A stretch of DNA of 64,000 bases, taken from NCBI RefSeq assembly GCF_004801255.1, contig NZ_CP036295.1:1748001-1812000 (forward strand), in the 5' to 3' direction. Below the pieces are notes generated by a model. That model was not told the origin of the DNA and did no database searches. It saw only the letters and a list, made by a program, of their open reading frames with translations. Below are positions 1 to 64,000 of this stretch, in pieces. The translations under genes were made by a program, and so were the position numbers. The number at the start of each line of letters is the position of its first letter. Position 1 is the first letter of the stretch. Origin of the DNA: Desulfovibrio desulfuricans (GTDB taxonomy: Bacteria > Desulfobacterota > Desulfovibrionia > Desulfovibrionales > Desulfovibrionaceae).

Positions 1-779
1 CTTCGTAATTTTTTTATATTAATTATTATATATAGTTACAAAAAAACAGCTGACCGAATGGCCAGCTGTATATTAATCCGTTTCAACAAACGATCAGTTA
101 CTTTGATCAAAAATCCGAAGAATGTGAATTTTTTATCAAACAAAGGCGCTCAAGACCTTTCTCAACCCCGTTTTTTTTGGCCGCACGTTGCAATAATAAG
201 TCAATTACCTTTTAACATGCTGTAAATTTTAATTATATTTTTTTAAAATGTGACAAATTTATTAAAACCTCCCCAACGGGCCCCACCGCCGATCTACATC
301 CCTACATTAATATAGTGCTCTCCCCTGACGCGTTAAAAACATCCTCAATGGTTGAATAATCAACCAATTTGATTGCAAATGCGCCCATATGAACTTTTTT
401 TCACGCAAAGACTTGCATGAACCTCTCATTTTTGCCCCCAGGGGGGCTTTTGTGAAATTTATTTCAAAAAAACCACTTTCTGCGGCAATCATTTTGATAA
501 TCATCGCGCAACCAGCACGGCAACAATTTTACGATACATTCAATAACATACCATAATATTACAATAAAATATAACTTTTTGAGATGTATCCAGCTATTTT
601 GATGCCGCACCTATAAAAATTTTCAATATCAATCGCCTGCCCATAATCAATTTGACCGAAAAAGATATTTTACTGATTATGTATTTCAGAAAAGTAAAGG
701 TAAATATACACGGCTGCTCAAAGCAACATTGTATGTTTTTTTTCTAATCAACTGCAACAGTATGTTAAGGAGAAATGAA
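1..779. other. AT-rich non-coding leader upstream of acyl-CoA dehydrogenase gene
   Basis: About 780 bases with no convincing gene. It is much richer in A and T than the coding DNA that follows and holds many short A and T runs. The only open frame of note (307-504, minus strand) has no recognisable protein content and I do not call it. One hairpin at the left edge is listed separately. The region probably carries the promoter of the gene starting at 780, but I cannot pick a single convincing -35/-10 pair. Confidence 0.6.
40..69 (-). terminator. hairpin with T-run on the minus strand
   Basis: A 7-bp perfect stem (46-52 pairs with 63-69) is followed, reading on the minus strand, by six or seven T. 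This is the form of a rho-independent terminator for a leftward transcript. No leftward gene is visible to its right, so it may end an unrecognised small RNA or simply be a chance hairpin. Confidence 0.35.
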
Positions 780-1973
780 ATGGGCAAGTTGAGCAAGACT
801 GAATTTGACGCCTATCTGAAGCAGATTCGCGCACTGGCGGAAGGCCCCTTTGAAGAATTGCAGAAGGAAATCGAAGTAACCAACGTTTTCCCCAAGGAAT
901 TTTACGAACTGGGCATCAAGAACGACCTTTACCGTTGCTCGGTACCCGTTGAATTCGGCGGATGGGGCCTCTCTGAAACCGACATCCTGCGCATTCAGGA
1001 AGAATTCAGCCGTGGCCCCGGCGGCATTCGCATGCACCTGCACTACGCCATGGACCTGAACTGGCGCCCCCTCTACGACTACGGCACAGAAGCGCTGAAA
1101 AAAGAGCTCATGCCCGGATTCCAGGACCGCAGCGTGTTCACCAGCTGGGCCGTTACCGAAGAAAAGGGCGGCACAGGCGCCGACATTCAGTCCTTTGCCG
1201 TGCGTGACGGCGACGACTATGTCATCAACGGCGAAAAGTACCTCATCTCCCACACCGACTGCTGCAACTACTCTTACATCACTGTGGTCACGAACCCCGA
1301 TGCCGACAAGGATCACCGCCTGTCCACCTTCATGGTGCCCTGCGACACCCCCGGCTACGAGCTGACCCCCATGCCCCACATGATGGGTTGCCGCGGCGCT
1401 GGTCACACCGGCCAGAAGTTCACCAACATGCGCGTGAACAAAAAATACCTGCTCGGCAAAGAAGGCCAGGGCCTTGAAATTGCCATTCACTCGCTCTCCG
1501 TCTCGCGCGTGCACATTGCCGCCAGCAACCTTGGCATGGCCCAGCGCATGCTCGAACTGGCCATGAAGCGCGCCCACGACCGCGTGACCTTTGGCAAGCC
1601 CATCATCGAGCGTCAGGCCATCCGCATGAAGATCGCCGACATGGCCACCCATGTGCATGCACTGCGCACCATGGTTTATGACTTCGCCAAGGATTACGAA
1701 AACAACCCCAAGGGCGAATACATCGAAGAAAAGGCTGCCATGTGCAAGCTGTTCAGCATTTGGACCACCAAGGTGGTTTCTGACGAAATGCTCGAGATCT
1801 TCGGCGGCATTGGCTACTTCGAAGACTGCGAATACGGCCCTGTCGAACGTCTGTACCGCGACTGCCGCGCCATGTGGCTGGAAGAAGGCACTCCCACAGT
1901 ACAGCGCATCACCATCTCCCGGCAGGCAATCAAGCACGGCGGCGTTTTGGGTTACTCCGAGTTCGACGCCTAG
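780..1973 (+). CDS. acyl-CoA dehydrogenase family protein
   Basis: A 397-residue flavoenzyme of the acyl-CoA dehydrogenase family, which oxidises (or in some members reduces) the alpha-beta bond of an acyl-CoA using FAD. The family layout is intact: helical N-terminal domain, beta domain with the SWAVTE-type FAD-contact segment (about residues 120-135), and C-terminal helical domain. The EEGT motif near residue 368, followed by VQRI, is where the catalytic glutamate lies in this family. The start at 780 is chosen because AAGGAG at 767-772 sits 7 bases upstream; an in-frame ATG at 729 lacks this. No electron-transfer flavoprotein or thiolase genes are adjacent, so the substrate cannot be inferred. 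A terminator follows at 2016. Confidence 0.9.
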   Translation: MGKLSKTEFDAYLKQIRALAEGPFEELQKEIEVTNVFPKEFYELGIKNDLYRCSVPVEFGGWGLSETDILRIQEEFSRGPGGIRMHLHYAMDLNWRPLYDYGTEALKKELMPGFQDRSVFTSWAVTEEKGGTGADIQSFAVRDGDDYVINGEKYLISHTDCCNYSYITVVTNPDADKDHRLSTFMVPCDTPGYELTPMPHMMGCRGAGHTGQKFTNMRVNKKYLLGKEGQGLEIAIHSLSVSRVHIAASNLGMAQRMLELAMKRAHDRVTFGKPIIERQAIRMKIADMATHVHALRTMVYDFAKDYENNPKGEYIEEKAAMCKLFSIWTTKVVSDEMLEIFGGIGYFEDCEYGPVERLYRDCRAMWLEEGTPTVQRITISRQAIKHGGVLGYSEFDA

Positions 1974-2015
1974 CAGATACACCTCCTCCACGCCCTTGCC
2001 AGGCGTGCTTCCACC

Positions 2016-2047
2016 AAAAGGCCATCGGCTCTGGCCGATGGCCTTTT
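2016..2047 (+). terminator. rho-independent terminator after acyl-CoA dehydrogenase
   Basis: A perfect 14-bp inverted repeat (2016-2029 with 2034-2047) with a four-base loop. It begins with four A and ends with four T, so it could work in both directions. It separates the dehydrogenase gene from the next one at 2084. Confidence 0.75.
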
Positions 2048-2083
2048 GCAAAATCTGCAAACCCTGCAACCAGGATATACACC

Positions 2084-2644
2084 ATGCCTCAGCCGCCCTT
2101 CAGCCCTCTGCGCTGCAAACTGCCCCGAAAGCCATGGATAAAGCACGCGGCGCTGCAATTCTGGCACTGCGAGAGCTGCGCGCGCCTGCTGCACGAGTAC
2201 CTGAGCGAGGACAACACGGCAGCCTCGCTTGCGGCGTCATCGCGCGCTCCAGAGTGCTGCGGGCGGCCCTTGCGGCTCTTGCGGCCCCAATCGCCGCAAG
2301 ACGCTGCAAACGCGCTGGACCTCGATTATGAAATTGTGGGGGGCCTTAACAACAATGCCGTAAGGGTGCGCTGGAACAATGCCGCCACGCCCCCCCTCTG
2401 GATAGCCTTGCAGACTTACACTGGCGTGTACCTCAAGCATGTCAGCGCCGCCAAACTACCGCCTGTTGTTTTTCCCCTCTCTGACGAAGATGCCTACGCC
2501 TACTGCGACAAGGATGTCTGCGAGCAGTGTCTTTATTGCTGTAAAAAAGGCTGCGCAATCTACGTATATACCGGTGGAAGCAGCATATATGTTCTAAATA
2601 TGGATAAAATTTCTCAATATTTTTTGCAAAAATTGCCAAAATAG
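2084..2644 (+). CDS. desulfoferrodoxin-like cysteine-rich protein lacking the catalytic histidines
   Basis: A 186-residue protein that I align by eye with desulfoferrodoxin (class I superoxide reductase). Residues about 20-60 resemble the desulforedoxin domain: a CESC pair, then CCGRPLRLL, comparable to the CxxC...CCGxPMxLL iron site. The following beta-sandwich-like stretch keeps the spacing of the superoxide reductase domain (PLWIALQT, then a C near the end in YAYC), but the four histidines that bind the catalytic iron are missing. Instead there is a C-terminal cysteine cluster (CDKDVCEQC then CCKKGC). Real superoxide reductase activity is therefore unlikely; it may be an iron or redox sensor. 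Start 2084 follows a CAGGA sequence; the longer frame upstream runs across the terminator and is rejected. Confidence 0.6.
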   Translation: MPQPPFSPLRCKLPRKPWIKHAALQFWHCESCARLLHEYLSEDNTAASLAASSRAPECCGRPLRLLRPQSPQDAANALDLDYEIVGGLNNNAVRVRWNNAATPPLWIALQTYTGVYLKHVSAAKLPPVVFPLSDEDAYAYCDKDVCEQCLYCCKKGCAIYVYTGGSSIYVLNMDKISQYFLQKLPK

Positions 2645-2728
2645 CATGGTATAAACACTATTTATTGTAAGTATGCGTCTAATTACATTACAAAATATAG
2701 ACTGTATTACAGTTCATAATAAATAGAA

Positions 2729-2790
2729 AGACTGGATCAATCACAGACACTGCAATGCTTGCAAAACTGTGACAGCAGTACAACCAGTCT
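2729..2790 (+). other. inverted repeat in porin leader
   Basis: Two 7-base arms (2729-2735 and 2784-2790) are exactly complementary and enclose about 48 bases that also contain short complementary segments. It lies between the previous gene and the porin gene, so it could fold in the porin leader RNA. There is no T-run, so it is not a terminator. Function unknown. Confidence 0.25.
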
Positions 2791-2874
2791 TGCGGATTTG
2801 AATTTGCCAGAAATGGAATGCCGCGACAGGGGAAATGCGCGGTACGCAACCCAAACGACAAAGGAGACCGTTCA

Positions 2875-4368
2875 ATGAGGAAGATTCTGGTTTTACTGTG
2901 TGCCGCAGGCATGCTTTTGGGGGTCAGCGCCGGGGCTCAGGCTGTTGATCTAAAAGCCAAGGGGCAGTGGGTTTTTGGATTTGATTACGGCCAGCACGGC
3001 AACTTCACCTCTGGCGGGTCAAAAAACACCGGCTACAACTCGCGCACGGACGAGTTCAGCCCATCGCAGCGTGTTCGCCTGCAAATGGATGCCGTGGCTT
3101 CTGAAAGCCTTTCCGGCACAGTATATTTTGAAATAGGCGACCAGACCTGGGGCAAGTCGTCGCAGGGCGCAGCCCTTGGGGCGGACGGCACAGTAGTTGA
3201 GCTCAAGAATGCCTACCTCGACTGGATTGTTCCGCAAACAGAGGCAAAGTTTCGCATGGGCATACAGAACTTTACCCTGCCCAGCTTCACCACCACTTCG
3301 CAGATCATTTCGGCAGACGTGGCAGCCATTACAGGCAGCTACCAGTTCAATGACAATGTTGGCCTTACCACCGTGTGGGCCCGCCCTTACAACGATAACT
3401 ACAGCGGCTATCCCGACGGCTACCGGGCCAACTACATGGATAATGTCGACCTGTTCGCCCTGTCGCTGCCGCTGAGCTTTGACGGCGTAAAGGTTACCCC
3501 CTGGGCGATGTACGGCATGTTTGGCCCCAACGCCTTCCGCACCAGCGCCACAAGCTACATACCGGCCCAGACCAGCAACTATTATCTTGCCGGCCTTTAT
3601 CCGCTCTACGGCAGCACCCATAACCAGAAGCTGACCGGTTACGGCAATGCCGTGTGGGGCGGCCTTACCGGTGATGTGAGCGCGTTTGCGCCCCTGCGTC
3701 TGGCGTGGGATTTCAACTACGGCTCCATCACGCGTGACGATCCGTCGTCCAACCGCTCCGGCTGGCTGGCCGACGCCCTTGCGGAATATGCCCTCGATTG
3801 GGGTATTCCCGGCATCCATGCCTGGTATTCATCCGGCGACGACGACAATCCGGGCAACGGGTCAGAGCGCCTGCCCTACACCAATCTGGACGAAGGCGGC
3901 GCTGGCTCCTTCGGCACCTTCGCCTTCAACGGCGGCAGGCCCAACACCTTCCGCGACAGCACCATTGCCCACAACATGGGCGGCACGTGGGGCGTCGGTC
4001 TGTACACCAGAAATATCAGTTTTGTGGACAAGCTCACCCACACCGTGCGCGTTAACTACATCGGCGGCACCAACGATCCGGCCCTGCTGAAAAAGCTTGC
4101 CGCCAGAACCGGCGAATGGTTGGCCCCCAATGCCACGGTCCTGGGCAAGGAGGGGCTGTACATGACGCGCAACGACGGCGCCATCGAATTTAACCTGAAC
4201 AACGAATACAAGATGTACGACAACCTCACCGTCTGCTTTGACATCGCCTATATCAAGCTGATGATGGACCAGAGCCGCACCGTGTGGGGCCAGAGCAAGA
4301 TGAACAACAAAAGCGACGCCATGTACGACGCATGGAACATTAACGTAAACTTCATCTATTCCTTCTAG
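2875..4368 (+). CDS. outer membrane porin (Desulfovibrio homotrimeric type)
   Basis: A 497-residue outer membrane beta-barrel. The first 23 residues form a signal peptide with hydrophobic core LVLLCAAGMLLGVSA and a cut after AQA. The body has the alternating aromatic and polar pattern of porin strands, with many Asn, Gly and Tyr, and it ends NVNFIYSF, with the terminal phenylalanine typical of Bam-assembled proteins. It resembles the abundant homotrimeric porin of Desulfovibrio, which lets small solutes cross the outer membrane. Start 2875 is preceded by AAAGGAGA; an ATG at 2818 would add a non-signal extension. A strong terminator follows, so the gene is probably transcribed alone or from an upstream promoter. 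Confidence 0.88.
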   Translation: MRKILVLLCAAGMLLGVSAGAQAVDLKAKGQWVFGFDYGQHGNFTSGGSKNTGYNSRTDEFSPSQRVRLQMDAVASESLSGTVYFEIGDQTWGKSSQGAALGADGTVVELKNAYLDWIVPQTEAKFRMGIQNFTLPSFTTTSQIISADVAAITGSYQFNDNVGLTTVWARPYNDNYSGYPDGYRANYMDNVDLFALSLPLSFDGVKVTPWAMYGMFGPNAFRTSATSYIPAQTSNYYLAGLYPLYGSTHNQKLTGYGNAVWGGLTGDVSAFAPLRLAWDFNYGSITRDDPSSNRSGWLADALAEYALDWGIPGIHAWYSSGDDDNPGNGSERLPYTNLDEGGAGSFGTFAFNGGRPNTFRDSTIAHNMGGTWGVGLYTRNISFVDKLTHTVRVNYIGGTNDPALLKKLAARTGEWLAPNATVLGKEGLYMTRNDGAIEFNLNNEYKMYDNLTVCFDIAYIKLMMDQSRTVWGQSKMNNKSDAMYDAWNINVNFIYSF

Positions 4369-4416
4369 CCTGCCAGGGTCGTACCCTCCTTGACGTCCCG
4401 GCAGTCACAACACGCA

Positions 4417-4462
4417 GAGCCAGGGCACATGCTTGCTAACCATGTGCCCTGGCTCGCTTTTT
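4417..4462 (+). terminator. rho-independent terminator after porin gene
   Basis: A perfect 15-bp stem (4417-4431 with 4441-4455), a 9-base loop, then a run of T at 4458-4462. It sits between the converging porin and LysR genes. Confidence 0.85.
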
Positions 4463-4585
4463 CTACATTGCTACAGCGTGCCGGTTACTATCGCCGCGAG
4501 ACTGCGCACCAAAGGCAACGAGGGCATTGCGCGCAACCAGATACGCCCAATGCCCTCGCCGCATGGCAAAATGATCAGTAAACGG

Positions 4586-5563
4586 TCAGAGCAGGGCAAC
4601 CTCGGCATCTTCGATGGTTTCGTTGCGGCTATCATCCTGCTTGTCGTCAGCAATTTCAAACTGCTGCTTCATGAAATTCAAAAAGGCCTTAACCTGCGGA
4701 TACTGGTACGCGCCCGACTGCGACAGCACCATGTAGTATTGCCGGGGGCGGAAAAACCGCGACAGGGATACGGCCTGAATTTTTTTCGCAAAAATGGCGT
4801 CTTCCAGCACAAAACGGTCGAGCATGCTCACGCCGAGGCCTTGCGCCACGCAACGCACAAGGCAATCCTGGTGCAGGATTATATGCCGTGGGTTCAGCTT
4901 TACGCCATAGCGCTGCGCCTGACGAAGAATATTTTGCCATAGGCTCGAATGAACCGACGGCGCAACAATGGTCATCTGGGCAATGTCGGTCAGATCAAGC
5001 ATGTTTTCTGGTGGAATTGTAGCCTGCGGCGAGGCAAAAAGCGTGATGTCCGTCCTGAACAGGGGGATGACCAAAAAATCGTCCGGAATCCTCTCTGAGG
5101 CCAGAATGCCAACGTCGACCTTGTTGGAAGAAATGTCTTCAAAAAGCTTGCTCTCCAGCATCTCGGGAATAAGCCTGAAGCTCACCTCGGGGTACTGCTG
5201 CGAAAAACTGTGCACCAGATCCGGCAGAATGTGGTTGTAAAAAGAAAACATGCAACTGATGCTCAGCGGGCCTTTAACTGTTGCTGGCAGATGCGCCAAT
5301 TGTCCACGCAGAGCGTCAATCTGGGAAAAAAGCAGCATTGCCTTGCTGAGCAAAAATTTTCCTTCTTCAGTCAGAACTCGGTTTGTCTTTGAACCGCTAA
5401 AAAGTTTAACGCCAAATTCCTGCTCCAGACTGCGAATCTGATATGTGAGCGCAGACTGGTTACGGTTCATCTCCTTCATTGCAGCCGTCATGCTGCCGCA
5501 CGTTGCGGTGTAATAAAAACCACGCAACCATTGAATAAAATCGCCGCTGAACTCAGGAAGCAT
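4586..5563 (-). CDS. LysR family transcriptional regulator
   Basis: A 325-residue regulator. Residues about 10-68 form the LysR winged helix-turn-helix (FYYTATCGSMTAAMKEMN, then QSALTYQIRSLEQEFGVKLF). The remainder is the two-lobed effector-binding domain (ISCMFSFYNHILPDLVHSF onwards). LysR proteins bind a small effector and usually activate a neighbouring gene. Its neighbours are the converging porin and, across a 700-base gap, an OsmC protein, so no target is obvious. The ribosome site GAGGGAGGG lies just upstream of the start. The C-terminal 20 residues are acidic and unlike the family core. Confidence 0.9.
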   Translation of the reverse strand: MLPEFSGDFIQWLRGFYYTATCGSMTAAMKEMNRNQSALTYQIRSLEQEFGVKLFSGSKTNRVLTEEGKFLLSKAMLLFSQIDALRGQLAHLPATVKGPLSISCMFSFYNHILPDLVHSFSQQYPEVSFRLIPEMLESKLFEDISSNKVDVGILASERIPDDFLVIPLFRTDITLFASPQATIPPENMLDLTDIAQMTIVAPSVHSSLWQNILRQAQRYGVKLNPRHIILHQDCLVRCVAQGLGVSMLDRFVLEDAIFAKKIQAVSLSRFFRPRQYYMVLSQSGAYQYPQVKAFLNFMKQQFEIADDKQDDSRNETIEDAEVALL

Positions 5564-6161
5564 AAAAACCCTCCCTCATGAAACCAAAGCTGTTGTTCAA
5601 AGATATAGAAGAAATAATAAGGTCAGACTATTCACGCAGACCAGAACAACAACCTGTTTCGAAATATGTTGCATAATGTGATTTTATTCTCACCCAAAGT
5701 ACATGCATGGTCAAGGGAGCAAGCGCCCAATTGCGCTCTGCAAGCCGTAATTTTGGCGCTGTGCGCTTCAAAATGTGCGCATGACCTCATGGGCGGCACT
5801 AATTTTTTTTAAAAACCGTGCTTGCCAGCGGCTGGCGTCACCGACTGCATGTCGTCATGGGTGTAACGGCTACGTCATATCTAAAAAGTTAACGCGGCAT
5901 CCTCCAGCGCTAAAAGAATAACAGGGATAAAATGACAAAAACCAGCACAGCAAACCGCTGCAACGTTGTAATCTCTTATGGCTTATGCATCTGGTGCAGT
6001 GTTGCCATGAGGCATAAATTGCAAGTCATGGCAATCCTCAACTGTGCAGCACAACTCAACCAAAACATAAAAAATTCCATGATAAAAATAAATTTTCATA
6101 TTTTATGGTACCATATATACGTTGCAAATTGCAATACATGTTAAATGCATCATAAGTTTTT
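5564..6161. other. intergenic region upstream of lysR-type gene
   Basis: About 600 bases with no supported gene. One frame (5932-6144, plus strand) is open for 70 codons, but its product is unlike a normal protein, the ribosome site is poor and it runs through AT-rich DNA, so it is not called. The part near 5564-5700 should hold the promoter of the regulator. I see no clear operator. Confidence 0.5.
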
Positions 6162-6162
6162 T

Positions 6163-6207
6163 TGCAAAAAAATACTGCTGCAACATGACAGGCAATGTTG
6201 CAGCAGT
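6163..6207 (-). terminator. terminator of the OsmC gene
   Basis: A perfect 13-bp stem (6174-6186 with 6195-6207) and an 8-base loop. On the minus strand it is followed by a run of T broken by GC (complement of 6157-6173), as expected for a terminator 70 bases past the OsmC stop. Confidence 0.75.
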
Positions 6208-6278
6208 CGAAAGCGGCGGCCGTTCAAGCTGCCCCATATTTCAGTATCATGCCGTGCCGGAATACGGGGCGACCCGCG

Positions 6279-6692
6279 CTAGCTGCTCCATTTGAAGGTA
6301 AAAACCTGCTCGACATCAGGGTGCAGGCTATGATGAACGCCGCACGTATTGGCAGCCCGTTCCATCACGGTCTTGTCCTTGCTGCTGAATTGCCGGTCGG
6401 GCATGTTAAAAACGATTTCAATCTTCCCGATGCGGCTGGGTCCCTCGGTCGTCATGCTTTTGGATATTTCCATTGTTGTTCCGGTCACATCTAGACCGTG
6501 GTTCTCGGCATATGTTGCCAGCATGCTCATGGCGCATGAGCACAAGGCCGCTGCGCAGAGATCTGTGGGCGAAAATGACTGGCCCGACCCGCCATGATCC
6601 GGGGTAGGCGTGGTGTAAATTTTGGTGCCGCTGAGGTTATGGACAAGTTCCATCTGCAGGTTGCCAAGATACGTCGCGCTGATATTAGACAT
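6279..6692 (-). CDS. OsmC/Ohr family thiol peroxidase-like protein
   Basis: A 137-residue protein of the OsmC family, small cytoplasmic dimers that reduce organic hydroperoxides with two cysteines. The N-terminal part has GGSGQSFSPTDLCAAAL, which matches the family pattern P-x-x-L-x-x-A-x-x-x-C; cysteines lie at about 46, 51 and 53. The second conserved cysteine is in CGVHHSLHPDVE (about residue 117), equivalent to the CPVHxSL motif. It is monocistronic, with its own terminator. Peroxide or osmotic-stress defence is likely, but the substrate is not shown by sequence. Confidence 0.88.
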   Translation of the reverse strand: MSNISATYLGNLQMELVHNLSGTKIYTTPTPDHGGSGQSFSPTDLCAAALCSCAMSMLATYAENHGLDVTGTTMEISKSMTTEGPSRIGKIEIVFNMPDRQFSSKDKTVMERAANTCGVHHSLHPDVEQVFTFKWSS

Positions 6693-6967
6693 ACTGATCG
6701 CTCCCTGAGCTGTTAAATGCTAAAAATATTAACAATGATACTTAATGCCTATTTTTGTGGTGTAGCCGTCGCAACATTTTTATAAAAATACCCTTTGCTG
6801 CTGGTTGAAAAATGGAAGCCGCATGGCGGCAAGTTCAGCGCCCTGACCGGGCATTCGCGCCTGCCTGTCAGCCTTTGAGGGCAGTAGACGATCTGGCTGG
6901 CAGCTGTCGGCGACTGTCGCCTTGCGCACTGAGGAATACGACCAGCCCGGCCAAAAACAACGCGCGG

Positions 6968-7705
6968 CTACTGCGTTTTGCCGCAGACCTTCAGAACCGC
7001 CAGATCAGCGGCATCGTCCGCGACCGGGTCAAAGCTCGCAATATCGCCGTTGACGTAGGCGACCTGATACAGCCTGTCGCGGTCTGCATCGTCGGCGCTG
7101 TCCCTGTCGCCAATACGGACAAAGTACATAACGCCAAAATCGCCGTCTTCCGTTTTATACGGCACGGCTTTATCTATCCTCATCCGCAACGATTCCGGAT
7201 TGTTGAATCCGTATATCATGCTGTTGCCTGCAAGGTAGGCCACGAGCACCTCACGCAGAGCATCTTCGTCCATCAGCTGATACTGGTCGCGCGGAATAAA
7301 CTTTTCCGCCAAATTTTCATTATATGCGGCAATTTTTGCGGCATAGTCTTTTTCCGCAGCATCAATCGCGACAAACTGCCTGCACAGGGCGTCCAGCTTT
7401 TCCGGCTTTTTGGCGTTGCCTTCTATGGCTTTTGCCAGATCAAGACGGTACAGAACGTACTCTGGCGGCGTGGTTTTGTATTTGAGATTGATGACATTTG
7501 CCGCATCAAGGTTCTGAAAAACGTCATTGTCAAACCTGCTTTGAAAATCCGTCATATCGCGGCTGCGGGCCTCAAGGTACGCCTTGGCTGAATCAAAACC
7601 GTATCCCGCGCCGCGCGTTTCGCCGGACGCGGCCTCGGCCGCCTGCCAGTGGCACACGGCGACCAGCAATGCCAACAGTTGCAGAAGTAGTAGCGAGCGC
7701 TTCAT
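6968..7705 (-). CDS. exported protein of unknown function
   Basis: A 245-residue protein that I do not recognise. It starts with a clear signal peptide (MKRSLLLLQLLALLVAVCHW, cut near AAEA), so it is exported, probably to the periplasm. The mature part is rich in Asp, Ala and Tyr, looks mainly helical in the middle (residues about 100-150), and has a beta-like C-terminal part with FGVMYFVRIGDRD and LYQVAYVNGDIASFDP. Only two cysteines are seen in the mature part. Start 7705 has AAGGAG just upstream, while the longer frame to 7840 is not signal-like. It lies downstream of bioC in the same direction with a 91-base gap, but it need not relate to biotin. Confidence 0.75.
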   Translation of the reverse strand: MKRSLLLLQLLALLVAVCHWQAAEAASGETRGAGYGFDSAKAYLEARSRDMTDFQSRFDNDVFQNLDAANVINLKYKTTPPEYVLYRLDLAKAIEGNAKKPEKLDALCRQFVAIDAAEKDYAAKIAAYNENLAEKFIPRDQYQLMDEDALREVLVAYLAGNSMIYGFNNPESLRMRIDKAVPYKTEDGDFGVMYFVRIGDRDSADDADRDRLYQVAYVNGDIASFDPVADDAADLAVLKVCGKTQ

Positions 7706-7796
7706 GCAACACTCCTTCCCTTGCGGGCAGGTTTTGTGTGGTGGAATAAACAGAAAAAAGACTGAAACCGTGAATGCAGGAGCCAGCCGGTCAGGC

Positions 7797-8567
7797 CTAC
7801 GGCCTGGGGCAAAGCAGCCCCCTGCTTGCGGCAAGCACATACACAGGCCGGTAGGTCAGCCTGACGCCCTGCCCGTCCGCAAAGCGGGCATGGTAGGATT
7901 TTACAAATGCCTCGTATCTGCTTTTGCCCCATACAACAGACCGTATGCCCGTTACGCCCGTATGACGCAGGTGCAGCAACACGTCGCGCGGGCTGTCAAA
8001 ATGCAGCGTCACCTCGCCCTGCTCCAGCACCTGCAGGTCAAAGTGCGGCGCGAGGTAGCCCCGCAGGGCTTTGGCCTCGCTATAGGCCAGCCCCACGCCG
8101 GTCAGCTCCGCGACCTCCTGCAGGTTGCCGGGCAAAAAGCTGCTGAAGGCCAGCAGCCCGCCAGCAGGCAACAAATGCGCGCATCGGGCAAAAAAAAACG
8201 GGAGGTCGTCAAACCACTGCACGGTAGAGGCACTGAGCACGGCATCAAACGCCCCGTCAAAACAGAGCTTCTCGGCATTGCCCTCGCGGCAGGAGACAAC
8301 ACCGGGGTTGGCATCCATGATTTGCTGCAGCTGCGGGCTGATGTACAGATCGTTCAGCATCAGGCTGCTGGGGCGCGCCTCAAGAATCCGCCGCGTAAGC
8401 AGGCCTGTGCCCGCGCCGATTTCAAGCACGGCGGCCTTGGGCGCAACGCGCGGCGCAGCCAACGTCCAGAGGCGGTCGGCGATGCGCCGCTGCGCCAGCG
8501 CCTCGGCTTCGTAGCTTGCGGCTGCTGCGCTAAAGCGCTGCCTGATCAGTGCGGTATCCATACTCAT
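7797..8567 (-). CDS. bioC: malonyl-ACP O-methyltransferase BioC
   Basis: A 256-residue SAM-dependent methyltransferase. BioC methylates malonyl-ACP so that the fatty acid cycle can build the pimeloyl chain of biotin. Motif I, VLEIGAGTG, is at residues 47-55; DAVLSASTVQWFDD matches the BioC-type segment around motif IV, including the conserved WF. The start overlaps the bioG stop by one base (TAATG), which implies translational coupling. A second ATG two codons downstream is also possible. It is the last gene of the bioF-bioG-bioC unit. Assignment rests on both motif and neighbours. Confidence 0.9.
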   Translation of the reverse strand: MSMDTALIRQRFSAAAASYEAEALAQRRIADRLWTLAAPRVAPKAAVLEIGAGTGLLTRRILEARPSSLMLNDLYISPQLQQIMDANPGVVSCREGNAEKLCFDGAFDAVLSASTVQWFDDLPFFFARCAHLLPAGGLLAFSSFLPGNLQEVAELTGVGLAYSEAKALRGYLAPHFDLQVLEQGEVTLHFDSPRDVLLHLRHTGVTGIRSVVWGKSRYEAFVKSYHARFADGQGVRLTYRPVYVLAASRGLLCPRP

Positions 8568-9226
8568 TACGCTGTCACAAAAGGAATATCCGGCATGTAG
8601 TGCGGCTCGTCCAGCTCAAGCACAGCCTGCGCCAGGGGCGTTTCGGCCCAGGCCCGGCGCTGGTTTGCGACAGGAAATATCTTGTCTTTTTTACCCAGCA
8701 CGGCCCTTGTCCAGCCCGTAAACTGGGGCCTTGCGCCCTCTGCCGCGCAAGCCCTGATGCTGCGCAGCTCATCCAGCAGTGAACCGACGCCGCGCAAAGG
8801 TCTACGCGCCTCAAATACGGCCTTGTGCGCACCGCACATGCGCCGGTTAAAGCGATCGAGGCTCTCGGCGCTGAATTGTTCAATGGTGGCGTCGTATACG
8901 GCAACCGGTATGCCAAACTCGTCGTCAACGGGCCGCAGCGTGCCGTTGATGGCCACAGCCGTGCTGACGGCGCAGCTCAAACCGGGCAAAACCAGCGATG
9001 CGGCGTAGACGCCCAGCGACCACGCCCGCACCCGCACCTCGCGGTAGCGCCGCCAGTCCACGCCGTCCAACGCCAGGCTGGTGTAGTCGTAGCAGACGGC
9101 AAAGTCGCAGTCTGCCACCTGCGGCGATTCCGCCGCCCAGGCAAAGGGACGGCTGTCCATGCCCCACCCGGCAAAAAAAAGCTCCAGCGTGGGGCTGTCC
9201 TTGCGCCGCAAAAAATCAATATTCAT
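8567..9226 (-). CDS. bioG: pimeloyl-ACP methyl ester esterase BioG
   Basis: A 219-residue alpha/beta hydrolase of the BioG (DUF452) family. It removes the methyl group added by BioC once the pimeloyl-ACP chain is complete, playing the role of BioH in other bacteria. Visible family signs are LFFAGWGMD near residue 20, the nucleophile segment AWSLGVYAAS (Ser at about 70), AINGTLRPVDDEFGIP, and a late histidine in EPHYMPDIP (about 209). Start 9226 (MNIDFL) overlaps the end of bioF by 11 bases; the ATG at 9250 would only lengthen the overlap. Position between bioF and bioC strongly supports the call. Confidence 0.9.
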   Translation of the reverse strand: MNIDFLRRKDSPTLELFFAGWGMDSRPFAWAAESPQVADCDFAVCYDYTSLALDGVDWRRYREVRVRAWSLGVYAASLVLPGLSCAVSTAVAINGTLRPVDDEFGIPVAVYDATIEQFSAESLDRFNRRMCGAHKAVFEARRPLRGVGSLLDELRSIRACAAEGARPQFTGWTRAVLGKKDKIFPVANQRRAWAETPLAQAVLELDEPHYMPDIPFVTA

Positions 9227-10388
9227 GCAGCAGCCTGCCAAGCAGTGCAATCAGGGCCTCGACATCATCCCTGCTGGTTGCCGCCGTGAGCGAAATACGC
9301 AGGCGTGAAGCGCCAGCGGGTACCGTGGGAGGGCGTATGCCCATAATGTAAAAGCCCTCGCGCTGCAAATGCCCGGCAATGTCCAGCGTGCGCTGATTTT
9401 CGCCGGTGACGACGGGTACAATCTGCGACGTGCTGCGCACGGATTGCCCAAGGCTGTCCACAAAAGCGTGCATCATGCCGGCGATCCCGGCAAGGTGCGC
9501 CCTGCGCGCCGCTGCATCGGCGGAGCAAAACCTGCCCAGAACAAACCGGCTCCAGGCGATGTTTACCGGGGGCAGCGCGGTGGTAAAAATAAAGGGGCGC
9601 ACCGTGTTGACCAGATACTCGCGCAGGGCCGACGTGCAGATGACGTACGCGCCCAGCGAGGCCCAGGCCTTGCCCATGGTGCCCACCAAAAAGTCAATGT
9701 CGGCCGCGCAGCCCTGCTCCTCGCAGCAGCCAAGCCCGTGCGCCCCGCGCACGCCGACGGCGTGAGCCTCGTCCACATAGAGCTGCACGGTCGGATAGGC
9801 CTTTTTGAGCGCAACCAGCCGGGGCAGGTCGCAGGCGTCGCCGTCCATGCTGAAGATGGACTCCGTCGCCACGATGATGTTTTCGTATTGTCCGGCGTAT
9901 TTTTCGACCAGCGCTTCCAGCTGCTGGTAATCGTTGTGCCGGAAGCGAATGCACCTGGCTTCACTCATGCGGATGCCGTCGATAAGGCTGGCGTGCACGA
10001 GCTTATCGGCCAGAATAAGCGTTTGCGCCGTGCACACGGCGGGCAAGATGCCCTGATTGGCGTGGTAGCCGCTGCCGAAAACCAGGGCCGCCTCCGCGCC
10101 GTAAGCGGCGGCCAGTTCGCTTTCAAAGGCCTCCTGCTGGTCGCAGGTTCCCGTGAGCAGCCGCGACGAACACGCGCCCATGCGCAGCGAGGCCACGTCC
10201 TGCTCCGCCCAGAATTGCTGCCGCAGGGCCGCGTCGTCGCCAAAAGAAAGATAGTCGTTGGAACTCAGGTTGATAAAGGGCGCACCGGCTTTTTGCCTGT
10301 TGCGCTGCTCCGCGTCTATGTTGCGCAGGGAGCGCAGGCTGCCGTTTTGCTTTTTTTCATCAAGCCACTTGAGGTATTGCATCATCAT
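9216..10388 (-). CDS. bioF: 8-amino-7-oxononanoate synthase
   Basis: A 390-residue PLP enzyme of the alpha-oxoamine synthase family. BioF condenses pimeloyl-ACP (or -CoA) with alanine to give 8-amino-7-oxononanoate, the first step of biotin ring assembly. Seen in the sequence are NLSSNDYLSF near residue 40, the substrate-site YHANQGILP, the YVDEAHAVGV cofactor segment (Asp about 206, His about 209), and the PLP lysine in GTMGKA at about 240. Three adjacent ATG codons (10388, 10385, 10382) make the exact start uncertain. It heads the operon bioF-bioG-bioC. The later genes bioA, bioD and bioB are not in this window. No BirA-type operator was found upstream. Confidence 0.95.
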   Translation of the reverse strand: MMMQYLKWLDEKKQNGSLRSLRNIDAEQRNRQKAGAPFINLSSNDYLSFGDDAALRQQFWAEQDVASLRMGACSSRLLTGTCDQQEAFESELAAAYGAEAALVFGSGYHANQGILPAVCTAQTLILADKLVHASLIDGIRMSEARCIRFRHNDYQQLEALVEKYAGQYENIIVATESIFSMDGDACDLPRLVALKKAYPTVQLYVDEAHAVGVRGAHGLGCCEEQGCAADIDFLVGTMGKAWASLGAYVICTSALREYLVNTVRPFIFTTALPPVNIAWSRFVLGRFCSADAAARRAHLAGIAGMMHAFVDSLGQSVRSTSQIVPVVTGENQRTLDIAGHLQREGFYIMGIRPPTVPAGASRLRISLTAATSRDDVEALIALLGRLLHEY

Positions 10389-10703
10389 TTTTACCTGTCA
10401 GGCACAGAGCGCCCCGCCACGCGCGGAGGGGCCGCCCCCCAAATGCCAATAATGCCAGTAAACCGCTGCACAACTCAAAATCCAGAGTTGCCATGCGGCG
10501 GCAACATACGGCGTGCAACGCGTAAAAGCGTATGGTCGCCCTCAACGCCCCGCAAGTCAATAATGCCGCACAAGGCCACATGCCTGCGCGACAATGGTTT
10601 TGTGTGAAAACAGGCAAAAATGCAAATGGTTGCCTGGGGGCCAAACCCGCAGACAACCACATGCTGACGGTAAACAGCCATTGCGCCAGGGCGCGGCTGC
10701 GGG
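10389..10703. other. intergenic region between polyferredoxin gene and bioF
   Basis: About 315 bases with no supported gene. A short inverted repeat is visible around 10470-10490 (six-base arms) without a T-run. The bioF promoter should lie here. I see no riboswitch. Confidence 0.5.
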
Positions 10704-12176
10704 CTAGATGCGCCGCTGCTCCGCTACGCCCTCCACATGTATGGCCGCAAAGGGCCGGGCCGGGCAAACGTATTCGCACGCGCCGCAGCCCGTGCAGCGC
10801 TCCGCATCCACAACCGGTTTTTTGGGGGCGTCGTCCGGGCCCACAAGATTAATGACCCTCGGCGGACAAATTTTGGCGCAGGCCGTGCAAGTCACCTTGT
10901 CTGTCGCCGTGATGCAACGGTCAAGGGCAACCACAGCCCGCCCGATCTGCATGGAGCTTTTTTCTGCCGGGGTAACAGGCCGTATGGCCCCGGCGGGGCA
11001 CACATCTGAGCAGGTTGTGCAGTTGACCCTGCAGTACCCGCGCTCAAAGGCAAGTGTGGGCTGCAGCATGCCGCTGCCGCTGTCCGTCGACTTAAGCACC
11101 TGATTGGGGCAGGCCGAGACACAGAGCTGACAACCGGTGCAGCGTGCACTCAGCAGCTGCACAGACTGCGCCCCCGGCGGCACTATGGCGACCTGCCGCT
11201 CTGGGCCAAGTTTGCGGCTAAGCGCGGGGATGGACGACGCGCTGCGCCCAAAGGCCACGCCGGGCACGGCCACCCCCACCAGGGCCGCCAGCAGGTTGCG
11301 CCGCAGGCTGTCGGGCTTGCCGCCTGTCCTGTCGCCTGTCCTGCCGCCTGTCCCTGTCGCGCCTGCAGCCAGCTTTGGCGCATAGCTGATGGCCTTGTGC
11401 CTGCAGGCGTCCAGGCAGTTAAAACAGGCCACGCAGCGGCTGCCGTCCACGGTTCCGCTTTCGGCGTCAATGCAGCCGGACTTGCAGGCTTTTTCGCAAA
11501 GGCCGCACTTTTTGCACGCGCTCGCGCTAATGCGTGGCTGAAACAGCGAAAAGCGGCTCAAAAACCCCAAAAAAGTTCCCACCGGGCATACGGCATTGCA
11601 CCACAAGCGCCCGTTGCGCCATGACAATACGCCAATGACGGCGAGCGTACCCACTGCGGACGCAAGGGCCGCCAGACCCTTTTGCCAGACCATGGCCGGG
11701 GCCACGTCGTAGTTGCCCGCCCGTTCGGAGGCCCAGGCAAGAGCGTTGTTGCCCGTCCCCCACGCGGGGGCCAGCAGATCCGCCGCCATACGGCCAAAGG
11801 CGCTGTACGGCTCAAGCAGCGAAAACACCAGAGGAACGCCAGCCAGCAGCGAAAACACAAACACGCCCAGCACCAGCAGCCGCAAAACCGTATGCGGCGA
11901 GGAGTGATAAAAACGATACCTGCCCGCCTTTGCGCCAATAATATCCTGCAGCACGCCAAGCGGACACAACACAGAACAGTAAACCCTGCCCAGCACCAGT
12001 GTGAGCAGCAACACGCCGACCACAGCCCCGACGCTGCCTGCCAGTATGGCGGGCACAAACTGCACCCGCGCCATAACGGCAAACGAGGGAACAACCAGCC
12101 CGCTGACATCGACAAACAGCAGGCACAGCGCGGCAAAACACAGTGCGGCCAGGACCATACGAACAAATCGCAACAT
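10704..12176 (-). CDS. membrane polyferredoxin, NapH-NapG-like fusion
   Basis: A 490-residue membrane iron-sulfur protein. The N-terminal 210 residues resemble NapH/CcoG quinol-linked proteins: about four or five membrane segments with two CxxxCP motifs (C67/C71 and C193/C197). Next come two ferredoxin-type clusters (about 221-235 and 248-258). A Gly/Thr/Asp-rich linker (270-288) leads to RRNLLAALVGVAVPGVAFG, which looks like an internal Tat-type or membrane segment, then a NapG-like domain with four more cysteine groups (346-356, 382-393, 421-437, 461-471). Such proteins carry electrons between quinol and periplasmic Fe-S enzymes. Its start lies three bases after the stop of the Tat-exported aldo/keto reductase, so that enzyme is the likely partner. 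Confidence 0.82.
   Translation of the reverse strand: MLRFVRMVLAALCFAALCLLFVDVSGLVVPSFAVMARVQFVPAILAGSVGAVVGVLLLTLVLGRVYCSVLCPLGVLQDIIGAKAGRYRFYHSSPHTVLRLLVLGVFVFSLLAGVPLVFSLLEPYSAFGRMAADLLAPAWGTGNNALAWASERAGNYDVAPAMVWQKGLAALASAVGTLAVIGVLSWRNGRLWCNAVCPVGTFLGFLSRFSLFQPRISASACKKCGLCEKACKSGCIDAESGTVDGSRCVACFNCLDACRHKAISYAPKLAAGATGTGGRTGDRTGGKPDSLRRNLLAALVGVAVPGVAFGRSASSIPALSRKLGPERQVAIVPPGAQSVQLLSARCTGCQLCVSACPNQVLKSTDSGSGMLQPTLAFERGYCRVNCTTCSDVCPAGAIRPVTPAEKSSMQIGRAVVALDRCITATDKVTCTACAKICPPRVINLVGPDDAPKKPVVDAERCTGCGACEYVCPARPFAAIHVEGVAEQRRI
11321..11357 (-). repeat. 12-bp tandem repeat encoding the Gly/Thr linker
   Basis: Three consecutive near-identical units of 12-13 bases (11321-11332, 11333-11344, 11345-11357) fall inside the polyferredoxin gene and encode its Gly-Thr-Asp-Arg linker. 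Slippage here could change linker length in steps of four residues, although the third unit is one base longer. Confidence 0.6.
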
Positions 12177-12179
12177 GGG

Positions 12180-13589
12180 CTATCCCTGCCTTGCTCTCAG
12201 GTTCTCAACAAACTTGCCCAGCCGCGCCATTTCGTCGGGGATGACGATCATCTGCGGGCAGTGCACAAGACATTTGCCGCACCCGGTACATCGCGCCGCC
12301 TGGCGCAGCTCGGGTATGGCCCGCTCGTATTCCACAAGGTAGGCGCGGCGGGCTTTTTCATAATCGGCGTCGCGCGTACCCCTGGGTATCTGCTCGTCAT
12401 CAAGACACCGGTTGTAATGGGCAAATACCGCGGGGATATCCACGCCATAGGGGCAGGGCATGCAGTAACCGCAGGTGGTGCAACGGATGTTTGACTGGGT
12501 CAAAAAAACGCTCAGCGCCTCCTTGAGCACCAGCATCTCGCGGTCGGACAAAGGCTCGTACGGGGCTAGCGCCCGCAGGTTGTCCTGCAGATGCTCCATA
12601 TAGGTCATGCCGCTGAGCATGGTGATGACGTTGGGCAGCCCCGCCACATAGCGAAAAGCCCACGAAGCGCCGGAGGCCTCGGGCCGTTCGGCCTGCAGGA
12701 TGGTCAGCGCTTTTTTGTTGAGACGGGCCAGCCGACCGCCGAGCAGCGGCTCCATGACAATGAGAGGCAGGCCGCTCTGCTGCATTTTTTCAAACATCCA
12801 CTGCGTGGGCGCGGGATCCTTGGGTATGAACTTAGCCTGATTGGGCGCAACTTTATATTCGTGCAGCATGTCGTGGTAATTGAGCTGCACCATGGCAAAG
12901 TCCCATTCCACATTGCGCGACAGCAGGTACTCAAGCGTGGGCGCATTACCGTGAAACGACCAGCCAAGATTGCGTATCCGGCCCTTTTTCTTTTCTTCAA
13001 ACAGATACTCGAGCACGCCGTTTTTTTCGTACACGGTCTGGTACGCTTCTACAGACTGTATGGCGTGCAGCAGATAATAGTCAAAGTATTCAACATTGCA
13101 CTTTTCAAGCTGTTTTTCAAATATCTCTTTTGCCTGTGCAAGAGTCGGCATTAGAAAGGTAGGCATTTTATCCGCCAGAAAGTAACTCTTGCGCGGATAC
13201 CGCTGCAAAGCTTTGCCGATAACGATTTCCGAAACGCCGCGATGGTAGGGCCAGGCCGTGTCAAAATAGTTCACCCCATGGGCGATGGCATAATCTACCA
13301 GCGCAAAAGCCCCCTCCTCGTTTACTTCGGAACCGGTCGGGCTGTCCGCCCCCGGCTGCATGGGAAACCGCATGCAGCCAAACCCCAGCAGTGAAACCCT
13401 GTCGCCGTTTCTGGGGTTGACCCTGCAAGCCATCTTTTCGGCGGCAGGGACCGGCAGGGGCTTTTCAAAGCTGGGCAAAAGCCGCAGTCTGTCCAGACCG
13501 TACAACACCGCGCCACCCGCGACGCCCGCCCCCGCAACCTGCAGAAGGCGGCGACGCGAAACCCTGGATGATGTATTATTTTTGTCCAT
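12180..13589 (-). CDS. Tat-exported aldo/keto reductase with C-terminal 2[4Fe-4S] domain
   Basis: A 469-residue enzyme. The N-terminus carries a twin-arginine signal (SRRRLLQVAGAGVAGG, arginines at 12-14), so it is exported folded, with cofactors in place. The barrel keeps the aldo/keto reductase tetrad: D110 and Y115 (YFDTAWPYH), K141 (LADKMP) and H175 (YYLLHA). The last 100 residues hold two ferredoxin sites: C370, C373, C376, C379 and C434, C437, C440, C444. NADPH is not available in the periplasm, so electrons may come through the iron-sulfur clusters from the membrane polyferredoxin encoded three bases downstream (inference). Start 13589 is chosen because the Tat signal begins there; the frame upstream to 13760 is unlike protein. 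Confidence 0.88.
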   Translation of the reverse strand: MDKNNTSSRVSRRRLLQVAGAGVAGGAVLYGLDRLRLLPSFEKPLPVPAAEKMACRVNPRNGDRVSLLGFGCMRFPMQPGADSPTGSEVNEEGAFALVDYAIAHGVNYFDTAWPYHRGVSEIVIGKALQRYPRKSYFLADKMPTFLMPTLAQAKEIFEKQLEKCNVEYFDYYLLHAIQSVEAYQTVYEKNGVLEYLFEEKKKGRIRNLGWSFHGNAPTLEYLLSRNVEWDFAMVQLNYHDMLHEYKVAPNQAKFIPKDPAPTQWMFEKMQQSGLPLIVMEPLLGGRLARLNKKALTILQAERPEASGASWAFRYVAGLPNVITMLSGMTYMEHLQDNLRALAPYEPLSDREMLVLKEALSVFLTQSNIRCTTCGYCMPCPYGVDIPAVFAHYNRCLDDEQIPRGTRDADYEKARRAYLVEYERAIPELRQAARCTGCGKCLVHCPQMIVIPDEMARLGKFVENLRARQG

Positions 13590-13830
13590 GAAAACTCCAC
13601 ACTGGATTGCGTTAGTAATACCGGGTTCGAACCGGGCGCAATGCGCTGAAAACCTGCCGGAGCTGGCAGCCAGGCCGGAACTGCACAGCCGCCTGCCCTG
13701 ATAATTGGCTGCACCTCTGGCGTCGGCTGCAAGACATTGCAACCGCAGACAGATGCGCAACCAGTCAGCGCGCCGACGTTGAGCCTGCTATTGGGGGGGG
13801 ATGGTTAGGTTTGTCGTCCTGTTCAGACGG

Positions 13831-14595
13831 TTATGCGTTGGCGCTGCTCTCGCAGGCGTTGATTATGCGGCATGCGGCGCAGGCCGCGCCAAAACCGTTG
13901 TCGATATTGGTTACAGTGACGCCGCTGGCGCACGAGGTAAGCATGCCCAGCAAGGCTGATAGCCCCGCAAACGACGCGCCGTAACCCACCGAGGTGGGCA
14001 CCGCCACCACCGGCTGCGCAACCAGACCGCCCACTACGCTTGCCAGCGCGCCTTCCATACCTGCAACCACAATAATGGCGCGGGCTGCGCGCACTTCTGG
14101 CAGGTTGCACATGAGGCGGTGAATACCCGCCACACCGACATCGGCAATAATTTTGGCCCGCACGCCCATCATGCGGCAGGTCACCAGGGCCTCCTCCGCC
14201 ACAGGCAGGTCGGAGGTGCCAGCGGTAACAATGGCCACCTCGCCCTGCTTCCAGACAATGGGCCTGGTAACCAGGGTCATGGCGCGGCCCAGGGCGTTGT
14301 ACTCCGCATGGGGGCATACAGACTGCACGTGGGCCGCCATCTGCGCCGAAACCCTGGTGGCAAGCACATTGCCGCGCTCCCCCACCCGGACAAAAATTTC
14401 GCCCACCTGCTCGGGTGTTTTGCCCTCGCCGTAAACAACCTCAGGAAACCCGTTGCGCGCGGGGCGCTGCAGGTCAAATTTTGTATGACCAAGGTCAAGC
14501 ACAGCGCTGTCGCGCAGCATGTTCATGCCGTCGGCAACCGAAACGCTGCCGCTTTTGATATCAGTGAGCAATTTTTCCAACGAACCACAAGACAT
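13831..14595 (-). CDS. larB: nickel pincer cofactor biosynthesis protein LarB
   Basis: A 254-residue protein. LarB carboxylates and hydrolyses nicotinic acid adenine dinucleotide to the dicarboxylated mononucleotide, the first step of the nickel-pincer nucleotide (NPN) cofactor of lactate racemase. The C-terminal half is the PurE-like domain: VTAGTSDLPVAEEA, VVAGMEGALASVVGGL and VAVPTSVGYGASF are strongly conserved LarB segments. The gene follows larC in the same direction with a 23-base gap. No larE is visible nearby. The final residues (CAACRIINACESS) contain three cysteines. Confidence 0.92.
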   Translation of the reverse strand: MSCGSLEKLLTDIKSGSVSVADGMNMLRDSAVLDLGHTKFDLQRPARNGFPEVVYGEGKTPEQVGEIFVRVGERGNVLATRVSAQMAAHVQSVCPHAEYNALGRAMTLVTRPIVWKQGEVAIVTAGTSDLPVAEEALVTCRMMGVRAKIIADVGVAGIHRLMCNLPEVRAARAIIVVAGMEGALASVVGGLVAQPVVAVPTSVGYGASFAGLSALLGMLTSCASGVTVTNIDNGFGAACAACRIINACESSANA

Positions 14596-14618
14596 TGTTC
14601 AACTCCAACTCTGCGGGC

Positions 14619-16016
14619 TCAGTTGCCCGCAACCTTGCTTATGGCGGCATACACCTCTGCCAGAGGGATGCCGTGACGACGCGCCAGAGCCTTGCAGTCT
14701 TCAAACTCCGGCTTTGCGCGCAACACCTCGCCGTGCAGATGCGCCTGCTTGACCCGCACGTTGCCCAGGGGCGTTGCGACGGTGGCAAAACTCTGCTCGA
14801 GCATGGCCTTGTCGAGCTCAACGGCCTTGACCCCGAGGGTGGTGGTGTGCCGGAACAACAGCTCGGTAAATCTGGCGCGTTCCGCCGCGCCGCAGACAAC
14901 CGAAATGATGACGCCGGGACGGCTTTTTTTCATGATCACAGGGGTAAAATACACATCCCCGGCACCCTGCTCTATGAGCAGATCCATGGTGTCGGCAAGC
15001 AGCTCGCCGCTCATGTCGTCGATATTGCACTGCAGCAGGCAGGCCCTGCTGGAGACATCGCCGCCAGCGGACGCGCCAAGGCCGGTAGCGCCTGCGTCGC
15101 TGCCCGCACCATGGCTGGCAGGTGCCGACACATGAACCTCGGCCAGCTCCACGCGCAGCATGTTGGGCCGGTGCGCATCGGGGCGCTGCGACTGGCGGTG
15201 CCCGATACCGTAGCCGGTTTTGAGCGTGGTCATAAGCGGCGCGGCGGTAATGGCCGTCGCCAGCGTGGCCACAATGGCCGCGCCCGTGGGGGTTGTGGCC
15301 TCGTGCTCTACCCCGCCCCGGGTCGTGGGCAGTCCGTGCAGTATCTCCGCCGTGGCCGGGGCAGGGACAGGCATCATCCCGTGAGCGCAACGCACAAAGC
15401 CGCTGCCAAGCTCAAGCGGCGACGACCAGACGGCCTCAACCCCGAGCGCGTGAAAGCAGATGGCCGCGCCCACGATGTCTACAATGGAATCTGTTGCGCC
15501 TACCTCGTGAAAATGCACGTCAGCAAGCGCCTTGCCGTGCACCTTTGCCTCTGCCTCGGCTATGCGGGTAAAAATGCTCAGGCTCGTCTGCTTGACGGCG
15601 GCATACAGCGAGCTTTGCATGATGATCGCCTCGATGTCTGCCAGGTTTCTGTGCGGCAAATGCCCGCCGTGACCGTGGCAGTGCGCGTGCTTGCGGGCAT
15701 GGTCTGCGTCATCATGCCCATGGTCGTGGTCTGCGTGATCATGCCCATGACCGTGCTCGTGGTCATGCCCGTGGTCATGGCCGTGATCATGGTCATGCTC
15801 GTGGTCATCTTCCCCGTTTTTCAGCAGCACATGCACCTGCATGCCCTGGATGCCGCTCCGTTTCTGGGGCAGGCATTCAAGGGCAAACTCATCCTCAAGG
15901 CCGAGCTTGGCCAGCTCATCCCTGAGGTAGTCGGGGCTGACTCCAAGATCAATCATGGCCGCCAGATTCATGTCGCCGCTGATTCCGGCAAAGCAGTCGT
16001 AGTAGAGAATTTTCAT
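14619..16016 (-). CDS. larC: nickel insertase LarC (nickel pincer cofactor biosynthesis)
   Basis: A 465-residue protein. LarC inserts nickel into the sulfur-modified precursor to make the NPN cofactor. The start MKILYYDCFAGISGDM is the LarC signature and fixes the start at 16016; the frame upstream to 16142 does not match the family. Residues about 70-123 are a histidine- and aspartate-rich insert with some 22 histidines, probably a nickel store or sensor. The C-terminal domain includes CNIDDMSGE and KKSRPGVIISV, both family hallmarks. It precedes larB. A possible client, a LarA-like protein, is encoded at 53371. Confidence 0.93.
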   Translation of the reverse strand: MKILYYDCFAGISGDMNLAAMIDLGVSPDYLRDELAKLGLEDEFALECLPQKRSGIQGMQVHVLLKNGEDDHEHDHDHGHDHGHDHEHGHGHDHADHDHGHDDADHARKHAHCHGHGGHLPHRNLADIEAIIMQSSLYAAVKQTSLSIFTRIAEAEAKVHGKALADVHFHEVGATDSIVDIVGAAICFHALGVEAVWSSPLELGSGFVRCAHGMMPVPAPATAEILHGLPTTRGGVEHEATTPTGAAIVATLATAITAAPLMTTLKTGYGIGHRQSQRPDAHRPNMLRVELAEVHVSAPASHGAGSDAGATGLGASAGGDVSSRACLLQCNIDDMSGELLADTMDLLIEQGAGDVYFTPVIMKKSRPGVIISVVCGAAERARFTELLFRHTTTLGVKAVELDKAMLEQSFATVATPLGNVRVKQAHLHGEVLRAKPEFEDCKALARRHGIPLAEVYAAISKVAGN

Positions 16017-16310
16017 AAAACCCCGGTCATGGGAGCACATCTGCTGCACACGTTTGCCAGGGGCAAGCGCTGATGCTCCACGTTGTTTCTGTGAGGCAAT
16101 ATAGAAGTTTTGTCCGGCACAAGAAATAGACAATACGACCAAATTTTTGCCTAATCCTGCACACTGGCAAAAAAAGGCCCCTCAGCAGCCCGCTTGCCAG
16201 CGCTGCACCAGCGCCGGGCACACGCCGAACATGTGCTGAAGATGCGGGGCCTGTGCCGCAAACCGGCCCGCCGACAGCCCGGCAGGCCGGATCTGCGGGT
16301 GTAACTCTCG

Positions 16311-16847
16311 TCAGACGTTTTTGCCCATGTCAAAAGCCTGCCCCATGCTGGGCAGCGCCTTGATGTCGCCCTTGCCCCACGCGCCCACGCCGTACACGAC
16401 GCCTTTTTCTTCCGCCCCTTCGAGGCAGTAGGCAAAGCCCCTGAAGCATTCAATGGTGCGCTGCATATGCGACAGGTCGGTATCGGCGGCGGTAATAATG
16501 TAATACATGCTCTTGTTTTTGATTTCGGTATATCGTGCCACAGTTCTGTCGATCAGCGCCTTTATCTGGGCGCTGACAGAATAAAAATACACGGGCGAAG
16601 CCAGCACGAGCACATCTGCCGCAATCATCTTTTGCAGTATGTCGGCCATGCCGTCGTTTTGCACACAGGCTCCCGCATGGCTCTGGCAGTGCATGCAGCC
16701 AAGACATGGGGCAATCTTTTGCCCATGAACCCATATTTTTTCCACCGCATGCCCGGCCTCGCTGGCGCCGGCCATAAACTGGTCGCAGAGCAGGTCGGAG
16801 TTGCCGCCCTTGCGCGGGCTGCCACTAAAAATGAGTATGTTTTTCAC
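16311..16847 (-). CDS. NADPH-dependent FMN reductase / flavodoxin-fold oxidoreductase
   Basis: A 178-residue flavodoxin-fold protein. The phosphate-binding loop SGSPRKGGNSD (about 8-18) marks the NADPH-dependent FMN reductase (iron-sulfur flavoprotein-like) family; APCLGCMHCQ (about 47-56) gives a cysteine group seen in the iron-sulfur flavoprotein branch, though only three or four cysteines are present. LASPVYFYSVSAQIK is the second FMN-contact segment. I choose a GTG start at 16847 because AAGGAG lies about 8 bases upstream and the family begins at this point; the ATG at 16979 gives an unlikely extension. It lies in the block of redox genes with the aldo/keto reductases and may reduce quinones or supply reduced flavin. 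Confidence 0.85.
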   Translation of the reverse strand: MKNILIFSGSPRKGGNSDLLCDQFMAGASEAGHAVEKIWVHGQKIAPCLGCMHCQSHAGACVQNDGMADILQKMIAADVLVLASPVYFYSVSAQIKALIDRTVARYTEIKNKSMYYIITAADTDLSHMQRTIECFRGFAYCLEGAEEKGVVYGVGAWGKGDIKALPSMGQAFDMGKNV

Positions 16848-16917
16848 TACAATGCTCCTTGTACGCAGGGCGTAAGACTGTAATTGGGTTGCAGACGCAA
16901 AGGGTCGCCCCCCCAGC

Positions 16918-18075
16918 TCAGGCCTTGCCCGGTCTGTCGCTCGGCAAGCCGGGCCCGTTGTCAAAAACTTTTGAAACATCCTTCATGTATTCAGACACTT
17001 CAAGGTGCTGCGGGCATACGTCCTCACAGGCGCGGCAGGCGATGCAGTCTGACGCTTTGCCGTGCTTGGCAGCCATGTTGAGGTAATAGACATACTGGCT
17101 AGAGTTGTTGCTTGAGGTAGCCCGCCGCGAGCTGTTGTACAGGGCAAAATAGTCGGGGATGGGAATATCACTCGGGCAGTGCTCCACGCAGTAACGACAG
17201 TTGGTGCAGGCCACGGCGGTATCGGCGTTGATGATATCCACAGCCTGACGGATAATCGCGTGCTCCTCTGCGTTCAGAGGCGTAAAATCAGCCATGTACG
17301 CCGTGTTATCAAGCACCTGCTCAAGCGTGCTCATACCGCTCAGCACCATAAGCACGCCTTCGAGGCTCGCCGCATAGCGTATGGCCCACGAAGGGATGGA
17401 TGCCGTAGGGTTATGGCTGCGCATGAGAGCGGCGGCCTTGTCCGGCACAATTGCCAGGCTGCCGCCCTTGCACGGTTCCATGACGATAACGGGCAAGCCG
17501 TACTTGCGGGCAATTTCGTAACAGCGGCGCGACTGGATGCCCGGATTTTCCCAGTCGATGTAGTTGATCTGCAGCTGCACAAAATCGAGCTCCTGATGGT
17601 GCCGGGCGAGTATTTCTTCCAGCAGCTCAGGCGTATCGTGAAACGACATGCCAAGCTGTCTGATGAGGCCATCCTGCTTTTTACGCAGCACAAAGTCGAA
17701 GCAACTGAACTTTTTTGCCTGCGCATAGGAGCTTACGCCGAGATTGTGCAGCAGATAATAGTCAAAAAAATCCACGCCGCACTTTTCTAGCTGCTCGTCA
17801 AAAATACTCTGCTGGTCCTGCTCTGTCTTGAGCATGCGCGGCGGCAGCTTGGTGGCCAGCTTGAATGATTCGCGCGGGTGACGCTTTACCAGAGCCTCGC
17901 GCACAAACAGCTCGCTGTGGTAGGCGTGGTACGGCAAGGCCGTGTCAAAATAGGTAAAACCCCGTTCCAGAAAGGTATCGACCATGCGGTTCATCTGTTC
18001 CATATCCACAGATGTCTGGTCGTTGGCATCCAGCAGAGGTAGCCGCATACAGCCAAAGCCGAGTTTCTTCATCAT
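16918..18075 (-). CDS. cytoplasmic aldo/keto reductase with C-terminal 2[4Fe-4S] domain
   Basis: A 385-residue enzyme of the same fused family as the Tat-exported one at 12180, but with no signal peptide. The catalytic tetrad is D44 and Y49 (YFDTALPYH), K76 (LATKLP) and H110 (YYLLHN). The C-terminal part has two ferredoxin sites (C290, C293, C296, C300 and C344, C347, C350, C354). It would reduce aldehydes or ketones with NADPH or ferredoxin electrons. Start: ATG codons lie at 18081, 18075 and 18072; the GAGG site suits 18075. It lies between a cupin gene and a flavin reductase gene in one direction, probably one transcript under the divergent AraC regulator. Confidence 0.87.
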   Translation of the reverse strand: MMKKLGFGCMRLPLLDANDQTSVDMEQMNRMVDTFLERGFTYFDTALPYHAYHSELFVREALVKRHPRESFKLATKLPPRMLKTEQDQQSIFDEQLEKCGVDFFDYYLLHNLGVSSYAQAKKFSCFDFVLRKKQDGLIRQLGMSFHDTPELLEEILARHHQELDFVQLQINYIDWENPGIQSRRCYEIARKYGLPVIVMEPCKGGSLAIVPDKAAALMRSHNPTASIPSWAIRYAASLEGVLMVLSGMSTLEQVLDNTAYMADFTPLNAEEHAIIRQAVDIINADTAVACTNCRYCVEHCPSDIPIPDYFALYNSSRRATSSNNSSQYVYYLNMAAKHGKASDCIACRACEDVCPQHLEVSEYMKDVSKVFDNGPGLPSDRPGKA

Positions 18076-18133
18076 GAGCATGAACCTCGTGTGTTTTTGG
18101 TCCTACTGCCGCATGGGCAGCGTGTAAACCGTG

Positions 18134-18535
18134 CTATTTAAGTGAGTTGTAGACATCGGCGGCGACAGGCTCCATCCAGGCGGCCGGGCCTTTTTGCGGG
18201 TCGATCTCTATGGCGATATGCGCAAGGCCGCTGTCTTTTGCCGCGCCGTGCCAATGCTTGACGTGGGCGGGAATGTTGACTGCGTCGCCGGGCAACAGCT
18301 GCCGCGCGGGCTTGCCCCATTCCTGATAGTAGCCTCGCCCGGCGGTTACAAGCAGCACCTGTCCGCCCTGATGCGCGTGCCAGTTGTTGCGGCAGCCGGG
18401 TGCGAAGGTCACGTTGGCCACAGGCAGGGCCTCCCCTGCCGGCACAAGCATGTTAAGCCACGCATCGCCGCTGAAATTGCTGCTCTCAAGCTTGCTTCCC
18501 GCAGCAAAAACCGAGGTTATCGGCAACTTGTCCAT
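18134..18535 (-). CDS. cupin domain protein
   Basis: A 133-residue single-domain cupin. The metal site is visible: WHAHQGGQ (H53, H55, Q59) in motif 1 and PAHVKHWHG (H94 or H96) in motif 2, with LPGDAVNIPA between. Small cupins of this type sit beside aldehyde-reducing enzymes and carboxymuconolactone decarboxylases in many bacteria, where the substrate is usually unknown. The gene is first of the leftward block that continues with the aldo/keto reductase 58 bases on. It is divergent from the AraC-type regulator, which probably controls it. Confidence 0.87.
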   Translation of the reverse strand: MDKLPITSVFAAGSKLESSNFSGDAWLNMLVPAGEALPVANVTFAPGCRNNWHAHQGGQVLLVTAGRGYYQEWGKPARQLLPGDAVNIPAHVKHWHGAAKDSGLAHIAIEIDPQKGPAAWMEPVAADVYNSLK

Positions 18536-18674
18536 GATAATATCCCTGCATATGAATGTTTGCCCCTTGCCGGGGCCTGACCCCGCAGCGGGGGCCGGTC
18601 GCTGTTTGCGACCCTCGCGCCTGAGTGCGCTTCGGATGGTTTATTTGTAAGAGCCTTGCGCCAAAGCGCATAGT

Positions 18675-18701
18675 CTGATTCTCTAAAATTATTGCCTGAT
18701 T
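18675..18701. promoter_or_regulatory. candidate AraC-type operator (two direct repeats)
   Basis: The hexamer CTGATT occurs at 18675-18680 and again at 18696-18701, exactly 21 bases apart, that is two helical turns. It lies in the AT-rich gap between the divergent cupin and AraC genes. Direct half-sites two turns apart are the usual form of AraC-family binding sites. Only two short copies are seen, so chance cannot be excluded. Confidence 0.4.
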
Positions 18702-18774
18702 GTACGAGGATTATAATTAATGTGTTGTTTTTTGCCGTCGGCATCTGCTAACAAAAGGAAAAACGGAGAGCAGC

Positions 18775-19746
18775 ATGAAACCGCAGCCCGAAAAACAATG
18801 CGACCTTTTGCATGTTCAGCGCCAGATACTGGCACGGAGCATCGCCCGCTGGACCGAAAACAACCCCAGGTTTGAAGCGGACGTGCCTGGTCTGCTGCTG
18901 GTACGGTACGAGGCTCCCACGCAGCCGACCAGCGGCGTGTACGAGCCGTGCATCTGCCTTGTCGCTCAGGGGGCCAAGCGGGTTATGCTGGGAGGCGAGG
19001 AGTATGTATACGACGCCAACCATTATCTGATCTCATCGGTTGGCTTGCCGGTGGTGGCCAATGTGGTCGAGGCCAGCCCGGAAAAACCGCTGCTGGGGCT
19101 GGCGCTCAAGCTCGATATGCGTATGCTTGCCCAGATGATGGTAGACAGCAACCTGCCCGCGCCACGTTCGGGGCGGTCTGAACGAGGCATGCGCGTAAGC
19201 GAGGTAAGCGCGCAGCTGCTCAGCGCCTTTCAGCGGTTGCTCGACCTGCAGCAAGACCCGCAGGACATCGCGGTGCTGTCGCCTCTGGTTCACAAAGAAA
19301 TTCTGTACCGCCTGCTCGTGGGCGAACAGGGGCATTATCTGCGTCAGCTCGTCTCTGCGGGCAGCCACGGTTTTCAGATAGCGCGGGCCATAGACTGGCT
19401 CAAAAAAAACTATGTTCAGCCGCTCAAGGTCGACAGCCTGGCAAAGCAGATCGGCATGAGCACATCGACCTTTCACTACCATTTTCGCGCCATGACAGCC
19501 ATGAGCCCCCTGCAGTACCAAAAATGGATGCGGCTGCACGAGGCGCGCAGGCTCATGTTTATGGAACGCCTGGACGCAACCAGCGCCGCCTTTCAGGTGG
19601 GCTACGAAAGCCCGTCGCAATTCAGCCGCGAATACCGCCGCCAGTTCGGCACGCCGCCCCTGCGCGACGTCAAAAACCTTTACACGACACAGGAAGCCAG
19701 CGCTGCTTCGCCCGCCGACGCATCCTTTGCCAACGTCACGGCCTAG
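18775..19746 (+). CDS. AraC family transcriptional regulator (YqhC-like)
   Basis: A 323-residue regulator. The N-terminal half is the AraC_N type sensor domain (YEPCICLVAQGAKRVMLGGEE, then LISSVGLPVVANV), the version found in E. coli YqhC. The C-terminal 100 residues hold two helix-turn-helix motifs: VDSLAKQIGMSTSTFHYHF and the AAFQVGYESPSQFSREYRRQFG signature. YqhC senses reactive aldehydes and switches on the aldehyde reductases yqhD and dkgA. Here the gene is divergent from a cupin and an aldo/keto reductase, so the same role is likely (inference). Start 18775 follows GGAGAG. Confidence 0.9.
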   Translation: MKPQPEKQCDLLHVQRQILARSIARWTENNPRFEADVPGLLLVRYEAPTQPTSGVYEPCICLVAQGAKRVMLGGEEYVYDANHYLISSVGLPVVANVVEASPEKPLLGLALKLDMRMLAQMMVDSNLPAPRSGRSERGMRVSEVSAQLLSAFQRLLDLQQDPQDIAVLSPLVHKEILYRLLVGEQGHYLRQLVSAGSHGFQIARAIDWLKKNYVQPLKVDSLAKQIGMSTSTFHYHFRAMTAMSPLQYQKWMRLHEARRLMFMERLDATSAAFQVGYESPSQFSREYRRQFGTPPLRDVKNLYTTQEASAASPADASFANVTA

Positions 19747-20259
19747 CTGTCGTTTCGTCCTCTCCCTGTTGCCAGCACTCCTGCACACCCGGCTCGCCAA
19801 TGCACGGCGAGGGGGCAGCAGGCCCGTTTACATCTGCAGCCCAAACGCGCAACAGGCAGTACGTTGGGGGCGGCGCTGCCGATACCCCAGTACAGGATTT
19901 GCGGCGTGCCGCAGGCGGGGAGCAATAAATTTATAAAAAAATCTAATTATCTAATAAAATTATACATTTTTTGCCACACAAAATCTATTAGCGCCTAGCA
20001 GCCCTATTTTATTAAATATTTTAAAAACACTTACTATTCATAATTCATTGCTATGGTTTTGACATGCTTTATTTATTGCTATATTAAAAAAGCATAAAAA
20101 TATAAACATGGTTTATCTCAATTGTATTCCTGCCGTTATCACTTTGAACAATCAATTATCCAGAGTTTCATTTTTACCTACTACTGTGCAGATATATATT
20201 CCGCTGCACTTTGTCCTGTCCAAACTGCCCACATGCCATAGACCACCTGCGAGATTACT
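19747..20259. other. AT-rich intergenic region upstream of histidine kinase
   Basis: About 510 bases without a supported gene. The first 180 bases are GC-rich and hold a small inverted repeat near 19792-19811 but no T-run. From 19925 on the DNA is strongly AT-rich, and a sigma-70-like promoter is listed separately at 20059. Confidence 0.5.
20059..20087 (+). promoter_or_regulatory. candidate sigma-70 promoter for histidine kinase
   Basis: A perfect TTGACA at 20059-20064 is followed after 17 bases by TATTAA at 20082-20087. It points to the kinase gene about 170 bases downstream. No experimental support. Confidence 0.45.
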
Positions 20260-20694
20260 ATGCGCATCAAATACAAGGTCTGGAGTCTGGTAACAATTAT
20301 AATCAGTACTATTGTTTGTGCTGACATCTACTTTGGCTACACAGGCATCGAATCTTCCATTCAATCAGAGCTTAACAGGGATGCTGAAGACATTAGATCA
20401 CTGATCATGGCCACCCGCAGGGTTTATCAAAAGCAGTTTATAGAAAGTGGATTGCCCGTAAACGAAGCCACAGTTGGGTTTTTACCAGCACATGCATTGG
20501 CAAAAATTTCTGTTGAATTCCCCCACTGGAGCACCACTGGCATTAAATTCAACAATGTAACAGACAGGCCGCGCAACCCCGCCAACAAGGCAAACAGCTT
20601 TGAGCAGGAGGCCCTTGCCTGGTTTAAGGCCAACCCGCAGGCAAAAAGCCGTCTGGTCGAACTAGCCAGGGATGGCAGCAGTTTTTATCACTAG
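20260..20694 (+). CDS. N-terminal fragment of frameshifted hybrid histidine kinase (DUF3365 sensor)
   Basis: A 144-codon frame giving an N-terminal membrane segment (VWSLVTIIISTIVCADIYF, residues about 7-25) and most of a periplasmic DUF3365/Tll0287-like sensor domain, with RRVYQKQF and LVELARDGSSF near the end. It stops at TAG 20692-20694. The next frame (+1), open through the same place, continues directly with SPIRIEEYCLTCHG, the rest of the same domain. The two frames are therefore pieces of one gene. Dropping one base, most simply one T of the TTTTT run at 20682-20686, joins them. This could be a real mutation, recoding or a sequencing error. Confidence 0.8.
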   Translation: MRIKYKVWSLVTIIISTIVCADIYFGYTGIESSIQSELNRDAEDIRSLIMATRRVYQKQFIESGLPVNEATVGFLPAHALAKISVEFPHWSTTGIKFNNVTDRPRNPANKANSFEQEALAWFKANPQAKSRLVELARDGSSFYH

Positions 20695-22708
20695 CCCCAT
20701 CCGTATTGAAGAATACTGCCTGACCTGCCACGGCAGCCGCGCTGACGCGCCGCCTTCCATTGCCGCCACATATGCCGACGCGTATGATTACAAGATTGGC
20801 GACATGCGCGGCATACTGAGCATATACCTGCCAACCGGGCAGCTGCGGTACAATGCGTATACCGCATGGGGGTATCAGCTTGCCTTGCGGCTGGTTGGCT
20901 ATCTGGCGCTCCTGTTTGCTCTGGGCTGCCTGCTGAACAAGTACGTCATCAACCGACTGGCCCGGCTGGAAGAAAACACCAGAAAGCTCGCTGCGGGAGA
21001 CTACTCTGCCCGCGTAAAAAGGATAGGCCGCGACGAGATTGGCGACCTGGCCACAGCCATCAACGCCATGAGCCGAGAGGTTCAAAACCGCGACACAACC
21101 CTGCGCGAAAGCGAAGAAAGCTTCAGGCTCACCGCAAACAGCATCAAGGATGCGCTGATACTGCTCAGCGGCGAGGGCAAAATCATTTTCTGGAACAGGG
21201 CCGCCGAGCAGATTTTTGGCTACACGGCCGAAGAAGCGATGGGCCGTGTGCTGCACGATCTTCTGATTCCTGATCGTCATCGCGCAAGCGTGGCCAAGGG
21301 GCTGAATGACTTTGTCCGTTCTGGGCAGGGGATATTTTGCGGCACTGGCATTGAGATCAGCGCTATCCGCAAGAATGGGCACGAATTTGCCATCGAGCTT
21401 TCGCTGTCATCCATGAACACGCAGGGCAAGTGGGTCGGCATTGGGCTGGTCAGGGACATATCGGAGCGCAAGCAGGTAGAAGCCGAACTGCAGGCCTACC
21501 GCGAGCGCCTTGAGGGGCTGGTGGAAACGCGCACGCAAGACCTGATAATTGCCAAAAATGCGGCGGAAGCTGGCAGCGTTGCCAAAAGCGCATTTTTGGC
21601 CAACATGAGCCACGAAATACGCACGCCGCTCAATGCCATAACCGGTATGATACATATTTTGCGCAAATCAGGCCTGACGCTCAACCAAGTAGAAAAGCTG
21701 ACAAAAATCGAGATCGCCAGCAGCCATTTGCTGGAAATCATCAACAATGTTCTTGAATTGTCAAAAATTGAAGCAGGCAAATTTGTGCTGCAGCATGTAC
21801 CCGTGCACATCCCTACCCTGCTCGAAAACATTACTTCCATCCTGGGCCAAAAAGCGCAGGAAAAAGGCATTGAACTCATCACCGAGGTCGATCCGGATAT
21901 CTGCCCCGTCTACGGCGACGACAGCCGCCTGCAACAGGCCCTGCTCAACCTGACGACCAATGCGCTCAAGTTTACCGACAAGGGGCGCGTGACCGTGCGC
22001 GTGCGTGCAGAGTCGCAAACCAACAGTACCATGACATACCGCTTTGAGGTCGAGGACACCGGCATTGGCATCAGCGCCGAGCAGCAGCCGCGCCTTTTCT
22101 CCGCCTTTGAGCAGGCCGACAACTCCATGAGCCGCAAATATGGCGGCACAGGGCTGGGCCTGGCCATTACCAAAAAGATTGCGGAACTGATGGGCGGCAA
22201 AGCCGGAATGGTCAGCGCCGAGGGCAATGGCAGCACGTTCTGGTTTACCGCCGTGCTGCGAAAGGACGCGCCCCAGCTTGGCGTAACGGAGCGGATCAAT
22301 GCGGAGGAAGCGGAGCGCACAATCAAGCAAAAGCTGGGCGGCAAGCGCATCCTGCTGGTTGAGGACGAGCCAATCAACCGCGAGATAGCGCAGGCCCTGC
22401 TGGAAGATGTGGGCTTTATCGTTGACCTGGCCGAGGACGGCGGCAAGGCCATTGAGCGGGTGCAGGCCGTAACCTACGACCTTATTCTCATGGATATGCA
22501 GATGCCGCACATCAACGGACTTGAGGCCACGCGGCAGATACGTTTGCTGCCGGAAGGGGCCACCATCCCCATTATCGCCATGACAGCCAACGCCTTTGCC
22601 GAAGACCGCGAGCTGTGCATCGAGGCTGGCATGAATGACTTTATCGCCAAGCCCGTTTCGGTGTCGCTGCTCTACCAGAAGCTGTGCGCCTGGTTGCAGA
22701 AGAGGTGA
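20672..22708 (+). CDS. hybrid sensor histidine kinase, main part (heme-type sensor, HAMP, PAS, HisKA, HATPase, REC)
   Basis: A 678-codon frame. It opens with the end of the DUF3365 sensor, including the heme c motif CLTCH (residues 16-20), then a membrane helix (about 68-90), HAMP (about 90-142), PAS (about 150-265), HisKA with phospho-acceptor H314 (NMSHEIRTPLN), the HATPase domain (LTTNALKFTDKG, DTGIGI, GTGLGL), and a receiver domain whose aspartate is in LILMDMQMP. With the preceding fragment it makes an inner-membrane kinase of about 815 residues that probably senses redox state or a gas via a periplasmic heme. The ATG at 20672 is merely the first in this frame; a product starting there would lack the first membrane helix. 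Confidence 0.85.
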   Translation: MAAVFITSPIRIEEYCLTCHGSRADAPPSIAATYADAYDYKIGDMRGILSIYLPTGQLRYNAYTAWGYQLALRLVGYLALLFALGCLLNKYVINRLARLEENTRKLAAGDYSARVKRIGRDEIGDLATAINAMSREVQNRDTTLRESEESFRLTANSIKDALILLSGEGKIIFWNRAAEQIFGYTAEEAMGRVLHDLLIPDRHRASVAKGLNDFVRSGQGIFCGTGIEISAIRKNGHEFAIELSLSSMNTQGKWVGIGLVRDISERKQVEAELQAYRERLEGLVETRTQDLIIAKNAAEAGSVAKSAFLANMSHEIRTPLNAITGMIHILRKSGLTLNQVEKLTKIEIASSHLLEIINNVLELSKIEAGKFVLQHVPVHIPTLLENITSILGQKAQEKGIELITEVDPDICPVYGDDSRLQQALLNLTTNALKFTDKGRVTVRVRAESQTNSTMTYRFEVEDTGIGISAEQQPRLFSAFEQADNSMSRKYGGTGLGLAITKKIAELMGGKAGMVSAEGNGSTFWFTAVLRKDAPQLGVTERINAEEAERTIKQKLGGKRILLVEDEPINREIAQALLEDVGFIVDLAEDGGKAIERVQAVTYDLILMDMQMPHINGLEATRQIRLLPEGATIPIIAMTANAFAEDRELCIEAGMNDFIAKPVSVSLLYQKLCAWLQKR

Positions 22709-22907
22709 GGGGGGGGGAATTAAATAGCATATAGTGTTACGAAAAATACAGGGGCATTGAATTTAGGAACAAAAAACGCGTCTCTATCATGAAAGCTAAC
22801 ACGATACCTTTATGCGCATCATCGTAGGTTTGTTTTAGATCAGGGTTGCAATTAGATGTATTTATTGTTAATAAATAATTACTAACAAATTTTTAAGGGG
22901 AAATGAC

Positions 22908-24272
22908 TTGGAAGAGTATCTTAAAAAAATTGGGGTTAAAAATGAAAAAATTCGAGACCCGATTTATGGCTTTATACCCATCACACCAAAAGAAAAGACA
23001 ATCATTGACACACCTCTTTTCCAGCGTCTTAGACGAATAAATCAACTTGCACTAACAAAATATGTATACCCTTCTGCAGAGCATTCAAGATTTGTACACT
23101 CCATTGGAGTAATGCATTGTTCAACATTAATATTAGATGGCGTTTTTTCTCATAAAGAGACTAATTTAAACTTTGAGCCTTCACAAAAAAGCATAAAAAC
23201 GCTTCGATATGCAGCTCTATTACATGACATTGGACATTTACCTTTTTCACATGCTGTTGAAAAGCAATGGCTTTGTGGATTAAAACATGAGGATGTAAGC
23301 ATATATATAATTAAAAATTACAGACAGATACGAGATATATTGGAATCAGATGGAATTGACTGCAATGAGGTTGCATCACTTATAGGGAAAAAGCCTGCCG
23401 AAAAGGACCAACTTTTTCATGAAGTCATATCCGGACAACTTGATGCAGATAGAGCGGACTATCTTCTTCGGGATTCGCATGCATGCGGTGTTCGATACGG
23501 TGAATATGATTTTCCCCGTTTTTTACAAATATTTTCTGCAAAAGAAGATGCAACACATGGGAGTCTTTCTCTATGTGTTGATGAAAAAGATCTACATGTT
23601 GCAGAATCACTTCTCATCGCTAGATATCACTATAATCTGCAAATACCATATCACAGAACTAGGAGTGGATATGATTTTGTATTAAAAAAATTTGCAAAAG
23701 AAAATGTTCATTTTGATAATATATTTGAAATAAATGGCTCTAAAATTGATGAAATAAATTTTAAAAAACTTGAACTTTTGGACGATGGAAGTGTTTTTGA
23801 AAAAATTAAAGATAAATTTCAGCAGAACAATAAGTGGGCTAATTATCTAATGCGCCAAATGCACCTCTGTCCAATAATTGATACTAATGCCTTAGATAAA
23901 GATTCTGTAGACTACTTTAAAAAAAGCGTGACAGCACTTCGCGCCTCCCCCGATCTTCTTGTTGAAGATGAGGATTATTTTATTCAAGAACAGCCCGTTG
24001 AAATGCTCAAGCGCGCACAACGTTCTGGAGAATGTGATAAACCTAGCAAAAAAGGCTCAAAGTCTTTACCCGAGGGGAGTATTCGCCTTCTTGTGGACTC
24101 ATATGGAGGCGCTAAGAAACAAGTTGACATACGGAACCGTTCTTGGATATTTAACAGGCTCAACAAAGAGCCCCACAAAATTTTGAGGGTTTATGTTGTA
24201 GAAGAAAAAAAAGATCACTGCAAGCAAATTATCAAGCAATTATGCCGTAAGGCACAGGGAGGATTGCTATGA
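22908..24272 (+). CDS. HD domain phosphohydrolase (YwfO/dNTPase-like)
   Basis: A 454-residue HD-superfamily protein. It has the metal site of deoxynucleotide triphosphohydrolases and SAMHD1-like enzymes: H64 (RFVHSIGV), H106-D107 (ALLHDIGHLPFSH) and D179 (GQLDADRADYLLRD). RDPIYGFIPI near the start is typical of the YwfO-like branch. A nucleotide or phosphate-ester substrate is expected. The start is TTG at 22908, 7 bases after AAGGGG; ATG at 22903 is out of frame. The gene is clearly more AT-rich than its neighbours, overlaps the next gene by four bases (ATGA) and lies close to a tRNA gene, all suggesting horizontal arrival. Confidence 0.85.
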   Translation: MEEYLKKIGVKNEKIRDPIYGFIPITPKEKTIIDTPLFQRLRRINQLALTKYVYPSAEHSRFVHSIGVMHCSTLILDGVFSHKETNLNFEPSQKSIKTLRYAALLHDIGHLPFSHAVEKQWLCGLKHEDVSIYIIKNYRQIRDILESDGIDCNEVASLIGKKPAEKDQLFHEVISGQLDADRADYLLRDSHACGVRYGEYDFPRFLQIFSAKEDATHGSLSLCVDEKDLHVAESLLIARYHYNLQIPYHRTRSGYDFVLKKFAKENVHFDNIFEINGSKIDEINFKKLELLDDGSVFEKIKDKFQQNNKWANYLMRQMHLCPIIDTNALDKDSVDYFKKSVTALRASPDLLVEDEDYFIQEQPVEMLKRAQRSGECDKPSKKGSKSLPEGSIRLLVDSYGGAKKQVDIRNRSWIFNRLNKEPHKILRVYVVEEKKDHCKQIIKQLCRKAQGGLL

Positions 24273-24796
24273 ATGATAAATGCAAGCAAATTGTGGCTAA
24301 CATTTTGAATGCGATTGCTTACAAAAAAATTAAGCCCACAAAAATATTTTTGCATAAATTTATTTATTTTTTGAGCACACAGGGTGTTAATGTCGGATTT
24401 CGTTTCGAACCATACACTTACGGCCCATATTCATTCGACCTCTCAAGCACGCTTGGGAGCATGGCATTTTGGGATGAAATAGTTGAAAAAGGGACTTCGG
24501 TCGAAGCAGTGAATCTCGACAGATATCAGGCGACCAACCCAGAGGAACTTCACAACATTTCAGAAAACTTGGATAAATTCTTGACAATTATCCCCGCCAG
24601 CAAGTTGACATTCGACAATCTTGAACGAGTTGGCACTGCCCTTTACTGTGCAGAGGTATTAGCCAAACATGGGAAGGAACCAACCGAGGATGCGGTTGTT
24701 GAAGAATTTAAAGCTTGGAAAGGGAAAAAATACCCAGAAGCAGCCATCAAAGAAAGTTATGAAAGTTTGAAGAAATTTCTTCCTTCGCTTCAATAG
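24269..24796 (+). CDS. YwgA/SocA (Panacea)-like protein
   Basis: A 175-residue protein. KIFLHKFIYFLSTQGVNVGFRFEPYTYGPYS matches, by eye, the start of the YwgA family and more distantly the Panacea/SocA antitoxin domain, where a helix is followed by the F-x-x-Y-x-Y-G-P-Y/F segment. The rest is helical and ends in a Lys-rich tail. It overlaps the HD gene in an ATGA, so the two proteins are probably made together and may form a complex. As I recall, HD proteins (YwfO) and YwgA also occur near each other in Bacillus. Function unknown; a toxin-antitoxin or anti-phage role is only a hypothesis. Confidence 0.7.
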   Translation: MNDKCKQIVANILNAIAYKKIKPTKIFLHKFIYFLSTQGVNVGFRFEPYTYGPYSFDLSSTLGSMAFWDEIVEKGTSVEAVNLDRYQATNPEELHNISENLDKFLTIIPASKLTFDNLERVGTALYCAEVLAKHGKEPTEDAVVEEFKAWKGKKYPEAAIKESYESLKKFLPSLQ

Positions 24797-24833
24797 CAAA
24801 TAAATGAGGGCTAAATAATTTTTGCCTTCATCA

Positions 24834-24876
24834 TTTTAAAAGGGTCACACGGGAATTCCGTGTGACCCTTTTAAAA
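24834..24876. terminator. bidirectional terminator between YwgA-like gene and tRNA-Arg
   Basis: An almost perfect palindrome, with about 18-bp arms (24834-24851 and 24859-24876) around a short AATTC centre. A and T runs lie at both ends, so it can end the rightward HD-YwgA transcript and the leftward tRNA transcript. Confidence 0.85.
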
Positions 24877-24880
24877 TCGC

Positions 24881-24957
24881 TGGTGCGCCCGACAGGAATC
24901 GAACCTGTGGCCTACAACTTAGGAGGTTGTCGCTCTATCCAACTGAGCTACGAGCGC
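24881..24957 (-). tRNA. tRNA-Arg (anticodon CCT)
   Basis: A full 77-base cloverleaf on the minus strand. The acceptor stem GCGCTCG pairs with CGGGCGC (one G-T pair). The D arm contains AGCTCAGTTGGATAGAGC. The anticodon stem ACAAC/GTTGT encloses loop CTCCTAA, giving anticodon CCT (Arg, codon AGG). The T arm has GGTTCGATTCC. CCA is encoded at 24883-24881. The AT-rich HD-YwgA genes lie on its 3' side, the side where integrative elements usually insert. Confidence 0.97.
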
Positions 24958-25046
24958 AATCCGCATTTTGTAGTAATTCTTCAGGGTCATGTCAAGCTGG
25001 GCGTCTACGGCCTCACAGGCAACAAGTATCCGCGCTCCTGAATGGG

Positions 25047-25190
25047 CACTTCCAGCGCGCGAGCGGAATGAAATGCATGCCGTAGATGGTAAATAGCCAT
25101 GTGCTGCGCACTCCCTGCGCGCAAGCCGAATAGGTACGCGGGCAATGGTGCAGGATGTGCTACAGGCGCACTCCCTGCGCGCGCGTGGAA
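25047..25190. repeat. three imperfect repeats, about 60-bp period
   Basis: A core close to GCGCACTCCCTGCGCGC occurs at about 25106 and 25166, with a weaker copy near 25046; each is followed by a GAAT or GGAATG-like string. The spacing is close to 60 bases. No gene is present in this stretch. Three diverged copies are too few, and the spacers too unlike CRISPR spacers, to call an array. Confidence 0.5.
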
Positions 25191-25244
25191 TGGAATTCAT
25201 AACCAGCAAAGTGGGAAGAAAAGCCAGCGTCCTAAACGCGCGGT

Positions 25245-25290
25245 CAACAACTTAGGAGGCTGTCGCTCTGGCCACAGGGCTACAAGCGAG
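25245..25290 (-). pseudogene. degenerate copy of the 5' half of tRNA-Arg(CCT)
   Basis: This 46-base stretch matches the anticodon arm, D arm and 5' acceptor side of the tRNA at 24881, in the same orientation, with several substitutions. The anticodon loop and its neighbours (CCTCCTAAGTTGT on the minus strand) are unchanged. The 3' half is absent. It looks like a relic of duplication or of past integration and excision at the tRNA. Confidence 0.65.
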
Positions 25291-25387
25291 TTCCGTCTAA
25301 ATTGGGAGTAATGCGCGGCAAGGCCGAGCCACAGCCGCTCTACCACCAGCCCACTACTCTGTTGCCGCCTGCTAGTTGCGCCACCTT

Positions 25388-26079
25388 TTAGTTGCCGCCC
25401 CAGATGAGCAGGGCCAGCGCGCCCAGCGTACCCACCAGCACGGCATAGGCCTGCCGTGTGCGTAGCGAAAGCACCGCCCCAAGCAGCGCCGCCACATACA
25501 GGGCAGACCACGTCACCGCAGAGAGCGCCGGTACGGCGTGGTGCTCAGAAAGCCGCGTCAGCAGCGCAAATATCAACCCAAAGCACACCGCGTACAGCAC
25601 CGCCTGCCACACTGCCCGGCATAGCCCTGCCAGCAGGATCACCCGCCCCGGCGACATCCCGCCGCTGCCGTTGCACCAGGCAACCACTTCATCCACCATG
25701 GGGTTAAGCCCGATGCGCTGGCGCAGCTCGCACCAGCTGGCCGTGTAGGCCGCCATCATGGACAATATGAGCGGCAACAGCGCCGGGCCGGGCTGATCCA
25801 GCCCAAAGTGCCTGCAGAGGGGAAACACCAGCAAAAAGCTCAGGCTGCCGTAGGGCGGCACAACGCTGCCCAGTTCAAGGGCGTCAAGCCACAGCAGCTC
25901 TATGATAATGCCGAGGGGAAGCGCCAGCGACCAGTCGCCGGTAAAAAAACCGGCAAACAGGGCCAGGCAGATGGGGCGGTCTATGAGGCCGACGATGCAG
26001 CTGGAACGGGCAGCGCCAGCCAGGACAAAAAAAAAGCGTAGGGAGCCCCGGCAGCGAATATGTCAGAAAAGTTGATCAT
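25388..26079 (-). pseudogene. PTS EIIC component (mannose/sorbose family), frameshifted in a T9 tract
   Basis: Starting from ATG at 26079 the protein begins MINFSDIFAAGAPYAFFLS and stops after 33 codons. If the T9 run (26027-26035 on the plus strand, read as A9) were T10, the frame would continue as FFFVLAGAARSSCIVGLIDR through GIIIELLWLDALELGSVVPP to the end at 25388, a normal membrane EIIC of about 230 residues with the conserved ELLWLxxxxLGSxxPP segment. So one gene is broken by one base in a homopolymer. It overlaps the EIIB gene by 17 bases. The downstream frame 25388-25861 alone lacks the N-terminal helices. No EIID gene follows; tRNA and repeats lie there instead. It may be inactive, switched by slippage, or a sequencing error. 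Confidence 0.75.
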
Positions 26080-26521
26080 TGGGGCCTCGAACGGTCTCGG
26101 TAGGGACACAACGAAAATCAAGCTGCACAAGGTGGTTCTGTATAAAATGCAGGTCTTCCCTGTCCTGTGCGGAAAGCGCCACATGGGGCAGCACCTGTAG
26201 TTTGTCCGGTGCGTAGTGCAGGTTGCCCATGTTCAGCACCTGCATGAGCACACCCGCATCACAGGCGCGGCGTGCATCCTGACAGTTGGCAAACAGCACA
26301 AAGCAGTCATCGCCGCACGAATTCAACGTGAGGGCCAGCTCCTTGAGGCTGATAAAATGCGTCATGACGCGGTGCGGTACGGCCAGCTCAATAATCTGCT
26401 GCCGTATGACGTCGCCCGCAAGTTCGTCGTTGGCTACCACCAGGTGTCTTGCCCCCGTGTAGGGCAGCCAGGCTTCGATTACCTGGCCGTGAACCAGGCG
26501 ATTGTCCACGCGAAACCACAT
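26063..26521 (-). CDS. PTS EIIB component, mannose/sorbose family
   Basis: A 152-residue cytoplasmic phosphotransferase component. It starts MWFRVDNRLVHGQVIEAWLP, where the conserved histidine of RLVHGQV is the phospho-acceptor that passes phosphate from EIIA to the sugar. Start 26521 lies one base after the EIIA stop (TGATATG), so the two genes are coupled. The frame to 26572 overlaps EIIA and is not used. Downstream it overlaps the broken EIIC gene. Without intact EIIC and EIID, sugar transport is doubtful and a regulatory phospho-relay role is possible, as proposed for incomplete PTS in Proteobacteria. Confidence 0.9.
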   Translation of the reverse strand: MWFRVDNRLVHGQVIEAWLPYTGARHLVVANDELAGDVIRQQIIELAVPHRVMTHFISLKELALTLNSCGDDCFVLFANCQDARRACDAGVLMQVLNMGNLHYAPDKLQVLPHVALSAQDREDLHFIQNHLVQLDFRCVPTETVRGPNDQLF

Positions 26522-26522
26522 A

Positions 26523-26966
26523 TCAGCTGTCTGCTTTGTCACGAGCTTTGTTGCGCAGCATGCTGCCCGCAACCACTATACCCTTTGCGCCTGCCTCGCC
26601 GGCAATGCGGGCCAGTTCGCCAAGCTCCTTGTCGCGCGAGGTAAAGACCTTGAGCAACATTGGCAGGTTAACGCCCGTGACAACCTCGACCTTGTGGGTT
26701 GCCAGCAGCGAAAGCGCAAGATTGGTGGGCGTGCCGCCAAACATATCGGTGAGAATGATGACCCCGGCGCCCTTGTCGAGCCGCTGGGTTGCGTCGGTAA
26801 GACGGCGAACGGTTTCGGAGACCTCGTGGGCCACGTCAACGCTGATGGAGCTGCAGTCGCTCTGCTGCCCAAGAATGAACTCTGCGGTACGCAGCATGGC
26901 CGTGCCGTAATCGGCATGCGAAACCAGAATAATTCCAACCTGCGTCTTCTTGTTTTCGTCCGTCAT
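26523..26966 (-). CDS. PTS EIIA component, mannose family
   Basis: A 147-residue protein. VGIILVSHADYGTAML holds the phosphorylated histidine of mannose-type EIIA, and GVIILTDMFGGTPTNLAL is the second family signature. It takes phosphate from HPr and gives it to EIIB. Start 26966 (MTDENKK) is taken rather than 26981. It is followed at once by EIIB and preceded, with a 33-base gap, by rapZ, in the widespread rpoN-hpf-rapZ-PTS arrangement. Confidence 0.92.
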   Translation of the reverse strand: MTDENKKTQVGIILVSHADYGTAMLRTAEFILGQQSDCSSISVDVAHEVSETVRRLTDATQRLDKGAGVIILTDMFGGTPTNLALSLLATHKVEVVTGVNLPMLLKVFTSRDKELGELARIAGEAGAKGIVVAGSMLRNKARDKADS

Positions 26967-26999
26967 GGCTACCTCACGCAACAGAACGTGCCAGCTTTT

Positions 27000-27950
27000 T
27001 TAGCCGAGTTCAAGGTGTCGATGCTCCAGAAACGCCGGATAATCCGCCTGCCTCAGCGCCTGCAAGATTTCTTCGGCCATGGCCACCGAGCGGTGGCGGC
27101 CGCCGGTACAGCCCACAGCAACCGTAATGCGGTATCGGCCTTCGGCCTCCATGAGCGGCAGCATAAAAAACAGCAGGTCCACAAGCTTGTCGCGGTATTC
27201 GCGCGCATGCGGCGAGTTAAAAACATAGTCGGCTACGGCCTTGTCCTTGCCGCTGAGGGGGCGCAGCTCGTCCACAAAATAGGGGTTGGCCAAAAACCGC
27301 AGGTCAAAGACCAGATCGGCCTCGCGCGGCACGCCATACTTGAAGCCAAACGAAATAACGTTGACCCGTATGGCCCGCAGCTTGCCCTTGTTGCCGCTCC
27401 AGCGCTTCTGTATGGCCCGGCGCAGATCATGGATGGAAAACCGCGAGGTGTCGATGACAAGGTCGGCCATTTCGCGCAGGGGGCGCAGGCTGCTGCGCTC
27501 GGCCAGCAGGGCGGCCTCGAGGCCCATGCCCCCCCGCTCCAGCGGATGCGGACGGCGGGTTGCGGCGTAGCGGCGTATGAGTTCCTGATTGTTGGCCTCA
27601 AGAAAAAGCAGCATGGGGCGAATATTTTTGCCCGCAAGCACGCTGAGACACTCGTTGATGTCTTCCACAAAATTGCTCTGGCGCAAATCCATGCCCAGAG
27701 CGATTCCCTTAAAGTGGCTCATGGAGGGGCGCGACATCATGTCCACCATCTCCATAGCCAGGCTTACGGGCAGACCATCAACCACAAAGTGGCCCATGTC
27801 TTCAAAAACCTTGAGCGCAGTACTCTTGCCCGCGCCAGACAGGCCCGTGACAATGCACACCTGCACGTCCGCGCCGGGAACGGGCGCGTCGGCGTCTGGC
27901 GTAACAGCACGGGTGGGAGCAAGGGGGAGCATCTGCTCGGAGTCCTTCAT
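27000..27950 (-). CDS. rapZ: RNase adapter protein RapZ (P-loop nucleotide-binding)
   Basis: A 316-residue protein. The P-loop GLSGAGKST is at about 36-44, and the C-terminal domain has [24 protein letters not shown] and the [14 protein letters not shown] motif, all hallmarks of RapZ/YvcJ. In E. coli RapZ binds glucosamine-6-phosphate and steers small RNAs to RNase E; in other phyla its role is less clear. The N-terminus is about 25 residues longer than the E. coli protein and rich in Pro and Ala; later starts are possible. It lies between hpf and the PTS genes. Confidence 0.93.
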
Positions 27951-28087
27951 GACATTCGCCTCTTGTGGGTCAGATCACCGTTTGCAGCAGGGGTTGAGCG
28001 CCACAGGCTTTGATGGACGTTGCCAAATCCGGTCCGCCCGCATTATCGTTTGAAATATTTGCAGGGCGACCGCAGGGGAGCATTCGA

Positions 28088-28119
28088 AGTGGGGCGAACC
28101 ACAACAGGCCCGCCCCACT
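28088..28119 (-). terminator. hairpin after hpf
   Basis: A 9-bp perfect stem (28088-28096 with 28111-28119) in the 185-base gap between hpf and rapZ. There is no T-run, so it may be an attenuating or RNA-stabilising hairpin, not a full terminator. Confidence 0.35.
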
Positions 28120-28134
28120 GTACCTTATGGATTG

Positions 28135-28674
28135 TTACAACACTGGGTCAATAAGGGCGTAGCCGCTGACCTTGGTGCGGTACACCACATTGATGCGGTT
28201 GTTTTCTGCATTAAAGAACACCAGAAACTCGCTGCCGATGGAATCAAGCTGCATGAGCGCCTCATCCAGATGCAGAGGCTTGGTGGCAAGACGGTCGGTG
28301 CCGTCAACGGGCTGCTGCGTGTCCGCATCAGCATCAAGATTATAGGTAAACACGTCCACATCCGTATCGCGGGCGTGCCGTCTCTGGGCCTTGACGCGGG
28401 CCACCTGACGCTTGATCTGCGATTCAACCTTGTCGGTCACAAGGTCGATGGCGGCATACATGTCAGAGGTCTGCTCCGTGGCGTTGATGTGCAACCCTTC
28501 GCCGGTAACGGTCACTTCGCAGCGATGGCGAAACTTGTCAACGGTAAGCACAACTACCACTTCCAGGCCAGAGGCCTTGCCAAAAAACCGTCCCAGCTTT
28601 TCCATGCGACGACGGGCATACTTCTTGAGGTGTTCGGAGGCTTCAAAGTTCTTGAAAGCAAATGAGATGTTCAT
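28135..28674 (-). CDS. hpf: ribosome hibernation promoting factor, long form
   Basis: A 179-residue protein. The N-terminal 100 residues are the S30AE/YfiA domain that binds the 30S decoding region (ISFAFKNFEASEHLKKYARRR). The C-terminal 55 residues (KPLHLDEALMQLDSIGSEFLVFFN to the end) form the dimerisation domain of the long form, which pairs ribosomes into 100S dimers when growth slows. A good AGGAGG site lies just upstream of the start. It follows rpoN by 36 bases, as in many bacteria, and is likely co-transcribed with it. Confidence 0.95.
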   Translation of the reverse strand: MNISFAFKNFEASEHLKKYARRRMEKLGRFFGKASGLEVVVVLTVDKFRHRCEVTVTGEGLHINATEQTSDMYAAIDLVTDKVESQIKRQVARVKAQRRHARDTDVDVFTYNLDADADTQQPVDGTDRLATKPLHLDEALMQLDSIGSEFLVFFNAENNRINVVYRTKVSGYALIDPVL

Positions 28675-28710
28675 ATGTTCCTCCTAAGTAGGGTGCCACT
28701 CGGCGGGGAA

Positions 28711-30132
28711 TCAGAAATGATCCTTGCGCCTTGACGAAGAGGGAATATCAAGCGCCGTGCGGTATTTGGCCACCGTACGCCGCGCAATATTGACCTTGAG
28801 ACGCTCCTTGAGCATTTCACCGATACGCTCATCGCTGAGGGGAGACCTCGTGTCCTCCTCAGAGATGAATTTCTTGATCAGCGCCTTGACGCTTTCCGAG
28901 CCAACCTGGCTTCCGTCGTCCAGCTCAAGCCCGCTGTTAAAGAAAAACTTCAACTCAAAGATGCCGTGCGGCGTGGCCACATACTTGTTGGTGGTTATGC
29001 GGCTTACCGTTGATTCGTGCATGCTGATGTCGTCGGCGATGTCTTTGAGAATAAGCGGCGCAAGCTTGGTGACGCCGTCTTCAAAAAAAGGCTGCTGGTG
29101 GCGCACAATACTTTCCATAACCTTGTACAGCGTGCGCTGGCGCTGGTACAGGCTCTTGATGAGCCACGAGGCGGAGCGGATTTTTTCCGAGCAGTAGTCT
29201 TTTTCCTGCTCGTTGCCGCCTATGTTCATCTGGCTCATGGCCGAGAGCTGCAGCTGCGGCAGACCGTCGTCGTTGAGCAAAATGACAAATTCATCGCCCA
29301 TCTTGTACACAAATACGTCGGGACTCACATAGGTGGGCTCGCCGCCGCCAAAGCTGGCGCCCGGCAACGGGTCAAGACTCTGGATGATGTCCAGGTATTC
29401 CTTGAGCTCGTCCATATCGAGCTTGAACTTGCGCAGCAGGGGCTTGTAGCGCTTGGCCTCCAGGTCCTCCAGGTGCGCCTCCACCAGTTCCACAAGGATG
29501 GGGTCGCGCGCGTAGTTGAGGCTCTTTATCTGCACCATCAGGCATTCGCGGGCGTCGCGTGCGGCAACGCCGACAGGGTCGAACCGCTGCAACTTTTCCA
29601 GCACAGGCAAAACGGCGTCGGGGGTTGTCTTGGCCATGTCGGCCACTTCGTCAAGGGTGGCCTGCAGATACCCGGCGGACGACAGGTTGCCGATAATGAT
29701 CTCACCGATGCCCTTTTGCTCTTCCGTCATGTCAGAGAGGCGCAGCTGCCACAGCAGATGCCCGTCAAGGGTCGGCTTGGCCGCATAGCGGGCCTCGAGA
29801 GGCGAAATTTCTTCGGCAAGCTCAAACTCGCGCGACTGCGAAAGGCGGGGGGTACTGGCAAACTCACCGAGATAATCCTCCCAGTCAGCGTCCTTGGCCA
29901 GTTCCTTGTCGTAGACTTCTTCCTTGGGGCCCTCGCGATCGTCCGGCTGCTCTGCAGAGGCGTCGTCATTGATCGTGGATTCTTCGAGAAAGGGATTTTC
30001 AAGCAGCTCTTGCTGTACAGTTTCCAGAAGCTCCACGCGTGAGAGCTGCAGCAGTTTGATTGCCTGCTGCAATTGCGGGGTCATTACCAGTTGCTGTGTC
30101 AGCTTCAGTTGCTGCCGTAGTTCCAGTGCCAT
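28711..30132 (-). CDS. rpoN: RNA polymerase sigma-54 factor
   Basis: A 473-residue sigma-54. Region I is the Gln- and Leu-rich start (ELRQQLKLTQQLVMTPQLQQA), which contacts activators. An acidic region II (about 45-95) follows. The C-terminal part has the core-binding domain, the helix-turn-helix and the RpoN box ARRTVAKYR near the end. It directs RNA polymerase to -24/-12 promoters, such as those of flagellar genes; a possible one lies before fliK in this window. It heads the rpoN-hpf-rapZ-PTS series. The complete family length and motifs leave little doubt. Confidence 0.97.
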   Translation of the reverse strand: MALELRQQLKLTQQLVMTPQLQQAIKLLQLSRVELLETVQQELLENPFLEESTINDDASAEQPDDREGPKEEVYDKELAKDADWEDYLGEFASTPRLSQSREFELAEEISPLEARYAAKPTLDGHLLWQLRLSDMTEEQKGIGEIIIGNLSSAGYLQATLDEVADMAKTTPDAVLPVLEKLQRFDPVGVAARDARECLMVQIKSLNYARDPILVELVEAHLEDLEAKRYKPLLRKFKLDMDELKEYLDIIQSLDPLPGASFGGGEPTYVSPDVFVYKMGDEFVILLNDDGLPQLQLSAMSQMNIGGNEQEKDYCSEKIRSASWLIKSLYQRQRTLYKVMESIVRHQQPFFEDGVTKLAPLILKDIADDISMHESTVSRITTNKYVATPHGIFELKFFFNSGLELDDGSQVGSESVKALIKKFISEEDTRSPLSDERIGEMLKERLKVNIARRTVAKYRTALDIPSSSRRKDHF

Positions 30133-30331
30133 GAGTGCTCTTTTGCCTTAACGTGCCATCGGGCTATAGAATTATCTGTTTACAAGTAGTGTGCCATATG
30201 TGCAAAAATTATGCAATAGCTAACAGTTGCAAGCTCAACTTCACGTCGCAAAGAGTTTTGCGCGGCTCTGGTACCCCGCAAAAACAAGCGCTGACGCGGC
30301 TTTTGCGACATTGAAAAAAACTGCCGCATAC

Positions 30332-30364
30332 AAAAAGGGGAAGGCAAAAGCCCTCCCCTTTTTT
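30332..30364. terminator. terminator after pyrG
   Basis: Inverted repeat of A5G4 and C4T6 with an additional inner stem, with A-runs and T-runs at its ends, so it can act in both directions. It lies 68 bases past the pyrG stop, ahead of the rpoN promoter region. Confidence 0.8.
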
Positions 30365-30431
30365 GCGCGATTTTGCGATACCCAAGTCTGGTAAAAAACC
30401 GACGCCTGCGCCGCAACAGGTGCTGCGTTGG

Positions 30432-32123
<1,692 letters not shown>

Positions 32124-32344
32124 TTAACCTGAATTGAATTTTTTGGCTAGCATTGACTAAGTAAAACAAGCTAAGTAATGTGTTATTCCCTTTTCAGCGT
32201 GCGTGCCCAACAGGCGGCCCGGACATTCTCGGCATTTGCATGCCAGATGACGGACAGCCGGGTTATTACAGGCAACAGCACGTACGGCTAAGCGCATGCC
32301 TGGCCGGAAATATCCGCGTTGCAAGCCAAGGAGGCTTCCCCCGC

Positions 32345-33157
32345 ATGGGTACGGTCAATACACTGGTCATCACCGGCTACGGCACAAACTCTCATATGGA
32401 AACCGCCCACACCGCCCGTCTGGCCGGGGCCGACAAGGCTGACGTGGTGCATTTTTCCGATCTGGTGGCGGCCAAGGTTCGCCTTGCAGACTATCATTTT
32501 TTGGTTTTTCCCGGCGGGTTTCTTGATGGCGACGATCTCGGCGCCGCCCAGGCTGCGGCCATGCGCTGGCGCTACCTCAAGGACGACGCGGGCGCGGCCC
32601 TGCTCCAGAGCTTGCGCGAGTTTTTGGATGAGGGCAAGCTGATTCTGGGCATCTGCAACGGGTTTCAGCTGCTGGTCAAGCTGGGCGTGCTGCCCGCGCT
32701 TGGCGGCCAGCGCTTTGAACGCCAGGTCTCGCTTGGCAACAACGATTCCGCCCGGTTTGAAGACCGCTGGGTGCATCTGCTGCCCAACGCGGCAAGCCCC
32801 TGCGTGTTTACCAAAAACCTTCCCCTGCTCTCCATGCCCGTGCGCCATGGCGAAGGCAAGCTGGTTGCCCGCGATGCCGACTGCCTGCGCCGTCTTGAGG
32901 CCGAAAACCTCATCGCCCTGCAGTACGCCGACCCCGCAACGGGCAAGCCCACGCAGGAATACCCGCTGAACCCCAACGGCTCCTCCCTTGCCATTGCGGG
33001 CCTTACCGATCCCACGGGCCGGGTGCTGGGCCTTATGCCCCACCCCGAAGCCTTCCACCACGTGACCAACCACCCCGGCTGGACGCGCGGCGAGCTGGAC
33101 GCGCCCGGAACCCTTATTTTTGTCAACGCGGTGCGCTACCTGCGCGGCCAGTCGTAG
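32345..33157 (+). CDS. purQ: phosphoribosylformylglycinamidine synthase, glutaminase subunit PurQ
   Basis: A 270-residue class I glutamine amidotransferase. It releases ammonia from glutamine for formation of FGAM in purine synthesis, working with PurL. The triad is visible: cysteine in GICNGFQLL, and HPEA near the end (MPHPEAFHH). FLVFPGGFLDGDDLGA is the PurQ version of the oxyanion segment. Start 32345 follows AAGGAGG at 32328; the longer open frame from 32180 has no homology. It is longer than the Bacillus form (about 227) and contains an insertion after the nucleophile, like the forms in deltaproteobacteria. No purL or purS is adjacent. Confidence 0.88.
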   Translation: MGTVNTLVITGYGTNSHMETAHTARLAGADKADVVHFSDLVAAKVRLADYHFLVFPGGFLDGDDLGAAQAAAMRWRYLKDDAGAALLQSLREFLDEGKLILGICNGFQLLVKLGVLPALGGQRFERQVSLGNNDSARFEDRWVHLLPNAASPCVFTKNLPLLSMPVRHGEGKLVARDADCLRRLEAENLIALQYADPATGKPTQEYPLNPNGSSLAIAGLTDPTGRVLGLMPHPEAFHHVTNHPGWTRGELDAPGTLIFVNAVRYLRGQS

Positions 33158-33217
33158 GCATAAAAACCTTGTGCCGGGCCTGCCGCCGCCATGGCGCAGG
33201 CCCGGCTGGATGTTATG

Positions 33218-33247
33218 AAGGGAGCGCCCTGCGGGGCCTCCCCTTTT
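33218..33247 (+). terminator. terminator after purQ
   Basis: An imperfect GC-rich stem followed by five T. It is preceded by another perfect 10-bp hairpin (33173-33182 with 33197-33206), so purQ ends in tandem hairpins. Confidence 0.7.
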
Positions 33248-33302
33248 TGTCTGTCCAAACTCCAGAGCCAGCGTGTTTTACCGCTGTGTTTCGCCGTTTA
33301 TG

Positions 33303-33331
33303 TTGACAAAGACCCGGCAGTCCGGTAAGTA
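33303..33331 (+). promoter_or_regulatory. sigma-70-like promoter upstream of nif3-type gene
   Basis: TTGACA at 33303-33308, a 17-base spacer, then TAAGTA at 33326-33331. The -35 box and spacing are ideal and the -10 box is weak. Transcription would start near 33338, directly at a hairpin. Confidence 0.5.
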
Positions 33332-33337
33332 ATCTGA

Positions 33338-33431
33338 CTCCAAAGAGGGGCGAATCCCTTTGGATTTTCCTGCGCGCACGCGTCAGACAAGGTGCGAAAC
33401 AACATTGCCACAACACGTTGCACATTTTTTT
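33338..33431 (+). ncRNA. candidate small RNA or attenuated leader
   Basis: Between the promoter above and a T7 run at 33425-33431 lies a stretch of about 94 bases that folds well. A 5' hairpin (33338-33364) has one bulge, and arms CTGAC (33334-33338) and GTCAG (33382-33386) can close a larger loop. A last hairpin (33393-33398 with 33418-33423, including one G-T pair) stands directly before the T-run. There is no open frame of note. It may be a free small RNA or the terminated leader of the gene at 33502. Known families were not recognised. Confidence 0.45.
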
Positions 33432-33447
33432 ACGCCGTATTTCACGA

Positions 33448-33485
33448 GGCGCTTTCTCTGCACCAGCAAGAAAGTGCCTTTTTTT
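33448..33485 (+). terminator. second terminator-like hairpin just before the nif3-type gene
   Basis: A 10-bp stem with one G-T pair (33448-33457 with 33469-33478) followed by seven T (33479-33485). It ends only 16 bases before the next start codon, which is unusual for an ordinary terminator and suggests attenuation. Confidence 0.65.
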
Positions 33486-33501
33486 ATGGTGGGTGATATC
33501 T

Positions 33502-34293
33502 ATGCAACATACTGAAATTATTAAGGCGATAGAAAAAATAGCACCTCTGGCCGCTGCCGCTTCGTGGGATGTGTCGGGCCTGCAGGTGGCCGCGCGCAGG
33601 CAGGATGCGGTCAAGCTTGCCGTCTGCCTCGACCCCACGCCCGCCTCGGTGGAAGCGGCGCTGAAAAAAGGCGCGCAGTTTATCCTGAGCCACCATCCGC
33701 TGTTGCTCAAGGCCGTGCTGCCCAACAGGCTTGACGATTATCACGCGGTGCTGCGCATGCTTTTTCAGGCCGACGTGCCCCTGTACGCGGCGCATACCTC
33801 GCTGGACGTCAACGCTCACGGCCCCGCTGGCTGGCTGGCTCGCGAGCTTGACCTGAGCAACCTTGCTGTTCTGGAGCCTGTGGCTCCGGCAACGGACGAT
33901 ACGCTGCCGTTGGGCTTTGGCCTTGCGGGCGACCTGCCGCAACCCATGACCGTGGAGCGGATTGCAGGCATCATTGCCCGCAGCGCCCCGCTTGCCGCCG
34001 CAACCGTGAGCGGCCCGACGCCGAGCAGCGTTGCGCGCGTGGCCTACTGCACCGGTTCGGGTTCATCGCTGCTTGGAGCGGCGCAGGCTGCCGGCGCGCA
34101 GCTTTTTATAACAGGTGATGTCAAATACCACACGGCTCTTGCCGCGGAGATCTGCCTTCTGGATGTGGGGCACCACAGCCTTGAAGAAGAAATGATGCTG
34201 CGCATGAGCCGGTTGCTGCAAGAGCGGCTGCCTGAAGCGGAAGTGTTTTTTGTGCCTTCCGCCTCTCCGTTCCGCCCTGTTGCCCTGTCATGA
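33502..34293 (+). CDS. Nif3-like dinuclear metal centre protein
   Basis: A 263-residue protein of the Nif3/DUF34 (YbgI/YqfO) family, toroidal hexamers with two metal ions per subunit. Metal-ligand segments seen are LSHHPLLLK, AAHTSLDVNAHG and, near the end, DVGHHSLEEEMM. YCTGSGSSLL is the other family motif. A role in GTP cyclohydrolase-like or metal-related chemistry has been proposed for relatives, but the function is not settled. Start 33502 is taken from the family start (MQHTEIIKAIEKIAP). The next gene, a zinc-ribbon protein, follows after 18 bases, a pairing common in deltaproteobacteria. Confidence 0.9.
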   Translation: MQHTEIIKAIEKIAPLAAAASWDVSGLQVAARRQDAVKLAVCLDPTPASVEAALKKGAQFILSHHPLLLKAVLPNRLDDYHAVLRMLFQADVPLYAAHTSLDVNAHGPAGWLARELDLSNLAVLEPVAPATDDTLPLGFGLAGDLPQPMTVERIAGIIARSAPLAAATVSGPTPSSVARVAYCTGSGSSLLGAAQAAGAQLFITGDVKYHTALAAEICLLDVGHHSLEEEMMLRMSRLLQERLPEAEVFFVPSASPFRPVALS

Positions 34294-34311
34294 TTTTATA
34301 GGAGGACTCTT

Positions 34312-35088
34312 ATGAGCAATGCCGTATATTTTGACCAGATCAAACAGCTGGTTGAACTGCAAAAGGTCGACGACGCCATCCACTCCGTCAAGCAGGACCT
34401 GAGCCGCGCCCCCAGCGAGCTCGACGCCCTCGAACAGCGCCATGCCGCCATAGAAACCCAGCGCAACTACATTCTCGACAAGCTCTCGCACCTGCAGGAT
34501 CAGCAAAAGCGCCTTTCGCTCGAAATCGACGACGACTCCGCGCGCATCAAAAAAAGCAAAAACAAGCTCATGCAGGTGGGCAACCAGCGCGAATATCACG
34601 CAATGATGCGCGAAATGGACAGCATGGAAAAGGTCAACCGTTCCCGTGAAGAAGAAAAAATGACCCTTCTTGAGGAACTGCAGTACCAGAACGACGCTCT
34701 GGCCGAGATCGACCTCACCTACACCGCCATCAAGGCCGAGCTTGACGTCAAGCGCGACGGTCTGGAAGAAAAGCTGCAAAAGGGCAACGCCGCTCTGGAA
34801 GTGCTGAACGGCAAACGCGCCTCCGCCAGCAAAAACATTCCCCAGCCCGTTTTTATGCGCTACGAATTTATCCGCAGGCGTCTTGAGCACCCTGTGATCG
34901 TCGCGGTCAAAGAGGGCATCTGCTCCGGCTGCCACATTGCCGTGCCGCCGCAGTCGTTCATCGAACTGCAGCGCGGCCAGCAAATCTTGAGCTGCCCCAA
35001 CTGCCAGCGTCTTATCTTCTGGTGCGAGCATTTTTCGGTTGAAGACGCTCCCCAGTGCGCCCCCAAGCCGGTGACCATTACCGATTAA
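34312..35088 (+). CDS. coiled-coil protein with C4 zinc ribbon (DUF164 type)
   Basis: A 258-residue protein. Residues about 10-180 form a long antiparallel coiled coil (heptads in QLVELQKVDDAIHSVKQDL and onwards). The C-terminal 70 residues carry a zinc ribbon: CSGCH and, about 30 residues later, CPNC. The family (CdsZ, DUF164) is widespread; some members are thought to act in nucleic acid or flagellar and secretion functions, but no firm role is known. A clear AGGAGG lies before the start. It is the last gene before RNase P RNA. Confidence 0.88.
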   Translation: MSNAVYFDQIKQLVELQKVDDAIHSVKQDLSRAPSELDALEQRHAAIETQRNYILDKLSHLQDQQKRLSLEIDDDSARIKKSKNKLMQVGNQREYHAMMREMDSMEKVNRSREEEKMTLLEELQYQNDALAEIDLTYTAIKAELDVKRDGLEEKLQKGNAALEVLNGKRASASKNIPQPVFMRYEFIRRRLEHPVIVAVKEGICSGCHIAVPPQSFIELQRGQQILSCPNCQRLIFWCEHFSVEDAPQCAPKPVTITD

Positions 35089-35142
35089 TACGACCTTTCC
35101 CCGGCGTGGACCACACGCGCCCACGCCGGTGAAAAATACAAC

Positions 35143-35513
35143 AGGTGGGAGTTGGACAGACCGTCGCTGCAGGCCGCAAGGCCTGGGGAGGAAAGTCCGG
35201 GCTCCACAGGGCAGAACGCTGGGTAACACCCAGGAGGGGCGACCCTCGGACAGCGCCACAGAAAGCAAACCGCCCCGCCTCGCGGCGGGGTAAGGGTGAA
35301 ACGGTGGGGTAAGAGCCCACCAGATGCCGCGGCGACGCGGCATGCTCGGCATACCCCGTTTGGAGCAAGACCAAATAGGGAAGGTGGTCGGCCCGACCAT
35401 TGCCTTCCGGGTAGGTTGCTTGAGGGTGCGGGTAACCGTACCCCTAGAGGAATGACGGTCTGGTGCGGGCAACCGCATGACAGAACCCGGCTTATCGTCC
35501 GACTCCCACTTGT
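35143..35513 (+). ncRNA. rnpB: RNase P RNA (class A)
   Basis: The catalytic RNA of ribonuclease P, which trims tRNA 5' leaders. The conserved core is easily seen: GAGGAAAGTCCGGGCTCC near 35190-35210, the ACAGAAAGCAAACCGCC stretch, the GGTAAGGGTGAAACGGTGGG region, the AGAGGAATGACGGTC segment and the closing pairing of 5' GGTGGGAGTTGGAC with 3' GTCCGACTCCCAC. The ends are set from this P1 pairing and may be off by a few bases. Length, about 370, is normal for type A. Confidence 0.97.
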
Positions 35514-35528
35514 TGACAAGGTGTGTAC

Positions 35529-36740
35529 ATGGCAGAAAGTTCCGGCATTTCGCCTGACGCGGCAAAACCCTGGGCGCTTGTACTGGCCGCCGGTCAGGGC
35601 AGCCGCATGGCCCAGGTCACCGGCGGTAAGGCCAAGCAGTTTCTGCCCTGGCGGGGCGCGCCCCTTTTTTGGCATGCCGCCCGCGCCATGAGCCGCAGCG
35701 CCTGCGTTGCCGGTATTGTCTTTGTTTTTCCTGCCAGCCAGCTTGCCGAAGCCACTGAACTTCTGACCGATCTGCACAAAAACGACGACCTAGGCCTGCC
35801 GTGGGTTACGGCCTGCGGCGGCGCGCTGCGTCAGGATTCCGTACGTCTTGGCCTTGCCGCGCTGCCGGTGCGCCCCGCAAGCGTGCTGGTGCACGACGCG
35901 GCACGCCCCTTTTTGTCCCCCGCGCTTGTGCGCAGGGTCTGCCATGAGCTGGCGCTGGGCGCTGCAGGCGTCATACCCGCAATTTCCGTTACCGACACCA
36001 TCAAGACAGTGGACAGTGGCCGCGTTGTCGCCACGTTGCCGCGCGAGGGGCTTGCAGCTGTGCAGACCCCGCAGGGGTTTCAGCTACAGCCCCTGCTTGA
36101 CGCCCACGCGCACGCCCTTGCAGCCGGGCTTGCCGTAACCGACGACGCCTCGCTGCTTGAGGCGCTGGGCCATGAGGTGCGTGTCGTGCCAGGCGAGGCC
36201 GCAAACGTGAAAATTACCCGTCCTGAAGATCTCGATTTGCTGCGCGACGCGGCGCCTGCCCCTGTCGTCCGCACCGGTATGGGCTACGACGTGCACCGTT
36301 ACGGCCAGGGGCGTCCCATGCGCCTTGGCGGCGTGAGCATCCCCGGCGCGCCTGAGGTGCTCGCCCACTCCGACGGCGACGTGCTGCTGCACGCCCTTGC
36401 CGACGCCCTGCTTGGCTGCGCGTGCCTTGGCGACATCGGCCAGCATTTTTCCGACAGGGATCCGCAATATGAGGGCATATCGTCCGCCATTCTGCTGCAT
36501 CAGGTTCTGGACATGGTGCGCGAGGCGGGCTGTACCCCAAGCCACGTCGACATGACCATTGTGGCGCAGGTTCCCAAGCTCGCGCCCTACCGCGAAGAAA
36601 TTAAAAAAAATGTCGCTCGGCTCATGGGGTTGCCCGCATCAAGCGTAAACCTCAAGGCTACCACTGAGGAATATCTGGGCTTCACAGGCCGTTCCGAAGG
36701 CATCAAGGCATATGCAGTTGTGACCGCGCTGGGGCGCTGA
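35529..36740 (+). CDS. ispDF: bifunctional IspD/IspF (MEP pathway)
   Basis: A 403-residue fusion of two enzymes of the non-mevalonate isoprenoid route. Residues about 1-235 are IspD (CDP-ME synthase): LVLAAGQGSRMA, KQFLPWRG and VLVHDAARPFLS. Residues about 245-403 are IspF (MECDP synthase): GMGYDVHRYGQGRPMRLGG supplies metal ligands Asp and His, then AHSDGDVLLHALADALLG and CLGDIGQHFSD. IspD and IspF catalyse non-consecutive steps, yet fusions are well known in alpha-, delta- and epsilonproteobacteria. Start 35529 (ATG) is used; a GTG two codons earlier is possible. It starts 15 bases after rnpB. Confidence 0.95.
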   Translation: MAESSGISPDAAKPWALVLAAGQGSRMAQVTGGKAKQFLPWRGAPLFWHAARAMSRSACVAGIVFVFPASQLAEATELLTDLHKNDDLGLPWVTACGGALRQDSVRLGLAALPVRPASVLVHDAARPFLSPALVRRVCHELALGAAGVIPAISVTDTIKTVDSGRVVATLPREGLAAVQTPQGFQLQPLLDAHAHALAAGLAVTDDASLLEALGHEVRVVPGEAANVKITRPEDLDLLRDAAPAPVVRTGMGYDVHRYGQGRPMRLGGVSIPGAPEVLAHSDGDVLLHALADALLGCACLGDIGQHFSDRDPQYEGISSAILLHQVLDMVREAGCTPSHVDMTIVAQVPKLAPYREEIKKNVARLMGLPASSVNLKATTEEYLGFTGRSEGIKAYAVVTALGR

Positions 36741-36788
36741 TCCGTTCCGCCTCCCCTGCCATTACGATTCGACATTACAAGGAAGGAC

Positions 36789-38573
36789 ATGAACACCGAA
36801 CTCAGCAGGCCATGGTTTGCGCACTACGACTCCTTTGTCCCACGCACTTCAGACGTGTGGAACAAGCCGCTGTACGCCTTGCTTGACGAGGCTGCGGACA
36901 AATATCCCAACCGCATGGCCGTTATTTTTCAAAATACGCGCATCACCTACAAGCAGCTGCGCGAACAGGCCGAACGCTTTGCCGGTGCCCTGCGCCGCAT
37001 CGGCGTAAAGACGGGGCACAGGGTGGCCCTGATGATGCCCAACATGCCCCAGACCGTGGTGGCCTTTTGGGGCATCATCAAGGCTGGCGGCGTGGTGGTC
37101 ATGACCAACCCCCTGTATATGGAAAAGGAAATCATGGCCAACATGCAGGACTCTGGCGCGGAGCACATGGTGCTGCTCGACCTGCTCTGGCCGCGGGTTT
37201 CCGCCCTGCGCGACCGCCTGCCGCTCAAAAACTTTATTGTGACGGGCGCCGCCGACGCGCTTTCCTTTCCGCTCAACTGGCTCTACAAGCTGAAGAAACG
37301 CCGCAGCATAAAGGAGCCCATACCCTACGACGGCAAAAACGTGCATGAGTGGAAGCACTTTTTCAAGGGCGCCGAGCGGTATTCCGCACCCATTGCCGAC
37401 CCCCTGCACGACCCCATCATGCTGCAGTACACCGGCGGCACAACAGGGCTGCCCAAGGGCGTTACCCTCACGCACAGCAACGTGGGCACAAACTGCCGTC
37501 AGGTGCTGGACATCATCCACGTCAGGGCGGAGGACAAGCATACCTTTATTTCGCTGCTGCCGTTTTTTCATGTCTACGGGCTCACCACGGGCCTGATCAT
37601 CCCCATTGCCCTTGCGGCCACCACACTGCCGCTGCCGCGCTACGTGCCGCAGGACGTGCTGCGCCTAATCGCCAGGTACAAGCCCACGGTTTTTCCCGGT
37701 GCGCCCTCGGTCTATATTTCGTTGCTGCAACAAAAAAATCTGGCGGACTTTGACCTGCGCAGCATCAAGATCTGCGTTTCCGGCTCGGCCCCGTTGCCGC
37801 GCGAAATTTTTCGCAAATTTCAGGAGACGACCGGCGCGGCCATTCTTGAAGGCTACGGCCTTACAGAGGCCTCGCCCATCACGCATTGCAACCCGCTGGG
37901 CTTGCAGGGCCAGCGCCCCAACTCCATCGGCATGCCCGTACCGGGCACCGACGCCCGCATTGTGGACATGGAAGGCGGCTCGCTTACCCTGCCGCCCGGC
38001 AAGATGGGCGAGCTGATCGTGCAGGGCCCGCAGGTCATGCACGGCTACTGGCGCAAACCCGACGAAAGCGCCAGCGCCCTGCGCAACGGCTGGCTGTACA
38101 CCGGCGACCTGGCGACCATGGACGACGACGGCTATTTTTATATTGTTGACCGCAAAAAAGACATGGTCATCGTGGGCGGCTACAATGTTTACCCCCGCGA
38201 GGTGGATGAAGTGCTGCTGGAGCACCCCAAGGTGCTTGAGGCCGTCAGCGTGGGCATCTCCGACGAGATACGCGGCGAGATACTCAAGGCCTTTGTGGTG
38301 CGCCGCCCGGGCGAAGAGCTCACCAAGGCCGACGTGATATCCTGGTGCCGCCAGAAGCTGGCTGGCTACAAGGTTCCGCGTCTGGTGGAGTTTCGCGACG
38401 AGCTGCCCAAAACCATTGTGGGCAAGGTGCTGCGCCGCGCCCTGCGCGAAGAAGAAGAGCAAAAGATGGCCAACCGCAAAAAACGGCGCTCGGCTGATCC
38501 TACCCCCGGCGCATCCGCTCCGGACGCCCCGATGACAGCCGAAAACGGCGACGAACCTGTGGGGCACGCCTGA
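36789..38573 (+). CDS. long-chain fatty acid-CoA ligase (FadD-like)
   Basis: A 594-residue AMP-forming acyl-CoA synthetase, which activates a fatty acid to acyl-AMP and then acyl-CoA. Motifs are complete: the P-loop YTGGTTGLPKGV, the GYGLTEASP segment, the hinge region with TGDLATMDDDGYFYIVDRKKD and GGYNVYPREVDEV, and the catalytic lysine in PKTIVGKVLRR. The last 45 residues are a low-complexity Lys- then Ala/Pro-rich tail not usual in the family. The stop overlaps the dtd start by one base (TGATG). An AAGGAAGG site precedes the start. Confidence 0.93.
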   Translation: MNTELSRPWFAHYDSFVPRTSDVWNKPLYALLDEAADKYPNRMAVIFQNTRITYKQLREQAERFAGALRRIGVKTGHRVALMMPNMPQTVVAFWGIIKAGGVVVMTNPLYMEKEIMANMQDSGAEHMVLLDLLWPRVSALRDRLPLKNFIVTGAADALSFPLNWLYKLKKRRSIKEPIPYDGKNVHEWKHFFKGAERYSAPIADPLHDPIMLQYTGGTTGLPKGVTLTHSNVGTNCRQVLDIIHVRAEDKHTFISLLPFFHVYGLTTGLIIPIALAATTLPLPRYVPQDVLRLIARYKPTVFPGAPSVYISLLQQKNLADFDLRSIKICVSGSAPLPREIFRKFQETTGAAILEGYGLTEASPITHCNPLGLQGQRPNSIGMPVPGTDARIVDMEGGSLTLPPGKMGELIVQGPQVMHGYWRKPDESASALRNGWLYTGDLATMDDDGYFYIVDRKKDMVIVGGYNVYPREVDEVLLEHPKVLEAVSVGISDEIRGEILKAFVVRRPGEELTKADVISWCRQKLAGYKVPRLVEFRDELPKTIVGKVLRRALREEEEQKMANRKKRRSADPTPGASAPDAPMTAENGDEPVGHA

Positions 38574-39055
38574 TGCGCATTATCGCGCAACGGGTTAAAG
38601 AAGCTTCCGTAACCGTCGATGGCCGTCTGGTGGCGGCCATCGACGAGGGAATCATGGCCCTTGTCGCCTTTGGGCGCGAGGACGGGCCAGACTATCGCAA
38701 CTCCCCTTCATATACGGCCATGGCCCGCAAGCTTGTGGGCCTGCGCATCTTTCCCGGTACGGGTGAAAACGCTCATAAGTTCCATGCATCACTGGACGAA
38801 TTTGGCGGCCAGCTGCTGCTGGTGCCGCAGTTTACCCTGTACGCCGACTGCCGCAAGGGCCGCAGGCCTTCATTTACCGATGCGGGCGACCCCGCGTGGG
38901 CCAAGGACATGTTTATGGATTTCGTTCAAATGGTTGACGAAACTTGCGCCGTCAGCGTATCGTCAGGCATCTTCGGAGCGGACATGGATGTGCGCCTGTG
39001 CAACTGGGGGCCTGTGACCATTTTTCTGGACTCTGCCAACCTGTTTTCCCGTTAA
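38573..39055 (+). CDS. dtd: D-aminoacyl-tRNA deacylase
   Basis: A 160-residue DTD. The enzyme frees tRNA from D-amino acids (and glycine on tRNA-Ala), a proofreading step in the cytoplasm. MRIIAQRVKEASVTVDG is the family start; VPQFTLYADCRKGRRPSF stands for the usual SQFTLYA motif with Ser replaced by Pro, and NWGPVTIFLDS holds the Gly-cis-Pro motif. It is translationally coupled to the acyl-CoA ligase gene. The Ser to Pro change in the first motif deserves note but the rest is intact, so activity is likely. Confidence 0.95.
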   Translation: MRIIAQRVKEASVTVDGRLVAAIDEGIMALVAFGREDGPDYRNSPSYTAMARKLVGLRIFPGTGENAHKFHASLDEFGGQLLLVPQFTLYADCRKGRRPSFTDAGDPAWAKDMFMDFVQMVDETCAVSVSSGIFGADMDVRLCNWGPVTIFLDSANLFSR

Positions 39056-39087
39056 CGCAACTGCTGCCATACGGAGGAAATACAGCC

Positions 39088-39441
39088 ATGTTTGAGCTGA
39101 AGGCGGAATCGCACACCGGTGTCACGGTACTGCGCTATTCGGGCAATCTGCTGCTGGGCGATGTGGCCCAGTTCAGCAAACTGCTTGAAGATCATTTGCT
39201 GGCGTCGGGTATTCGCCAGGTGGTGCTTGACCTGAGTCGTGTTGAAAAAGTGGACACCTCCGGGCTTGGGGTGCTTGTAAGCGCCAGCACCAAGGGACGC
39301 GGACGCGGACGCAGGCTGGTGCTGCTGATGCCTGCTCCCCATGTGGCCGAGCTGTTGCGCAAGGCTGAGATTGAGGGATTTTTCCCCACATTCGAGAGCG
39401 AAGAAGAATTGAAAGGCTATATTCCCGCTACTGCCGAGTAA
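39088..39441 (+). CDS. STAS domain protein (anti-sigma factor antagonist-like)
   Basis: A 117-residue single STAS domain. VVLDLSRVEKVDTSGLGVLV holds the conserved phosphorylatable serine, about residue 58, in the D-T-S-G motif. Such proteins bind and are phosphorylated by a serine kinase of the RsbW/SpoIIAB type to release a sigma factor or control another partner. No kinase or phosphatase gene is next to it. A GGAGG site is upstream of 39088; the longer frame from 38944 overlaps dtd and is rejected. Confidence 0.92.
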   Translation: MFELKAESHTGVTVLRYSGNLLLGDVAQFSKLLEDHLLASGIRQVVLDLSRVEKVDTSGLGVLVSASTKGRGRGRRLVLLMPAPHVAELLRKAEIEGFFPTFESEEELKGYIPATAE

Positions 39442-39482
39442 CGATATTACGGGGTTATGCCCTTCAGCCCGACGGATGGTGC

Positions 39483-42427
<2,945 letters not shown>

Positions 42428-42429
42428 CA

Positions 42430-43842
42430 ATGGCGGCTGATCCGGTTCTGGTGCTGCAACTGCACCGCATGGGCGACCTTATTCTGACTTTTCCGCTGCT
42501 TATGCGCCTGCGCCAGCTCTGGCCCGACAACCCTTTGTGGGTTGTGGCCGAGCCGGTTTTTTTTCAGCAGCTCATGCCGCTTGCGCCCGGCGTGGTGTTT
42601 TTTCCCCCTTCGCACTGCGGCACTTTGGCCCAGCAAAGTTATGCGGCCGCCATAAACCTGAGCAGCAGCCCGCTGGCGGCCCAGACCATGGCCGCGCTCA
42701 GGTCGCCCGTCAAGCTTGGGCCTATGGACGACGGCGCAGGCCTGCACATCAAGGGTTACTGGCAGCTGTACAGGGCCGCCCTGACGCAGAACAACCATGC
42801 CAACGCCTTTCACTGGGCCGACCTGCATCTGCTTGACCTTTCGCCCCGGCCAGATATTGCCGCTGTCGGCCATTCGCGTCCTGCCCCTGCCGGTACCCGG
42901 CGCGTCGGGCTGGTGCTGGGGGCGAGCGAGGCGGCCAAACGTCCCGATGCGGGATTTTGGGCCCGACTGGCCGCGCGTCTGGCCAGTGCCGACCTGACGC
43001 CCGTGTTTTTGGGCGGCAAGAGCGAAGAAGAACTGGGCGCGGAAGTTGCCCGTAGATGCGGGCTTGGTCAGGCCAATCTTTGCGGTAAACTGTCGCTGAG
43101 CGAGGTGGCGGCACTGATGCGCACGCTGGACCTGTGCATAACGCCCGACACCGGCCCCATGCATCTGGCCGACTATCTGGGCGTGCCTGTGCTCAACCTG
43201 TCCATGGGCCCTGTACACGCCCGCGAGACCGGCCCCTGCGCCCCTGGTCAATGGGTGCTGCGGGCCGCCATGAGCTGCGTGGGCTGCTGGCAATGCAGCC
43301 GTGGACGCCTGTACTGCAAACAGGCCTTCATGCCCGCCCCTGTCGCCAGAATCATTACGGATATTCATTCAGGCCTGACAAAGGCAAACGCCGCCGCGCC
43401 TGCCGCCTGCGCTGGTCTTGCCCTGTACCGTACAGGGCGCGACACCCTTGGCCTGCACACGCTCGCGCGCACAGATGAAGCCCCGCAGGCCTCCTGCCGT
43501 CCCCTGCTTGAAGACGTCTGGCAGGCGGTCTTTCTGTTCATGTATGATCCGGCACTGGAGCCGCTGCTGCGACAGCGCCTGGCACGGCTGCAGGCCGGGC
43601 ACCCCCAGCTTGCCAGCCGCCTTGCGGCCCGTTTTGCCCGGCTGTTTGCCCAGTGCGGCGAGCGCTTCAAACAGCGCGGTGTTTTGAGCGACGACTTCTG
43701 GCGCGGACAACCCGGCATGATGCGTCTGTTTACGGGGCATCTGCACATGTTTTTGCAAAACGAGGGTTTTGGCGAACAGGGCTGGCGCACGGCCCTGCAA
43801 CGCCTTGCGGCCCTGACCCCGCTTTTTGCCACCCCGGCCTGA
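42430..43842 (+). CDS. glycosyltransferase family 9 (heptosyltransferase-like)
   Basis: A 470-residue protein. The first 320 residues are GT-B family 9: VLVLQLHRMGDLILTFPLL at the start and PDTGPMHLADYLGVPVLNLSMGP near 240-260 are the heptosyltransferase signatures. The extension of about 140 residues at the C-terminus (ending LATPA-like) is not usual in the family and has several cysteines near CVGCWQCSRGRLYC. Heptosyltransferases add sugars to lipopolysaccharide core, but here the partner gene is a CgeB-type transferase, so the acceptor may differ. Start two bases after the previous stop. Confidence 0.88.
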   Translation: MAADPVLVLQLHRMGDLILTFPLLMRLRQLWPDNPLWVVAEPVFFQQLMPLAPGVVFFPPSHCGTLAQQSYAAAINLSSSPLAAQTMAALRSPVKLGPMDDGAGLHIKGYWQLYRAALTQNNHANAFHWADLHLLDLSPRPDIAAVGHSRPAPAGTRRVGLVLGASEAAKRPDAGFWARLAARLASADLTPVFLGGKSEEELGAEVARRCGLGQANLCGKLSLSEVAALMRTLDLCITPDTGPMHLADYLGVPVLNLSMGPVHARETGPCAPGQWVLRAAMSCVGCWQCSRGRLYCKQAFMPAPVARIITDIHSGLTKANAAAPAACAGLALYRTGRDTLGLHTLARTDEAPQASCRPLLEDVWQAVFLFMYDPALEPLLRQRLARLQAGHPQLASRLAARFARLFAQCGERFKQRGVLSDDFWRGQPGMMRLFTGHLHMFLQNEGFGEQGWRTALQRLAALTPLFATPA

Positions 43843-43911
43843 TACGGCAAGTATTGCCCCTCATCCGCCCATCGAATTTTTTAATACTTTGAATTTACAC
43901 AAAAAATAAAA

Positions 43912-43928
43912 TTGGAACACTCCTTGAA
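43912..43928 (+). promoter_or_regulatory. candidate sigma-54 promoter before fliK
   Basis: TTGGAAC at 43912-43918 and TTGA at 43924-43927 give GG and GA at the correct 12-base distance for a -24/-12 promoter (consensus TTGGCAC and TTGC). Three positions differ from consensus. It lies 26 bases before fliK in an AT-rich stretch. Flagellar genes of this group often depend on sigma-54. Confidence 0.4.
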
Positions 43929-43953
43929 TAGTTATGGGCGCAAGGAGTGAACA

Positions 43954-45855
43954 ATGCAGATTCTTCCCACAAGCATAAGCAGCAACCAGACCCTCTGGGA
44001 CGCCGCCAGCAACAACCGCCCAGACGACCAGCACACGTCTTCCTTCATGGAAGAGCTCAACAAGAGTCTGAGAGAGGTTGAAGAATCTGCGTCAACGCCT
44101 GCTGACTCCCCCACTACGCAAGAAACCCCCGTTTCCTCCAGCGCCTCTACCGCAAAAGCCGCGGTGCAGGTCGAGAGCCCCTACTCGCGCAGCAGCCGCA
44201 ACGGCGTAACCTACACGCTGGACGAAGTCTGCTTTACCAAGCAGGAAGTGCAAACCCTGTACAAGGACCTGATCAAGGCCGGAGCCACACCCGAAAGCCT
44301 TGCCAAGCTGGCCTCTCTTGCCGATATGCCCGATGGCGCAACCCTGGCCCAGGTCAAGGCCAGCGTCAAAGGCGGCGGGGGCATACCCGTGCTCTCCGAC
44401 GACGACAAGGCCAACATCACCTCGCTGCTCAAAAAGATCGACCCCTCCGGCATTCTGGACACTACGGTGCAGGCCATGATGATGCAGGGCAACGCGCAGC
44501 AGGCATACAACGCCATATCTACCTTTATGAGCAAGCTTGACCCGGCGGGCAGCATCGAGGTTTCCCAGAGTGAAGCTCTTTCGCTGGGACGAGGCCTTGG
44601 CCTTGGCTCGAGCAACCTGCAGACCCTGGCCAACAGCTTTGGGGGCAGCGCGTCTCTCACCTGCCTCAACGAGCAGTTTGGCGCCCTGATGGCGCCGGTT
44701 ACAGACTTTTTTGCCACGCAGGCCGCAGCGCAAAAGACGCTGGATACAGCGCTCAAGACCACGCTGCAACCCCGCATCAGCAAGGCCCGCACTCGCACGG
44801 AAAAGGAAAAGCAGGCCAATGCCCTGCGCAGCCGCACCGCCCAGCAGAGCAAGGTGCTTATCGACAAGACTGTACAGCAGAAGACCAACAATATTCTTGG
44901 CGAAACGCTCGACGCAGGTCAGCAAGCCTCCGCCAACGACATAAAGATCGCCGCTCAAAGCGAAATGATCGGCAAGGACATGACCAGCTCCAAGCAGACC
45001 GGCGGCAACACCGCTACGGACAGCAAGACCGCTGCAAACCAGCGCTCGCCTCTGGCGGAAAAAGTTTCTGAAGTCGCCTCTGGCCCGCAGACTGCCGCGC
45101 AAACGGGCAAGAACACTGCCGCCAATCAGACGCTTGCGCAGTCCGCCACCCAGCAGGCCAGGGCGCTGGACGACAAGGAACAGAAAAACCCCGCCCAGGG
45201 CGACACGGACAAGGATCAAAAGAACAAGTCGTCGTGGAGCGAACTGCTTGGCAAGATAGACGCCCAGGCCGCCTCGGCCGCAGGGCGCGGCAACATTGCG
45301 GCATACGCGGCCCAGCCTGTGCAAACCGCGCAGACCACTGCTGACCTGCAGGATGCGGCTGCGGTTGCCCCCATCGCCCGTCAGGTGGCCCAGCAGGTCG
45401 AACAGGGCATGCTCTCAAGCCTCAAGGGCGGCGGCACGCGACTTGATCTGCAGCTTAACCCGCAGGAGCTTGGCTCCATCAATGTTTCGCTCACTGTGCG
45501 CAATGGCGAGGTAAGCGCCATCATTCGCTCCGAAAAGTCCGAAACCACCGACATGATCAACCGTCAGGTCGACGCCATACGCAGCAACCTTGAACAGCAG
45601 GGCATCAAGGTGGATAAGGTCGAAGTGCGCCAGGACACCCGCCAGGATCAGAACAGCGCCAGCTGGCAGGATTTTACCCAGCACAATGCGCGGCAGGAAG
45701 AAGATGCCCGCCGGGAAGAACTTGCCCGTCTGAAGAATCTGGCAAGCGTAAGAAATTCCACATCAAATTCGACAATGACAACATTGGAACAGCCTGTGCA
45801 TTCTCTTGGGAACACGGCAATATATGCCACAAGCAACCTCAACGTGGTTGCCTGA
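43954..45855 (+). CDS. fliK: flagellar hook-length control protein FliK
   Basis: A 633-residue protein. The N-terminal 440 residues are low-complexity, rich in Ser, Thr, Ala, Gln and Lys, as expected for the secreted ruler part. The C-terminal domain (about 485-570) is the Flg_hook region: RLDLQLNPQELGSINVSLTVRNGEVS, then INRQVDAIRSNLEQQGIKVDKVEV. FliK measures hook length and switches the export apparatus from rod/hook to filament substrates. It is longer than most (400-500) because of the N-terminal linker. It is followed by flgD and flgE. AAGGAG lies before the start. Confidence 0.93.
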   Translation: MQILPTSISSNQTLWDAASNNRPDDQHTSSFMEELNKSLREVEESASTPADSPTTQETPVSSSASTAKAAVQVESPYSRSSRNGVTYTLDEVCFTKQEVQTLYKDLIKAGATPESLAKLASLADMPDGATLAQVKASVKGGGGIPVLSDDDKANITSLLKKIDPSGILDTTVQAMMMQGNAQQAYNAISTFMSKLDPAGSIEVSQSEALSLGRGLGLGSSNLQTLANSFGGSASLTCLNEQFGALMAPVTDFFATQAAAQKTLDTALKTTLQPRISKARTRTEKEKQANALRSRTAQQSKVLIDKTVQQKTNNILGETLDAGQQASANDIKIAAQSEMIGKDMTSSKQTGGNTATDSKTAANQRSPLAEKVSEVASGPQTAAQTGKNTAANQTLAQSATQQARALDDKEQKNPAQGDTDKDQKNKSSWSELLGKIDAQAASAAGRGNIAAYAAQPVQTAQTTADLQDAAAVAPIARQVAQQVEQGMLSSLKGGGTRLDLQLNPQELGSINVSLTVRNGEVSAIIRSEKSETTDMINRQVDAIRSNLEQQGIKVDKVEVRQDTRQDQNSASWQDFTQHNARQEEDARREELARLKNLASVRNSTSNSTMTTLEQPVHSLGNTAIYATSNLNVVA

Positions 45856-45879
45856 ACAAGGCCGTGGGGAGAATGACCT

Positions 45880-46611
45880 ATGTCCACCAGCGTTGCATCC
45901 GCAATCACTCAGGCCAACAACGAGTTTAACGCCGTTGTTGGCAAGCAGTCAGGCGGCGCCAACCTCGACAAGAACGCCTTCATGCTGCTTCTGGTTACGC
46001 AGTTCAAGTATCAGGATCCGCTGAACCCCATGGACGACAAGGAATTTGTCTCCCAGATGGCTCAGTTCTCCAGCCTTGAGCAGCTCATGAACCTGAATAC
46101 AAGCATGACCTCGCTTACTGATGCCACCAATAACGAGCAGATGATCAATGCCACCTCCTACATTGGCAAGGAGGTGACCGTCTCTGGCAACAGCATAGGC
46201 AAGGTGACCGACACCACGGCCAAGACGATGTCCATAACCAAGTTCCGCTACGCGCCCAACGATGATGTGGCCAGCGGCACGCTCACGGTGCGTGATGCCG
46301 ACAACAACGTCGTCTACTCGCAGGATGTTGGTTCAAAGGCGGCTGGCACGACCTATGAATTTGACTGGAACGGCATGACCAGCGCCGGAACAGTTGCCCC
46401 TGACGGCGTCTACACGGTCAACCTGTCCCTGCTCAGCGCCAAGGGCGAAGCCGTACTTGCCGATCAGGTGGTAAACGCCAAGGTAACAGGCGTGGTCAAC
46501 AACAATAAGACGGTCTACCTGGGCCTTGACGGCGGACAGCTGATGGAACTCTCGAAGGTGCGTCAGGTTACCGTACCCACAAGCACCAGTACAAATACAT
46601 CAACAAGCTAG
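45880..46611 (+). CDS. flgD: flagellar hook assembly scaffold FlgD
   Basis: A 243-residue protein. FMLLLVTQFKYQDPLNPMDDKEFVSQMAQFSSLEQL (residues about 34-69) is the FlgD signature. The rest has the FlgD Tudor-like and FnIII-like domains, with TYEFDWNGMTSAGTVAPDGVYTV. FlgD caps the growing hook and is discarded afterwards. It lies 24 bases after fliK and 84 before flgE. The Ser/Thr/Asn-rich end is unusual but short. Confidence 0.95.
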   Translation: MSTSVASAITQANNEFNAVVGKQSGGANLDKNAFMLLLVTQFKYQDPLNPMDDKEFVSQMAQFSSLEQLMNLNTSMTSLTDATNNEQMINATSYIGKEVTVSGNSIGKVTDTTAKTMSITKFRYAPNDDVASGTLTVRDADNNVVYSQDVGSKAAGTTYEFDWNGMTSAGTVAPDGVYTVNLSLLSAKGEAVLADQVVNAKVTGVVNNNKTVYLGLDGGQLMELSKVRQVTVPTSTSTNTSTS

Positions 46612-46695
46612 AGATACTGATTGGTATAACGGATAGGCGGCCACGAGCCGGCTAGCCAAAAAAATATCCCCCTATCCCGAGACACGGAGGAACTT

Positions 46696-48471
46696 ATGAG
46701 TCTTTCATCCAGCATGTGGACAAGCGTTTCCGGCCTCATGGCGCACGGCAACAAAATGAATATCGTCGGCAACAACATCGCCAACGTCAGCACTCTTGCC
46801 TACAAGGGCCAGCGCGCGGATTTCAGCGACTACCTGTACACCGACGGCGGCAGCGTCAGCGGCACTACGCAGATAGGCCAGGGCGTCAGCACGTACGCTG
46901 TTCTTGGCGACTTTTCGCAAGGTTCGTTTGAATCGACCAACAGCGGTTCGGACCTTGCCATTGACGGCAACGGCTACTTCAAGGTGCGCAATCCCAACAG
47001 CGAGCAGATGTACTACACCCGCGCCGGCGACTTCTATTTTAACGCCAACCGCGCCATGCAGAACCCCGAAGGCATGATCATGCAGGGCTGGGAGGTCGAC
47101 AACACCAGCTCGTCGGTTGTCTTCAACTCCGGATCCACCAGCATCGGCAACACCACCGCGACTTCCTCTACATACAAGGGCAGTGGTTCGCCCAAGGATA
47201 TCGTGCTCGACAGCTGGAACCTGCCGCCCAAGCAGACGCAGAGCGTCTCCTTTACCATGCAGCTTTCGCTTGACGCCGGCATGGACAAAACGACAAGCGC
47301 CACCAACCCCATGAGCGCGCTGTTCATGCAGTGGGACGGCACGTCCACTACGCCGCTTGCCGACTCTGCCTATGCCACGCAGTCAAGCCTCAATGTTTAC
47401 GACGAGGGCGGAACCAAGCACAACCTCACCGTCTACTACGACAAGGTGGACGCCAGCAGCAGTTCGTACACCATTCAGAATCTTCCGTCGGGCTATTCAA
47501 TGTACGAATACATGGTGACCATTCCCCCGTCGGAAGACAACCGCACCTACGGCGGCACGGTGACCTATGATGCGCAGGGCAACCCCATTCTTACCGGCGG
47601 CACCTCCTTCAAGGGCACCAGCAAGGCTGGCGTGCTCATGACGGGTCAGCTGATTTTCAACGCCAGCGGCCAGCTGGTCAACCAGACCGCCTACACCTAT
47701 GGCGCTCAGGATACGCCCGCAGCCGACACGCCGTGCAACCTTAATCCGTCAGCGCTCGCCTCCTGGCAGCCCACCAAAATTTCGAGCAACGGCCTGCCCG
47801 TGTTCAATGCAAACTTTACCGGAACGCCCCTGTCCAACAGCGTGTCCGAAACAGCCGCCAACGGCGGCACGCCTTACAGCATTGCCGAAAAGAGCATCAT
47901 TGAACTGAACCTCGGCCTCAAGGATACGGCCTCCGTACCTTGGAACAACCCTGGTACAGCCACCTCGCTGGCAAGTCTCACGGTAGCTGCTGGCAACATC
48001 GACTACGCGACAAGGGCGGCAACCATGGCCACAACCGTGCGCGGCACATCCGCCAGCGTTGCGGCAGCGGGCAACTCCTCCGTACGAACCTCCAACGCCG
48101 ACGGCTATCCTGCTGGCGTGCTGAACAACTTCAGCATTGATACAAACGGCGTCATTTACGGCAAGTACGACAATAACCAGACCATGGCCCTGTACCAGAT
48201 CTCCATGTACGACTTTGACAACCTGCAGGGCCTGTACAGGGAAGGCAACAACCTCTATTCCGAAACCAAGGAATCGGGCGTTGCCCGGCAGGGCGTTGCT
48301 GGCGACAACGGCTTTGGTTCAACCAAGGCCTACAACATTGAACAGTCCAACGTGGACATGTCGCGCGAGTTTGTGCAGATGATCGCCACGCAGCGCGGCT
48401 TCCAGGCCAACTCCAAAAGCATAACCACCGTAGACAGCATGCTTGAAACAGTTATCGGCATGAAGCGGTAA
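46696..48471 (+). CDS. flgE: flagellar hook protein FlgE
   Basis: A 591-residue hook subunit. The N-terminal rod-like helix is MSLSSSMWTSVSGLMAHG and continues with MNIVGNNIANVSTLAYKGQ, the flg_bb_rod motif. The C-terminal helix includes MSREFVQMIATQRGFQANSKS and ends DSMLETVIGMKR, as needed for coiled-coil packing in the hook. The central part is a large variable domain, longer than in enterobacteria (about 400). A GGAGG is seen upstream. Terminator-like hairpins follow. Confidence 0.96.
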   Translation: MSLSSSMWTSVSGLMAHGNKMNIVGNNIANVSTLAYKGQRADFSDYLYTDGGSVSGTTQIGQGVSTYAVLGDFSQGSFESTNSGSDLAIDGNGYFKVRNPNSEQMYYTRAGDFYFNANRAMQNPEGMIMQGWEVDNTSSSVVFNSGSTSIGNTTATSSTYKGSGSPKDIVLDSWNLPPKQTQSVSFTMQLSLDAGMDKTTSATNPMSALFMQWDGTSTTPLADSAYATQSSLNVYDEGGTKHNLTVYYDKVDASSSSYTIQNLPSGYSMYEYMVTIPPSEDNRTYGGTVTYDAQGNPILTGGTSFKGTSKAGVLMTGQLIFNASGQLVNQTAYTYGAQDTPAADTPCNLNPSALASWQPTKISSNGLPVFNANFTGTPLSNSVSETAANGGTPYSIAEKSIIELNLGLKDTASVPWNNPGTATSLASLTVAAGNIDYATRAATMATTVRGTSASVAAAGNSSVRTSNADGYPAGVLNNFSIDTNGVIYGKYDNNQTMALYQISMYDFDNLQGLYREGNNLYSETKESGVARQGVAGDNGFGSTKAYNIEQSNVDMSREFVQMIATQRGFQANSKSITTVDSMLETVIGMKR

Positions 48472-48562
48472 GCAATAGAGATTACAGTTGAAAGAAGGCC
48501 GGAGGGCCGCAAGGCCCTCCCAGCGTTGGGGATAGCGCTGCAAACCTTTCTTTCCCGTGTCG

Positions 48563-48592
48563 GGCGTCGTCCATTGTGGGCGACGCCTTTTT
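48563..48592 (+). terminator. terminator of flagellar operon
   Basis: A perfect 7-bp stem (48563-48569 with 48581-48587) followed by five T. A second hairpin without T-run (about 48501-48520) precedes it. Confidence 0.75.
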
Positions 48593-48686
48593 GGTGGCGA
48601 GGCTGCAGTACTGCGGGCATAAAAAAACCGCAGCCAACACTACGGGTTAAAAAAGACGGCCCAATGCCGCGCGCTGGTGAGCTTGC

Positions 48687-49709
48687 TCAGCGTACGTCGC
48701 ACACGCCCAGGGGTTTGTTGTCGATGGTGCCGCGCAGCCAGTCGCAATAGGCGGGAAAGCTGGTCAGCAGAATCTTGAGGGCATTTTCTTCCGCCAGGGC
48801 ATAGCGGCGGGCAGTGACCTTGCCAGTGCCGACCCAGTGCTTGAGATGGCGCGAAAGATCGACGTGCCGGGCAACCATGCCGCGGGCGTGCATGCCCCTG
48901 AACCACTCCACGCCAATATCAAGGCAGACCGGCCCGCACTGCCGGTAAGCGCCGGGGGGTAAAATGGGGCCATGCGGCACGCACAAGGGGCGCGAGGCCT
49001 CCAGATCAAGCAGGCAGGCCCACTCGTTGATGCGGCACTCTGGCAGAGGCCATGGCTGCTGGTCAAAAATACCCGCAAACCCCACCTGATACGGCCTTGC
49101 AAAAATACCGCGCTGGTACGCCAGAGCGTAAAGCTGCTGCAACTGCCCGTATTCAGGCCGAAAATCCAGATACGATTGCGGGCTGCAAGGCCCGCAGCCC
49201 ATAACCTCGCGCGTCAGCTCCTCCACATGGGCCGGGCAATTCCAGCACTGGCCAAGATGCCCCACCGCCACGGCGTTGCCCATCTGGCCGAGCAAAAAAC
49301 CCAGTACATCCTGCAACACGAGCACATCATTGTGCATCAAAAAAAGCTTGCGGCTTGCGCTGTGCTCAAAGGCATACTGGTAGCGGATGCCGTAACGGTA
49401 TGAAGCCTCATGAAAGCGCTCAGGATCCGCAGCCTTGAGATCAAGCCAGTAATCAGGCTGAAACACCCGACAGCGCTCGCCAAGTTGACCGCTCAGGTAC
49501 TGCGCCACCGCATAGGGGCTGACGATGTCGTACTGCGAGCCGTATGGCTCAAACTGCAGCCAGATGTTGCCCACATGTTTGCCGCTCTGCCTGAGCAGCG
49601 AAAGGATGGAAAGGGCGGTCTGATACGGCTTGGCAAAAATATTCACCGCCACGTCGATCTTTTCGGCCTCGCCCGCCTCCGTTGCAGTATGCATCACGCT
49701 TTTCTGCAT
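48687..49709 (-). CDS. unrecognised protein, possibly glycosyltransferase-like
   Basis: A 340-residue protein without a family I can name. It starts MQKSVMHT and reads like a GT-A-fold enzyme: VAVNIFAKPYQTALSILSLL near the start, a central KLFLMHNDVLVLQDVLG where an H-N-D could replace the DxD motif, and many Trp, Tyr and Cys (CWNCPAHVEEL, CGPCSPQS). Six to eight cysteines are unusual in this fold. There is no signal peptide or membrane segment. It begins 13 bases after the stop of the PAS/HD-GYP gene and is transcribed with it. The frame upstream to 49799 overlaps that gene. Confidence 0.6.
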   Translation of the reverse strand: MQKSVMHTATEAGEAEKIDVAVNIFAKPYQTALSILSLLRQSGKHVGNIWLQFEPYGSQYDIVSPYAVAQYLSGQLGERCRVFQPDYWLDLKAADPERFHEASYRYGIRYQYAFEHSASRKLFLMHNDVLVLQDVLGFLLGQMGNAVAVGHLGQCWNCPAHVEELTREVMGCGPCSPQSYLDFRPEYGQLQQLYALAYQRGIFARPYQVGFAGIFDQQPWPLPECRINEWACLLDLEASRPLCVPHGPILPPGAYRQCGPVCLDIGVEWFRGMHARGMVARHVDLSRHLKHWVGTGKVTARRYALAEENALKILLTSFPAYCDWLRGTIDNKPLGVCDVR

Positions 49710-49722
49710 GATATTACGGCGG

Positions 49723-51867
49723 CTAGCCCGCTGCGGCAGAATCCGCAGGCGCGGGCGCTGCTGTACCTGCGGGTTGGGCGGACTTTTTGCTGGCGGCATC
49801 GGCCATTGCTATGGCCTGCTGCAGCGCGGCAGGGGAAACATGCGACAGCGCAACCACAATTTCGTTGTCGAAGCCCTTGTCCTGCATCAGCAGGGCAACG
49901 GCTTCTGCCGGCTGCATGCCCGCGCGGTATGAGCGCGGGCTGACCATGGCGCAAAAAGCGTTGACAACTGCCAGGATGCGGGCATTGAGATGAATGTTTT
50001 CGCCAGCCAGATGCTGGGGCAGGCCGGTGCCGTCCATGCGTTCGCCCATCTGGAACACGGCTTCCGGCACGGGAAGGTTAAACTGCATGTCACGCAGGAT
50101 GCGGAAGGCGTATTCCGGCGCACGCATGACTTCGGCCTGCTCAGCGGGCGTGAGTTTGCCCTTTTTGGTGAGCAGCTCGCGCGGCACAAAAATCTTGCCC
50201 ACCTGCGAAAGACGGGCGGCAAGGCGCAGGGTTTCCCTGTCCTTGTCGGGCAGGCTCATGGAGCCGGAAAGCAGGTCGGCCACATGCTCCATCTTCAGGG
50301 AGTGGCCGATCAGGTTCACATCCACGCTTTCGATAGCCCGCACAAGGGCGGCGATGCTGTTGGCCTGCCGCTCGCGCGCGGCCTCGGCGCGACGGCGAAA
50401 CTCCGTAATATCCTGAAAAATGCCCACGCAACCGCCCCGGCCTGCCGTGCCAGGGGTGTCGCCCTCTTCAAAAGGAAACAGCGTCACGCGGAAAAGGCGT
50501 ATATCACCAGGCTGCGGAATGGAAATTTCTATGCTGTCCTCCTTGCCGCTGCCGGTGACCTGGGCCATGCCGTCCATAAGGCGGGCGGCGGCATCTGGCG
50601 GCAACACGTCGCCCACCGGCGCATCCGCGAGCTCGGCTTCGTCCCTGCCTGCCATCTGGCTGAAGGCGGGGTTGCACATCTGCAGGCGGCCATTTTTGTC
50701 CATCAGCATAAGCCCGACCTGCAGCGATGCGTTCACGCTGTCGAGCATGATCTTTTGCTGGCGGATGACCGCATATAAGTGCTGAAAATGTCGCGCCGTC
50801 GCCCTGTGCGAACGGCTCACCAGCGAAGCCCAGATAAAGGCCAGCAGAAGCGCCGTGCCAAGGCTGCCCAAAATGCCGAGCCCATATACCTGCCAGGCCT
50901 GACCTTCCACAACCGCGTCAACCAGATCGGCCGGGGCCTCAAGGGTTACAAGCCAGCCAAGGCTTTTGGTATAGCTGCCAAGCGAATAGGCCTCGCCGCC
51001 CTCCACCAGTGCCCGCCTGCGTTTAAAAACAAGGCCTTCGGCCAGCGGTAACGACCGCACAGGTTCCAGAACGGCTTTGCCATCGCGCAGCAGCACGGCC
51101 TCGGTGCGGTTGCCCGCGTGTTGCAATATGCAGGTCAAATACCCGCCATACTGGTCTTGCCGCAGGGCAAGAAACCCCGCCAGCACGCCATCCATGGGAA
51201 TGGTGGCAAAAAGCACGGCGACAGGGGCGTTTTCGCCGCGCCCCAGCACCTCGTACATGGGGTCGGCCAAATCCATGACCATGGCGTCGCCAAGAAGGCG
51301 CGCAGGGCCAAAAACAACGGTCTTGCACGTGACGGCCCGCGCCACAAGGGCCGCCTGAGCGTCGCCCAGAGGCGCATCATCCTTTTGCGCCACATAGGGG
51401 CTGCCGGCAGGCGAAACTATTCTGGCGGAAACCCAGCTTTTACTACGGGTAAAGTCGCGCAGCAGATCCTGCATGTAGCCCATCTGCTCCGCCATGTTGC
51501 GCAGCGACTCGTCGCCGTTGTCCATGGCGTCAGGCGCGGAAAGCCGCGCCTGCCCGTCCGCGCCCAGATTGCGCACATCCACCGCGAACAGGCGGAACAT
51601 TTCGGCGCTGCTTACAAGCCGCGCCTGCTCGACAACAGAGGCGTGCCATGCGCGTATGGACTCCAGCGACTTGTCCACCCATGACTGCTGCACTTCGCGC
51701 TGGTTGTTCAAAATATCCTGCGTGACGTTTTTCAGCTGCAAGGTGCACAGACCATACGCAACGGCTGCGGCCACAGCCAGCAGCGTCAGGCTCACAGCCG
51801 CCACAGCCGCCTTTTTGAGGCGATAGCGCCCGGCAACGGTCTGCTCGTCAAGTTCCTGCATTTTCAT
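49723..51867 (-). CDS. membrane PAS protein with degenerate HD-GYP domain (LapD-like candidate)
   Basis: A 714-residue inner-membrane signalling protein. Membrane helix 1 is at about 20-40, a large periplasmic sensor (dCache-like, about 45-325) follows, then helix 2 (about 330-350), a PAS domain (about 370-490) and an HD-GYP-related domain (about 505-660). The active site is degraded: SQVGKIFVP replaces HDIGK, and GERMDGTGLP replaces the HHExxDGxGYP-type motif, so c-di-GMP cleavage is unlikely but binding is possible. The C-terminus is Ala/Pro-rich. It sits beside a LapG-like protease gene, as LapD does. Start 51867 is used because AGGA lies 7-8 bases upstream; 51885 also possible. Confidence 0.82.
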   Translation of the reverse strand: MKMQELDEQTVAGRYRLKKAAVAAVSLTLLAVAAAVAYGLCTLQLKNVTQDILNNQREVQQSWVDKSLESIRAWHASVVEQARLVSSAEMFRLFAVDVRNLGADGQARLSAPDAMDNGDESLRNMAEQMGYMQDLLRDFTRSKSWVSARIVSPAGSPYVAQKDDAPLGDAQAALVARAVTCKTVVFGPARLLGDAMVMDLADPMYEVLGRGENAPVAVLFATIPMDGVLAGFLALRQDQYGGYLTCILQHAGNRTEAVLLRDGKAVLEPVRSLPLAEGLVFKRRRALVEGGEAYSLGSYTKSLGWLVTLEAPADLVDAVVEGQAWQVYGLGILGSLGTALLLAFIWASLVSRSHRATARHFQHLYAVIRQQKIMLDSVNASLQVGLMLMDKNGRLQMCNPAFSQMAGRDEAELADAPVGDVLPPDAAARLMDGMAQVTGSGKEDSIEISIPQPGDIRLFRVTLFPFEEGDTPGTAGRGGCVGIFQDITEFRRRAEAARERQANSIAALVRAIESVDVNLIGHSLKMEHVADLLSGSMSLPDKDRETLRLAARLSQVGKIFVPRELLTKKGKLTPAEQAEVMRAPEYAFRILRDMQFNLPVPEAVFQMGERMDGTGLPQHLAGENIHLNARILAVVNAFCAMVSPRSYRAGMQPAEAVALLMQDKGFDNEIVVALSHVSPAALQQAIAMADAASKKSAQPAGTAAPAPADSAAAG

Positions 51868-51959
51868 AGGCGTATCCTGTTGCATGGCACGATTGGCGCA
51901 GCGCGGCTGCGGGCCATGCCTGCAGCGCTGGCGAAGCGCGTCGTACGGTTTCAGCGTCT

Positions 51960-53183
51960 CTACTCTATTTTGCGGCCCTTCAGATGGGCCCAGCGACCAA
52001 ATTCATTGACCGAATACTGGGGGCTGTATTGCCGCACCTTGGTATGCGACAGCACAGAATTACTCAGATTATCAAGCACAAAAGCGTCGTCGTTCAGGTA
52101 CACGACCAGGACGGCGTGGGCAAAGTTGCGGATGGTGTCGCGTACAACCACAATACGCATGTTTTCGGGCGCAATGCCCAATTCCTTGAGAGTAAAATAC
52201 TTGATGATGGAATAATCTTCACAGTCGCCGGATTTTTTCAGAAATTCGGCGGGAATTTCCCAATAGTCTTCCTGTCGCCAGTTGACGATGTCTTCCACAT
52301 ACGGCCAGGTATTCCAGAATGAATTGACATAGCGCAGCAACTCCATCTTGTTGTTTACCGGAGCCTTGGACTTAAAATTGTCCCAGGTGACGCTTTTTTT
52401 GAAGACCTTTCCGGGCACAAAGACAGGGTCCATCCTATTGCGTTTGAGCAGATCAAGCCAGCCCGGCAAGGTGGACAGCGGACGTTTGAATTCAACTGTG
52501 CCAAAAAGCTGTATCTTTGGGTCGTGCGCTGTGGCAGCCTGCGCGGTTGACGCAGAGGGTGCGGCGGGCGCGGCCTTGCTGCCGCCTGTCTGGTCGGGCT
52601 GGGGTATCGCGGGTTGCGCGGCTTTTTGCCCCGCCTGTTGCCCGGCGGTGGAGGCGTCGGGCGCACTGGCCGCATCATGGGGTTGCCCGCTGGCATGATT
52701 GGCTGGCTGATTTGGCGCGCCGTCTGCGGCTACGTCTGGCGCAAGGTTCTGCTCATGGTCTTGCGCTAGATATGATGGCGCCTGTTCCGCTGTATGATCG
52801 GCGGGTTGGCCCCTCTGCTGATCAGAGGGTTGTGCAGGCTGCTGCCCGGCGGACGCGTCCGTCTGGCCAGACGGCTGGCCGGGCTGCGGCTCAACGCCGG
52901 CGCTATTTTCATCACCTGCGCCGTTTTGTTCCGCATTCCCCCTTTCAACCCTGTTCAGGGTCGCGTCGCCCCTGGCCGAGTCAAAAGAAACAGCCGGGGA
53001 CTCGGGTACTGCGGCATTGCCTGTATCCGCATTGCCTGCAATTACCGGAGCCTGCGGGTTTACGGCCTCTGCCCAGGCGGGATTCCAGCCGTGCGTCCAG
53101 CACAGCAGATACGCCAACAGGGCCGCCATGCACCCAGCAAGAGCGGCAGTAATGATAAATTTGGGGGACCGAAGTTTGAGCAT
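51960..53183 (-). CDS. periplasmic transglutaminase-like cysteine protease (LapG family)
   Basis: A 407-residue protein. A signal anchor (about 9-29) leads into some 190 residues rich in Pro, Gln, Ala and Asp, probably a flexible tether across the periplasm. The C-terminal domain (about 225-407) is a BTLCP/LapG-type protease: catalytic cysteine in SGDCEDYSI (about 321), histidine in NFAHAVLVV (about 356), aspartate in FVLDNLS (about 371). LapG cuts large adhesins off the cell surface when c-di-GMP is low. The gene lies 92 bases upstream of the PAS/HD-GYP gene. No adhesin gene is in this window. Confidence 0.88.
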   Translation of the reverse strand: MLKLRSPKFIITAALAGCMAALLAYLLCWTHGWNPAWAEAVNPQAPVIAGNADTGNAAVPESPAVSFDSARGDATLNRVERGNAEQNGAGDENSAGVEPQPGQPSGQTDASAGQQPAQPSDQQRGQPADHTAEQAPSYLAQDHEQNLAPDVAADGAPNQPANHASGQPHDAASAPDASTAGQQAGQKAAQPAIPQPDQTGGSKAAPAAPSASTAQAATAHDPKIQLFGTVEFKRPLSTLPGWLDLLKRNRMDPVFVPGKVFKKSVTWDNFKSKAPVNNKMELLRYVNSFWNTWPYVEDIVNWRQEDYWEIPAEFLKKSGDCEDYSIIKYFTLKELGIAPENMRIVVVRDTIRNFAHAVLVVYLNDDAFVLDNLSNSVLSHTKVRQYSPQYSVNEFGRWAHLKGRKIE

Positions 53184-53370
53184 AGGCTCACCGAATACAG
53201 GAGTGCATGTTGCGGCATACTATACTGCAGCCCACCGCTCGTCCAGTGCAGGACAGGTCTTTCGGCTTATTTTTCGGCATGCTGCGGATAAAATGCCACG
53301 CAAAAGGGGCCGCCCGGCGACCCCTTTGCCTGAACCCCTATGGGCATATCAGCTATTTGTCCGCTTCTGA

Positions 53371-54645
53371 TCAGTGCGGCCTGCCGATGCGGTCGGCCAG
53401 CTGCCCCTCTGCATCAAACAGCACCGGGCGCGGCCCGTGCACCACGGTAAAGCGCTTGGTGTCGGTCAGCTCCCTGAGCACCGCCTCGCTCACAAAGCAG
53501 TCCGTCAGGTACAGCGTGTTGGGTATGTGCACCAGCCGCACCTCGTCCTGCGGGATGCTGCGCAGGCAAAACATCATGGTTTCCAGCGCTTCCTGCTCCG
53601 TATCGTACCATGTGGGCAAAAAGGCGCGTGTCACAAAGGTGGTGGTGAGGTTGTTGAGGTAGGTGGCCTTGCGGTCGACCTTGTCGATGAGCCGCTGGGT
53701 CACAAAGTCCACAAGCCCAATACCCGTAGCGTTGCCGTGCGATTCTTCCGAAAGGTCCATGACTGAAACATAGCGGATGCTCGGGCTGGTCATTTCCGCC
53801 TCGCCCTGAATGCGCAGCCTGCCGATGATGTTGGTGTCCGCCCCCGTGCCGCTGAAGTTTTTGCCCATTTCTTCCACTATCAGGCCGTGCAGCCTGTCCA
53901 CGGGCAGTGCGGGCATGAGGGTTTTTGACCAGGTCAGCAGCTCGATCTCGCGTTCGATCATTTCCTCAGACAGCAGGGCCTGGATGCGGGCGGTTTCTTC
54001 ATAGGCGTTTTCCACAATGGCCACGCCGCCGATAACGGGCATTTTTTCAATAATAATGCGGCTCACGTCCACCAGCAGGCGCGGCAGCTGCGACTGCCCA
54101 AGGCTGTGAAACTGCCCCGCCCCGCCGGGGCCGCCCAGCCCCACCACCAGCATCTTGCACATGCCGCTCTCCACGCAGCCCTTGAAGGACGTGTGCGTCT
54201 TGACGCGGTTGATGGGGATAATGGCGTCGACCGAAAAGGCGGAATCAAGCATGTGCGCGGTCAGACCGTCGGGGGTCTGCCCTATGCTGCGGCAGGTGGC
54301 GCAGGTAACCACCTTGGCCCCCAGCCGCTCTTCGGTAATGTTCAGGCTGTCCAGCACCTCTTTTTGCCCTTCGGGGGTACCGCCGCCGTGGCTGCCCATG
54401 GCCGCAAGCAAAACCGGGGTTGCGCCGCAGCGGCGCACAACCGCTATGGCCGCCTCAAGCATGGCGCAGATATTCTGTATGCCCCGGCTGCCCACCGTGA
54501 TGCCCACGGTGCTGCCCGCCTTGATGCGCGGGGCGAGCAGTTCCATCTGGGCGGTCATTTCAGCAGCGGCATCCCCCACCCTTGGTCTGACAAAAGACTG
54601 GCGAATACGCGCCATGGGCGGCAGGGGCCTGCGGGTTGTGGTCAT
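53371..54645 (-). CDS. LarA-like nickel-dependent racemase/epimerase family protein
   Basis: A 424-residue protein related to lactate racemase LarA (DUF2088). AAMGSHGGGTPEGQKEVL matches the LarA H-x-G/P-x-T motif (H86), and INRVKTHTSFKGC with ESGMCKMLVVGLGG (H151, K155, K164) fits the region that holds the cofactor lysine and a histidine in LarA. LarA uses the NPN nickel cofactor to shift a hydride at the alpha-carbon of a 2-hydroxy acid. Homologues act on many other hydroxy acids, so the substrate here is open. It is the last gene of the organic-acid operon; LarB/LarC are encoded at 13831-16016. Start 54645 follows GGAGC. Confidence 0.78.
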   Translation of the reverse strand: MTTTRRPLPPMARIRQSFVRPRVGDAAAEMTAQMELLAPRIKAGSTVGITVGSRGIQNICAMLEAAIAVVRRCGATPVLLAAMGSHGGGTPEGQKEVLDSLNITEERLGAKVVTCATCRSIGQTPDGLTAHMLDSAFSVDAIIPINRVKTHTSFKGCVESGMCKMLVVGLGGPGGAGQFHSLGQSQLPRLLVDVSRIIIEKMPVIGGVAIVENAYEETARIQALLSEEMIEREIELLTWSKTLMPALPVDRLHGLIVEEMGKNFSGTGADTNIIGRLRIQGEAEMTSPSIRYVSVMDLSEESHGNATGIGLVDFVTQRLIDKVDRKATYLNNLTTTFVTRAFLPTWYDTEQEALETMMFCLRSIPQDEVRLVHIPNTLYLTDCFVSEAVLRELTDTKRFTVVHGPRPVLFDAEGQLADRIGRPH

Positions 54646-54662
54646 TGTCTGCTCCTGTTTGC

Positions 54663-56126
54663 TTAAATAAGACCGATAACGGGAAACCACACCAGAGCCG
54701 TAGCAGCCCAGGCCAGCCAGGCAAATATGCCCACGGCAAAGGCTGCCTTGAGCTGCTCGCTGACCGTGTAGTAGCCCGCGCCAAACATGATGATGTTGCC
54801 CATGGTGTTAAAGGGCAAAAACAGCGCATACCCCATCAGGATGGCCTGCGGCAGCACAAAGCCTGCAATGGGAAAGCCAAAGGTCTGCGCAAGGCCGATG
54901 TAGATGGGTATCATGACGCCAGCCATGGCCGTGGTAGTGGACCAGATGACGTGACTGAAAATGGTAAAGCCCATGAGGCCGATCATGAGCGGCAGCATGT
55001 TGACTTGCGTGAGGCCCATGGCGGTGAGGCCGCTCTTGATGACCCATTCAAAGGCCTTGGTCTTCATGAGCACGTCGCTCAGGGTAATGACCCCGCCAAA
55101 GTACACAAAGAGCTCCCACGGTATGGACTTTTGCGCGTCCTTCCACGAGAGCACCCCAATACCGGGCACAAGAATGAGCGTGCTGACCACAAAGGCCACC
55201 ATGGTGGAGTTGAAGTGGTGCCACATGTCCGTCGACCACAGCACAAGGGCCAGCAAAAAGTAGAGCATGGCCTTTTTTTCGCGCCCGGTGGTGGGGCCCA
55301 TGGCCGCCAGTTCTTTTTCTATGTAGTCGAGGCCGCCGGGGATGTCCTTCATCTCGGGCGGAAATATCCAGCGCACCACATACTGGCTGCCCACAAGCAC
55401 AATCAGGGTGGTGGGCAGGGCCGCCAGCGCCCAGAAGCCCCATGAGGTGGCCACGGCAGCGCCGCCCATGGCCGTAATCATCATGCCGATGGCCACAGGG
55501 TTGGGTATGGTCGCCGTTAAAAAGCCGCCTGCCGTGATGTTGGAGGCAAAGGTGTTGGCAATAAACAGCGCCTTGCCAAAGTTGCTTTTGCCTGGCTCGA
55601 CGCGGTAGGCCTGGGCGACACCCTCCACAATGGGCAGCATGGCTGCCGTGCGGGCGGTGTTTGACGGCGTGAGCGGCGCAACAAGCAGGTTGGCGATCAT
55701 GGGCGATAGGATGGCCCCGCCCGGTTTTTTGCCAAACAGCCGCATAAGGTGCAGGGCCACGCGACGGGCCATGCCCGTTTCGGTCATGGCAATGGAAATG
55801 ACAAAGCCGGTAATAAGCAGCCACAGGGCGGGAGAGGAAAAGCCCGACAGCGAAAACCCGGCATTATGCACCAGTAGGCCATTTTTGACGGTTCCCTCGG
55901 CATTGCCCACCCAGAAATACAGCAGGGAGACAATGATAAAGCTGCTCGTCGCCACCGAGACACTCAGGGTGATCCACAGCACCACCGCGCCGGAAAATAT
56001 GCTCAGCAGCTTGTGCTGCGTTATATTCATGCCATCGGGCGTGGGCAGCAGCCACACCAACAGGGCCACCGCAACCGCCACCACCGTGCCGTATTTCTTA
56101 CCATACTCCTCAAATCTGTTGGCCAT
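54663..56126 (-). CDS. DASS family (SLC13-type) anion symporter 1
   Basis: A 487-residue membrane protein with about 11-12 hydrophobic segments. The DASS signatures are visible: LTPSNTARTAAMLPIVEG in the first hairpin region and IWSTTTAMAGVMIPIYI in the second, plus LPFNTMGNIIMFG. Members carry dicarboxylates, tricarboxylates or hydroxy acids with sodium. It lies between the LarA-like gene and the GlcF-like gene, so its substrate may be the hydroxy acid of this pathway. Start 56126 (MANRFEEYG) follows AGAGGAGG; the frame upstream to 56180 is not conserved. Confidence 0.9.
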   Translation of the reverse strand: MANRFEEYGKKYGTVVAVAVALLVWLLPTPDGMNITQHKLLSIFSGAVVLWITLSVSVATSSFIIVSLLYFWVGNAEGTVKNGLLVHNAGFSLSGFSSPALWLLITGFVISIAMTETGMARRVALHLMRLFGKKPGGAILSPMIANLLVAPLTPSNTARTAAMLPIVEGVAQAYRVEPGKSNFGKALFIANTFASNITAGGFLTATIPNPVAIGMMITAMGGAAVATSWGFWALAALPTTLIVLVGSQYVVRWIFPPEMKDIPGGLDYIEKELAAMGPTTGREKKAMLYFLLALVLWSTDMWHHFNSTMVAFVVSTLILVPGIGVLSWKDAQKSIPWELFVYFGGVITLSDVLMKTKAFEWVIKSGLTAMGLTQVNMLPLMIGLMGFTIFSHVIWSTTTAMAGVMIPIYIGLAQTFGFPIAGFVLPQAILMGYALFLPFNTMGNIIMFGAGYYTVSEQLKAAFAVGIFAWLAWAATALVWFPVIGLI

Positions 56127-56219
56127 GAAAACCTCCTCTTGCGCCAGCACGGGCTTCACCCAGGCGGGCGGCCCCTGCATCCATTAGGGTGTGCTTGCCA
56201 TATGGGGGTCTGTCCCGCT

Positions 56220-57368
56220 CTACCGATCTTCCTCCAGTGTTACCACATCAAGCCAGTGACGCACCTGCCTGTTTTGTCCCGCCACCGACGCCAGCTGCAT
56301 CACGCAGCCGCTGCAGCCGGTGACTATGTGCCTGACCTCAGGCGCAAAGCCTTCCATACATTTACGGGCCATGTCTGCGGACAGGTCCGGGTTGCTCATT
56401 TTCAGTATGCCGCCCATGCCGCAGCACAGGGCGGTTCCCTTTTGCAGGCCGGGCAACCAGCTTTTGAGCAGCGGCAGGTCAGGGTCGGCCAGGCCCCAGT
56501 GACAGGGCTGATGGTAGCCAACAACCGCCGGGGCATGGCCCGTAGCCGTTGCCTGCGGCTCCACAAGCAAAGACGAAAGCCCTACGCATTTCTGCTTCCA
56601 TTCCTTGCCTTCTTCCGCCGACATAACGGCTGTATAGCCGTCAAGGCTGTGCTTGCACGAGGCGCAAAAGCTCGCCATCAGGGGTTTGCCCGCCTTGCGC
56701 CAGAGTTCAAGATTGCGCTCGCGCACCTCGGCCAGCGCACCCAGCTGCCCGGCATGGTGCAACGTGCCGCCGCAGCAGGCAAAATCAGCAGTGTCCACAA
56801 GATCGTATCCCCAGCCCTGAAGCAGTTGACGGGCCTTGGATATCCAGCGGGGACGGGCGTTTTTTGCCGTGCAGCCGCTAAACAGGGCCACCTTGACGCC
56901 GTTGACCTTTTGCCGTGGCCGCAGCGCCACCCATGGGTCGCAGGGCGGCAGGTCAACCAGGGCGCGGGCGGTATCGACCGACGAGCGCAGCACGCCGGGT
57001 ATGACCGCGTCAGGGGCAAGCATGGCGATTTTGCCAGCCATGGGCCACAGGGGGCCAACACGGCGTATCCACAAATCCCAAACTGCCTGCGTCCAGTGCG
57101 GATTACGCGACCGGGCCTCGGCCAGCAGATCGCAGGTGGAGAGCTTGCGGGCGCAGGCCCGCTGGCAGCGTTCGCACCCGGCGCACAGACGCGCCAGCGT
57201 GCGTATGTCGTCCCAGGGCATGGAAGAATCGGGGTTGCCGCCAAATTCGGGGTCAATGGCCTCCAGCAGCAGCCGCTTGCCCTTGGGGGAATATTCCTCA
57301 CGTTTATAGAGCGCGTACACAGGGCACACGTTCAGGCATTCGCCGCATTGCGTGCATCCGCGTTTCAT
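56220..57368 (-). CDS. Fe-S subunit of FAD-linked hydroxyacid dehydrogenase (GlcF-like)
   Basis: A 382-residue electron-transfer subunit. The start MKRGCTQCGECLNVCPVY gives the first [4Fe-4S] site, and CAGCERCQRACAR the second. Two CCG domains follow (FACCGGTLHH..CASCKHSL and ALCCGMGG..CSGCVMQ). This is the GlcF type, which accepts electrons from a flavoprotein and passes them to the quinone pool. The start lies one base after the stop of the flavoprotein gene at 57370. The product partner is therefore that subunit. Confidence 0.92.
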   Translation of the reverse strand: MKRGCTQCGECLNVCPVYALYKREEYSPKGKRLLLEAIDPEFGGNPDSSMPWDDIRTLARLCAGCERCQRACARKLSTCDLLAEARSRNPHWTQAVWDLWIRRVGPLWPMAGKIAMLAPDAVIPGVLRSSVDTARALVDLPPCDPWVALRPRQKVNGVKVALFSGCTAKNARPRWISKARQLLQGWGYDLVDTADFACCGGTLHHAGQLGALAEVRERNLELWRKAGKPLMASFCASCKHSLDGYTAVMSAEEGKEWKQKCVGLSSLLVEPQATATGHAPAVVGYHQPCHWGLADPDLPLLKSWLPGLQKGTALCCGMGGILKMSNPDLSADMARKCMEGFAPEVRHIVTGCSGCVMQLASVAGQNRQVRHWLDVVTLEEDR

Positions 57369-57369
57369 G

Positions 57370-58749
57370 TCAGTACCCCTTGCCGGGATTAAGAATGCCG
57401 TTGGGGTCAAATACACGGCGCAGACGCTGCATGAGGGCGTGCTCCTTTTGCCCCAGCTGCCTGCCCACATCCTTCAGACAGCCGCCGCCGTGCTCGCCGG
57501 AAAGGCTGCCGCCAAACTCCAGGGCCGCCGCGTCAAGCTCGTGGTGGGTTTTTTGCGTGCGCCGGGCATCGTCGGGGTCGGAGGCGTCGTAGTGCAGGTT
57601 GGCGTGGATGTTGCCGTCGCCCGCATGCCCAAAACCGATAAGACGCTTGCCGTTGCTGGCCGCAATTTCTTCAAATCGGCGTACGGCCTTGAGTATGGAG
57701 CCGCGCGGCACGGCCATGTCGCCGCCGATGCGGTCCGGTCCAAGCACGTACGATGCGGCCGATACCCTGCGCCGGTAGGCCCACAGCTTGTCTTCCTCTT
57801 CCTTGCCCACGCCTTCCATGCGCCACAGGGCATCGTCCAGCTGTCGGGCAAGGCGGGCGTTTTCAAGCGGCACGGAGTCCTTGCTGCCGTCCACCTGAAA
57901 CAGCAGCAGCGATTTTACGCTGTCGGGCCACGGCACCTCGCCGGTCTTGGTAAGGATTTCCAGCACGGTTTCGTTCATGAATTCCACGGCGCAAGGCAAA
58001 ATGCCTGCGGCAAAAACCTTGCCCATGGAAGCCAGAGCCGCATCCAGCGACGGGTAGCCCACCAGTACCGAGGCAGAAGCCTCGGGCTTGGGCAACAGCT
58101 TGACGATAAGCTTGGTGATGATGCCAAGCGTGCCCTCGCTGCCCACAAACAGCCGCCCAAGGTCAAGGCCTATCACGTCCTTGTGGGTGCGTCTGCCAAA
58201 TTTCACCAGCTCGCCGCCGGGCAAGACGGCCTCGACGCCAAGCACATAATCGCGCGTGACGCCGTACTTCACGGCGCGCAGGCCTCCGGCGCAGGTTATG
58301 ACATTGCCGCCCACGCTGGTCGCCTTGCCGCTGGCCGGGTCAGGCGGGTAAAACATGCCCAGCTTTTCGCACTCGGCCTGAAACTGGGCCGTGTTCACGC
58401 CCGGTTCCACCACGGCCACAAAGTCTTCCTTGCTTATCTCGATTATTTTATCCATCCCCAGCATGGAAACAACAATACCGGGAACCGTAGGCACGCAGCC
58501 GCCGGAGAGGCTGGTACCGCGCCCGCGCGGGTGCACGGCCACGCGCTCGGCATCGGCCCAGCGCATAAACTCGCACAGTTGTCCGGCGTTTTGGGGGCGC
58601 ACCATGGCCAGCACCGTGCCCGTAAGCAGACTGGCGTCAGAGGCGTATACGCGCAGCACCTTGGGGTCGAACGACACGCCGTCCTTGAACAACTCTTCAA
58701 GAAACTTCTTATGCTCAGGGGTGAGCGAAGTTAGGTATTCCCCTGCCAT
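57370..58749 (-). CDS. FAD-binding 2-hydroxyacid dehydrogenase subunit (GlcD-like)
   Basis: A 459-residue flavoprotein of the FAD_binding_4 / FAD-oxidase C type. VHPRGRGTSLSGGCVP (about 75-90) and SVGGNVITCAGGLRAVKYG bind the FAD; GFGHAGDGNIHANLHYD and LSGEHGGG near the end are the active-site segments of lactate, glycolate or 2-hydroxyglutarate dehydrogenases. It oxidises a 2-hydroxy acid to the 2-oxo acid and hands electrons to the GlcF-like subunit. The substrate cannot be told from sequence; the neighbours suggest one that leads to a CoA thioester. Start 58749 follows GGAGG. Confidence 0.92.
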   Translation of the reverse strand: MAGEYLTSLTPEHKKFLEELFKDGVSFDPKVLRVYASDASLLTGTVLAMVRPQNAGQLCEFMRWADAERVAVHPRGRGTSLSGGCVPTVPGIVVSMLGMDKIIEISKEDFVAVVEPGVNTAQFQAECEKLGMFYPPDPASGKATSVGGNVITCAGGLRAVKYGVTRDYVLGVEAVLPGGELVKFGRRTHKDVIGLDLGRLFVGSEGTLGIITKLIVKLLPKPEASASVLVGYPSLDAALASMGKVFAAGILPCAVEFMNETVLEILTKTGEVPWPDSVKSLLLFQVDGSKDSVPLENARLARQLDDALWRMEGVGKEEEDKLWAYRRRVSAASYVLGPDRIGGDMAVPRGSILKAVRRFEEIAASNGKRLIGFGHAGDGNIHANLHYDASDPDDARRTQKTHHELDAAALEFGGSLSGEHGGGCLKDVGRQLGQKEHALMQRLRRVFDPNGILNPGKGY

Positions 58750-58856
58750 GGTTTCCTCCAGTGATGTTAGCTTGCCGCACACGCAAATATCCCGTCTGGC
58801 TGGCCGCTGGTACGCAACGGCCCGCCTTCGATTCTACAGAAATGTCAGCGTCGGCG

Positions 58857-60263
58857 TTACCCGAACATGCCGATCCACGTCCAGTAGGTGTAGACCATGA
58901 TGCTCATAAAAATTGCGCCAAACAAACTCATGACCGCGCCGGTCTTGATGAGTTCGGCGGGGGTGATTTCTTCCGTTGCAAGGCCGATGATGTTGGGCAG
59001 GTTTGAAACAGGCAGCAGGTACTGGTGCAGCATGTTCATGCCCACAAGCAGAACAAAAGGCGTGGGATCAATGCCCTGGGTTGTGGCATAGGCAATAACC
59101 ACAGGGGTAAGGGCGGTGGTTTTGGGCCCTGCCCCGGTAAACAGACACTGCAGAACAAGCATGATCCAGATGAGAATGACAACCTGCAGCTTGATGTCAA
59201 AACAGGCCAGCGGGCTGAAAAACGTGCTGGCAATCCAGGCCGCCGCGCCGGACGAAACGAGCACAGCCCCCATGGAAAGACCAGCGCCGTAAACAATAAA
59301 AATGTTCCAGGGAACCTTTTTTTCCGCCTGTTTCCAGGTCATGATCTGCTGCGGACCGGGCGCGATCATGGCCAGAACAGACATCATGGCGACCAGCGTG
59401 GGGTTGATGCGGTGAAAGGTATCCGTGGCCCACAAGGCGAGGGTCACCAAAAAAACGCCCATGGTGTACTTTTCAACAAGGCTCATGGGGCCAAGGGCAT
59501 CAAGCTCTTTGCGCACATAGGTCTGCCCGGCGCTGATGTCGGTAATTTCCGGGGGCCACATCCACAGCAGGATGGGCACGGCCAGCAAACCGCACACAAA
59601 GGCCGGCGGCGCGCCAATTTTGAACCACTGCGCCCAGGTCACAGGCTGGCCGGTGGCTTTTTCAAGCAGGCTGGCAGTAATGGGGTTGGCCGCATGCGAG
59701 GTCATGATGCCAAGGCAGTACATGGTGCCTGTGATGGTCACCACAAATATGAGGCCCTTGACCATGTTGCTCTTGCCCTTCTCCGCCCCAAAGGCGTGCC
59801 CCATCTGGGCGATGATGGGCATGAGCAAAAGGGTCTTGGCCCCAAGCGAAGGGATAAAAAACGTCATTACCAACGTAATGAGGGCCACTGCCCAGTACAT
59901 CTTTACCGGCGAGGCCCCCGCAAGACTTACCATGTTTAGCGCCATGCGCCGCGACAGTCCGCTTACTTCCATACCTGCGGCCATGACCAGACCCAGCACC
60001 ACAATCCACACGCCCGTATTGGCGTAGCCGGAAAGCGCCGGGCCCACCTTGGCCGCGCCCAGCAAAACAAGAAACGTAACGATGCAAAAGCCGCTCTGGG
60101 CGTCATCCAGTGCCTGCGTCACCCATACGATAATGGCAAACACGCCGACCCCAAGCGCCGCCCGCCCTTTGGCATCCAACCCTTGCAGGTCAGGAACCAG
60201 AAAAGCAATGCCTAGCATGGCCGCAACTGCCGCTAGCAAAGAAAAGAGCTGCCTTGTTTTCAT
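58857..60263 (-). CDS. DASS family (SLC13-type) anion symporter 2
   Basis: A 468-residue membrane protein with about 11 or 12 segments, in the same family as the carrier at 54663 but clearly different. Seen are AQMGHAFGAEKGKSNMVKGL, TSHAANPITASLLEKATG and, in the second half, FTGAGPKTTALTPVVIAY and YLLPVSNLPNIIGLA. A second transporter in the same operon suggests import of one acid and exit or import of another (for example exchange with succinate). Start 60263 is used, with AAGGG upstream; it lies 100 bases after sucD. Confidence 0.9.
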   Translation of the reverse strand: MKTRQLFSLLAAVAAMLGIAFLVPDLQGLDAKGRAALGVGVFAIIVWVTQALDDAQSGFCIVTFLVLLGAAKVGPALSGYANTGVWIVVLGLVMAAGMEVSGLSRRMALNMVSLAGASPVKMYWAVALITLVMTFFIPSLGAKTLLLMPIIAQMGHAFGAEKGKSNMVKGLIFVVTITGTMYCLGIMTSHAANPITASLLEKATGQPVTWAQWFKIGAPPAFVCGLLAVPILLWMWPPEITDISAGQTYVRKELDALGPMSLVEKYTMGVFLVTLALWATDTFHRINPTLVAMMSVLAMIAPGPQQIMTWKQAEKKVPWNIFIVYGAGLSMGAVLVSSGAAAWIASTFFSPLACFDIKLQVVILIWIMLVLQCLFTGAGPKTTALTPVVIAYATTQGIDPTPFVLLVGMNMLHQYLLPVSNLPNIIGLATEEITPAELIKTGAVMSLFGAIFMSIMVYTYWTWIGMFG

Positions 60264-60364
60264 ACGCACCCTTGCTTTCAGGTTAAACATTATATCGGGC
60301 GGGCGCGCCCGCCCGAATCTACCAGAATCTATGCATATTATCTTTTTATTACCGGTGGATAACC

Positions 60365-61240
60365 TTACCCCCGCATAAACCTTGCAACGGTTTCGCCCAG
60401 CAAACCAAGTTCATGTATTACTTTAACACCAGCGTCTTCCAAGGCCGCGATCTTGTCTTCGCCGCGACCTTTTGAGCCGCTGATAATGGCTCCGGCGTGC
60501 CCCATGCGCTTGCCCTTGGGGGCGGTAAGACCGGCAATAAAGCCAAAGACCGGCTTGGGATAACTGCTTTCCTTGATATAGGCGGCGGCAAGCTCCTCGC
60601 CATCGCCGCCGATCTCGCCGATCACGCAGACAGCCTGGGTTGCGGGATCGGCACGAAACATCTTCAACAAATCAGTGAAGTACAGGCCGGGCACAGGGTC
60701 GCCGCCAATACCCACGCAGGTGCTCTGCCCCAACCCCTGCGAGGTAAGCTGATGCACCGCCTCGTAGGTGAGTGTGCCGGAACGGCTGATAAGCCCGATG
60801 TTGCCCTGTTTGTGGATGTAACCGGGCATGATGCCGATCTTGCACTTGCCGGGGCTGATGACGCCGGGGCAGTTGGGACCCACAAGCTGCGTGCCTGTGG
60901 CCTTGAGTCGAGCCTTGACCCGCACCATGTCCAGCACGGGGATATGCTCGGTGATGCAGATGACAAGGCCTATGCCTGCGTCTGCCGCTTCGCAGATGGC
61001 GTCCGCCGCAACGGCTGAGGGCACAAAGATGACGCTCGCGTCGGCTCCGGTCTGCTGCACGGCCTCGGCAACGGTGTTGAACACCGGCACGCCAAGAACG
61101 CTCTGACCGCCCTTGCCGGGCGTGCAGCCCGCCACAACCCTGGTTCCGTAAGCCTGCATCTGCTCGGTATGGAACATGCCTTCGCGGCCTGTCAGGCCCT
61201 GCACCAGCACCCTTGTCTGTGCGTTGACGAGTATGCTCAT
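60365..61240 (-). CDS. sucD: succinyl-CoA ligase [ADP-forming] alpha subunit
   Basis: A 291-residue CoA-binding subunit. Seen are [17 protein letters not shown] at the start, the CoA site [15 protein letters not shown], and the phosphohistidine in [10 protein letters not shown] (about 248). With the beta subunit it makes ATP (or GTP) from succinyl-CoA, ADP and phosphate. Start overlaps the beta-subunit stop by four bases (ATGA). In this operon it follows the 2-oxoacid:ferredoxin oxidoreductase and likely uses its acyl-CoA product; related ligases accept other acyl-CoAs, so succinyl is an inference. Confidence 0.93.
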
Positions 61241-62409
61241 GCCGCACCTCCGGCGGTCAGGGCCGCAATTTTGTGAGCCGCCTCGCTCATGCTGGCCGCT
61301 GTTTCAAAGTTCAGCCCGCTTTCACGCAGGATGCGACGGCCTTCTTCCACGTTTGTGCCTTCAAGGCGCACCACAAGCGGCAGTTTGAGGTCCACCTTGC
61401 GGGCCGCGTTCACGACGCCCTGGGCCACGATGTCGCAGCGCAGGATGCCGCCAAATATATTGATGAGTATGCCCCGCACGTTGGGGTCGGACAGCATTAC
61501 CTCAAAGCCCGCGGCCACCATCTGCTCGTTGGCGCCGCCGCCGGCATCAAGAAAATTGGCCGGTTCAGCCCCGGCCTGCTTGATGGCGTCCATGGTGGCC
61601 ATGGCAAGGCCAGCGCCATTGACCATGGTGCCCACATAGCCCGAAAGGCGCACGTAGTTTACGCCAAGTTCGCGGGCCTTGCGTTCCAGCGGGTCGCATT
61701 CTTCAGGATCTTCAAGGGCTGCGATGTCGGGGTGCCGCTTGAGGGCGCTTTCGTCAAAGTCCATCTTGCCGTCCAGCGCCATCAGCTCGCCCTCGACGGT
61801 GACGGCAAGCGGGTTGATTTCAACCAGCACGGCGTCTTTTTCCGCCGCCAGACGCACCAGATTCTGCAGCAGGGCTGTGCCCGCATTGACCTGGGCGGGC
61901 GTCAGCCCGCAGCCAAACAGCAGCGCGCGCGCCTGGAAGGGCCAGATGCGGTGGCCGCCGTCAAGACGGGTGGTAAAGATACGCTCGGGGGTTTTTGCGG
62001 CGACTTCTTCAATATCCATACCGCCGTCGGGCGAGGCCATCACCGTGAGGCACTGCGCGCCACGGTCAAGCACCACGGCCAGATACAGCTCGCGGGCGAT
62101 GTTGGTTCCCTGTTCTACCCAGGCCTTGTGCACTTTTTTGCCTTGCGGCCCGGTCTGGTGCGTTACCAGCTGCATGCCGATAATGCGCTGCGCCGCGGCC
62201 TCGACCTCGTCGGGGCTTTTGCACACCACAACGCCGCCGCCCTTGCCGCGACCGCCCGCGTGTATCTGCGCCTTTACCACCCAGACGGGGCCGGGTATCT
62301 GCAGCGCCGCCTGCCGGGCCTCGGCGGGGGTTTCAGCCAGCAGCCCACGGGGTACGGGTACGCCGAACTGGGCCAGAAGAGTTTTTGCCTGATACTCGTG
62401 GATGTTCAT
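61237..62409 (-). CDS. sucC: succinyl-CoA ligase [ADP-forming] beta subunit
   Basis: A 390-residue ATP-grasp subunit. [20 protein letters not shown] is the family start and fixes 62409 as the first codon. [16 protein letters not shown] binds [11 protein letters not shown] holds metal ligands, and [14 protein letters not shown] near 310 contacts the acid substrate. It pairs with SucD, whose start overlaps its stop. The open frame upstream to 62562 runs through a hairpin and is not used. It lies about 240 bases downstream of the oxidoreductase gamma subunit gene in the same direction. Confidence 0.95.
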
Positions 62410-62523
62410 GCATATCCTCGAAGTTTGTTTTGAGAGAGGCGTAAACCTGCATGCTGCAAGGGGGCAGCGCACCGTAAAACGCCGCTTGAGCCCCTTGATC
62501 ATGCGCAAGTCTGAGGTTTTGGT

Positions 62524-62557
62524 CCTCCCGCGGCGGATCAGTTTCCGCCACGGGAGG
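62524..62557 (-). other. hairpin between korC and sucC
   Basis: A long imperfect inverted repeat (CCTCCCG..., with GGAGG at its end) lies 115 bases before sucC, followed further to the right by another 8- to 9-bp hairpin (62606-62614 with 62634-62641). Neither has a T-run, so they may be processing or partial termination signals inside the operon. Confidence 0.4.
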
Positions 62558-62653
62558 TCCATCAGCGCCTGACAGCCGCCTGCACAGCCGCCAGGCAGCG
62601 TTTATGGCAGCGACAGGGAGAGGGTGCGCCCCCGTCGCTGCGTAAAAACGCCG

Positions 62654-63202
62654 TCAGCGCCTGACCTCGCCAGCAAGGCCTGCGCCCAGATGCAGGGCTT
62701 TTTTGTTGTTTTCGTGGTGCACGGCGGCAAAGCGCGATTCCAGCACTTTTTCGATGGATTCAAGCCGCACGGCGCCGGTTATGGCCGCCAGCGCGCCAAG
62801 CACGCAGATGTTGAGAGCCTGTGTTTTGCCGCCAAAGGTCTCCTTGACGCTGCGCAGCATGGGCAGGCCCACACGCTCGGCGTCGATACGCTTTGAGGGG
62901 TGCACAAGGTCGCTGTCGTACAGGCACATGCCGCCGGGGCGGATAAGGGGCAGATACTTGCCCGCAGCCTCGTCGGTAAGGGCCACAAGCACATTGGGCT
63001 GGTTTACCTTGGGAAAGTATATCTCGCTGTCGGAAATAATCACGTCCGAGCGGGTCGCGCCGCCGCGAGCTTCGGGCCCGTATGACTGCGACTGCACAGC
63101 CACCAGCCCTTCATACAGCACGGCGGCTTCTGCCAGCAGAATGGCCATGGTAATGATGCCCTGCCCGCCGGATCCGGACAGGAGAAAGCGATATCTTTCC
63201 AT
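62654..63202 (-). CDS. korC: 2-oxoacid:ferredoxin oxidoreductase, gamma subunit
   Basis: A 182-residue subunit of the KorABCD/PorABCD type. FLLSGSGGQGIITMAILLAEAAV at the start and VQSQSYGPEARGGATRSDV are the gamma-domain motifs for CoA and subunit contact. The complex converts a 2-oxo acid to the acyl-CoA with CO2 release and reduces ferredoxin. The nearby SucCD suggest 2-oxoglutarate, hence the kor name, but sequence alone does not fix the substrate. It starts 4 bases after the beta-subunit stop. Confidence 0.88.
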   Translation of the reverse strand: MERYRFLLSGSGGQGIITMAILLAEAAVLYEGLVAVQSQSYGPEARGGATRSDVIISDSEIYFPKVNQPNVLVALTDEAAGKYLPLIRPGGMCLYDSDLVHPSKRIDAERVGLPMLRSVKETFGGKTQALNICVLGALAAITGAVRLESIEKVLESRFAAVHHENNKKALHLGAGLAGEVRR

Positions 63203-63206
63203 GACG

Positions 63207-63998
63207 TTACTCCTTGTGGGCCTTTGCGATGATTTTGGCGTATTCCGTGCAGTATTCGGGGCGGTCTTCCTCTACAAAAACGCCGCGCGGAATCAGATGG
63301 GGGTTTTCTTCCAGTTTTTTGGAGCCAAGCTGGGCGGTGTTGTCGCGATACCATTCGAGCATCTGCACAGCGCCGCCCAGCTTGTTTTTGCGGCCAAAAT
63401 AGGTGGGGCACTGCGTAAGTATCTCCAGCACCGAAAACCCCTTGTGAGCAAAGGCTTTTTTGAGCAACGTGACAATTTCCTTCACATGGAAGGTCGTGGT
63501 GCGGGCCACAAAGGTGGCTCCCGCGCCCATGGCAAGCTTTACGGTGTCAAACTCGTGGTCAATGCTGCGGTAGGGAGCGGTGGTCGCCAGAATGCCCTCG
63601 CCCGAAAGCGGAGAATACTGGCCGCCGGTCATGCCGTAGATGCGGTTGTTCATGATGATGGCGACCATATCGATATTGCGGCGGCAGGCGTGGATAAAAT
63701 GGTTGCCGCCGATGGCCATGGCGTCGCCGTCGCCCATGGGAACCACCACGTTAAGCTCTGGCTTGGTCATCTTGATGCCCGTGGCGCAGGCCAGGGCGCG
63801 GCCATGCATGGTGTGCATGCTGTGAAAGTCCACATAGCCCGATATGCGCGCCGAGCAGCCGATGCCCGAAACCATGCACATGTTTGAGGGGTCTATGTTC
63901 ATTTCCTGCACGGCGTGCAGCAGGTTGTTGAGGATGGTGCCGTGACCGCAGCCGGGGCACCAGATATGGGGAAAAAACCGTTCGCGGATGTTTTGCAC
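63207..63998 (-). CDS. korB: 2-oxoacid:ferredoxin oxidoreductase, beta subunit (start may lie outside window)
   Basis: At least 263 residues. WCPGCGHGTILNNLL (about 13-27) gives the cysteines of the TPP-side cluster; GDGDAMAIGGNHFIHACRRN is the TPP-magnesium motif; NNRIYGMTGGQYSP is typical of 2-oxoglutarate-type beta subunits. A GTG at 63998 could be the start, since little is missing compared with the usual 270-280 residues, but the window ends two bases on and the ribosome site is not visible. The alpha and ferredoxin subunits should lie beyond the window. Confidence 0.9.
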   Translation of the reverse strand: MQNIRERFFPHIWCPGCGHGTILNNLLHAVQEMNIDPSNMCMVSGIGCSARISGYVDFHSMHTMHGRALACATGIKMTKPELNVVVPMGDGDAMAIGGNHFIHACRRNIDMVAIIMNNRIYGMTGGQYSPLSGEGILATTAPYRSIDHEFDTVKLAMGAGATFVARTTTFHVKEIVTLLKKAFAHKGFSVLEILTQCPTYFGRKNKLGGAVQMLEWYRDNTAQLGSKKLEENPHLIPRGVFVEEDRPEYCTEYAKIIAKAHKE

Positions 63999-64000
63999 GC

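Follow-up and report, generated by a model that had tools for sequence, protein, structure and literature searches.

The HD-domain proteins EF1143 of Enterococcus, O67745 of Aquifex (PDB 2hek) and human SAMHD1 have in common a fold, a metal site, an H/E dyad and substrate residues, all of which recur in the protein described here. Control of human SAMHD1 is exerted through phosphorylation and the binding of GTP/dNTP, and none of the three is known to have a YwgA partner. In the bacterial Clover system, that is composed of the dGTPase CloA and the nucleotidyltransferase CloB, the dGTPase is restrained by a nucleotide signal, p3diT (PMC12265719). Restraint by a protein domain is known from DarTG, where the C-terminus of DarG occludes the active site of DarT through direct binding (PMC11481870), and from Panacea, a promiscuous antitoxin domain that stands beside diverse toxins and binds them directly (PMC8832971). 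The text of the latter report on PanAT pairs names no HD phosphohydrolase as a toxin (PMC8832971). We analysed a stretch of 64,000 nucleotides of Desulfovibrio desulfuricans (NZ_CP036295.1, positions 1,748,001 to 1,812,000; the window), in which a gene for a SAMHD1/EF1143-like HD protein is followed by a gene for a small protein of the YwgA type (Table 1). With the balance of probability about even, we read the locus as a mobile two-gene module, a toxin-antitoxin-type antiviral unit in which a dNTPase would be restrained by a DarG-C/YwgA antitoxin. Its parts are of known kinds; what appears to be new is their joining in a SAMHD1-like unit under antitoxin restraint. No single system's models in PADLOC-DB 2.0.0 match both genes, and a literature search, with subscription papers and newer databases outside its reach, found no paper linking YwgA or DarG-C to an HD protein.

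Table 1. Features of the two-gene cassette and its flanks, in window coordinates.
Feature	Position	Strand	Remark
Hybrid histidine kinase gene	20260..22708	+	conserved left flank; two ORFs here
Whole cassette, AT-rich insert between two conserved flanks	about 22714..24832	+	sister-species alignment breaks, GC
Shine-Dalgarno-like AAGGGG upstream of the HD gene TTG	22895..22900	+	sequence inspection
HD-domain protein gene	22908..24272	+	454 aa, TTG start; predicted effector/toxin, SAMHD1/EF1143-like predicted dNTP triphosphohydrolase
Strong Shine-Dalgarno-like AGGGAGGA, within the HD gene, 5 nt upstream of the partner ATG	24256..24263	+	sequence inspection
ATGA stop/start overlap of both genes	24269..24272	+	translational coupling likely
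YwgA/DarG C-terminal-like protein gene	24269..24796	+	175 aa, ATG start; predicted antitoxin/regulator
Perfect inverted repeat, 20 bp, loop 5 nt	24833..24877	.	bidirectional terminator of the tRNA-Arg backbone
tRNA-Arg(CCT)	24881..24957	-	conserved right flank of the cargo slot

The layout given by the original prediction was largely confirmed: the two reading frames overlap by ATGA, they lie on the 3′ side of tRNA-Arg(CCT), and the pair is strongly AT-rich, with a GC content of 32-41% vs 57-60% on both sides (chromosome ~58%). The start placed at 22709 had to be moved, since the histidine-kinase gene upstream ends there. The HD gene occurs in a single copy in the 3.25-Mb single-contig genome. 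Promoter-like matches at the locus number 4 vs 6.4 in shuffles, i.e., fewer than expected by chance, and the Rfam scan matched the tRNA and no other element. In the left flank the kinase is read as two overlapping frames (20260-20694 and 20672-22708) in place of the single 817-aa gene of sister species, which is due either to a frameshift near 20690 or to a sequencing error. On the right, three imperfect direct repeats of 33 nt, spaced about 60 bp, lie beside the tRNA (25046-25200), and at 25235-25312, 333 bp from the intact tRNA, the D-arm/anticodon region of tRNA-Arg recurs in degenerate form, for which sister species likewise give a second match.

The HD protein matches the Pfam HD family (4.6e-9) and, among PDB sequences, Aquifex 2hek (2e-37), EF1143 (2o6i, 1.7e-31), SAMHD1 (about 3e-24) and the HD protein 9mr6 (5.6e-24). 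Foldseek comparison of its AF2 model (mean pLDDT 78, with low confidence at residues 350-391) returned 3irh/4lrl with E of about 1e-19 and TM of about 0.7, i.e., EF1143 with dGTP/dATP, as well as SAMHD1. In all 35 paired HD proteins H64, H106, D107, H110, H115, H127, D184, R188 and D189 are invariant, E118 and Y185 are near-invariant (the exceptions are one E118D and one Y185F), and R182 is also present in the window protein. The metal site had been predicted as H64, H106, D107 and D179; the first three stand, and the metal aspartate is D181, likewise invariant (35/35), position 179 being occupied by G in 11/35. The roles of these residues were assigned from what is established for the SAMHD1 family. 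The sequence and fold features of a SAMHD1/EF1143-like dNTPase (COG1078 type) were found, namely the H..HD..D metal site, the H/E dyad, the K/R-Y-D substrate residues and the fold of HD core plus C-terminal part. Since fold and catalytic residues match SAMHD1/EF1143, hydrolysis of dNTPs by the HD protein is likely, and this predicted chemistry is well supported. The dGTPase family cut-offs are missed (TIGR01353, 28.8 bits vs 152; NF041026, 17.8 vs 400), and in PADLOC the protein matches dGTPase (2.7e-5) and Cas3b.

The partner is a member of the antitoxin superfamily that comprises DarG-C, YwgA and Panacea. It matches DarG in PADLOC (4.5e-12, over DarG residues 167-326) and in NCBIfam (1.3e-8), as well as PDC-M19A in PADLOC (7.9e-6); Pfam hmmscan found no family above cut-off, and the Panacea family PF13274 matched neither the partner nor any protein of its own genome. 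When the partner profile was compared by hhalign, the probability was 99.6% for DarG-C, 96.5% for Panacea (E 8e-10) and 0.3% for the DarG macrodomain, which served as a control. In Foldseek its AF2 model (pLDDT 89.9) has PDB matches with E<0.001 only in the DarTG complex 7yk3, of which both DarG chains were matched (7yk3_D, probability 1.00). The kinship of the partner to an antitoxin domain is well supported, and the likeness to YwgA and, distantly, to Panacea/SocA that had been proposed holds at superfamily level. Of the motif region K30 and YGPYS are present, and the G-x-T and Q that precede K30 are replaced by T24, I26 and H29. The protein was also examined for acidic DNA mimicry (pI 6.3, charge -1; the family median pI is 5.9 with a wide spread), and a viral fold library was searched for phage-encoded YwgA mimics, with only weak matches to archaeal virus proteins (E 8e-3).

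The locus was compared with the described systems on this basis. DarTG has the same DarG-C/YwgA fold and motif region and the same toxin-first gene order; however, the window partner has no macrodomain and its neighbour is an HD dNTPase-like protein, not DarT, so that membership of DarTG was rejected. Clover likewise consists of two genes, for an HD dNTPase and for a regulator of its own that is expected to keep toxicity in check, and by analogy it may be regarded as the nearest functional parallel of the window pair. Yet the Clover enzyme belongs to the dGTPase branch and the window protein to the SAMHD1/EF1143 branch, and the Clover regulator is a nucleotidyltransferase that makes p3diT, whereas that of the window is a protein-binding antitoxin-type domain. 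With no nucleotidyltransferase match, an HD protein outside the dGTPase family and a partner of YwgA/DarG-C fold, membership of Clover was rejected as well.

An adjacent partner on the same strand was found in 28 of 113 distinct HD relatives (80 GTDB loci included), a sample biased toward near relatives of the query, so that this fraction is no population frequency. The HD gene comes first in 27 of these pairs, many of which overlap, and the partner comes first in one exception (G264). Since the partner, where present, is always adjacent and on the same strand, the pairing goes far beyond chance, and HD-YwgA is a real, recurring two-gene unit; adjacent, co-directional and overlapping genes conserved as a pair are also what characterizes type II toxin-antitoxin loci. 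The pair was seen in about ten phyla, and its hosts include members of the window's phylum, Bacillota, Synergistota, Chloroflexota, Spirochaetota, Armatimonadota, Latescibacterota, Coatesbacteria and an archaeon. Eleven paired loci from Desulfobacterota-level relatives, i.e., from the phylum of the window, gave alignments of both proteins; a scan of genome contigs with a single sequence found no match, and the scan with an alignment succeeded. A profile search found 13 short partners adjoining HD genes, most of its weaker matches being DarG-sized ORFs of 250-417 aa. Distances between HD proteins follow those between partners (Mantel r 0.89, 0/5000 permutations, species relatedness not being corrected for). 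The two-component unit of the original prediction, and its adjacency across phyla, are in agreement with these data.

In a FastTree phylogeny of the HD proteins the paired label needs 10 changes vs 31 in shuffles; this tree has several long branches, and L183 and L192 were scored in it as solo although both have overlapping partners. It holds 90 solo rows without YwgA. Partner-less clades follow taxonomy (e.g., in Bacteroidota and archaea), and paired clades bring together different phyla as well as viral contigs. The main rival explanation has to be weighed here, namely that the pair serves housekeeping control of the dNTP pool, with an EF1143-type regulated dNTPase and YwgA as its allosteric regulator or stabilizer, the window copy being a transferred metabolic pair. 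Solo lineages that track taxonomy would suit it, as would the EF1143 relatives solved with dGTP/dATP bound, and so would Bacillus sp. FJAT-27245 (L107), where the same pair has a fixed place among core genes, with a 201-bp gap and no known defence context. This locus, named ywfO-ywgA here from its gene order, may be such a case. A fixed housekeeping position and a lack of patchy spread, which would count against a defence unit, were found for the Bacillus representative and the partner-less HD lineages only and not for most pairs; together with the mixture of phyla within paired clades and with the evidence from the slot, from Hma operons and from phages that is given below, this makes the housekeeping explanation unlikely.

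Relatives of either gene also occur apart. Orphan genes of the YwgA type, next to which the retrieved DNA holds no HD gene, were seen at L164 (3257-3835, G104) and at L166 (8861-9277, G264), where the gene looks truncated. At L165 (2344-3151, G146) a YwgA-type gene overlaps a small upstream gene, RelE/ParE-like by eye and with no Pfam match, whose product is a possible further toxin partner of a YwgA-type protein. Another YwgA-type gene lies within an operon of AAA-ATPase, unknown and DNA-methylase genes (L168, 6241-11153, G207), and yet another is flanked by HsdM and a proteasome-fold hydrolase gene (L169, 1209-4219, G358). The HD relatives of Klebsiella phage/plasmid and rhizobial plasmid DNA have no annotated YwgA partner. 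In Klebsiella phage ST11-VIM1phi8.3 and plasmid p2 (L205, L206) a solo HD gene of 510 aa lies between an SDR oxidoreductase and a DJ-1/PfpI-family gene. In Roseibium and Sinorhizobium plasmids (L207, L208) the HD gene, likewise with no YwgA, closes a repeated row of radical SAM, 3′-5′ exonuclease, AAA ATPase and HD genes; in Sinorhizobium this row adjoins a cGAS/DncV-like gene and a ThiF-family gene, and it is possibly a separate defence operon.

The site of the window pair was compared in five close relatives, whose RapZ is 93-94% identical. The kinase gene is common to 4/5 of them up to window 22701-22713, where the alignment ends (the G023 contig ends within the slot), and the tRNA-Arg region is common to 5/5, the alignment restarting at 24832-24838 or 24881; the intervening DNA is not common to them. 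The place of the pair is taken in G001 by a PHP-ATPase (PADLOC PDC-M49A, 6.5e-34; PHP called by eye) and in G042 by a GmrSD_N+HNH protein; G004 has a defence reverse transcriptase of type UG17 there (DRT, 4.4e-119) with its SLATT gene (9e-29), and G022 has signalling genes. Because sister species carry PHP-ATPase, GmrSD/HNH or DRT there, the interval between kinase and tRNA-Arg is a cargo slot, occupied mostly by defence-type genes. The near-perfect terminator ascribed to the pair is real; since it adjoins the tRNA without a break in G001, G042 and G023, whose slots hold other cargo, it belongs to the site, and its assignment to the module was rejected. Cassettes were probably exchanged by recombination between the flanks. 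In G004 (L146, 2716-10001) the UG17 reverse transcriptase and SLATT genes are followed by a 467-bp duplicate of the kinase 3′ end, by copper-oxidase-type genes and then by the kinase, an arrangement that is the scar of stepwise cargo insertion. Within the genus the pair is patchy (3/79 congener genomes) which, with the slot varying among sister species, bears out the predicted horizontal acquisition; the patchiness, and a slot otherwise filled by defence genes, also argue against the housekeeping explanation.

Defence surroundings, which had been proposed as a check, were found in several places besides the slot. In three genomes (G237/L061, G327/L158 and G347/L159) the pair is flanked by HmaA and HmaB of Hma, a DUF499-centred, BREX-related system (best matches 2.4e-190 for HmaA and 6e-114 for HmaB; HmaC 4.7e-98 in L159), and the three embedded HD proteins belong to one clade and may reflect a single event; around the window pair hmaA, hmaB and hmaC are absent. 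PDC-S26 (8e-133) adjoins the pair at L034, pieces of type I restriction genes are near it at L151 and L099, and an HsdS-like gene at L079. The PADLOC tally of neighbours of paired HD genes was not clearly above the solo-HD control, generic helicase and AAA models being matched in both, and from it we count only the specific Hma, PDC-S26 and restriction-gene neighbours as evidence. The pair is present on about ten viral/proviral contigs (L178, L179, L180, L181, L182, L183, L186, L189, L191, L192 and L201, with one HD protein common to L179 and L180), and several of these pairs are beside phage integrases or tail-type genes, a usual place of phage-borne cargo. The module travels as cargo, in the kinase/tRNA-Arg slot, in Hma operons of some relatives and in temperate phages, and its presence in Hma operons and phages is a further argument against a metabolic pair. 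One may ask if the pair is an addiction or maintenance module of mobile elements, i.e., a toxin-antitoxin without a specific antiviral role. Its position beside integrases on proviral contigs and, in G001, beside a serine recombinase and tRNA-Arg(TCT) would agree with that, but the window pair stands alone in a chromosomal defence-type slot with no integrase or mobile element around it, and we consider such a role quite improbable.

For the antitoxin-restrained unit the following mechanism can be proposed from sequence and structural models. The partner, as a stand-alone DarG C-terminal (YwgA) domain, would most likely bind the HD protein and keep it inactive, and the weak TTG start of the enzyme gene vs the strong Shine-Dalgarno and ATG of the partner gene would promote an excess of the restrainer. 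Upon phage infection the restraint would be lifted, be it by loss of the partner, by a phage protein or by a change in the dNTP pool, and the released, SAMHD1/EF1143-like enzyme would deplete dNTPs by hydrolysis and so block phage DNA synthesis. Direct restraint and phage defence are thus proposed, and the roles may also be reversed: the partner could be an activator, chaperone or infection sensor, the HD protein being active only with YwgA bound. Solo HD lineages do exist without any restrainer, and the HD-first overlapping order suits co-translational assembly of a complex as well as inhibition; nevertheless, the sole solved relative of the partner fold acts as an antitoxin by blocking the protein it is paired with, and antitoxins are frequent in the wider superfamily (PMC8832971), which leaves this reversal rather improbable. 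As members of this HD family often occur without YwgA, an unrestrained enzyme is not necessarily toxic. These solo rows count against the antitoxin reading, as do the fixed Bacillus position, the PADLOC tally near the control, the Hma cases of one clade, the orphan YwgA genes, the motif deviations of the window partner and the partner-first order in G264.

Somewhat more tentatively, and at a little under even probability, the pair may represent an antiviral system that is widespread and so far undescribed, a SAMHD1-type dNTPase being checked by a stand-alone DarG-C/YwgA protein. This domain would then be a partner-swapping antitoxin (of DarT, SAMHD1-like enzymes, AAA-ATPase/methylase units and others) that can be transplanted into larger systems such as Hma. 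If this is true, a SAMHD1-type enzyme in bacteria would be controlled by a protein antitoxin that it has in common with DarTG, in contrast to the nucleotide signal of Clover, and the orphan YwgA family would gain a function. The idea of a swappable antitoxin domain would reach nucleotide-pool effectors, and a simple two-gene system would be at hand for direct tests of dNTP-depletion immunity and of its off-switch.
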